DNA from: a virus
Length of the DNA: 30,902 bases
Virus record (IMG/VR): IMGVR_UViG_3300030419_001056
Location: 1 to 30,902 of that record
Reading direction: 5' to 3' (one strand)
Shown here: positions 1 to 30,902 of the stretch, piece after piece
Position numbering within the stretch: position 1 is the first letter of the stretch
Layout: every line of letters starts with the position of its first letter
Translations under genes and position numbers: made by a program
The notes under the pieces: generated by a model
Told to the model about the DNA's origin: nothing
Database searches by the model: none
Seen by the model: the letters and a program-made list of their open reading frames with translations, nothing else

Positions 1-2
1 AA

Positions 3-290
3 AATAACGAGTGGAAATCTATAGATAACTATTGTTTTGTTAAACCTATACATTCTTTAGATAAATTTGATATTGAAAATGAACAACCTTTAGTAGGTAT
101 TTTAAAATACACTAATAATAGTAAGTATTTAAAAGAATTAAATGTTGGTGATTTAGTTGGTTTTACTCCAAGAAGTGAATATGAGTTTATTATAAACGGA
201 GAGAGATTATATCGAGTTATGACAAAAGCAATTACAATTAAATATGAATACAAAGGAAAAGAAAAAGAATATAATCCAAGCTGGGTATAA
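3..290 (+). CDS. GroES-like co-chaperonin, 3' end only
   Basis: Frame 3 is open from the left edge of the window to a TAA at 288-290, giving the last 95 residues of a protein whose start is outside the window. The order of elements matches a GroES (Hsp10) subunit: an early VKPI strand, a central VGIL strand, a VGDLVGFTP segment (GroES proteins have V-G-D-x-V-x-F here), then an EYEFIINGERLYRV strand pair like the GroES core ending, followed by a short charged tail. In GroES-type proteins this fold forms a seven-subunit lid on GroEL; phages such as T4 (gp31) and several marine phages encode their own version to help fold capsid protein. The mobile-loop region is not clearly seen. Its end overlaps the next gene by 47 nt in another frame. 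The fold is recognised by eye only. Confidence 0.6.
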   Translation, partial: NNEWKSIDNYCFVKPIHSLDKFDIENEQPLVGILKYTNNSKYLKELNVGDLVGFTPRSEYEFIINGERLYRVMTKAITIKYEYKGKEKEYNPSWV

Positions 291-519
291 AGCAGTAGAA
301 GAATTAGTTAAGGTTGCTAAAGAACCTATTGTAGATTCTGATGATGATATATCTGCAGATAGATTAAAAAACGCTGCAGCAACAAAAAAATTAGCAATAT
401 TTGATGCTTTTGAAATATTAAATAGAATTCAACTTGAACAAGATGTGCTTGATGGTAAACCCTCGGAAGAACAAGTAACAGAAAGTTTTAGTGGTTTTGC
501 TGAAAGAAGATCTAAATAA
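244..519 (+). CDS. small protein upstream of the large terminase, possible small terminase subunit
   Basis: This 91-aa soluble protein is charged and probably all helical. It has a Lys-rich start, a DSDDDISADRLKNAAATKKL segment, a long helix (AIFDAFEILNRIQLEQDVL) and a C-terminal GFAERRSK. Its TAA shares one base with the ATG of the large terminase gene (TAATG at 517-521), so the two are probably translationally coupled. A small terminase subunit recognises phage DNA and recruits the large subunit, and this gene has the right position and size. No helix-turn-helix can be confirmed, so the function rests on context. The only Met is the first residue, so the 47-nt overlap with the preceding gene is unavoidable unless a non-ATG start is used. 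Confidence 0.6.
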   Translation: MNTKEKKKNIIQAGYKAVEELVKVAKEPIVDSDDDISADRLKNAAATKKLAIFDAFEILNRIQLEQDVLDGKPSEEQVTESFSGFAERRSK

Positions 520-2735
520 TGTACGAACAATCGTTATATAGAGTTGTTGAGCCAATAAAATTAAATACCATAAAAAGGCTCAATAAAAAGAAAGCTTGGG
601 AATATGGTTATAACAAAGAACACAATGTTGTTGTTATAAGTAAAACAGGTATGATTGGTGAAATATACAATATACAAAACTTACAAATAGCATTACCAAA
701 GATACCAAAAAAAGTACATAAATTTAAAAAAGATACTTGGGAAGTAACACCATATCCAAAAGAATTAAATAGAATAAAAACAATATTTGATTGGAGAGAG
801 TATCCTCAAGATTTTAAAAATAAATATGCTGGTTACATAGAAGACGAATTTAATAGACGTGAAGAGGGTTTTTGGTTTTACAACAAAGGTATTCCTACTT
901 ATATAACAGGTACTCACTACATGTATTTACAATGGTCAAAGATAGACGTAGGACATCCGGATTTCAGAGAGGCAAATAGATTATTTTATTTATTTTGGGA
1001 AGCTTGCAAAGCTGATAAAAGATGTTATGGAATGTGCTATTTAAAGAATAGACGTTCTGGTTTTTCGTTTATGGCTTCAGGAGAAGTTGTAAACTTAGCA
1101 ACAATAACTAGTGATGCAAGATATGGTATATTATCTAAAACTGGTCCAGATGCTAAAAAAATGTTTACTGACAAGGTTGTACCTATATCAGTTAATTATC
1201 CATTCTTTTTTAAACCCATCCAAGATGGTATGGATCGACCTAAAACAGAATTAGCATATAGGGTACCAGCTAGTAAATTAACTAGAAGAAATATACAATC
1301 AATAGATAAACCAGAAGAGTTAGAAGGTCTTGATACAACTATTGATTGGAAAAATACTGGAGATAATAGTTATGATGGTGAAAAATTAAAACTATTAGTA
1401 CATGATGAAAGTGGTAAATGGGAGAGACCAAACAATATTTTAAATAACTGGAGAGTTACAAAAACCACATTAAGGTTAGGTAGTAGAGTTATAGGTAAAT
1501 GCATGATGGGTTCTACTTCTAACGCGTTAGATAAAGGTGGTGATAATTTTAAAAAATTATATTATGCCTCAGATGTTACAAAAAGAAACAGAAATGGACA
1601 AACAAGTTCAGGACTCTATAGTTTGTTCATACCTATGGAATGGAACTACGAAGGATACATTGATTCTTATGGAATACCTGTATTTGACACTCCAGAAACA
1701 GAAGTTGAAGGACCGTATGGAGATTTTATAGACACTGGTATAGTAGAGTATTGGGACAATGAAGTTGAAGGATTAAAAAATGATCAAGATTCATTAAATG
1801 AATTTTATAGACAATTCCCAAGAACTGAAGATCATGCTTTTAGAGATGAAACAAAAGGTAGTTTATTTAATCTTGTTAAAATATATGAACAGATAGATTA
1901 TAATTCTGGAATTAATAAATCTTCTTTAATTTCTATTGGTAATTTTCAATGGGAAAATGGTATAAAAGATACTAAAGTTATATTTTATCCAGATCAAAGA
2001 GGAAGATTTAAAATTAGTTGGGTACCACATACTAATTTACAAAATAAAATTATAAATAAAAATGGTGGGAAATTTCCTGCTAATGAACATATAGGTGCTT
2101 TTGGATGTGATAGTTATGATATATCAGGAACTGTAGATGGAAGAGGATCAAAAGGCGCTTTACATGGTTTAACTAAGTTTAGCATGGAAAACGCACCTCC
2201 AAATACAATTTTCTTAGAATATATTGCTAGACCAAATACAGCTGAAATGTTTTTTGAAGATGTATTAATGGCAATAGTATTTTATAGTATGCCAATACTA
2301 GCAGAAAATAATAAACCAAGATTATTATACTATCTAAAAAGAAGAGGTTATAGAGGGTTTTCAATGAATAGACCTGATAAAACATGGAATAAATTATCCG
2401 TAGCAGAAAAAGAAATTGGTGGAATACCAAACTCTAGTGAAGATATTAAACAAGCGCATGCCGCAGCTATAGAAACATATATTAATAATTACGTAGGTAT
2501 TAAACCAGACGGTAGTTATGGTAATGTATATTTTAATAGAACATTAAATGATTGGTCAAAATTTGATATAAACAATAGAACAAGATTTGATGCAACAATA
2601 AGTTCAGGGTTAGCTATAATGGCTTGTAATAAAAATTTATATCGCCCTACTAGTGAGAAAACAACAAAATTAATAGATTTTGGATTTTCAAAATATGATA
2701 ATAAAGGAATAATATCAAAAATAATAGAAAAGTAA
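519..2735 (+). CDS. terL: terminase large subunit (packaging ATPase and nuclease)
   Basis: This 738-aa protein would be the motor that pumps DNA into the prohead and cuts it. The ATPase half shows a variant P-loop, KNRRSGFS at residues 176-183, in which the usual GK(S/T) reads GFS; K176 may supply the lysine, as in terminases with a displaced Walker A lysine. The Walker B strand is LLVHDE with D296 and E297, followed by a coupling-type motif, MMGSTSN, about residues 329-335. The nuclease half carries the expected spaced aspartates: D531 and D534 in FGCDSYD, and D691 in RFDATISSG. About 130 N-terminal residues precede the ATPase. The length suits large terminases of crAss-like and related marine phages. 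The stop is immediately followed by the portal ATG. Confidence 0.9.
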   Translation: MYEQSLYRVVEPIKLNTIKRLNKKKAWEYGYNKEHNVVVISKTGMIGEIYNIQNLQIALPKIPKKVHKFKKDTWEVTPYPKELNRIKTIFDWREYPQDFKNKYAGYIEDEFNRREEGFWFYNKGIPTYITGTHYMYLQWSKIDVGHPDFREANRLFYLFWEACKADKRCYGMCYLKNRRSGFSFMASGEVVNLATITSDARYGILSKTGPDAKKMFTDKVVPISVNYPFFFKPIQDGMDRPKTELAYRVPASKLTRRNIQSIDKPEELEGLDTTIDWKNTGDNSYDGEKLKLLVHDESGKWERPNNILNNWRVTKTTLRLGSRVIGKCMMGSTSNALDKGGDNFKKLYYASDVTKRNRNGQTSSGLYSLFIPMEWNYEGYIDSYGIPVFDTPETEVEGPYGDFIDTGIVEYWDNEVEGLKNDQDSLNEFYRQFPRTEDHAFRDETKGSLFNLVKIYEQIDYNSGINKSSLISIGNFQWENGIKDTKVIFYPDQRGRFKISWVPHTNLQNKIINKNGGKFPANEHIGAFGCDSYDISGTVDGRGSKGALHGLTKFSMENAPPNTIFLEYIARPNTAEMFFEDVLMAIVFYSMPILAENNKPRLLYYLKRRGYRGFSMNRPDKTWNKLSVAEKEIGGIPNSSEDIKQAHAAAIETYINNYVGIKPDGSYGNVYFNRTLNDWSKFDINNRTRFDATISSGLAIMACNKNLYRPTSEKTTKLIDFGFSKYDNKGIISKIIEK

Positions 2736-5144
2736 ATGTTAAAAACACAATCAAAAACAAGTTTTCCAAGTCAAGCAGTATTAGATATTGAGAAAGCATC
2801 TTATGAATATGGCTTGCAAGTTGCAAAAGCTGTAGAAGAAGAATGGTTTAAAAAAGACTCGGGAACTAATAAATACTTTGTTAATAAAGATAATTATCAC
2901 AAACTTAGATTATATGCTAGGGGTGAACAATCTATACAGAAATATAAAGATGAATTATCTATAAATGGTGATTTATCTTATCTAAATTTAGATTGGAGAC
3001 CTGTGCCTATTATACCTAAATTTGTTGATATAGTAGTAAATGGAATAAATGAAAGATCATACGAATTAAAAGCTTATTCTCAAGATCCACATGGTATTGA
3101 TAAAAGAACAAATTATGTTCAAGGTATGATTAGAGATATGCGAAACAAGCAATTACTTTCAACTATACAAAATGAATTGCAAATAAATGCATTTACAAAT
3201 AATCCAGAAGAATTACCACAAAATGATGAAGAGTTATCATTACATATGCAATTAGATTACAAACAATCTATAGAAATAGCACAAGAAGAAGCTTTAAGTA
3301 ATTTAATGGATTTAAACAAGTTTGAAAATATAAAGAAAAGATTAGATTATGATATTACTGTTATAGGCATAGCATGTTGTAAAACTGGTTTTAATACAGC
3401 TGAAGGTGTTACAATTGAATATGTAGATCCAGCTAATATAGTTCATTCTTATTCTGAATCTCCACATTTTGATGATTTATGGTATATAGGAGAAGTTAAA
3501 AATGTTACTATAACAGAATTAAAGAAACAATTTCCTCAATTAACATTAGAAGAAATAAAAGAATTAGAAGACAGTAAATCAAACAAACTATCTTATACTA
3601 GTAGAGTTAATAATGAAAAGAAAGAATCAGTAGATGTTATATATTTTGAATATAAAACTTGGCAAAACCAAGTATATAAAATAAAAGATACAGCAACAGG
3701 TGCTAAAAAAGTTATAGAAAAAACAGATCAATTTAACCCACCAAAAAATGCTAAAGAACATTTTTCAAAAGTTCAAAGATCTATAGAAGTTTTATACTGT
3801 GGTGTTAAAATTGTAGGAAAAGATAAATTATTAAAATGGGCTTTAGCAGAAAACATGACTAGACCAAAATCAGATGTTACTAAAGTTCAAATGAGTTATA
3901 GTCTTGTTGCACCAAGAATATATAGAGGTAAAGTAGAATCATTAGTTAGTAGAATGACAAGTTTTGCAGATATGATTCAATTAACACACTTAAAGTTACA
4001 ACAAGTGTTATCTAAATTAGTACCTGATGGTGTTTATTTAGATGCTGATGGTATAGCTGAAATAGATTTAGGTAATGGTACAAACTATAATCCACAAGAA
4101 GCATTAAATATGTACTTCCAAACTGGTAGTGTTATTGGTAGATCAATGACACAAGATGGTGAGTTTAATCATGGTAAAATACCTATACAAGAACTAAATT
4201 CAAGTGGTGGTAATGCAAAAATACAAAGTTTAATTGCATCTTATAACTATTACATGCAAATGTTAAGAGATGTTACTGGATTAAACGAAGCAAGAGATGG
4301 TAGTAAACCAGATGAATTCTCTTTAGTAGGATTACAAAAACTTGCAGCTGCTAATTCAAATACAGCTACAAGACATATTTTAAATGCTGGTTTATATTTA
4401 ACATTAAAAACAGCTGAAAGTTTATCACTTAGAATAGCTGATGTATTAGAATATTCTAACACTAGAACAAATTTTGTACAATCACTAGGTAGATTTAATT
4501 TAGCAACTGTAGATGAGATAAAAACGTTACATTTACATGATTTTGGTATTTATTTAGATTTAATGCCAGATGAAGAAGAAAAGCAAGTACTTGAGAATAA
4601 TATTCAAATGTCTTTACAAAAAGAACAAATATATCTTGAAGATGCTATTGACGTTAGAGAAATAAGAAATTTAAAACTAGCTAATCAATTGTTGAAATTA
4701 CGTAGGAGAAAAAAGCAAGAATTAGATAGAAAAATGCAAATGGAAAATATTCAAGCACAAACTGAATCTAATGCACAAGCTGCTCAAGCCGCTGCGGAAG
4801 CTGAAATTCAAAAACAACAAGGAATAGCAGGTAGTAAAGTACAAGTCAATGAAGCACAATTAAATTTTGATATTAGGAAATTAGAACATGAAGCCGAAAT
4901 TAAAAAAGAATTAATGCAGCATGAATTTTTATTAGCTAAACAATTAAGAGAATTAGAATTACAAGTGACTAATAATAAAGATACGATGAAAGAAGATCGT
5001 AAAGATAAAAGAACTAGAATTCAAGCAACTCAACAAAGTGAGTTAATTGATCAAAGAAAAAATGAAAGACCTCCAAAAAACTTTGAATCAGCTGGAAATG
5101 ATAGTTTAGGAGGATTCGGTTTAGAGCAATTTGAACCAAGATAA
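2736..5144 (+). CDS. portal protein
   Basis: This 802-aa protein is the likely dodecameric portal through which DNA enters and leaves the head. Evidence: it starts on the base after the terminase stop; its size is typical of podovirus portals with a long C-terminal barrel; and it has an early VPIIPKFVDIVVNGINERSY segment near residue 90, as in portal N-terminal domains. Residues 300-560 are mixed alpha/beta. From about residue 640 it becomes a long Gln/Glu/Lys/Arg-rich helix or coiled coil, as expected for the barrel that projects into the head. It ends in ESAGNDSLGGFGLEQFEPR, a Gly/Phe tail I associate with crAss-like portals from memory. No frameshift or internal break is seen. Confidence 0.85.
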   Translation: MLKTQSKTSFPSQAVLDIEKASYEYGLQVAKAVEEEWFKKDSGTNKYFVNKDNYHKLRLYARGEQSIQKYKDELSINGDLSYLNLDWRPVPIIPKFVDIVVNGINERSYELKAYSQDPHGIDKRTNYVQGMIRDMRNKQLLSTIQNELQINAFTNNPEELPQNDEELSLHMQLDYKQSIEIAQEEALSNLMDLNKFENIKKRLDYDITVIGIACCKTGFNTAEGVTIEYVDPANIVHSYSESPHFDDLWYIGEVKNVTITELKKQFPQLTLEEIKELEDSKSNKLSYTSRVNNEKKESVDVIYFEYKTWQNQVYKIKDTATGAKKVIEKTDQFNPPKNAKEHFSKVQRSIEVLYCGVKIVGKDKLLKWALAENMTRPKSDVTKVQMSYSLVAPRIYRGKVESLVSRMTSFADMIQLTHLKLQQVLSKLVPDGVYLDADGIAEIDLGNGTNYNPQEALNMYFQTGSVIGRSMTQDGEFNHGKIPIQELNSSGGNAKIQSLIASYNYYMQMLRDVTGLNEARDGSKPDEFSLVGLQKLAAANSNTATRHILNAGLYLTLKTAESLSLRIADVLEYSNTRTNFVQSLGRFNLATVDEIKTLHLHDFGIYLDLMPDEEEKQVLENNIQMSLQKEQIYLEDAIDVREIRNLKLANQLLKLRRRKKQELDRKMQMENIQAQTESNAQAAQAAAEAEIQKQQGIAGSKVQVNEAQLNFDIRKLEHEAEIKKELMQHEFLLAKQLRELELQVTNNKDTMKEDRKDKRTRIQATQQSELIDQRKNERPPKNFESAGNDSLGGFGLEQFEPR

Positions 5145-5147
5145 TTA

Positions 5148-5171
5148 TTAACAATTTAAACAAACAAAAAA
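5148..5171 (+). promoter_or_regulatory. A/T leader element before the 120-aa gene
   Basis: TTAACAATTTAAA (5148-5160) lies exactly 11 nt before the ATG at 5172. The same 13 bases, with the same 11-nt spacing, precede the major capsid gene, and an 11/13 variant at identical spacing precedes the scaffold gene. The spacer here is A-rich (CAAACAAAAAA), as favoured before Bacteroidota start codons. It may be a phage late-promoter element giving a short leader, or a translation-enhancing leader. Confidence 0.45.
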
Positions 5172-5534
5172 ATGGGAAGAATAACTAACGATTGGGTTTC
5201 TACTATTGAAGGATCTGTTTTTACAACAGCTTCTAGTGACGCTATAAAACCTCCTACAAACCATGTGTTTATCGCTATAACAGCTTTAACAGCAACAGAT
5301 TTCGATGGCACTGGTGGCTTAATTGCAGAAGATGCAACTAAATGGGCTAATACAGCAGATTCTGCTGGTGATTTAGCAGATGGTTCTGAAACTGTAAACG
5401 AAGGATCTGGTGGTATAACAGTAACACAAACTAATTTAGATTTACCAGCTGGTACTACAATTTATGGTAGATATACCGAAATTGATGTTAATGCTGGACA
5501 GATTATAGCTTATTATGCTAGAGACGGAAAATAA
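5172..5534 (+). CDS. small beta-rich protein, probable virion or head-decoration protein
   Basis: This 120-aa protein is rich in Thr, Ala, Asp and Gly, has no cysteine and no membrane segment, and looks like an alternating beta-strand protein (HVFIAITALTATDFDGTGG, then GGITVTQTNLDLPAGTTIYG). I do not recognise a named family. Its place between portal and scaffold, and its possession of the same upstream A/T element as the capsid gene, suggest an abundant structural component such as a head-fibre base, decoration or head-completion protein. Composition is unlike that of the enzymes around it and typical of exposed virion surface proteins. The ATG start is the first in frame and sits after an A-rich leader. 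Confidence 0.7.
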   Translation: MGRITNDWVSTIEGSVFTTASSDAIKPPTNHVFIAITALTATDFDGTGGLIAEDATKWANTADSAGDLADGSETVNEGSGGITVTQTNLDLPAGTTIYGRYTEIDVNAGQIIAYYARDGK

Positions 5535-5539
5535 AAAAA

Positions 5540-5567
5540 TTTTTTAACTATTTAATTATATTATATT
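5540..5567 (+). promoter_or_regulatory. A/T leader element before the scaffold gene
   Basis: A T6 run (5540-5545), itself the second half of an A7T6 tract that begins inside the preceding stop codon, runs into TTAACTATTTAAT (5544-5556), which again ends 11 nt before the ATG. The last part, AATTATATTATAT (5554-5566), is repeated exactly at 8328-8340 before another ATGGCAAAAAA start, so the two leaders share 24 of 25 bases across the start codon. This is interpreted as promoter or translation leader; no classical Bacteroidota -33/-7 pair is seen. Confidence 0.45.
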
Positions 5568-6809
5568 ATGGCAAAAAATGATGAAAAAGTCGTAGAAGAG
5601 GTTGTTGAACAACCTACTGAAACTACGCCAGTTGAAGAACAAAAATTAGAAACTTCAGCTGAAGCAGACGTACAAGAAAAAATCAAAGTTAAGAAACGTA
5701 AATGGGACTCTGACATTGATAAAATGTACAAAGTAAACGTTGATGAACCCCCTAAAGCTAAAAAAGATGAAGGGAAAACATTACAAGAAAACGACAAAGT
5801 TGAAGAAAAAGAAAACGACAAAGTCGAAGAAAAAGAAGAAGTAAAAACTGAAGAAACTGAAACACCAGTTTTAGAAGAAATTACTGATGAAACACCTACT
5901 GAAACAACTGAAGAAGTTAAAGAAGAAGAAGTTACAGTAGAAGATGTTGAACAAGAAGTTGCAAAAACTCCTGAATTGGAATTACCAGAAAACATTGAAA
6001 AAGTTGTAAACTTTATGAATGAAACAGGAGGAACTATAGAGGATTATGTCAGATTAAATGCTGATTACTCTGAAGTTGATGAAGCAACTCTTTTAAGAGA
6101 ATATTACAAGCAAACAAAATCTCATCTAACAGATGACGAAATAAGTTTCCTTATCGAAGATAATTATGCTGTTGATGAGGATATGGACGATGAGAAAGCT
6201 GTAAAAAGAAAAACTCTTGCTTATAAAGAAGCGGTTAATGATGCTAGAAAGCATTTAGAAGGTCTGAAAGATAAATACTACGAAGAAGTCAAGTTGGGTT
6301 CTAAGTTGCTTCCAGAACAACAAAAAGCTATAGAATTTTTTAATCGTTATAATACTGAGCAAGAACAAGCTGAAAAACTGCAATCAAAACAAAAAACGCA
6401 TTTTAATAAACTTACTAACGAAGTGTTTAATAATAATTTCAAAGGTTTTGAATTTAAAGTTGGAGACAAAAGATACCGTTATAATGTTAAAGATGCAGCT
6501 AAAGTTAAAGACTCACAGCAGAATGTTATTGATGTATTTAGTGAATACATCACGTCAGATAATATGCTGACAAACGCTGCTGGTTATCATAAGTCTTTAT
6601 TTGCGGCTAAAAACCCAGATGCAATAGCTACTCATTTTTATGAACAAGGTAAAGCTGACGCTGTGAAAGAAATTACTAGTAAATCCAAAAATATTAACAT
6701 GGATCCTAGAAAATCTAACCCAGGCGTGGTTGATGCTGGAGGCACTAAAGTGAAAGTTTTATCTGGGGATGATAGTTCTAAGCTTAAAATTAAACTTAAA
6801 AACTATTAA
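5568..6809 (+). CDS. scaffold-like head assembly protein
   Basis: This 413-aa protein lies directly before the major capsid gene, the usual place for a scaffold. Residues 1-145 are of low complexity and strongly acidic, dominated by Glu, Lys, Val and Thr, and include a duplicated ENDKVEEK. Residues 146-340 are mainly helical (for example a stretch around DKYYEEVKLGSKLLPEQQKA). The protein ends in a small basic tail (SSKLKIKLKNY), which fits scaffolds that dock to coat protein through a basic C-terminus. Scaffolds guide capsid closure and then leave or are degraded. No catalytic motif is seen, so a scaffold/protease fusion is not supported. The assignment rests on composition and context. Confidence 0.7.
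   Translation: MAKNDEKVVEEVVEQPTETTPVEEQKLETSAEADVQEKIKVKKRKWDSDIDKMYKVNVDEPPKAKKDEGKTLQENDKVEEKENDKVEEKEEVKTEETETPVLEEITDETPTETTEEVKEEEVTVEDVEQEVAKTPELELPENIEKVVNFMNETGGTIEDYVRLNADYSEVDEATLLREYYKQTKSHLTDDEISFLIEDNYAVDEDMDDEKAVKRKTLAYKEAVNDARKHLEGLKDKYYEEVKLGSKLLPEQQKAIEFFNRYNTEQEQAEKLQSKQKTHFNKLTNEVFNNNFKGFEFKVGDKRYRYNVKDAAKVKDSQQNVIDVFSEYITSDNMLTNAAGYHKSLFAAKNPDAIATHFYEQGKADAVKEITSKSKNINMDPRKSNPGVVDAGGTKVKVLSGDDSSKLKIKLKNY
5787..5834 (+). repeat. 24-bp tandem duplication in the scaffold gene
   Basis: Two adjacent copies (5787-5810 and 5811-5834) differ at one base (T/C in the Val codon) and encode ENDKVEEK twice. The synonymous difference suggests a duplication in the acidic linker that keeps the reading frame. 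Confidence 0.9.
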
Positions 6810-6833
6810 TTAACAATTTAAAATTAACGAAAA
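6810..6833 (+). promoter_or_regulatory. A/T leader element before the major capsid gene
   Basis: TTAACAATTTAAA (6810-6822) starts one base after the scaffold stop and ends 11 nt before the capsid ATG, an exact copy in sequence and spacing of the element at 5148. The spacer is ATTAACGAAAA. High capsid output would be expected from a strong late promoter or a strong initiation leader. Confidence 0.5.
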
Positions 6834-8261
6834 ATGGCAACAACAACTATTCCTGCGGTTCCAGAATTATCACCTTATGTGAAAAAGACGGCAACAACAG
6901 GTAATTATGTAAATTTTGCGGATTCTTCATTTGATACTTGGGCACAACAATATCTGCCTGAATTATATGAAGCTGAAGTAGAAAGATACGGAGATAGATC
7001 TGTATCTTCATTTTTGAGATTAGTAGGAGCAGAGCTTCCTATGGCGTCTGATCAAGTTATTTGGAGTGAGCAAGGTAGATTACATATTGCTCGTACTGGA
7101 TTATCTTGTGACAACAATGGAGTCGTTACATGTTCAAACACTGCAATTAGAAAAGGATCGACAGTATTAGTTACTGGTGGTGGTCTTACTGGTTCGCATG
7201 TTTGTTACGTAAACGAAGGTTCTGAAACTAGTGAAACTCAATTTAAAATCTATCCTTATAAAGTGGCAAATATGTCTGACTTAACAGGATGGGATGCAAC
7301 TAAAACCATTGACGTTTTCGTATTCGGTTCTGAATTCGGAAAAGGTGCAAGTGGTATGCAAGCTGGTGTCGACCCTCAGGTTGATACTTTTAATAACAGA
7401 CCAATCATCCAAAAAGATGTATTTAATGTTTCTGGATCTGACGCTGCTCAAATTGGGTGGATCGAAGTTTCTGGAGAAGCTGGTCAAGCTGGTTATTTAT
7501 GGTATCTAAAAGCTGAAGGTGATACTAGAGTAAGATTCGAAGATTATTTAGAAATGGCAATGGTAGAGTCAATAAAAGGTGTGCCTGGAAGTTCAACAGT
7601 TGATACCAAACTTGGTAGCGAAGATGGAACTTTTGGTACTCAAGGTTTATTTGATGCTATCAAAGAAAGAGGATTAGAAGCTGATCAAGTTTTCTCTTCT
7701 TCTGAAGATGTTATTCCTAACTTCGATGTAATATTAAAAGAACTAGACAAACAAGGTGCTATTGAAGAAAATATGATGTTCTTAAACAGAACTGCTTCAA
7801 TCGCTATGGACGATGCTTTAGCTTCGCTAAACTCAGCGTACGATGGTGGAACATCTTGGGGTGTTTTTGAAAATTCTGAACAAATGGCTCTTAATTTAGG
7901 GTTCGTTGGATTCAGAAGAGGTTCTTATGATTTTTACAAATCTGACTGGAAATACTTAAACAACAAATCTACAAGAGGTGGAACTAATTTTGGAGATGTA
8001 CAAGGAGTTTTAATTCCTGCTGGTACTTCTTCTGTTTATGACCAAATGCTTGGTAAAAACGTTAGACGACCATTCTTGCATGTTAGATATAGAGCTTCTG
8101 AGACTGAAGACAGACGTCTTAAGTCTTGGGTAGTAGGTTCTGTAGGTGGCGCTGCTAACTCTGATGTCGATGATATGAATGTTCATTATCTATCAGAAAG
8201 ATGTTTAGTAACGCAAGCTGCAAATAACTTCTGCTTATTTACAGACGCTAACTATAACTAA
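6834..8261 (+). CDS. major capsid protein
   Basis: This 475-aa protein follows the scaffold and is followed by the only clear terminator of the window, the classical setting of the main coat gene. Residues 41-90 hold a conserved-looking block, including LPELYEAEVERYGDRSVSS and ASDQVIWSEQGRLH, which I associate with major capsid proteins of marine Bacteroidota and crAss-like phages from memory. The middle is rich in Gly, Ser and Asp, with little low-complexity sequence. Its codon use is less extreme than that of its neighbours, with more C-ending codons such as TTC and AAC, as expected for a highly expressed gene. An HK97-type fold is assumed from the phage class, not seen. It ends with tandem stops, TAA TAG. 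Confidence 0.8.
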   Translation: MATTTIPAVPELSPYVKKTATTGNYVNFADSSFDTWAQQYLPELYEAEVERYGDRSVSSFLRLVGAELPMASDQVIWSEQGRLHIARTGLSCDNNGVVTCSNTAIRKGSTVLVTGGGLTGSHVCYVNEGSETSETQFKIYPYKVANMSDLTGWDATKTIDVFVFGSEFGKGASGMQAGVDPQVDTFNNRPIIQKDVFNVSGSDAAQIGWIEVSGEAGQAGYLWYLKAEGDTRVRFEDYLEMAMVESIKGVPGSSTVDTKLGSEDGTFGTQGLFDAIKERGLEADQVFSSSEDVIPNFDVILKELDKQGAIEENMMFLNRTASIAMDDALASLNSAYDGGTSWGVFENSEQMALNLGFVGFRRGSYDFYKSDWKYLNNKSTRGGTNFGDVQGVLIPAGTSSVYDQMLGKNVRRPFLHVRYRASETEDRRLKSWVVGSVGGAANSDVDDMNVHYLSERCLVTQAANNFCLFTDANYN

Positions 8262-8282
8262 TAGATAGTAATTAAAGATATA

Positions 8283-8315
8283 AGGGCGGTTTGTCCGCCC
8301 TAATCTTTATTTTTT
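8283..8315 (+). terminator. rho-independent terminator after the capsid gene
   Basis: A perfect 7-bp G+C-rich stem (AGGGCGG 8283-8289 with CCGCCCT 8295-8301) closes a TTTGT loop and is followed by a T-rich run ending in TTTTTT (8310-8315). It stands out sharply in such A+T-rich DNA. The placement recalls the T7 terminator just after the coat gene, which lowers transcription of the genes beyond it. Confidence 0.85.
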
Positions 8316-8316
8316 A

Positions 8317-8341
8317 AAAACTTATTAAATTATATTATATC
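8317..8341 (+). promoter_or_regulatory. A/T leader element before the 278-aa gene
   Basis: After the terminator T-run comes AAAACTTATT and then AATTATATTATAT (8328-8340), identical to the leader of the scaffold gene and at the same distance from the ATG. The start codon context ATGGCAAAAAA is shared too. If it is a promoter, it would restart transcription after the capsid terminator. Confidence 0.45.
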
Positions 8342-9178
8342 ATGGCAAAAAAAGCAATAAAAGACGTATTAGCTAAAGAAGAGTTAGTACAAGAAGAAGT
8401 AGTAGTTAAGGAAGAACCAAAAACTACTAAACCATTAAAACAAGAAAAACCAATAGATAGATGGGAAGTTAAAGATAGAGAATATTATCTTTTAGGTGAT
8501 CATTCACCTGTAATGAAACTATTAAGATCTAAAGGTATATATTGGTTTGATGAAGAAAAAGGTTATGAAAGAGAAATCAAACTCACAACTAACCAAAGAA
8601 CAGTATTTGTTGACGAATTTAAAGGAGATGCAAAACTGGAACATATTATTTTTAGAGATGGAGTTTTAAACGTCCCTAGAAATAAAGTTGTTTTACAACA
8701 ACTATTATCATTATATCATCCTGGAAAAGGAAAAGAGTATGATGAAAGAAACAATGAAGCAGAAGCGCAAGATGAATTATTTAGCATAGAAATGCAATTA
8801 GAAGCTTTAAATGTAGCTAAAAATATGGATATTGATCAAGCTGAAGCAATAGTAAGAACAGAATCTGGTTCTAGAGTATCTAAGATGACTTCTAAGGAAA
8901 TTAAAAGAGATCTTATGGTATTTGCTAAGAATGATCCGTATTTGTTCTTAGAACTCGCTAACGACGAAAATATCAACATTAGAAATATTGGTATTAAAGC
9001 TGTTGAAGAGGGAATACTTAGTTTATCAAGTGACCAAAGAACATTTATGTGGGGTAAAACCAAAAAGAAAATCATGACTGTTCCATTTGATGAAAACCCA
9101 TATTCAGCATTAACACATTATTTTAAAACTGATGAAGGTTTAGACGTTTATAGAGCAGTTGAAAAAAGATTAAAATAA
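8342..9178 (+). CDS. conserved-looking protein of unknown function downstream of the capsid gene
   Basis: This 278-aa soluble protein has a Lys/Glu-rich first 45 residues, a compact alpha/beta part about residues 46-135 (EYYLLGDHSPVMKLLRSKG, then YWFDEEKGYEREIKLTTNQR), and a helical second half with KNMDIDQAEAIVRTESGSR, MTSKEIKRDLMVFAKNDPYL and a closing HYFKTDEGLDVYRAVEKRL. No catalytic motif, membrane segment or known DNA-binding motif is visible. I have an impression that similar proteins follow the capsid gene in marine phages, but I cannot name the family. Its own leader resembles that of the scaffold gene, and a terminator separates it from the capsid gene, suggesting moderate late expression. 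A head-completion or virion role is possible from position only. Confidence 0.75.
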   Translation: MAKKAIKDVLAKEELVQEEVVVKEEPKTTKPLKQEKPIDRWEVKDREYYLLGDHSPVMKLLRSKGIYWFDEEKGYEREIKLTTNQRTVFVDEFKGDAKLEHIIFRDGVLNVPRNKVVLQQLLSLYHPGKGKEYDERNNEAEAQDELFSIEMQLEALNVAKNMDIDQAEAIVRTESGSRVSKMTSKEIKRDLMVFAKNDPYLFLELANDENINIRNIGIKAVEEGILSLSSDQRTFMWGKTKKKIMTVPFDENPYSALTHYFKTDEGLDVYRAVEKRLK

Positions 9179-9193
9179 TTAATCACTTATAGG

Positions 9194-9216
9194 ATGGTCA
9201 TCCTATGGGTGACCAT
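9194..9216 (+). other. RNA hairpin in the intergenic gap
   Basis: ATGGTCATCC (9194-9203) pairs with GGGTGACCAT (9207-9216) in a 10-bp stem including one T-G wobble, with a three-base TAT loop. It is followed by an A-run, not a T-run, so it is not a standard terminator on the + strand. It sits between the 278-aa and 126-aa genes and may be an mRNA stability or processing hairpin. Confidence 0.6.
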
Positions 9217-9236
9217 TACTATAAAAAAAAGAAATT

Positions 9237-9617
9237 ATGGCAAACGGAAATAGATTTATGGAGCTTGAAGTTCAGAATACATCAAATAAATTCATGATGA
9301 ATCAATCTGGAGCATATAGTGATCCTAACTATATATCTACATCAAACTTTAGTCGAGTTGGAGAAGAAATGATGGCTGGTTATCAACAAGGTTATGAATT
9401 AGGTCATGCAATGTATAACTCTCCTGATCGTGTTCAATTAAGAGCAGATTATGATAAAGCTGTTAAAGAAGGTTTTGAAGGTAGCATGAGGGAATATAGA
9501 AAAGGAAGAAGACAGGCGGGCACTTTACCTAGACAGAAAAGAAGAGCAGCTAATAAAGCAAAAAGGCAAGCTAATAAAGCAAAGAGAAAAGCAAGAAGAG
9601 CAGCTAGAAGAAATTAA
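9237..9617 (+). CDS. small protein with a protamine-like basic tail
   Basis: This 126-aa protein has two parts. Residues 1-85 are neutral and look soluble (FMELEVQNTSNKFMMNQSGA, then MMAGYQQGYELGHAMYNSPD). Residues 86-126 are almost entirely Arg, Lys, Ala, Gln and Asn, with three seven-residue repeats (ANKAKRQ, ANKAKRK, ARRAARR). Such a tail would bind DNA or an acidic partner without sequence specificity. Its place among virion genes suggests a packaged DNA-associated or head-tail joining protein, but no family is recognised. It starts directly after a hairpin and an A-rich leader. An alternative reading is a basic partner of the acidic scaffold. Confidence 0.7.
   Translation: MANGNRFMELEVQNTSNKFMMNQSGAYSDPNYISTSNFSRVGEEMMAGYQQGYELGHAMYNSPDRVQLRADYDKAVKEGFEGSMREYRKGRRQAGTLPRQKRRAANKAKRQANKAKRKARRAARRN
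9549..9611 (+). repeat. three 21-bp tandem repeats encoding the basic tail
   Basis: Units at 9549-9569, 9570-9590 and 9591-9611. The first two share their first 14 bases (GCTAATAAAGCAAA) and encode ANKAKRQ and ANKAKRK; the third is diverged (ARRAARR). They build the polycation heptad by heptad, so length changes in whole units would be tolerated. Confidence 0.8.
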
Positions 9618-9630
9618 AAAAGAATAAACT

Positions 9631-10704
9631 ATGGCTATAAATATAAATAACGTATATAAAAGAGTTTTATCTATAATAAATAAAGAACAAAGAGGTTTTA
9701 TAACACCTGATGAGTTTAATAAAATGGCTGAACAGGTACAATTATCTTTATTAGAACAGTCTTTCTTTGAATATAATAGATTTTTAAATATGAACTCTGT
9801 TAATAGAATTAATAGTGGATATGCAAATTTACCTAAAAAAATTAAAGAAAAAATTGATACATTCTACAAATCAGGTACCATTTCATTAAACACATCAACA
9901 GGAATTGGTAGTCTTCCAAGTGATATATATAAGCTTATAGATTTAACAATAAGTAATCAAACAATTTCCTTAGAACAAGTGGATAAACACGAACTTCCTT
10001 ATATGTTGTCTTCTCCACTCACAAAACCCACAACAGATTTTCCAGTATATTACAAGAGAACAACAGCTTCTGGGGAGGCAGAAATTATTGTAGAACCAGC
10101 TGCAACAGATGGATCTTGGACTTTAGGTAATCCATTATGTACTTATATTAAAATACCAACAACACCAAGATGGGGTTATGTTGTTAATACAACATATGGT
10201 ACAAATATATATGATTCAAATCCTTATATAGAAACTGGTTTACTTTTAGATAGTACTATCAACCATACTACTAGTATTGGTATAGTGACCACACAATCTG
10301 CAGGTGCTGCGGCAAATGATTATACAGGAACACCAGGTGTTACGGCAGGTTGGACAACAAGTGGTAGTGGAACAGGTGCAAGTATAACAATTACAGTTGG
10401 TAGTGGTGGAACAATAACAGGTGTTAAAATTAATACCGCTGGTACTGGTTATGTAAAAGACGATACTATAACTATAGATGCTACCGCTATACTTGGATCT
10501 ACAAGTGCTGTATTAACACTTAGAAATGAAGATATTTATAAAAGTACAACAAAAGGATCAGTAGATTTTGAATTACATCCTTCTGAAGAAACAAACTTAG
10601 TAAACGGTATACTAGCTATGGCTGGTATAGTTATAAAAGCACCAGATATAACACAAATGGCAAGTCAAATAATACAAAGCAACCAAATAGCTAAACAACA
10701 ATAA
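9631..10704 (+). CDS. connector/ring-type tail structural protein with an inserted Gly/Thr domain
   Basis: This 357-aa protein starts with NNVYKRVLSIINKEQRGFIT, followed by PDEFNKMAEQVQLSLLEQSFF. I associate this opening, from memory, with a ring or tail structural protein of crAss-like and marine Bacteroidota phages that sits below the portal. Residues 90-215 are beta-rich (EQVDKHELPYMLSSPLTKPT). About residues 215-300 change character to Gly/Thr/Ser/Ala-rich sequence with GSGGTITGVKINTAGTGYV, a pattern like the surface beta domains inserted in other phage tail proteins. The end returns to a conserved-looking helical segment (HPSEETNLVNGILAMAGIVI). It is followed two bases later by the next structural gene, so the pair is probably co-translated. 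Ring identity is inferred. Confidence 0.65.
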   Translation: MAININNVYKRVLSIINKEQRGFITPDEFNKMAEQVQLSLLEQSFFEYNRFLNMNSVNRINSGYANLPKKIKEKIDTFYKSGTISLNTSTGIGSLPSDIYKLIDLTISNQTISLEQVDKHELPYMLSSPLTKPTTDFPVYYKRTTASGEAEIIVEPAATDGSWTLGNPLCTYIKIPTTPRWGYVVNTTYGTNIYDSNPYIETGLLLDSTINHTTSIGIVTTQSAGAAANDYTGTPGVTAGWTTSGSGTGASITITVGSGGTITGVKINTAGTGYVKDDTITIDATAILGSTSAVLTLRNEDIYKSTTKGSVDFELHPSEETNLVNGILAMAGIVIKAPDITQMASQIIQSNQIAKQQ

Positions 10705-10706
10705 AT

Positions 10707-11867
10707 ATGGGACTATTAGGAACAACAAAACCACAACAATATTATCAGTTAGGAGAAACTTTTAATAATGATTTAGGAAATTTAAGTACTATTATTAGTA
10801 CGAATATAGCTGAATTAACTATAGCTAATCCTCCTACTGCTGAATCAGAATTTAGAGTATATTTAAATGATGAAGAACAGTTTTTATCAAATTATACTTA
10901 TAGTTCACCTAATATTACTTTTACACATTTTAATAGAAGTGGTGTTGCAGCTACTGTAAGTGCTACTCCTCTAACTACAACTGATGAAATAGTAGTTAAA
11001 TTAATAAATAGACTTCATGGTGATTATAGGTATATAACATTAAAAGATATTGTTAATAACTTTATGATTGGTTATGTTGGTGATGGTAAGTTAATAAATT
11101 CCGCTAAAAGATCTGATGTTTTATTTCATGCAAAAAGATGTATTGCTGAATTTAATTATGATATTGGTAGAGTTGAGAAAATTCAAGAAGTTGAAGTTGG
11201 ACCAAGTTTAAGTATACCAATGCCGCAAGATTATATTAATTATGTAAAAATATGTTGGATTGATACAGCGGGTATTGAACATTTGTTGTATCCAGCTGAT
11301 TATACATCTAAACCAAGTGAATCAATTATTCAAGATTCTAACTATGAATATTTATTTACTACAGAACAAGATTTAATAACAGCTGACCCATCTGTAACCT
11401 CAGAGAGATTTAATGAATTTAATAGTGGTACCTTAAGTGGTAGTATAAGTCATGATGATTATTATTATTGGAATGACAACAACACTTATAAAGCAACTAA
11501 TTTTGGTATGAGATATGGTATTGAACCAAAATATACAAATGATAATGGTGTTTTTATTATAGATGAATTAAATGGTAAAATAACTTTTGATAGTAGTCTT
11601 AGTGAAAAAGTAGTTACTTTACAATATATATCTGATGGTTTAGGTACTGATAGTGAAATGAAAATACATAAGTTTGCTGAAGAAGGAATGTATAAAAGTT
11701 TATTACATGATATATTAGCAACAAGAGCTGGTATACCAGAATATGTAGTAAGAAGATACAAAATAGAAAAAAGAGCGGCAATGAGAAATGCTAAATTAAG
11801 ATTATCTAACATAAAACTTGCTGAAATGACACAAATCATGAAAGGTAAGAATAAATGGATTAAATAA
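10707..11867 (+). CDS. head-tail connector / tail-tubular-like ring protein
   Basis: This 386-aa protein has an N-terminal module (residues about 28-95) with a tail-fibre-like signature, VYLN followed by NYTYSSPNITFTH, that also occurs in the next gene. The main part carries FHAKRCIAEFNYDIGRVEKI, a VEVGPSLSIPMPQDYINYVKI strand set, and a C-terminal helical block (KFAEEGMYKSLLHDILATRA, then GIPEYVVRRYKIEKRAAMRN). This layout resembles the P22 gp4 / T7 gp11-type tail-tubular proteins, and especially their crAss-like counterparts, which form a ring closing the portal. The gene ends with tandem TAA TAA, six bases before the next ATG. The connector role is supported by features and by position between the other ring protein and the muzzle. 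Confidence 0.7.
   Translation: MGLLGTTKPQQYYQLGETFNNDLGNLSTIISTNIAELTIANPPTAESEFRVYLNDEEQFLSNYTYSSPNITFTHFNRSGVAATVSATPLTTTDEIVVKLINRLHGDYRYITLKDIVNNFMIGYVGDGKLINSAKRSDVLFHAKRCIAEFNYDIGRVEKIQEVEVGPSLSIPMPQDYINYVKICWIDTAGIEHLLYPADYTSKPSESIIQDSNYEYLFTTEQDLITADPSVTSERFNEFNSGTLSGSISHDDYYYWNDNNTYKATNFGMRYGIEPKYTNDNGVFIIDELNGKITFDSSLSEKVVTLQYISDGLGTDSEMKIHKFAEEGMYKSLLHDILATRAGIPEYVVRRYKIEKRAAMRNAKLRLSNIKLAEMTQIMKGKNKWIK
10891..10909 (+). repeat. 19-bp exact repeat, copy 1 (shared with the tail-hub gene)
   Basis: ATTATACTTATAGTTCACC is repeated exactly at 12646-12664 in the next gene. Both copies are read in the frame giving (N/D)YTYSSP and lie inside the same kind of beta module, so this marks a shared domain and not a chance match. 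Confidence 0.85.
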
Positions 11868-11873
11868 TAAACA

Positions 11874-14800
11874 ATGCCAGAAATAAAGAATAGTTTTTTA
11901 AAGGGTAAGATGAATAAAGATCTTGATGATCGACTTATCCCTAAAGGTGAATATAGAGAAGCACAAAATATTATAATAACTGAATCTGAAGATGGTGATG
12001 TTGGTGCTATAGAAAATATTTTAGGAAATAAAATACCTTATAATGATGCTTTAACAACAGGTAATACTGGTAATAATACTGATATTATAGGTTATGTTAA
12101 AGATGTTAAAAATAATAGAATAATATTCTTTATAACTAACTTTGAAGGTGATGCCAATAGTACGGATATTAGAACAATGAACAAGGCAGATAATTTAGGT
12201 TCTGATATAACTAGTACATCTGCATACAGTGCTGATACACACTACTGTGGTATATACATGTATAGAGGTGATCAACAAGACGTAAAGAAATTAGTAACTG
12301 GTGCTTGGTTAAACTTAAGTAAAAACCACTTAATCACAGGAGTTAACGTATTAGAAGATATGTTATTTTGGACTGATAATTATAATCAACCAAGAAAAAT
12401 AAATATCGATAAAGCTTTAAATAATTATAATAGCGCATCTGATCAATATTATCTATATGAGGAACAAATAAGTGTTGCTAAAATTGCTCCATGGGGAGCT
12501 ATAAGATTAACAGACTGTGGTCAACCTTTTATTGGTGATGGAAGCACTAGAGCGTTTACTGTAACCACAGCTTATTTTGAAACATTACCTACAGTTGAAA
12601 CTGAAATTGACGTGTTTGTTAATGGATATTTAATTGATCCTGATGATTATACTTATAGTTCACCAACAGTAACACTTAATAGTAATTCAAACACAACAAA
12701 TGGTAGTAATCACTTAGAACAAAATGGCGCTCCTAAATCTCCCTATGAAGTACTTATTAAAAAGAAAACTGTATTTAGTAACGAAGTTAATATTAATAAT
12801 GATTATTTAAAAGAAAAGTTTGTTAGATTTTCTTATAGATATAAATTCGAAGATGGTGAATATTCTACAATAGCACCGTTTACACAACATGTGTTTGAAC
12901 CATTAAACGATGCTAAACTTGATTATATTATAGATAGTAACAATGATGTAAGTAAAACTGATGTTATAAAGACTACAAATTTAAAAATAATGGAAAATCA
13001 AATCAATCAAGTTGAGATGAGAATACCATTACCAGAATTAAATGAGATGTCAAAAAGTTTAACACCACCAACAACATGGAGTAATACTTTTAATATATCA
13101 AACATAGAGATTTTAGCAAAAGAATCAGATAGTCCAGCTGTAAAAGTAGTTGCTGATATAAAAGTTAACACAACATCTAGTTCAACTTTTATGGACTCTA
13201 TAGAATCATATCATCATAAACCTATTAATAATTATAATCTATATATTAAAGCTGAAGGAACAATGGGTACTGCTGGATTTGATAATAGCAATCCTAATAT
13301 AATCAAAGTATGGAACTCAGGAACTTATAAAGCTGATTACGATAGTATTACAGCTGGAGATAAATTATACTGGGAAGACTCTACAATAGGTGATGCTTTT
13401 ACTGGAATGAGTGCTGTTGATTATACTTTTGATACAGGTACTTCTGATGCTGATCCTGGAGCTGGAAAAATTAGATTTGATCATGCAACTGTTACAAGTG
13501 TGCTCAATATATATATAAATGACGCTGACGCTGGAGCTAATGATAAACATACTGAGTATAATTTAATGAAAAACCAAAAGCATAATACTGGTAACGTTTG
13601 TATGGGTTTTATTAGAGTAGCTGACAATGGTAGTTCAACAAATTATACACAATTTAAAGTTAAATCAGTAACAGAAGCTACCGGATATTGGAAATTTGAA
13701 GTATGGGATAACGGAGGTCAGCAAGATAACGGTGAGGTAGATTCTATTGTTGCGGGTAGTGGTGGCCATGTTACTATTAGCGCTGCAACAAAAGATGTTA
13801 CATTTTATGAAATTGGTGATTTGCATTCAGCTACAATTGTGTCAGTAGATGGTAACGATATTACTACTACTGGTATGACAACTAGTAGTCATTATGATAA
13901 ACAAAATTATGAACTAATAACAGTTATACCAAGATATCATCATAGACAAGTTTGTAGATTTCTATATAGATCTGAAGAACCCTATAAGGTTATACCAGAA
14001 GGTCAATTAACAAGAGTATTTGATCAAGTACCTTTGAGAGCTAAAGCTCAAGAAATATCTGGTAATAGAGTTATTTATGGAAATTACACTGAAAATTATC
14101 CTCATCCAACAGATGAATATGGCAATAAAGGTGTTAATTTTGTTGCTGCTGATGGAAGAAAAGGTAATAATGAGCATGCTGATACAGCTGGTTATTTACA
14201 GTGGTTACAAAAACAATACAAATACCATTCTGCTAAACAAAGAAGAACTTATCAATTAGGTATAGTTTTTGCTGATAGATTTGGAAGACAATCACCAGTG
14301 TTGTTATCAACAAATCAATTACAACCAGATCCTGTTACATTAGCATCGGATCAAGGTGTAAATGATACTTACACTATACCAAATGTATCTGAAAATTTAT
14401 CAGAGAAACTTACAAGTGATACTTATAGTTGGAGTACTTTACAAGAAGCCTTCGGTGTTTGTTTAGATATGGAATTTATGGATCCTTCTGGTGTAACACA
14501 AAGTTTATCAGAAGTGTTTAATAATACTATAGGTACTGGATATAATCCATACGGTTGGTATTCTTATAGAGTTGTTGTAAAACAAACAGAACAAGATTAT
14601 TATAACGTATACTGTTCACACCCAGCGGATAGTTGGAATAGTGTAGATAATAAACGAGATACTGGTAGAAGTGGTAGAAGTTGGTTAAGTTTATATGGAG
14701 ATAATATAAATAAAGTACCAAGAGATGTAAAAACTCAAGATGAAACTAAAGAAGGTATATCAGGGTCTGAAGTTAGACTATTTCCTAAAGTTATATCAAT

Positions 14801-16562
14801 GGGAGTACAAGCACCAACTGGTAATTTTAGACATTATTCAACAATGAATGATCTTGGTGTTCAAGGCGTTTATGGAGATAGACAAAAAGATTTAATTGAT
14901 GTAATTAGTATAGGTACTGCTAAAGATCAAGGATTATGGTTTACTGGTGATGGTCAAGAACATCATCCAGATTATGGATCAGCTGGATTTAATATAGCAC
15001 CATTTGTTTATGGTAAAAGAAAAGGTCCATTAGTAGCAGAGTTACCTAATATGTCTCAAATGTATGAAACACATAACCCAGCTGGTACAAAAGGAAGAGT
15101 ACAAGAATCAACAGGTGCTTTCGAGTCTCCAGTTACCACTCCACATGGAGTAGGTACTGCTATTCTTGTTTGGAACGTAGAAGCTAGTGGTCCTGCTGAT
15201 TATCAAAGCCAAGCGTATGGTGATGATGTTGATGTTATTGATGAATTTGATGTGGGTGGTACTAATATAAAAACACTTAATGATGAAGTTCCAGTATATG
15301 TTGATTCTTATGCCCACGCTACTAGAACAGTAACTTGGAGTCAAGCACAAAGTGTTAAACAAGGTGATGAAATATATTTTAGTGGATCAAAAGAAGGTTT
15401 AACTATCTTTGAAACAGAACCAGTAGAGTCAAAATTAGATATATATTGGGAAACTTCAACTTGTGGATTAGTATCAGAATTAAATGATTCTATAAAAGAT
15501 GCGGCTGGATCAGCGCCTACAAATATTGGTTGGGACACTACAGCTCCATTAGATGGTACAGCAGACGCTACTAATATAAATATTCCAGAAGGTACAGCAC
15601 AGGGGTCAACAATAGGTAATTTAGCTGCTACAGGAGCATTAGCACCTGCTGGATCTATGAGTTGGGAAATGATTTGGTTTAAAGATAATAATAATGTTGA
15701 ACATAACGATAAAGTATATGTTCAAGGTGCTGGAGCAGTGCAAACAGCAAACCCTGGTGGAGGATTTTATTATTCAAATTCAGGTTATGATAATTGGACA
15801 TTAAGAGTAAGGGCTTCAGAATCAGGTGGAACTAGTACAGTAGATAATGTTACTTTAGGAATAACAAACTCTCCACCTTTATGTAGTCACGGTGCTCAAA
15901 CTTTAGATTCTATTTATGAAAAACCAGGAGATGGTAGTTCTTGGAGTATTGAATTTACAAATTCAACAGGTGCCCAATCTCCTACCAAAAACACAGATGG
16001 TTTAACAATATCGCATAATTTTCCTAATCATACTGCTAATAATGCTAAGTTTGTAACCACTATCAATGCGGGTCAAGCAATATTCTCAACTGGTCCTGAT
16101 TGGGACGCAACTGAAGCAGCTGCATTTTTTGCTTTAGGTGATCTCGCAAGAACTGTTCAATTTACACTAGTAGATCAAGATGGTGATGGTCTATCAACAA
16201 CATCACCATGTGAAACAAGGATAGATGAGCAGCAAATAAGATATGAAAAACAATTAAGATATGACGCTAGTACTTGTGGTAATGATGATAATTGTACTGG
16301 ACCAGATGTAACAGGTGGAGCAATGTGTGATCCAACTACAACAACTTGGTATGTTGCAATGGGAACAAGTAGTTATGAACCTACTGGAGATACGTTATAT
16401 ACATTAAATAGAATATATAGTAAACCTTCTGGTAGTGGAGTTGCACCAGATGGCTATTACATGGTAGGTACAGCTGAATCGGGTAACAATATGTGTTATC
16501 GAGTTAGTGGTGGTGCTGGTTATATTTCAGCTGTAACAGGACCACATTATTGTTGTGAATAA
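11874..16562 (+). CDS. tail-hub / muzzle-type structural protein with Cys-rich cadherin-like C-terminus
   Basis: This 1562-aa protein would form most of the short tail below the ring proteins. Residues 7-55 (KGKMNKDLDDRLIPKGEYRE, then SEDGDVGAIENILGN) form an opening I recall from the large 'stabilisation/muzzle' proteins of crAss-like and other marine phages. Residues 200-300 hold a DVFVNGYLIDPDDYTYSSPT module. Further conserved-looking blocks are RAKAQEISGNRVIYGNYTEN, AKQRRTYQLGIVFADRFGRQ, and YSYRVVVKQTEQDYYNVY. The core seems to close near residues 1180-1205 with ETEPVESKLDIYWETST. After that come about 355 residues with a cadherin-like INIPEGTAQGSTIG segment, a DQDGDG loop and eight further cysteines, possibly a surface or receptor-binding extension. 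The next gene is in the same frame after one TAA. Confidence 0.75.
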   Translation: MPEIKNSFLKGKMNKDLDDRLIPKGEYREAQNIIITESEDGDVGAIENILGNKIPYNDALTTGNTGNNTDIIGYVKDVKNNRIIFFITNFEGDANSTDIRTMNKADNLGSDITSTSAYSADTHYCGIYMYRGDQQDVKKLVTGAWLNLSKNHLITGVNVLEDMLFWTDNYNQPRKINIDKALNNYNSASDQYYLYEEQISVAKIAPWGAIRLTDCGQPFIGDGSTRAFTVTTAYFETLPTVETEIDVFVNGYLIDPDDYTYSSPTVTLNSNSNTTNGSNHLEQNGAPKSPYEVLIKKKTVFSNEVNINNDYLKEKFVRFSYRYKFEDGEYSTIAPFTQHVFEPLNDAKLDYIIDSNNDVSKTDVIKTTNLKIMENQINQVEMRIPLPELNEMSKSLTPPTTWSNTFNISNIEILAKESDSPAVKVVADIKVNTTSSSTFMDSIESYHHKPINNYNLYIKAEGTMGTAGFDNSNPNIIKVWNSGTYKADYDSITAGDKLYWEDSTIGDAFTGMSAVDYTFDTGTSDADPGAGKIRFDHATVTSVLNIYINDADAGANDKHTEYNLMKNQKHNTGNVCMGFIRVADNGSSTNYTQFKVKSVTEATGYWKFEVWDNGGQQDNGEVDSIVAGSGGHVTISAATKDVTFYEIGDLHSATIVSVDGNDITTTGMTTSSHYDKQNYELITVIPRYHHRQVCRFLYRSEEPYKVIPEGQLTRVFDQVPLRAKAQEISGNRVIYGNYTENYPHPTDEYGNKGVNFVAADGRKGNNEHADTAGYLQWLQKQYKYHSAKQRRTYQLGIVFADRFGRQSPVLLSTNQLQPDPVTLASDQGVNDTYTIPNVSENLSEKLTSDTYSWSTLQEAFGVCLDMEFMDPSGVTQSLSEVFNNTIGTGYNPYGWYSYRVVVKQTEQDYYNVYCSHPADSWNSVDNKRDTGRSGRSWLSLYGDNINKVPRDVKTQDETKEGISGSEVRLFPKVISMGVQAPTGNFRHYSTMNDLGVQGVYGDRQKDLIDVISIGTAKDQGLWFTGDGQEHHPDYGSAGFNIAPFVYGKRKGPLVAELPNMSQMYETHNPAGTKGRVQESTGAFESPVTTPHGVGTAILVWNVEASGPADYQSQAYGDDVDVIDEFDVGGTNIKTLNDEVPVYVDSYAHATRTVTWSQAQSVKQGDEIYFSGSKEGLTIFETEPVESKLDIYWETSTCGLVSELNDSIKDAAGSAPTNIGWDTTAPLDGTADATNINIPEGTAQGSTIGNLAATGALAPAGSMSWEMIWFKDNNNVEHNDKVYVQGAGAVQTANPGGGFYYSNSGYDNWTLRVRASESGGTSTVDNVTLGITNSPPLCSHGAQTLDSIYEKPGDGSSWSIEFTNSTGAQSPTKNTDGLTISHNFPNHTANNAKFVTTINAGQAIFSTGPDWDATEAAAFFALGDLARTVQFTLVDQDGDGLSTTSPCETRIDEQQIRYEKQLRYDASTCGNDDNCTGPDVTGGAMCDPTTTTWYVAMGTSSYEPTGDTLYTLNRIYSKPSGSGVAPDGYYMVGTAESGNNMCYRVSGGAGYISAVTGPHYCCE
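12646..12664 (+). repeat. 19-bp exact repeat, copy 2
   Basis: Exact copy of 10891-10909, encoding DYTYSSP within the VNG...DYTYSSPTVT module of the tail-hub protein. The modules around the two copies align as proteins, while the surrounding DNA has diverged. Confidence 0.85.
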
Positions 16563-16577
16563 TTAAAAATATATAAT

Positions 16578-17945
16578 ATGGCTTATACATTAGACGTCGC
16601 TTATTTTAATACATTTGTTATAGCAGGTAGAAACGCTGCAGGATCCTGGTCAGGAGAAAAATTTGGATCTTTTCATTGGGAAGAATCTAGAATACGAGGT
16701 GAATATAATGGAACAAATGTTGATTATGGAGCTAAAGCTTACGCTGTTGATTTAGAATATGGAACTAGAGTTAGAGAAAATGCTTTAATATACTCAGGTA
16801 TTTTTAATTCTAAAACAAAAATAAATAATACTAATCAGTTTCCAATAGGTTCAGAAATTACAAAAGCGGTTGATATCGCTAATGGATCTATACAGAAACT
16901 ACACGCTGAGGATAGTAATTTAATTATATTACAAGAAAATAAAGTTAGTAAATCATTAATAGATAAAGATGCTGTTTATACAGCTGAAGGAACACCAATA
17001 CAGTCACAATCTAATGTTGTTATAGGTCAAAATATGCCTTACTTAGGTGATTACGGTATAGGTAAAAACCCAGAAAGTTTCGCGTCACATGGTGGAAGAA
17101 AATACTTTGTTGATAAATCTAGAGGTGTTGTAATGAGATTATCAAGAGATGGTTTAACACCTATTTCAATATATGGAATGAAAGATTGGTTTAGAGATGC
17201 TTTATCTAGTTCTAGCTTAAATAAAATAGTAGGTTTATATGATGGAGTTAAAGATCATTATATTGTTTCGCTACATGGAACAAATACTTCTACAGAAATG
17301 GCAACAACTAATTCTTCTAACCCATCGACTCAATCAGATGTAACAACATATTCTACATTAGCATTTAGCGAAGGTGTAAAAGGTTGGATTTCTTTTTATA
17401 CATATAAACCTAGTTGGGGTACTAGTATGAAAGGTAAGTTTTATACTTTTGATCCATTGAATTTATATCAACATTATAATGAAAATACTGCTAGAAATAG
17501 TTTTTATGGTGCTAGTTATTCTGATCCTTCTTATGTAAGGGTAATACAAAATGATAAACCTAGTAGTATAAAAAACTTTTTAACAGCAAGTTACGAAGGA
17601 TCTGATAATTGGTCTTTAGAAAGTGCAGAAACAGAAACAGTTATAAATTCACTAGATATTGAAACTAAGGACGAAGCATATAAAATTCCTAAAGAAGGTG
17701 TGACTATAGTAGATAGCAATGGTTTAGATATAAATATAGGATTTAAAAGAAAAGAGGGTAAATATTATGAAGCTCTTAGAAATAAAAATAATAACAAGTT
17801 TAAAGATGATGCCTATTTTTCAAATACAGGATTAACAGGTTATCATATAAATATGAAGTTTCAATACTGGGAGGCGAATGAAGATGAGAATGCTAATAAA
17901 GCAGAATTATTTTCCGTTTCAAATGAAATTGTTGGATCTTCTTAA
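16578..17945 (+). CDS. tail-hub companion protein, beta-propeller-like
   Basis: This 455-aa protein looks like a beta-rich propeller segment: repeated strands and turns, NGSIQKLHAEDSNLIILQEN at residues 102-121, KVSKSLIDKDAVYTAEGTP at 122-140, then NPESFASHGGRKYFVDKSRG and VVMRLSRDGLTPISIYGMKD. From memory these blocks belong to the same large tail assembly protein group as the gene before it, and they probably form the distal part of the tail. The C-terminal third (from about residue 330) is more hydrophilic and of unknown fold. The gene is in frame with its predecessor, separated by one TAA and five sense codons, so the two may have arisen by splitting of a ~2000-aa protein. No cysteines are seen, unlike the end of its neighbour. 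Confidence 0.7.
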   Translation: MAYTLDVAYFNTFVIAGRNAAGSWSGEKFGSFHWEESRIRGEYNGTNVDYGAKAYAVDLEYGTRVRENALIYSGIFNSKTKINNTNQFPIGSEITKAVDIANGSIQKLHAEDSNLIILQENKVSKSLIDKDAVYTAEGTPIQSQSNVVIGQNMPYLGDYGIGKNPESFASHGGRKYFVDKSRGVVMRLSRDGLTPISIYGMKDWFRDALSSSSLNKIVGLYDGVKDHYIVSLHGTNTSTEMATTNSSNPSTQSDVTTYSTLAFSEGVKGWISFYTYKPSWGTSMKGKFYTFDPLNLYQHYNENTARNSFYGASYSDPSYVRVIQNDKPSSIKNFLTASYEGSDNWSLESAETETVINSLDIETKDEAYKIPKEGVTIVDSNGLDINIGFKRKEGKYYEALRNKNNNKFKDDAYFSNTGLTGYHINMKFQYWEANEDENANKAELFSVSNEIVGSS

Positions 17946-17955
17946 ATTTAATTAA

Positions 17956-18411
17956 ATGAATTTAGCAAAAGTAAAATCTATTGATAAGCTACAAGAGGCT
18001 ATAATAGATAGTAATAAAAAAGAAGGTTTTTATGGTGATGGTAAAAATATACCTGATATAAAAGAAATACCTATAACACATAAATTTGCTGATCAAACGT
18101 ATATTCGACAAATGGATATGAAAAAAGGACAAGTTGTAATTGGATGTATTCATAAACATTTACACGTTTGGTTTTTATTAACTGGAAAAGTTACAATAAA
18201 TAACAATGGAGATGTTGTTGATTATATAGCTCCTTGTTATACGATATCTAAACCAGGGGCTAGAAGAGTCATATATGCGCATGAAGATTCAATATTTGTT
18301 AATGTACATAAAAATCCTTCTAATACACAAGATATAAAGAAATTAGAAAAAGAAATAGTTTCTATAACAACACAAGATTATGAAAAACATGTTAAACAAC
18401 TTAAAAAATAA
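17956..18411 (+). CDS. cupin-fold protein of the phage type
   Basis: This 151-aa protein has the two halves of a small cupin barrel. The first motif is IGCIHKHLHVWFLLTGKVTI (residues 62-81), with H66, H68 and H70 as possible metal ligands and the conserved Gly turn; the usual Glu is absent. The second is APCYTISKPGARRVIYAHED (residues 92-111), ending at FVNVH118. Cupins bind a metal and act as enzymes or sugar/ligand-binding proteins. Very similar small cupins are scattered through marine and T7-like phages, where their role is unknown. Here it lies between tail and ejection genes, so it is probably made late and may modify or be part of the virion. It begins 11 bp after the tail gene. Confidence 0.75.
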   Translation: MNLAKVKSIDKLQEAIIDSNKKEGFYGDGKNIPDIKEIPITHKFADQTYIRQMDMKKGQVVIGCIHKHLHVWFLLTGKVTINNNGDVVDYIAPCYTISKPGARRVIYAHEDSIFVNVHKNPSNTQDIKKLEKEIVSITTQDYEKHVKQLKK

Positions 18412-18417
18412 TATATT

Positions 18418-19071
18418 ATGAGTTTTGTAGCAGTTGGAATAGCGTTGGTAGGTGGTGCAACATCTGCTATTATGGCTAATAAAGCTAGAAAAGATGCTAA
18501 ATCAAGACAAAGAAAAGCTGAGGATAAAATAGCAGCATTAGAAAGAACTAGACAAAAAGTTGAAGATCCTTATAAAGATGTTCAGGATTTATCTGGTATG
18601 CTTACCAATCCTTATGCAAACTTACAAGTAGCAACTAAAGCAGCTGAATTACAAGGTGAAGAAGCTGATATATCTTTAGCAAGTACACTAGATACTATGA
18701 GAGCTAGTGGTGCTGGCGCTGGTGGTGCAACCGCTTTAGCACAAGCAGCTTTAAGAAGTAAATTAGGTATATCTGCAAATATAGAACAACAAGAAGCACA
18801 AAATGCAAGAATGAGAGCACAAGGTCAAGCTCAAATGAATCAAATGAGAATGGCTGAAGCCCAGAGAATACAACAAGCTGGTATTGCTGGTAAACAATTT
18901 GTATTTGGAGCACAAGAGCAAAGAGAAATGGCACAGTTAAATAGAGCTGCAGGTTTCCAACAACAAGCTATGTCTGATGCATCAGCTTATCAAGGTCAAA
19001 TGATAGGTGCAATTGGTGGTGCTTTTGGAAGTGCTGCTGGTGCTTACGCTGGAATGCAAGGCGGAAGTTAA
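18418..19071 (+). CDS. small internal virion (ejection) protein, T7 gp14-like
   Basis: This 217-aa protein has the build of the small ejection protein of podoviruses (T7 gp14, P22 gp7 type). The N-terminus is hydrophobic (MSFVAVGIALVGGATSAIMA, residues 1-20). A helical Ala/Gln/Met/Arg-rich body follows, with coiled-coil character (residues 25-180, including RKAEDKIAALERTRQKVED and ARMRAQGQAQMNQMRMAEAQ). A C-terminal Gly/Ala-rich hydrophobic stretch closes it (GQMIGAIGGAFGSAAGAYAG, residues about 194-213). Such proteins leave the head before the DNA and build a pore through the outer membrane. It is the first of three consecutive genes whose sizes mimic gp14-gp15-gp16. Function is assigned from composition and order. 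Confidence 0.7.
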   Translation: MSFVAVGIALVGGATSAIMANKARKDAKSRQRKAEDKIAALERTRQKVEDPYKDVQDLSGMLTNPYANLQVATKAAELQGEEADISLASTLDTMRASGAGAGGATALAQAALRSKLGISANIEQQEAQNARMRAQGQAQMNQMRMAEAQRIQQAGIAGKQFVFGAQEQREMAQLNRAAGFQQQAMSDASAYQGQMIGAIGGAFGSAAGAYAGMQGGS

Positions 19072-19101
19072 TATAACAAATGAAACAAATAAATAAATAA
19101 T

Positions 19102-21189
19102 ATGGGAGCATACGATAATCCACAAATTATACCACCTGTTAATTACTTAGCAGGAATGCAAGAATTTAACAGAACTTTTGCTGTATGGTATTCTTTAATA
19201 GATAAAAGAAGACAAGAAAGAAAAAAGTTAGAAGAGAAAGGTGATGCGCAATACGCTAAATTTAGTAGCGATGCTTATGTTGATCCAATACAAGGAATGA
19301 TAACAAATACAGAACTTAGTATTAATGATCAAATTCAAGCTCAATATTCAAGAGGAGATTTTAATAATATGAGTTTTAGCGAGCAATCTGCAATGACAAA
19401 TCAAGTTAGAGATTTAAAAGGTGATCTTACTGCTTCAGCTATTCCTTTTACATCAGGTGAGTTCCATGATTTAAATAGAGCAACAGTTTCAAATGAAGCA
19501 TACAATCTTGCTAATGAAATGCATAATGCTGGGGATGCAGATAGTACTTTTAGAATTCTCCCTGGTTTTGTAAACGCAAAAGGTGATGGTAATGAAATTA
19601 GACCTGGGCAATTTGGTGTAGTTTATCATTATGTAGATGATAATGGTAAAGCACATTATTATGATGTAAAAAACGTTGCAGCAATGTTTAAGAATTATAA
19701 ATCATTTGATCAAAATGAATTAGATAAAGAGATAAAAAATAAAGCAAGTGAAATTTCAACAGCAGGAGAAAATCATAATAAAGTAGGTAACGCATTAGGA
19801 AGTTATTCAGAGAGATCAGCATATCAATATTTTGATTATGAGAATGATGAAGCTAGCGGGTTAAGTGCTGTAGTTAATGAAATGTTGAATTCAAAAGATT
19901 CAGAAATATTATTAAAAAATGTTTATGCAAATAATATAAAAGGTCATGAAGGTTATACTTATTTACCAACTGCAACAGAAATTAATCGAAATTTAAAAGA
20001 TAATAGAGAATATATTGAGTCAATACTAGGTAAAAATGAAAATTTTGATGATTTTTTAGAAAATAGTATAATTGATGAAAATGAATTAGCAGCATATCAT
20101 ACTTGGCAAAAGGAGGAAATGAGAAAATATTTAACTAATAGAATTCGTCCAGAGATTAAAATACACGCTCCAAGAATTGGTAATGATCCAGATGCTGAGT
20201 TCAATTTAAAAAGAGAACAAAATAGAATACTAACTCAAGATAGATTAAACATGCAAACTGCTACTGATGCGAATGAATTAGCACTTGCTGCAGAAGAAAA
20301 TGCAAAATTATTTAGAAATGGAGGCGAATTTTTAGATATAGACGAAAACAATGTTTATCAAAATATTCATAAACCTTTGAAAATGGTATTAGATTTATTA
20401 AATGTAGTAGATACAACAGCGCCTTTAAAAAAATATGTTGTTGATGGAGAGTTAAATGAAAACTTTAAACCAAGCGCTCCGCAGCAGGCTTTATTAGAAA
20501 ATTTTTATAATTTTGAAGGTGGTGACACATCTTTAACAGGAAACAAAAAGAGATATTTCACCGGTCCATATCCTTTAACTGAAGAGAAATTAATAAAAAT
20601 TATAGAAACAGGCCAAAAAATAGATGCAGGAACTGAATTAGAGTTTGAAAATGGTAAATGGGACGAACAAGTTTGGAATAAATATAAAGAACTATATCCA
20701 CCAATTACATCTGGAGGATATATTATTAGACCTAATATTACAGGCGGTACTCCAATAGAGCAAACAGATGAAGAAGCAGCAACTAACCAAATTCTAGGTA
20801 ACTATTCAAAAATGGATGTTAGACAAATACTTGCAGGTTTTGAAAATATAATATACAATGGTAAAAATATTAGAAGTGTAAAAATTGGTCAAGAAGGAAA
20901 TAAAAAGATTTTATACCTTAGATACCATGACGGACCTTTAAAGTATAAAAATAATGATAAACTTACATATCCAAAACCAATTAACTTAGATCAATATAAA
21001 ATTATTATAGCAACTGAAGATAAAGAAGGAGCATGGAAAAGACACGATGTTAATATTCAAGATTTTATTAAGGATATTAGAAAAATTACCAATCAAAAAG
21101 AAGAAGACAACTTCCCTGTTGCTTATAATTTTGTATTAGATCGACTTGGATTAGAATACGATATAGCAGGAGGTTTACCAACAAATTAA
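19102..21189 (+). CDS. internal virion / cargo protein, candidate gp15 counterpart
   Basis: This 695-aa soluble, largely helical protein opens with GAYDNPQIIPPVNYLAGMQE. It continues with a charged coiled-coil-like region (residues about 30-50, DKRRQERKKLEEKGDAQYAK), a small beta part near residues 175-200 (GQFGVVYHYVDDNGKAHYYD), and long Asn/Asp/Glu/Lys-rich helices to the end. No catalytic motif is recognised. Position between the gp14-like protein and the giant protein, and size close to T7 gp15 (about 750 aa), suggest an ejected protein that forms a tube in the periplasm, or head cargo as in crAss-like phages. The gene starts 30 bp after its neighbour, behind an AAATAAATAAATAA leader. Confidence 0.6.
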   Translation: MGAYDNPQIIPPVNYLAGMQEFNRTFAVWYSLIDKRRQERKKLEEKGDAQYAKFSSDAYVDPIQGMITNTELSINDQIQAQYSRGDFNNMSFSEQSAMTNQVRDLKGDLTASAIPFTSGEFHDLNRATVSNEAYNLANEMHNAGDADSTFRILPGFVNAKGDGNEIRPGQFGVVYHYVDDNGKAHYYDVKNVAAMFKNYKSFDQNELDKEIKNKASEISTAGENHNKVGNALGSYSERSAYQYFDYENDEASGLSAVVNEMLNSKDSEILLKNVYANNIKGHEGYTYLPTATEINRNLKDNREYIESILGKNENFDDFLENSIIDENELAAYHTWQKEEMRKYLTNRIRPEIKIHAPRIGNDPDAEFNLKREQNRILTQDRLNMQTATDANELALAAEENAKLFRNGGEFLDIDENNVYQNIHKPLKMVLDLLNVVDTTAPLKKYVVDGELNENFKPSAPQQALLENFYNFEGGDTSLTGNKKRYFTGPYPLTEEKLIKIIETGQKIDAGTELEFENGKWDEQVWNKYKELYPPITSGGYIIRPNITGGTPIEQTDEEAATNQILGNYSKMDVRQILAGFENIIYNGKNIRSVKIGQEGNKKILYLRYHDGPLKYKNNDKLTYPKPINLDQYKIIIATEDKEGAWKRHDVNIQDFIKDIRKITNQKEEDNFPVAYNFVLDRLGLEYDIAGGLPTN

Positions 21190-21202
21190 AAAAACGTTTT
21201 AA

Positions 21203-24200
21203 ATGTACGAATACAACGGAAAAGAGTATTCTTTACAACAAATCGCGCAAGCAGCAATTAAGTCGCGACTTAGTTTAGAGGATTACATCAAAAAACACGG
21301 GATTACAAAAAAAGCAACTACACAACCAGTAGATATTAATACACTGGAAAGTGAAAGTGCACATATTTCTAGAGATGACTTCAATTTCAGAGGTGAAGAT
21401 GCTGAAAGAGTAGTGGTTGAAAGATTACAGAAACGTTATCCTAAGGAAGAGTATGGTATTGAATTTAATGAAAGTGTACCAATGCTTGACTATGTAAGAG
21501 TACGAAATTCAAAAGGTGAATCTGAAAGAATACCATTAAATACTGATTGGAACTTTGGAGAAGGTGGCGAAGGTAGATATGGAGATCCATATACTAGAGT
21601 AATAAACTTCATTGAAAATTCTAAAAAAAATGAAGATCCAATAGAGAAAAAAGTATTTGGAAAACTAGGAACAAATTATGGTGTTCCAGATTTATATCCA
21701 AAATTCCAAACTGATGAAACCGAAGCAATTGTAGGTGCATCTGGAGAAATCTCTCATTATAAAATCCAAGAAAGAACATCTACAGCAGAAGAAGTATATA
21801 ACGCTACAACATATATAGAGGATGAAATAAGAAAATCTAGAAGAACACCTCAAGAATATGGTTTAAATATAGCTAAATCCTCCACAGATAGTCAATACGA
21901 ACTAAACAATTCCCAAAGAAAACAAGAACGCGACGCTGTTTACAGTAACTTTATGAATAATAATCCATGGGGTTATAAAATGGCTAAAGATGAATTTTTA
22001 AAGATTTATGATCAAAGATATGGTGTTATTCAACAAGAAGAGATTCAAAAAGAAGATTTTGAGAATACAATTCTTGAAAAAAATTTAATTACCAATAAAA
22101 AATATATACAAGATTGGGAAAGATCAGCAAATATATCTCTCGCTAGACAATTCGGTGTATCTCAAGAAGTTTTAACTAATATATTAGAGTTAAAAGATAA
22201 TATAAAAGAATCACAAACTAGAATTCAAGATTTAAAAGATAAAAAACTATTACCAGACGCTGATATTGCTGGTATTGAAAATTTAATTACTGCAGAAAAT
22301 AGAAAAATAAATAGCTATGTAGAACAAATTAATGAAAAAGCTTGGAAAACCAAAACTAGATCGGATTTTGTTGAGCCAGGAGTAGCTCCTAAATACGAGA
22401 TTTACCAAGAGTTTAATGAAGATTTAGCTAATGTGTTTATGAATGATGGTTTTTCTGAAAACTCTTCTAATGAAATGCAAGATTCATATAATGTTACAGC
22501 AAACACAATTGCTTTAAATAACATGTTGGAGCAAGTTATGCTCGATAATCCAATGATGACAATGGGTGAAGCTGGAGATAAATTATATGAGGCAAATTGG
22601 AAACACCATGAAGCTCTTTTAAATGAAGGTAATAGAACTGTTACTTTAGATTTTTCTAATTACAATGATAGAAACACTCAAAATCGTGACGGTAGAATAC
22701 TTAATCCTTATAATGATTTATTAACAAAGTTAAATTTTCCTTTAGGCCCCGGTGTTTATGAAGTACCATATAATGATTTGCATAAAGCTGGTATAACTAC
22801 TAGACGTTTTGATTCATGGTGGAAAGATAGGGGTGCTGGTGGTTTTGGTCATGATGTTATAAATGAAGAAGATTTAACTTTTGTTGAACAATTAGACCAA
22901 GCACATAATAGAAATATAGGTGAAAGACATGCTTTATATAATTTATTTAAAGTACAAAGAGATCCTAGCAAAATAGAGAAAAGAGGTGGATTGGGAGCTT
23001 TTGTTAACACAGCAACTAAATCTATTTTAACAGCCTTTGTTGATATACCAGAAGCGGAAGCTGATAGAATTGTAGCTAATTTAGGTGGTAAGAAACAAAC
23101 AACTAGATATCTATTAGATACTATGCAATCTGTTCAACATGATTATAATAATATATTCCAAGAAGAAATTAAAAGTGGTAGTTTACAAGCTTTAGAGTGG
23201 AACGAAGATCAAGTTGAAAACTTTGAAAGAACATGGGGTGAAAACATAGGTGAAGGTGTAGGACATTTTGTACCTGAATTAATAAAATTAGGTATAATTA
23301 GTGCTGCTACTGGAGGAGTAATGACATGGGCTGGTGCTACTAGATATTTAAGATTATTAAAAGAAGGTGGTAAATTTAAATTTATAACTGGCGCAGAAAA
23401 AACATTAAAAGGTGCAGAAGCTTTAACAGGTAAAGCTAAGTTATGGAATAATATTTTATACCATGGTACAAAAGTAATGATAGAAGAAGCTAAAATGTCA
23501 TTAGCTGGATTTAAACCCACGTCTGGTGCTGCGTTTTATACAGGTGGGGTTTTAACTCAAGGTTTAACACCTTTTAAACCTGGTTCAAGATTCTCTTGGT
23601 TAAATCCATTATGGCAAAAAGTTCTAAAGGGTGGTCCTGTTGGTGCAGCATCTATGGAATTTGCTACTATAACAGAAGCAGCTTGGGATGATTTAATGGA
23701 CAACGCTGATTTTAAAACTCATTTCAACGAACTATTTGGAGATTTTGATGAGGTTACAAAAAGATTTATAACTAATTCTATAGTTTTTGGTATTGTTGGA
23801 GCACAACATATAAAGAAAACTGACTTCATGACCAGTGAAGCTAAAAATAGAGCAGGAGCAGCACTACAGTTAAAAGCTCTTCAAATGCTTGGATATGGTA
23901 AAAAAGGAAGAAATAGAAAATTAGAAAATTTATCTGAAAAAGAAAGAGATAAATTTAATTCATATGTAACAGCTTCTCAGAATTTATTTAATATGGCTAG
24001 GGTTGAAAAATTTGGAAAAGATTTAGATCCTAAAAGTAAAAATTTTGAGGTTGAAATGGCAAAAAGATATGAACAACCCGTTAACAATGCTTTAAAAGCT
24101 GTTATCCCAGGATTTAAAGGAATTACTTGGAAATATTATGAAGGTGGAAAGTTTAAACATAAAAAACATTTATTTGAAAATAAAGAACACGCTGCTGAAT

Positions 24201-27200
24201 TCCATCCTGACATGGGAAAAAATGGAGGAATATTAATAGATAAATCTAAATTTACTCCCGGTAAACCAATACATGAGGTAGTTCACGCAGCTTTAGATGG
24301 TTGGATGAAAGCTCAGCCAAGAGGATTTGAAAGAAGATTAAATGCTAACTTAAGTAAAATATTTAAAAAATATGATTTAAAAGCTGAATATGATGGGATT
24401 GAAATAGGTCCTTTAAAAGACTTTATTGACGCTGCTTATGCTGGTAAAACAGGGGAAATGAAAGCTAATGAATTTCTAGCCTATATGGCTGAGTTCTTTA
24501 CAGATGGAAAAATATATGCTTCAAAAGTTACTAGAAATGCTGTAGAAGATATAATGCAAGAATTTAGAGATATATACGAGGAGAATTTCCAAGGAATGCC
24601 ATATAGTAAAATCAAAATAAAGACAGCGGGAGATTTTGTTAGATTTTTAGGTAGATTATCTCAAGGCGCTAGAAGAGGTACTGATATAACAGAAAAGATT
24701 AAAGTATTAGCTCAATTAGATAAAATAGAACTTCAAGGATTAACTAACGCTGAAGGTGGGCGAAGTAAAAAAGGAATGCAACCTTCTAAAGATTTAATAG
24801 CAGAAAGAGATAGATTATTAAAAGAGAATTTAAAATTAGTAAAAGAAAAACCTGAGGGTTGGAGAGAACAAAATAAAATAATAGCTGCTCAAATTAGAGG
24901 TATTGATAGTTCGATACTTATGTCAGAAACTAATGAGAAAGAGATTTTAAAATATAAAGAATTAGTTGATAAAGGTATAGATCCTTCAGTTCATTTCTCT
25001 AGATTAAGAGAAAATAACATGGGTATACTTAATGAGTTTGTTAAAGAAGCATATAAGGATGTTCCTGGTTCAGATGTTACTTTTAAAATGTTTGAAGGGT
25101 ATACTAAAAATAATGAACTTAATAAAATAATAAATAGTTATTTAAAGAAAGGTAAGGTTGATGCTGATGGTAATGTAGGATTATCACCAATGGAAAGAGG
25201 TGTGCCATTTGGAGCTTATTTAAGAAATACTTTATTTGGACCTAACTACGTAACGGGTAGTGGTAGACCACAAAGACAAGGTAATATTTTAAGAGCATTA
25301 CAAGGTGGTAGAACACAAGATCAAACAATTAAAACAGTTAGTATAGAAGCTGAGGGTGTAAGAAGTGAAGCTATGCAACTAGTAGATGGAACACCTATGG
25401 TTTTAGATGGTGGAACAACAAGAGGTGGTAGTAATGGACCTAAACAGGTGGAAGCTGGTTTGATACTTTTAAAAGAAAAACTAGGATTATCACCTAAGCA
25501 TATTAAAGCTATTGAAGCTAAAATTGAAGCAAGTAAGTTATCAGAAGCAAATTATAGAGATTTAATAGACTTAACACCTGATCTTACCCTTGAAATATTT
25601 GGTGGTATAAAAGAATATGTTACAAAAAAAGGTGTAACAAAGCCGGTTGTATTTGGTAAGTCAGCTAAAAATGTAGAACAAAAAGCAGAATATATTGCTG
25701 AAAAATGGGAAACATTGTATGATTTATTACCACATGGAGCTATGCTTAAAACAGGTAGAAATCAAATAGAAGGATTATCTACTGAAATTAGAGACCCACT
25801 ATTAAATGGTTTGTTATATACACCTATAACAAGAAAAGGTAAAGATGCTCAAGCATCTGCTGCTAAAACAGGTAAAACATCCGGATTACCCGTACAAAAT
25901 AAAATTAAAAACTTAACTAAAGAACAGTTTTTAGAAAAATTTGGAATATTTTTAAATGCTGAAGGTAAAGTTGATTTTAATAAAACAAATATAAAATCAC
26001 AAAGTAAAAATCTTAGAGCTATAGATGCTTTAATAACAGAAACAGGTAGAGCAATTACTAATCAAACTGTTAGACTTTGGTTGACTAAAAAAAATGAAAA
26101 AGGAGAATTAATAAATAAAGAATTATATGATAAACTTAATGGCGATGCTTTATTAGATCAAATAGCTGGTGGTAAATCTGCTTCATTAGCTTCAAGAGAT
26201 TTATTATTAGAATTACAGAAAAAAGGTATTGGTACAAATGATAGAAGTAGAATACAATTAATACAAAGATATATATCTAATCCTAAGCTATTTGCAGAAA
26301 ATAATTCTAAGGCGTTTAAAATTATTAAAGATGAAATTCACAATATATTAGCTCTTAAAGCAGAACAAGGGGTCTCTAATAAAGGATATACTGAAAAAAT
26401 AAAAGCACATCCAGAATATGGAGAAATTTATAAAAATGGATACGCTAGTCTTTCTTCTAAAAAGTTTAAAGAAAACGAAGTTGCAGTTGAACAATTTATA
26501 AAACATGCTGTAGAAATGTTTACTATAATACCAGATGTTAGTTTAATTAAACAATCTGGTAACTTAAAAATGTTATTTGATTTAGCAGCAGGACATTATT
26601 CAGTTGTTGGATCAACTTTAGCTAAAACAAAAAAGGGACAAGAAGGAGCTTTTAGAAAAGCTATTATGGATGCTTTAGCAACAAAATTTGATAAAGTTAA
26701 AAATAAAGAACATAAAAATATTTTAAAAGAAGAATTACCAAAAGAATTAGTTAAACGTTGGAGAAAAATTGATTGGGATTTTTTAAGTAAAAGTAGTGCT
26801 TATAGTTCTGAAACTTGGGGTAACGTTCATAAGGTTTGGCAAGCTGGTATAGAAGGTGGTGGTCAGAAAATAGCAAGAGAAATTTTTACAAAAAAAGAAA
26901 GTAAAATATTATTAGAGTTATTTGACTTGTGGAATTCTACTTTACAACATTGGATACAAAATGTACCAAAGCAAAAAAGTGAAGCTAAGTATAAAGAAAT
27001 AAGAGATGGAAGGTTGAGCTATATGTTCAAGCTTAATAAAGCTAATGGAGAAATTGGTACAACTGGAGCAAGAGTATTAGCACCTAATGGTTATATGATG
27101 ATACTTCCTAAAAACTTTTTTGACACAAAAGTATTTAAGGAAAAAGTAGATCAAATGATAGAAGATGGTGGATACGTTGGTGTGAAAGGTAATTTTATAA

Positions 27201-30200
27201 GTTTGAAGAGAAAAACACCTGAGTCGAGAAAAGCAGAAGCTCAAAAGAAAGTATTTGAGCAAATGAGAAAATTTGAACACCTTAAAAGTAGTAGTGACAT
27301 GAGTTTTGATTCTGCTATATTAATAGCTGATGGTTTATGGACTACAAAAGGTCAACAAGCATTAAGAAAATATAGAGGAATATATGGTCTATTATCAGAA
27401 TTTAACATGATTGATACCTCTATTATTGATGGTAAAAAAGTAGATGCCAAAGTAAGTAACGCTGATATATTTAGATTTGGAAAAAATTTAGAATTAGCTA
27501 AACATATATATAGTGCAAAAAGTGGATTTAGAAAAAGTCTTTATCAAGAGATGATAGAAGGTGCTGGTAAAAAAGAAGTTCTTAGATTAGAAAAAGCTCT
27601 AGAAGCATATAAATTAGATAGGGCATTGGAGATTGCAAAAGATCCTAATAAAAAAAGAAAAGGTATAAGTATATTTGATTTTGATCAAACGCTAGCTAAT
27701 ACAAAAGAAAAAGTAAAAGTTATACCACTTGAAGGTAAACCATTTAGAATAAATGCAGCTGAATTTGCTAAAAGAGCAGAAGCATTAGAAGCTAAAGGAG
27801 CTAAGTTTGATTTCTCAGAATTTGAAAAAGTTATTGGTGCTAAAAAAGGTCCATTATTTGATTTAGCAATGAAACGTCAAGGTAAGTTTGGTAGTGGAGA
27901 TATATTTGTATTAACTGCTAGACCACAAAGTTCTGCTTTAGCAATACATAATTTCTTAAAAGGTATTGGTTTAAATATACCAGTAGAAAATATAACAGGG
28001 TTAGAAAGTGGAGCTCCAAGAGCTAAAGCTGATTTTGTTTTAGATAAAGTTATTGAAAAGTATAATGATTTCTACTTTGCTGATGATGCAATTAAAAATG
28101 TTAAAGCTGTAAAAAGAATATTAGATGTTGTTGATGTTAAATCAGACGTACAACAAGCATTTGCAGCAAAAGATATGAATGTTGTGTTTAATGAAATATT
28201 AGAAGGTAAGTTTAATATAGGTAAACATAAAATATATTCAAAAGCAAAAGCAAGGGTTGTTGGTAAAGGAAAAGGTAGATTTAAAGTTTGGATACCTTAT
28301 TCAGCTGAAGATTTTACAGGTTTATTATATCCTATATTAAGAAAAGGAAAAAATGGAGATGCTGATTTTGCATTTTTAAAACACAATCTAATAGATCCAT
28401 TTGCTAGAGGTGAAAGAAATATGACTCAAGAAAAATTTGCTATTCAAAGAGATCATAGAGAATTAAAGAAAAGAATACCATCTGTAGCTGGTAAAGGTGG
28501 ATTACTAAAGAAGAAAATTGTTGATTCAGATGGTAAAAAAGAAGCATATACATATGAAGAAGCTGCTAGAGTTTATGTTTGGGATAAAATGGGTTATAAA
28601 ATACCTGATTTAACGAAAACAGATTTAAATATGTTAAAAAGAACTGTTAAATCAAATTCTGACTTAAGAGATTTTGCAGATGGATTAATAACTATACATA
28701 AAGCTGATGGTTATGTACAACCATCAAAATCTTGGTTAGCTGGTACAATAACAACAGATATAATGGATGGTTTAAATAAAAACAAAAGAGCTAAACATTT
28801 AAAAGAATTCAATAACAATGTAGATATTATATTTTCAGAAGCTAATATGAATAAATTAGAAGCTGCTTTAGGTAAGAACTGGAGAGAAGCAATGGAAAAT
28901 ATATTAGAAAGAATGAAAAGCGGACAAAATAGAAAAGTATTTAACAATACTTATATGCAGAAGATGGAAAATCAATTATTAGATTGGGCTAATAATTCAG
29001 TTGGTACTATAATGTTCTTAAATAGTAAATCAGCCTTATTACAGACTTTATCAATGGTTAACTATATAAACATGACTGATAATAATCCAATGAAAGCAGC
29101 AATGGCCTTTGGTAATCAAAAACAATTTTGGAAAGATTTTATATCTATATACAACTCAAGTTATTTGGTACAACGTAGAGAAGGTGTTAAACTAAACATA
29201 AATGAAGCTGAAATTGTTGAAGCTGCATCTAGAGAAAAAGGAATAAATGGAGTTATTTCATATATGCTTAAACAAGGTTTTCTTTTAACTAGACATGCTG
29301 ATAGTTTTGCAATAGCTATGGGTGGAGCTAGTTTCTTTAGAAATAGATATAACACATATGTAAATCAAGGTTTAAGTAAAAAAGCAGCTAAGAAAAAAGC
29401 ATTTTTAGAATTTAGAGAAATATCAGAAGAAACTCAGCAATCAAGTAGAGCTGATAAAATAAGTGCTCAACAAGCTTCTGGTTTAGGTAGAGTTATTTTA
29501 GCTTTTGCAAATACACCTATGCAGTATGCTAGATTACAAAAAAGAGCTATACAAGATTTAGTAGCTGGTAGAGGTGACGCTAGAACAAATACTTCTAAAG
29601 CAATGTATTATGGATTTATTGCTAACTTAATATTTAACACTATACAACAAGCTGCTTGGGCAATAAAATTTGATGAAAACGAAGATGATGAAAAACAAAT
29701 TTTTGATAAATCTGCAGATATATTAAACGGTACTCTTGACTCAAGTCTTAGAGGTTTTGGTTATCAAGGCGCTGCGTTAGCTGCTGGTAAAAATGTTTTA
29801 TATAAAATGTGGAAAGAAAGTAGAGAAGATAGACCTAAATATGAGGACGCAGCATGGGAGTTTTTAAAATTCTCTCCACCAATATCATCAAAAATACTAA
29901 AAGTAAGATCTGCTTTAAGAGCTCTTGATTACGATTTAGATGAAATGAAAGAAGGAGGTTTTGGTTTAGAAAATCCAGCTTGGATGGCAGGTGCTCAATT
30001 ATTATCAGGTGTAACCAATGCTCCTTTTGATAGAATATTAATGAAAATGGATAACATACAAAATGCTTTTGCTGAAGACACAGAGATGTGGGCTAGACCA
30101 GCTTTATTAGCCGGTTATAATGATTGGACATTAGGTATAGACGAAAGATCAAAAGAAAGATTCAGAAAAGCAAAAAAAGAAAAAGAGTTAGAAACTAGAA

Positions 30201-30304
30201 GAAGATTTAATATGAATAAAGATCCAAATATTATAGATTGGGAAAATATTGATTATGATTTTGAAGATATTGATTATGATGAACTTTTTGAACAATATGA
30301 TTAA
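21203..30304 (+). CDS. giant polyvalent internal virion protein with metallopeptidase and HAD domains
   Basis: This 3033-aa protein is the longest gene here. Residues 1-33 (EYNGKEYSLQQIAQAAIKSR and on) look like a short start motif seen on other phage virion giants. Residues 170-640 are mostly helical. A glycine-rich hydrophobic segment lies at 697-712. A zinc-peptidase motif HEVVH occurs at 1024-1028, with a candidate third ligand E1090 in NEFLAYMAEFF. Residues 1250-2150 are of unknown fold. A full HAD-type domain spans about 2155-2310: DFDQT with D2159 and D2161, LTARP at 2237-2241, and FADD with D2294/D2295. The last 700 residues include membrane-like helices near 2600 and 2801-2821, and an acidic repeated tail. 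This fits an ejected protein at the place of T7 gp16, enzymatically active at entry. No lysozyme or RNA polymerase motif was found. Confidence 0.75.
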   Translation: MYEYNGKEYSLQQIAQAAIKSRLSLEDYIKKHGITKKATTQPVDINTLESESAHISRDDFNFRGEDAERVVVERLQKRYPKEEYGIEFNESVPMLDYVRVRNSKGESERIPLNTDWNFGEGGEGRYGDPYTRVINFIENSKKNEDPIEKKVFGKLGTNYGVPDLYPKFQTDETEAIVGASGEISHYKIQERTSTAEEVYNATTYIEDEIRKSRRTPQEYGLNIAKSSTDSQYELNNSQRKQERDAVYSNFMNNNPWGYKMAKDEFLKIYDQRYGVIQQEEIQKEDFENTILEKNLITNKKYIQDWERSANISLARQFGVSQEVLTNILELKDNIKESQTRIQDLKDKKLLPDADIAGIENLITAENRKINSYVEQINEKAWKTKTRSDFVEPGVAPKYEIYQEFNEDLANVFMNDGFSENSSNEMQDSYNVTANTIALNNMLEQVMLDNPMMTMGEAGDKLYEANWKHHEALLNEGNRTVTLDFSNYNDRNTQNRDGRILNPYNDLLTKLNFPLGPGVYEVPYNDLHKAGITTRRFDSWWKDRGAGGFGHDVINEEDLTFVEQLDQAHNRNIGERHALYNLFKVQRDPSKIEKRGGLGAFVNTATKSILTAFVDIPEAEADRIVANLGGKKQTTRYLLDTMQSVQHDYNNIFQEEIKSGSLQALEWNEDQVENFERTWGENIGEGVGHFVPELIKLGIISAATGGVMTWAGATRYLRLLKEGGKFKFITGAEKTLKGAEALTGKAKLWNNILYHGTKVMIEEAKMSLAGFKPTSGAAFYTGGVLTQGLTPFKPGSRFSWLNPLWQKVLKGGPVGAASMEFATITEAAWDDLMDNADFKTHFNELFGDFDEVTKRFITNSIVFGIVGAQHIKKTDFMTSEAKNRAGAALQLKALQMLGYGKKGRNRKLENLSEKERDKFNSYVTASQNLFNMARVEKFGKDLDPKSKNFEVEMAKRYEQPVNNALKAVIPGFKGITWKYYEGGKFKHKKHLFENKEHAAEFHPDMGKNGGILIDKSKFTPGKPIHEVVHAALDGWMKAQPRGFERRLNANLSKIFKKYDLKAEYDGIEIGPLKDFIDAAYAGKTGEMKANEFLAYMAEFFTDGKIYASKVTRNAVEDIMQEFRDIYEENFQGMPYSKIKIKTAGDFVRFLGRLSQGARRGTDITEKIKVLAQLDKIELQGLTNAEGGRSKKGMQPSKDLIAERDRLLKENLKLVKEKPEGWREQNKIIAAQIRGIDSSILMSETNEKEILKYKELVDKGIDPSVHFSRLRENNMGILNEFVKEAYKDVPGSDVTFKMFEGYTKNNELNKIINSYLKKGKVDADGNVGLSPMERGVPFGAYLRNTLFGPNYVTGSGRPQRQGNILRALQGGRTQDQTIKTVSIEAEGVRSEAMQLVDGTPMVLDGGTTRGGSNGPKQVEAGLILLKEKLGLSPKHIKAIEAKIEASKLSEANYRDLIDLTPDLTLEIFGGIKEYVTKKGVTKPVVFGKSAKNVEQKAEYIAEKWETLYDLLPHGAMLKTGRNQIEGLSTEIRDPLLNGLLYTPITRKGKDAQASAAKTGKTSGLPVQNKIKNLTKEQFLEKFGIFLNAEGKVDFNKTNIKSQSKNLRAIDALITETGRAITNQTVRLWLTKKNEKGELINKELYDKLNGDALLDQIAGGKSASLASRDLLLELQKKGIGTNDRSRIQLIQRYISNPKLFAENNSKAFKIIKDEIHNILALKAEQGVSNKGYTEKIKAHPEYGEIYKNGYASLSSKKFKENEVAVEQFIKHAVEMFTIIPDVSLIKQSGNLKMLFDLAAGHYSVVGSTLAKTKKGQEGAFRKAIMDALATKFDKVKNKEHKNILKEELPKELVKRWRKIDWDFLSKSSAYSSETWGNVHKVWQAGIEGGGQKIAREIFTKKESKILLELFDLWNSTLQHWIQNVPKQKSEAKYKEIRDGRLSYMFKLNKANGEIGTTGARVLAPNGYMMILPKNFFDTKVFKEKVDQMIEDGGYVGVKGNFISLKRKTPESRKAEAQKKVFEQMRKFEHLKSSSDMSFDSAILIADGLWTTKGQQALRKYRGIYGLLSEFNMIDTSIIDGKKVDAKVSNADIFRFGKNLELAKHIYSAKSGFRKSLYQEMIEGAGKKEVLRLEKALEAYKLDRALEIAKDPNKKRKGISIFDFDQTLANTKEKVKVIPLEGKPFRINAAEFAKRAEALEAKGAKFDFSEFEKVIGAKKGPLFDLAMKRQGKFGSGDIFVLTARPQSSALAIHNFLKGIGLNIPVENITGLESGAPRAKADFVLDKVIEKYNDFYFADDAIKNVKAVKRILDVVDVKSDVQQAFAAKDMNVVFNEILEGKFNIGKHKIYSKAKARVVGKGKGRFKVWIPYSAEDFTGLLYPILRKGKNGDADFAFLKHNLIDPFARGERNMTQEKFAIQRDHRELKKRIPSVAGKGGLLKKKIVDSDGKKEAYTYEEAARVYVWDKMGYKIPDLTKTDLNMLKRTVKSNSDLRDFADGLITIHKADGYVQPSKSWLAGTITTDIMDGLNKNKRAKHLKEFNNNVDIIFSEANMNKLEAALGKNWREAMENILERMKSGQNRKVFNNTYMQKMENQLLDWANNSVGTIMFLNSKSALLQTLSMVNYINMTDNNPMKAAMAFGNQKQFWKDFISIYNSSYLVQRREGVKLNINEAEIVEAASREKGINGVISYMLKQGFLLTRHADSFAIAMGGASFFRNRYNTYVNQGLSKKAAKKKAFLEFREISEETQQSSRADKISAQQASGLGRVILAFANTPMQYARLQKRAIQDLVAGRGDARTNTSKAMYYGFIANLIFNTIQQAAWAIKFDENEDDEKQIFDKSADILNGTLDSSLRGFGYQGAALAAGKNVLYKMWKESREDRPKYEDAAWEFLKFSPPISSKILKVRSALRALDYDLDEMKEGGFGLENPAWMAGAQLLSGVTNAPFDRILMKMDNIQNAFAEDTEMWARPALLAGYNDWTLGIDERSKERFRKAKKEKELETRRRFNMNKDPNIIDWENIDYDFEDIDYDELFEQYD
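30242..30283 (+). repeat. 21-bp imperfect tandem repeat at the acidic C-terminus of the giant protein
   Basis: Units 30242-30262 and 30263-30283 encode ENIDYDF and EDIDYDE. The last twenty-odd residues hold about a dozen acidic and several aromatic residues and no basic one, in contrast to the Lys/Arg-rich segment just before, and could be a docking or packaging tag. Confidence 0.75.
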
Positions 30305-30347
30305 AAACAAACTAAAACAAGTAATAATATAAAAAAAGACTTAAACT

Positions 30348-30902
30348 ATGAGAATACTATTAATAACACTAATGTTACTACTTTCTAGTAACACACAAGC
30401 ACAATTTTTTAAGGATGTATATAAAGATTTCCTTAAATACGGAACAGTTTATGCAGCTGGTAACGTAGGAAACTCATATATAACTAGTAGACCTACGTTT
30501 TTTATTAGAACAGATCCTGATGATTTATATGCAATACCTAATGTAATTGATGAAACAGTTTATCATCCATTTGATTATAGATATGGTATTGGTATAAGGA
30601 AATTAGCTAGATTTGACTATGAAGTTAAAGGTTCAAACTTTTATAATGGTGTAGGTGAAGATGAAAACAATATTGGTTTATCTGCTCCAACCGCTGCTAT
30701 AAAAGGTTTAGAATATTTAATTCATTATGAAAAAGAACGAAGACGTGGAGAAGAATGGATTAATTCTAGATACTTTGTAAGACACACAGGTAAATATCAT
30801 ATTGCCAAAGTAGAACAAAGAGAACAAGGTAATGTAGATTTTAAATATTTTTCTGCTGAAGCTAGAGCTAGATTACCTATTGGTAAAAAATTTAGTGTAT
30901 CA
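30348..30902 (+). CDS. exported, probably outer-membrane-associated protein (5' part only)
   Basis: The frame is open from the ATG at 30348 to the right edge of the window (185 codons, no stop). Residues 1-18 form a clear Sec signal peptide: MR, a hydrophobic core ILLITLMLLLS, then SNTQA cut before QFF. There is no lipobox cysteine, so it is not a lipoprotein. The mature part is aromatic and basic, with alternating strands such as FDYRYGIGIRKLARFDYEVK and FKYFSAEARARLPIGKKFSV, the kind of amphipathic strands found in outer-membrane beta barrels. It follows the giant protein gene by 43 bp and looks like the next gene of the late cluster. Possible roles are receptor masking, superinfection exclusion or envelope remodelling; none can be shown. 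Confidence 0.75.
   Translation, partial: MRILLITLMLLLSSNTQAQFFKDVYKDFLKYGTVYAAGNVGNSYITSRPTFFIRTDPDDLYAIPNVIDETVYHPFDYRYGIGIRKLARFDYEVKGSNFYNGVGEDENNIGLSAPTAAIKGLEYLIHYEKERRRGEEWINSRYFVRHTGKYHIAKVEQREQGNVDFKYFSAEARARLPIGKKFSVS

Follow-up and report, generated by a model that had tools for sequence, protein, structure and literature searches.

Which target would be served by a phosphatase-like domain that is encoded, together with a metallopeptidase-like motif, in a 3033-residue protein at the end of a phage virion module? The window, by which we mean the whole 30,902-base virus record analysed here, covers part of the genome of an uncultivated marine podovirus, a relative of the Pervagoviridae. 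Its terminase and portal match those of Flavobacterium elemo phages, Cellulophaga phi38:1-like phages (Pervagoviridae), Maribacter phage Panino and MW202828, an uncultured 60-kb podovirus.

The giant gene and its relatives

Upstream of the giant frame lie a GroES-like fragment and terminase, portal, capsid, tail and internal-protein genes. As the preliminary description had it, the giant gene is real and runs from its ATG to its stop in a single open frame (Table 1). The same description attributed several membrane-like helices to the product. This claim is weak: by Kyte-Doolittle hydropathy, the two highest-scoring 19-residue windows have means of 1.37 and 1.15, short of the usual membrane-helix threshold of about 1.6, which speaks against strong membrane helices.

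The smaller of the two genes immediately upstream (217 aa) was found 5' of the giant in 66 of the 91 loci with room for it. The other (695 aa) gave no tblastn match in any of the 138 relative loci; its divergence is as rapid as that of the N-terminus of the giant, although neighbouring genes have relatives. Its positional counterpart, phi38:1 gp100, is annotated as structural. Two small virion-module genes elsewhere in the window (5172-5534 and 9237-9614) have no PHROG match, and the product of the latter has a very basic C-terminus.

Table 1. Positions in the window of the giant gene, its parts and its two upstream neighbours
Feature	Coordinates	Strand	Basis
Small internal-protein gene, 217 aa	18418..19071	+	phi38:1 gp99 homologue, 25.7% identity, E 9e-6
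Hypervariable gene, 695 aa	19102..21189	+	between the 217-aa gene and the giant; position of phi38:1 gp100
Giant virion-module protein, 3033 aa	21203..30304	+	ATG to stop; last complete gene, following those for portal, capsid, tail and internal proteins; same place in phi38:1 and Elemovirus
Variable N-terminal module, residues 1-2110	21203..27532	+	tblastn matches in only 4-15/138 loci per segment; similarity stops just 5' of the HAD in several relatives
Zincin-like metallopeptidase core, residues 1009-1108	24227..24526	+	AlphaFold2 core pLDDT mostly ~80-90; structural matches to several zincin families
HEVVH, residues 1024-1028, putative zinc ligands and catalytic Glu	24272..24286	+	position near-invariant in relatives
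E1090, putative third zinc ligand	24470..24472	+	invariant in 79/79 aligned zincin regions
HAD phosphatase domain, PNKP-like, residues 2155-2320	27665..28162	+	fold best matches T4 Pnkp 3'-phosphatase; phrog_415 in 17/19 members
HAD motif I DFDQT (D2159, D2161, T2163)	27677..27691	+	D, D, T invariant 81/81
HAD motif II T-A-R (T2238, R2240)	27914..27922	+	invariant 81/81; R2240 aligns with T4 Pnkp R213
HAD motif III region, K2275 and K2282	28025..28048	+	both Lys invariant 81/81
HAD motif IV D2294-D2295	28082..28087	+	invariant 81/81
All-helical constant C-terminal chassis, residues 2330-2990	28190..30172	+	40-48% median identity in 133-136/138 loci; helical model

The window giant protein found no match in Pfam, among PDB sequences or by plain tblastn, and its HAD part matched none of the INPHARED phage records. 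A scan of IMG/VR with the HAD region yielded at least 567 relatives, the best 80 of which were analysed; those with a complete frame were nearly all giants of about 2,000-3,350 aa with the HAD some 900 aa from the C-terminus. When another segment, from the C-terminal part, was used for a second scan, 59 loci were returned; 58 of them were new, and the HAD was found in 46-48 of these 58. Altogether, 138 IMG/VR loci were examined and the architecture is retained among them. A terminase was present in all 29 long related contigs tested, most matches being 71-81% identical to that of the window; the terminase frame is broken or partial in four related contigs, and one of these four (G006) stands at only 46% identity. 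The relatives with the giant protein are one coherent phage group. Some contigs carrying it (L148-L158) are found in MAGs that bear the labels Woesearchaeota, Aliivibrio, Maricaulis, Ilumatobacteraceae and others. As most of the matches in archaeal or bacterial MAGs encode the same giant protein, they are most likely mis-binned phage contigs; alternatively, the binning may hint at hosts.

The giant gene occupies the place of phi38:1 gp101 and elemo gp18, each the last gene of its virion module and annotated as a structural protein. From this gene order and these annotations, we infer that the protein would be present in the virion and injected at entry. No proteomic data on the giant or its HAD relatives were found. 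An HExxH motif is present in elemo gp18 and in the MW202828 giant. However, a DxDxT like that of the present HAD is absent from gp101 and gp18, whose sequences show no detectable similarity to the window protein, and a profile of the HAD plus C-terminus gave no match in the giants at the syntenic position in phi38:1, elemo, MW202828 and Panino. The order of the last three genes also fits the T7-like internal core (gp14/gp15/gp16); homology was shown only to phi38:1 gp99. Giant ejected proteins of the Schitoviridae, such as the virion RNA polymerase of N4, resemble the window protein in size (about 3,000-3,500 aa), in their place in the virion module and in having an MPTase domain. They differ in that no polymerase was found in the window giant and in phage lineage; moreover, N4-type giants are delivered with the DNA, whereas delivery of the window giant is presumed.

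Two enzyme-like domains in one frame

The HEVVH motif and E1090 lie where the preliminary description placed them. HExxH appears in 3.2% of shuffled versions of the window giant protein. Despite this rate, the zincin motif is not due to chance, since HExxH or HExxxH was found in 53 of the 58 relatives that had been selected through a different part of the protein, and E1090 was conserved without exception. In an alignment of 79 diverged zincin regions (about 16% identity), the only invariant columns were H1024, E1025, H1028 and E1090; the first three had served as selection criteria and E1090 had not. These same four residues were the sole near-invariant positions, besides the start Met, when 24 whole N-terminal modules were aligned whose boundaries had been set independently of the motif. 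Identity to the window around HEVVH was only 11-33%, and an IMG/VR scan with the zincin region alone retrieved no relatives, because this region diverges too fast.

Structure prediction around HEVVH gave a zincin core. The AlphaFold2 model (mean pLDDT 69 overall) contains, in order, a helix (model residues 60-79), three strands (89-91, 110-113 and 121-125), the HExxH helix (133-149) and a helix bearing the downstream Glu (196-211), which is the core arrangement given for the MPTases of polyvalent proteins in PMC5512222. Its VIA-align neighbours are lethal-factor-fold, ACE, MATCAP, IrrE and M1-aminopeptidase zincins, with a best Z of only 6.8. Foldseek alone returned no significant match for either this model or that of the HAD, so the fold assignments of both domains rest on VIA-align plus motifs. 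Judged by predicted fold and invariant active site, the zincin domain is real. At the aligned site, a minority of relatives carry HExxxH (L004, L007, L008 and L096), QExxH (L030, L031 and L068) or EExxH (L070, L071 and L076); activity may be lost or altered in these, given the extra residue or the replaced first His.

The acidic residues and the threonine of the HAD domain were likewise all located at the positions claimed (D2159, D2161, T2238, D2294 and D2295). Ten residues are invariant in 81 of 81 sequences: D2159, D2161, T2163, T2238, A2239, R2240, K2275, K2282, D2294 and D2295. The domain thus has the DxDxT, the motif II T/S, the motif III K and the motif IV DD of the superfamily. A model of the HAD plus C-terminus (mean pLDDT 81; HAD about 75-90) shows a Rossmannoid HAD fold around DFDQT with a beta-hairpin flap and a small cap; about 600 helical residues come after it. 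Only HADs occupy the top VIA-align rows for the HAD model, with Z >= 8 in 43 chains. In close pairs dN is far below dS (e.g., 0.005 vs 0.395), with dN/dS of about 0.01-0.07. By the same measures of predicted fold and active site, this domain too is real. A second subfamily has DFDET and retains every catalytic residue. The idea that relatives without DFDDT carry degenerate HADs was rejected: these copies belonged to the intact DFDET subfamily or carried the kinase insert described below.

A conserved C-terminal end and changing N-terminal modules

The two ends of the giant protein behave differently among the 138 loci. By tblastn, the HAD was found in 131 loci and the C-terminus in 133-136, whereas N-terminal segments were matched in only 4-15. 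In several pairs of relatives, identity is 82-92% over the stretch that starts shortly before the HAD and runs to the C-terminus, and little is in common ahead of it; in the pair L054/L079, identity is 92% from residue 2056 on, and residues 156-2055 are not alignable. The N-terminal 1,800-2,300 aa, zincin included, have been exchanged or have diverged past recognition, while TerL is still 71-81% identical. A Pfam scan of the N-terminal modules of 24 relatives revealed no further known domain. Both the segment match counts and the pairs identical only from just upstream of the HAD argue that the HAD and the helical C-terminus form a fixed unit joined to changing N-terminal modules, nearly always with a zincin. 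A fixed phosphatase end with the other two thirds exchanged suggests a delivery system with interchangeable payloads, in which we infer the C-terminus to be the part serving packaging or ejection.

The polyvalent-protein comparison made in the preliminary description fits this protein, in which a zincin and an unrelated enzyme, both with intact active sites, share one frame directly downstream of portal, capsid and tail genes. Zincin-bearing phage polyvalent proteins have already been described (Iyer et al. 2017, PMC5512222); they too are very large and multidomain, lie beside virion genes and combine an HExxH with downstream Glu and an unrelated enzyme. They differ from the giant described here in that the terms haloacid and phosphatase do not occur in the main text of the paper; nor were the constant chassis of HAD plus helical C-terminus and the nested kinase found in the part of it available.

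Substrate of the HAD and proposed role at entry

The best VIA-align match of the HAD is the T4 Pnkp 3'-phosphatase (Z 11.5, 2.4 A over 120 residues). All of the top four rows are polynucleotide 3'-phosphatases, namely T4 Pnkp (PseT) and bacterial Pnkp1 of the Pnkp/Rnl/Hen1 complex (Z 11.5-10.4; 10.9 for Pnkp1), which have the DxDxT, the motif II Arg and the motif IV DD in common with the giant's HAD. The profile phrog_415 ("polynucleotide kinase") matches 17 of 19 of these HADs (best 2e-9) and the T4 PseT phosphatase domain (3e-24); it also finds matches in ordinary bacterial genomes. Three standalone phage-type HADs of phrog_415 (L160, L161 and L163; 168-184 aa) belong to the same subfamily and have common motifs including the cap segment, but they are free small proteins, unfused to a virion protein. 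Differences from T4 Pnkp are that its R176 and D254 have no clear counterpart in the alignment, that hhalign of the two covers only 32 residues, and that Pfam HAD_PNKP (PF25109), which matches T4 PseT at 2.8e-59, is silent on 19 HAD members at E up to 1. Since, in addition, the window giant lacks the kinase partner domain, and considering the bacterial matches of phrog_415, we describe its HAD as probably "working like" a PNKP phosphatase, without counting it as belonging to that family.

The kinase appears in relatives. A search of related contigs with Pfam AAA_33, a family that includes the T4 Pnk kinase domain, gave two matches, both within the giant frame. Ten relatives (L094, L104, L116, L131, L135, L141, L142, L145, L154 and L156) carry at the same site, between HAD motif I and the cap, a P-loop kinase of about 200 aa with GGxGxGK or a near variant. 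It is thus nested inside the HAD, in contrast to the N-terminal kinase of T4 Pnkp, and the whole is part of a giant virion-module protein. The T4 Pnk family profile phrog_505 matches the insert at up to 3e-12. As the ten bearers need at least two changes on the HAD tree, there has been more than one gain or loss of the insert; most relatives, including the window, have the HAD without it. Among other profiles with matches to the nested kinase (L116 8042-9100, L135 8039-9100) are phrog_16619 ("minor head protein", 1440 positions) and phrog_12810, so other phage head proteins may have a related kinase domain. Jumbo phages are known to encode PNK-HAD repair enzymes as separate proteins; no fusion to a polyvalent protein was found in the available part of that report (PMC7824862), and other literature may describe one.

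The interleaving of a kinase with a PNKP-like phosphatase is the strongest hint of a polynucleotide-end substrate, and as leading hypothesis the HAD target is narrowed to polynucleotide 3' ends. The chief alternative, which we consider unlikely, is that the giant is still an injected polyvalent protein whose HAD acts on a small molecule or lipid, such as a nucleotide signal, a sugar phosphate or phosphatidic acid. HADs are evolutionarily promiscuous, and the best Pfam matches here are DUF2608 and generic HAD; Nir2, a lipid-binding HAD, follows directly after the top four rows (Z 10.0), and Nir2/lipin-type and phosphoserine-phosphatase-type folds lie at Z 8.7-10. These points are countered by the exclusive presence of polynucleotide 3'-phosphatases in the top four rows and by the fusion of a PNK-like kinase into the HAD of relatives. 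The small-molecule reading also gains from the lack of a ligase partner in related contigs: RtcB was absent from 29 of them, and RNA_ligase gave nothing above cut-off in 35; the search with T4 Rnl1 carries no weight here, as its control matched nowhere. An RNA-repair reading would therefore lack a phage ligase, which makes a host ligase, or repair of DNA nicks, the more natural completion.

It is improbable that the giant is mainly structural, an ejection-channel protein like T7 gp16 with the zincin only processing the giant in the capsid and the HAD playing a minor part. Its place as third gene after two smaller internal-protein genes, its conserved helical C-terminus and the self-processing proposed for MPTases in PMC5512222 would all suit such a role, but a purely structural HAD is not expected to keep all catalytic residues in 81 of 81 sequences with very low dN. 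Least probable of all is an anti-host pair in which a zeta-toxin-like kinase acts on a cell-wall precursor or other metabolite with the HAD as partner or brake: Zeta_toxin does match all nine aligned nested kinases (best 2.9e-13), and PMC5512222 describes zeta-like kinases in polyvalent proteins and MuF fusions, but AAA_33 matches the same nine better in the same scan (best 7e-17) and the HAD occurs without this kinase in most relatives.

The end-healing reading can be put as follows. The giant is probably a phage polyvalent protein, and its HAD a nucleic-acid end-healing enzyme delivered at entry. The capsid would hold the giant together with its two upstream neighbours, and the giant would be ejected with the DNA. 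In the first minutes of infection, broken DNA or RNA would have its 3'-phosphates or 2',3'-cyclic phosphates removed by the PNKP-like HAD; in the ten relatives, phosphate would be added to the 5'-OH side by the nested kinase, leaving a break that a host or phage ligase could seal. Less certainly, the zincin might cleave the giant itself to free its domains after delivery, or cut a variable host target. For the cleavage of a host protein favoured in the preliminary description, self-processing is a rival of equal or better precedent, having been proposed for the MPTases of polyvalent proteins in PMC5512222. We give even chances to this scheme as a whole, that is, a polyvalent-type giant packaged and delivered by the virion, with a HAD healing 3'-phosphate ends and a zincin processing the giant or cutting a host target. 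More tentatively, and with the balance against it, we propose that a family of marine phages carries an end-healing 3'-phosphatase, with a nested 5'-kinase in some, in the virion and injects it with the genome, such that breaks due to host defences or arising on entry would be healed before phage gene expression, exchangeable N-terminal protease modules being borne on a constant C-terminal chassis.

Neither the nested kinase-in-phosphatase layout nor a constant C-terminus with exchangeable N-terminal modules was found in the literature searched. The giant-protein family is large in marine viromes, a single IMG/VR scan having yielded its many HAD relatives. If the chassis and its exchangeable modules are as proposed, nature would here offer an instance of a virion delivery chassis whose cargo can be interchanged. 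T4 PseT and other known phage end-healing enzymes are produced once infection is under way; a packaged enzyme, if real, would act at time zero, as host nucleases first strike.

Follow-up and report, generated by a model that had tools for sequence, protein, structure and literature searches.

A predicted Sec-exported outer-membrane barrel with two linked partner genes in phages of marine Flavobacteriia: a candidate spanin-like envelope module

Results

The stretch of DNA analyzed here, termed the window, comprises 30,902 nucleotides (positions 1 to 30,902 of IMG/VR virus record IMGVR_UViG_3300030419_001056) and is the late region of a phage. It encodes the terminase large subunit TerL, used as a lineage marker (519..2735 on the plus strand; phrog_6681, E=3.6e-167), a portal protein (phrog_6547) and a capsid-type structural protein (phrog_13704), followed by a muzzle-matching protein and a giant protein of 3033 aa (21203..30304, plus strand) that, judged by its position, is probably a virion or ejection protein. 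After a gap of 43 bp (30305..30347, plus strand, read from the sequence) the 5' part of a further plus-strand gene, hereafter barrel for its predicted fold, opens with an ATG and remains stop-free for 185 codons up to the window end (30348..30902), where it is cut by the end of the contig. Its first 18 codons (30348..30401, plus strand) encode the signal peptide MRILLITLMLLLSSNTQA, in which a charged start, a hydrophobic core and a small-x-A site are of the Sec (signal peptidase I) type, with cleavage at TQA↓Q leaving Q as the first residue.

Several other window genes have features of their own. The N-terminal 200 residues of the muzzle-matching protein (11874-16562, plus strand) match the Crassvirus muzzle PF25731 partially (E 1.6e-12), a sequence match that would tie the window to crAss-like tail architecture. 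A 151-aa protein inside the structural cluster (17956-18411, plus strand) looks cupin-like by eye, and the giant protein contains the motifs HEVVH and FDFDQTLAN, by eye metalloprotease-like and HAD-like; neither protein has a Pfam match.

The signal peptide in the window was called by eye from the sequence, and its relatives were scored with a simple regular expression, by which an AxA↓Q-like site is present in 101 of 102 distinct complete proteins. These full-length relatives span 389-456 aa, so that the window holds ~47% of the protein; the nearest of them, L004 (IMG/VR 3300001683_000131; 390 aa), is 87% identical to the window fragment over their common part. A pattern scan of IMG/VR gave 46 matches, 38 of which encode barrel relatives (37 loci), and an alignment-query scan gave 587 stretches, 537 of them confirmed to encode a barrel relative, of which 80 were retained for analysis; an extra IMG/VR scan with a divergent barrel member as the query supplied 25 loci. 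Given the proportion of matches that encode relatives in both scans and the near-universal cleavage site, the open reading frame and its signal peptide are beyond chance. Sec export with cleavage at TQA↓Q, as proposed in a first-pass annotation of this DNA, is thus upheld, and a loss of the signal peptide among homologs, which that annotation would have taken as contrary evidence, did not occur.

Profiles for barrel and for two unnamed genes, here termed tmcc and trx, were each built from four seeds, iterated, and run over all open reading frames of the fetched loci, which comprise 118 de-duplicated loci, 63 of them with at least 3 kb on either side of barrel. All 63 contain the complete set of barrel, tmcc and trx. 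The order is barrel-tmcc-trx in 31 loci, in another 11 with tandem tmcc and in 3 with a later extra tmcc, and tmcc-trx-barrel in 17, plus 1 with a second pair; the gaps are tiny (medians 2, -1 and 2 bp). Because of synteny within each lineage, the 63 loci are not independent. A second search was run from tmcc, so that loci were not chosen by barrel, and 78 of its 79 loci with flanks of at least 3.5 kb harbor both barrel and trx; the exception, L214 (a 106-kb contig), carries tmcc and trx with no adjacent barrel, the best match elsewhere on it being marginal (E 1e-3). We regard the three-gene linkage, examined for the present barrel family alone among phage barrels, as well supported. Second and sometimes distant copies of tmcc occur in L134, L137 and L142 and tandem copies in loci such as L011, L014, L057 and L092, and an N-terminal insert of the DxDGDGK type is present in some tmcc proteins.

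The tmcc product is a small protein with one transmembrane (TM) helix and a coiled coil; a single TM helix is predicted in 117 of 117 distinct sequences and a heptad pattern is found in 67% (p<0.05). Its positive-inside bias is weak, with a mean K/R count of 2.77 before and 2.0 after the TM helix (before exceeding after in 82 of 117), so that the location of the coil on the periplasmic side is only putative. The trx product is an exported thioredoxin-like protein that passes the PF00085 cut-off of 23.5 in all three sequences tested (29.0, 27.3 and 25.3). It has the thioredoxin fold by profile but lacks the redox-active CxxC motif of thioredoxin, which was found in none of 97 distinct sequences, the active-site position often reading like FNEANC. 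Lacking CxxC, trx is probably a binding domain.

The fold of barrel was modeled with AlphaFold2 on L004, which stands in for the window protein, using a 70-sequence alignment (pLDDT 76.5, pTM 0.66); an earlier model from 23 sequences (pLDDT 65.8) is superseded by it. The model is a closed barrel of 12 long strands, an even number (residues 33-41, 76-85, 117-129, 132-144, 148-157, 162-175, 179-190, 283-298, 301-310, 347-357, 362-373 and 376-387). Residues 191-282 form a well-predicted insert of 92 residues, made of a hairpin and a long helix, and residues 93-109 are poorly predicted. In 10 of the 12 strands the odd/even hydropathy difference exceeds the control mean (1.16), and three strands (117-157) have two polar faces. 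Among the best 50 PDB structure matches after re-alignment almost all are outer-membrane barrels, including CymA (Z 11.7, 5.6 Å over 208 residues), TamA (Z 11.6, 4.0 Å over 181 residues), BamA, Omp33 (Z 10.9) and OmpG (Z 10.2). Foldseek matches include NanC and others, at query TM-scores of 0.18-0.28 in the top ten rows, low values that support the fold class and no specific relative; VIA-align and Foldseek matches inform on fold only, and the lack of an enzyme family among them is no evidence. On the strength of this model, the assignment of the gene product as a predicted Sec-exported outer-membrane β-barrel is well supported, in agreement with the barrel suggested by the first-pass annotation, and the modeling of L004 returned a barrel and not a soluble enzyme.

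In E. coli, an aromatic C-terminal residue usually serves as the signal for outer-membrane targeting. One of 102 barrels ends in such a residue (F), most of the others ending in TFR and some in xRL, TLK, TFK or TLR; the rule is that of E. coli and may not be that of Flavobacteriia. If the N-terminus is periplasmic, strand parity would place the two long inserts (L004 191-282 and 311-346) outside the cell. Their mean entropies are 1.24 and 1.03 bits versus 0.79 bits in the strands; the inserts are less conserved than the strands, yet conserved and not hypervariable.

Several His, Asp and Glu residues are invariant in the 70 sequences (H143, H148, H190, H314, D257, D293, D347, E119, E125 and E369 in L004 numbering), and many invariant charged residues are located in strands. 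Such residues could be those of a barrel enzyme that acts directly on the outer membrane in lysis, as a lipase, deacylase or protease would, with tmcc and trx as accessories. Barrel enzymes with 12 strands exist, as exemplified by OMPLA, which appears low in the Foldseek list (rank 45). However, neither a family profile nor a near structural match links barrel to any such enzyme and no catalytic set is assignable, and we consider an enzymatic barrel very unlikely.

Searches for named relatives with barrel against Pfam, PHROGs and NCBIfam profiles gave scattered weak matches, none of them significant; a match to Apq12 at 6.8e-4 was seen in one of 23 barrel members and in no other. No convincing relative was found by PDB sequence search or by tblastn against INPHARED phage isolates with the window fragment, L004, L146 and a consensus, and tmcc and trx (one member each, from L044) had no INPHARED match at E 0.1. 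The examined parts of Elemovirus elemoE, ctfjg026 and phi38:1 yielded none of the three genes; elemoE gp33 was considered as a positional counterpart of barrel and rejected, since it bears no signal peptide and by eye resembles a fibre-type protein. The bacterial relatives envisaged by the first-pass annotation did not emerge either: among 295 genomes of the class of G039 there was a single match, to a phage-like contig. Lom of phage lambda is a phage-encoded outer-membrane barrel, and phage-made exported barrels are likewise represented in BFVD by viral porin- and OmpC-like proteins and by cyanophage OMP-like domains, but the matches of these named entries to the window family are weak (E 1.4e-3 or worse), with no sign of a family relation. 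Among viral structures, the unnamed 342-aa BFVD entry A0A516LKJ4 matches best (E 1.6e-26, 25% identity, TM 0.58/0.65) and is probably a distant homologue. No description of a module of barrel, tmcc and trx was found in the open-access literature, subscription papers lying mostly outside that scope.

The window TerL matches 87 phage records, of which 86 are named for Flavobacterium, Cellulophaga, Tenacibaculum or Maribacter, bearing out an earlier guess at a Flavobacteriia host. TerL is at 45-62% to Elemovirus and ctfjg026, and the window structural protein has ~40% identity to Elemovirus and 36% to Cellulophaga phage phi38:1, a phage that passages of Nishimura et al. (PMC5332604) place in 'group 2' of putative Flavobacteriaceae phages. 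By these similarities the window appears to fit the group containing phi38:1, an assignment made in this analysis. The trio itself is present in two phage lineages, one phi38:1/Elemovirus-like and the other T4-like: among 39 records, 26 carry the window's TerL, six carry Gp23, the T4 major capsid protein, none carries both and seven carry neither, and Gp23 is found in a further four of nine records derived from the tmcc search. The existence of T4-like viruses among those of marine Bacteroidetes was predicted earlier (PMC7198788).

Exchange between the lineages is suggested by three loci, L129, L130 and L133, whose barrels share 85-88% identity with those of the clade containing the T4-like records and whose trx proteins are nearest to trx of the podovirus-type set. 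L130 and L133 belong to records with the window's TerL; their barrels share 86-87% identity with the closest barrel from a Gp23 record, compared with 54-65% for other TerL records, and their trx proteins are at 57-62% to the nearest Gp23 record versus 71-74% to a TerL record. These affinities point to a probable transfer of the barrel gene between lineages that left its trx behind, and the mismatch in the three loci implies that the pairing of barrel with its partners is not lock-and-key.

These observations bear on a role in superinfection exclusion or receptor masking, in which outside loops of the barrel would occupy receptors or hide them from other phages or lysis debris. The two large inserts placed outside the cell by strand parity and the expected outer-membrane location are in keeping with such a mask. 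A lone mask would, however, have no need of inner-membrane and periplasmic partners, yet barrel is linked to both in 63 of 63 loci and, in the search from tmcc, in 78 of 79; moreover, the loops are conserved, and one barrel family serves podovirus-type and T4-like phages, for which the receptor need not be common. We thus deem masking unlikely, and whereas the late change of the envelope put forward in the first-pass annotation is compatible with the evidence, its more specific suggestion of receptor blocking is not supported.

The same annotation had regarded the gene as lying outside the lysis genes, a view that the loci of its relatives contradict. A family-supported lysin is located within 5 kb of barrel in 50 of 63 loci (M15 peptidase/phrog_894 in 38, amidase/phrog_822 in 6 and phrog_33083-like in 6), and a family-supported phrog_3427 holin is found in 16 of 63, families being assigned by testing one representative per cluster. 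A count of 57/63 for endolysin or holin was discarded in favor of 50/63 since clusters 6 and 38 have only a two-TM look and no family support. Lipobox proteins are encoded near 29 of the 63 barrels and could be ordinary o-spanins. A proline-rich lipobox protein, cluster 8, is a possible ordinary o-spanin that occurs in 33 of 118 loci (e.g. L051:9648-10079 (+)).

Sequence distances of barrel correlate with those of trx (0.51), tmcc (0.427) and the M15 endolysin (0.66) and hardly with those of the giant protein (0.084), and when only the 48 loci that carry an M15 as well as a giant gene are taken, the respective values are 0.60, 0.49, 0.57 and 0.05. The correlation between tmcc and trx is 0.85, well above that of barrel with tmcc (0.43); the barrel-tmcc value uses the tmcc copy adjoining trx, and a different tandem copy in some loci gave 0.197. 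As the loci are related by descent, all of these values are descriptive. They indicate that barrel evolves with the lysis and envelope genes and not with its virion neighbor. This weighs against the proposal that barrel, following the giant internal virion protein gene, is a virion or DNA-entry component, an idea consistent with its position immediately 3' of the giant gene, seen in the window and shared by many podovirus-type relatives, where the giant cluster lies directly 5' of barrel. Against it stand the signal peptide, the placement of barrel among nucleotide-metabolism or lysis genes in other relatives, and a divergence that does not track the giant gene (r 0.08), and we find a virion role highly improbable.

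Genes with a possible bearing on the envelope also occur near the module. A KDO-8-phosphate synthase above the NCBIfam cut-off (L103:5895-6647 (-); 19 of 118 loci), a KdsB-like, CMP-KDO-synthetase-like cytidylyltransferase (L064:13046-13693 (-); 12 of 118) and a GT29 sialyltransferase-like protein (L073:5656-6444 (-); 32 of 118) are encoded on the opposite strand and constitute possible instances of phage-driven LPS-core remodelling. A PAP2-superfamily phosphatase is close to trx, often directly 3' (L139:10034-10681 (+) and 8 further loci; 9 of 118). Such neighbors in some relatives, together with fold matches to the substrate channels CymA, NanC and chitoporin, would suit a module that remodels the envelope or forms a channel apart from lysis, that is, a phage porin that feeds cells or a lipid- or LPS-modifying assembly that alters LPS. 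Each of these genes is confined to a minority of loci and the first three are on the opposite strand, whereas 50 of 63 loci have a lysin no more than 5 kb away; in addition, the many invariant charged strand residues hint at a closed and not a wide-open pore. A remodelling or channel function apart from lysis is, in our estimate, quite unlikely.

Discussion

Our best reading casts barrel as the outer-membrane component of an envelope module of three proteins that would act late in lysis in a spanin-like role, a reading we hold to be evenly poised between right and wrong. In this mechanism, tmcc would be the inner-membrane component with its coiled coil, trx a periplasmic component serving as a redox-dead binding domain, and barrel the outer-membrane component in place of a small lipoprotein. 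The three proteins would build, or act together to power, a periplasm-spanning bridge by which the outer membrane is opened once holin and endolysin have acted, a task that falls to spanins in other phages of Gram-negative hosts. The expected order of tmcc in the inner membrane, trx in the periplasm and barrel in the outer membrane, combined with the lysis neighborhood, suggests such a trans-envelope lysis device, in which contact among the three proteins, late timing and disruption of the outer membrane are presumed.

The module is best read as spanin-like in role and not as a spanin by membership. Passages of PMC6116005 describe spanins as acting via an inner-membrane coiled coil and an outer-membrane lipoprotein. 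Like the two-component spanins Rz/Rz1, the module combines a small inner-membrane coiled-coil protein with one TM helix and an outer-membrane partner, and like them it neighbors genes for endolysin and holin (50/63 loci with a lysin at up to 5 kb, 16/63 with a holin). The i-spanin feature of one N-terminal TM helix and a coiled coil is present in tmcc, the periplasmic side of the coil being putative. The o-spanin feature is not: where an o-spanin is a small lipoprotein with a lipobox, barrel is a protein of 390 aa with a signal-peptidase-I-type site and no lipobox. A further difference from the two-component spanins is the third protein found here, the exported thioredoxin-like trx. No significant sequence relation was detected between tmcc and the Rz-like spanin family phrog_739 (E=0.046). 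As a detector of spanins, phrog_739 was rejected, since it matched 4 of 25 records at E 1e-3 but also 9 of 14 control genomes.

Unimolecular spanins are reported for Bacteroidetes phages in parts of PMC8776804 and are, according to sections of a survey (PMC12596118), the only kind that these phages use. They share with the present module the host group and the step of infection. A unimolecular spanin joins an N-terminal lipobox and a C-terminal TM helix in one protein, both of which barrel lacks, and a crude scan for open reading frames with a lipobox and a C-terminal TM helix found none within 5 kb in the 63 loci.

Several observations hold our confidence in the bridge mechanism at an even level: the inserts outside the cell, which a periplasmic bridge would not need, the want of an aromatic C-terminus, the tmcc and trx pair without barrel in L214, the barrel swap without trx, and the lipobox proteins at 29 of 63 barrels. 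More tentatively still, and with rather more doubt than belief, we propose that the trio may be a new three-protein machine for breaching the outer membrane in phages of marine Flavobacteriia, in which the barrel replaces the o-spanin, and that it may represent a new spanin-like class recombined between T4-like and phi38:1-like phages.

How phages of the Bacteroidota, a dominant phylum in the sea and in the gut, break the outer membrane is poorly known. The linked barrel trio, which many uncultivated marine phages from two unrelated lineages carry, offers a concrete and testable candidate and, if the proposal is true, would give a shared function to three unannotated families.
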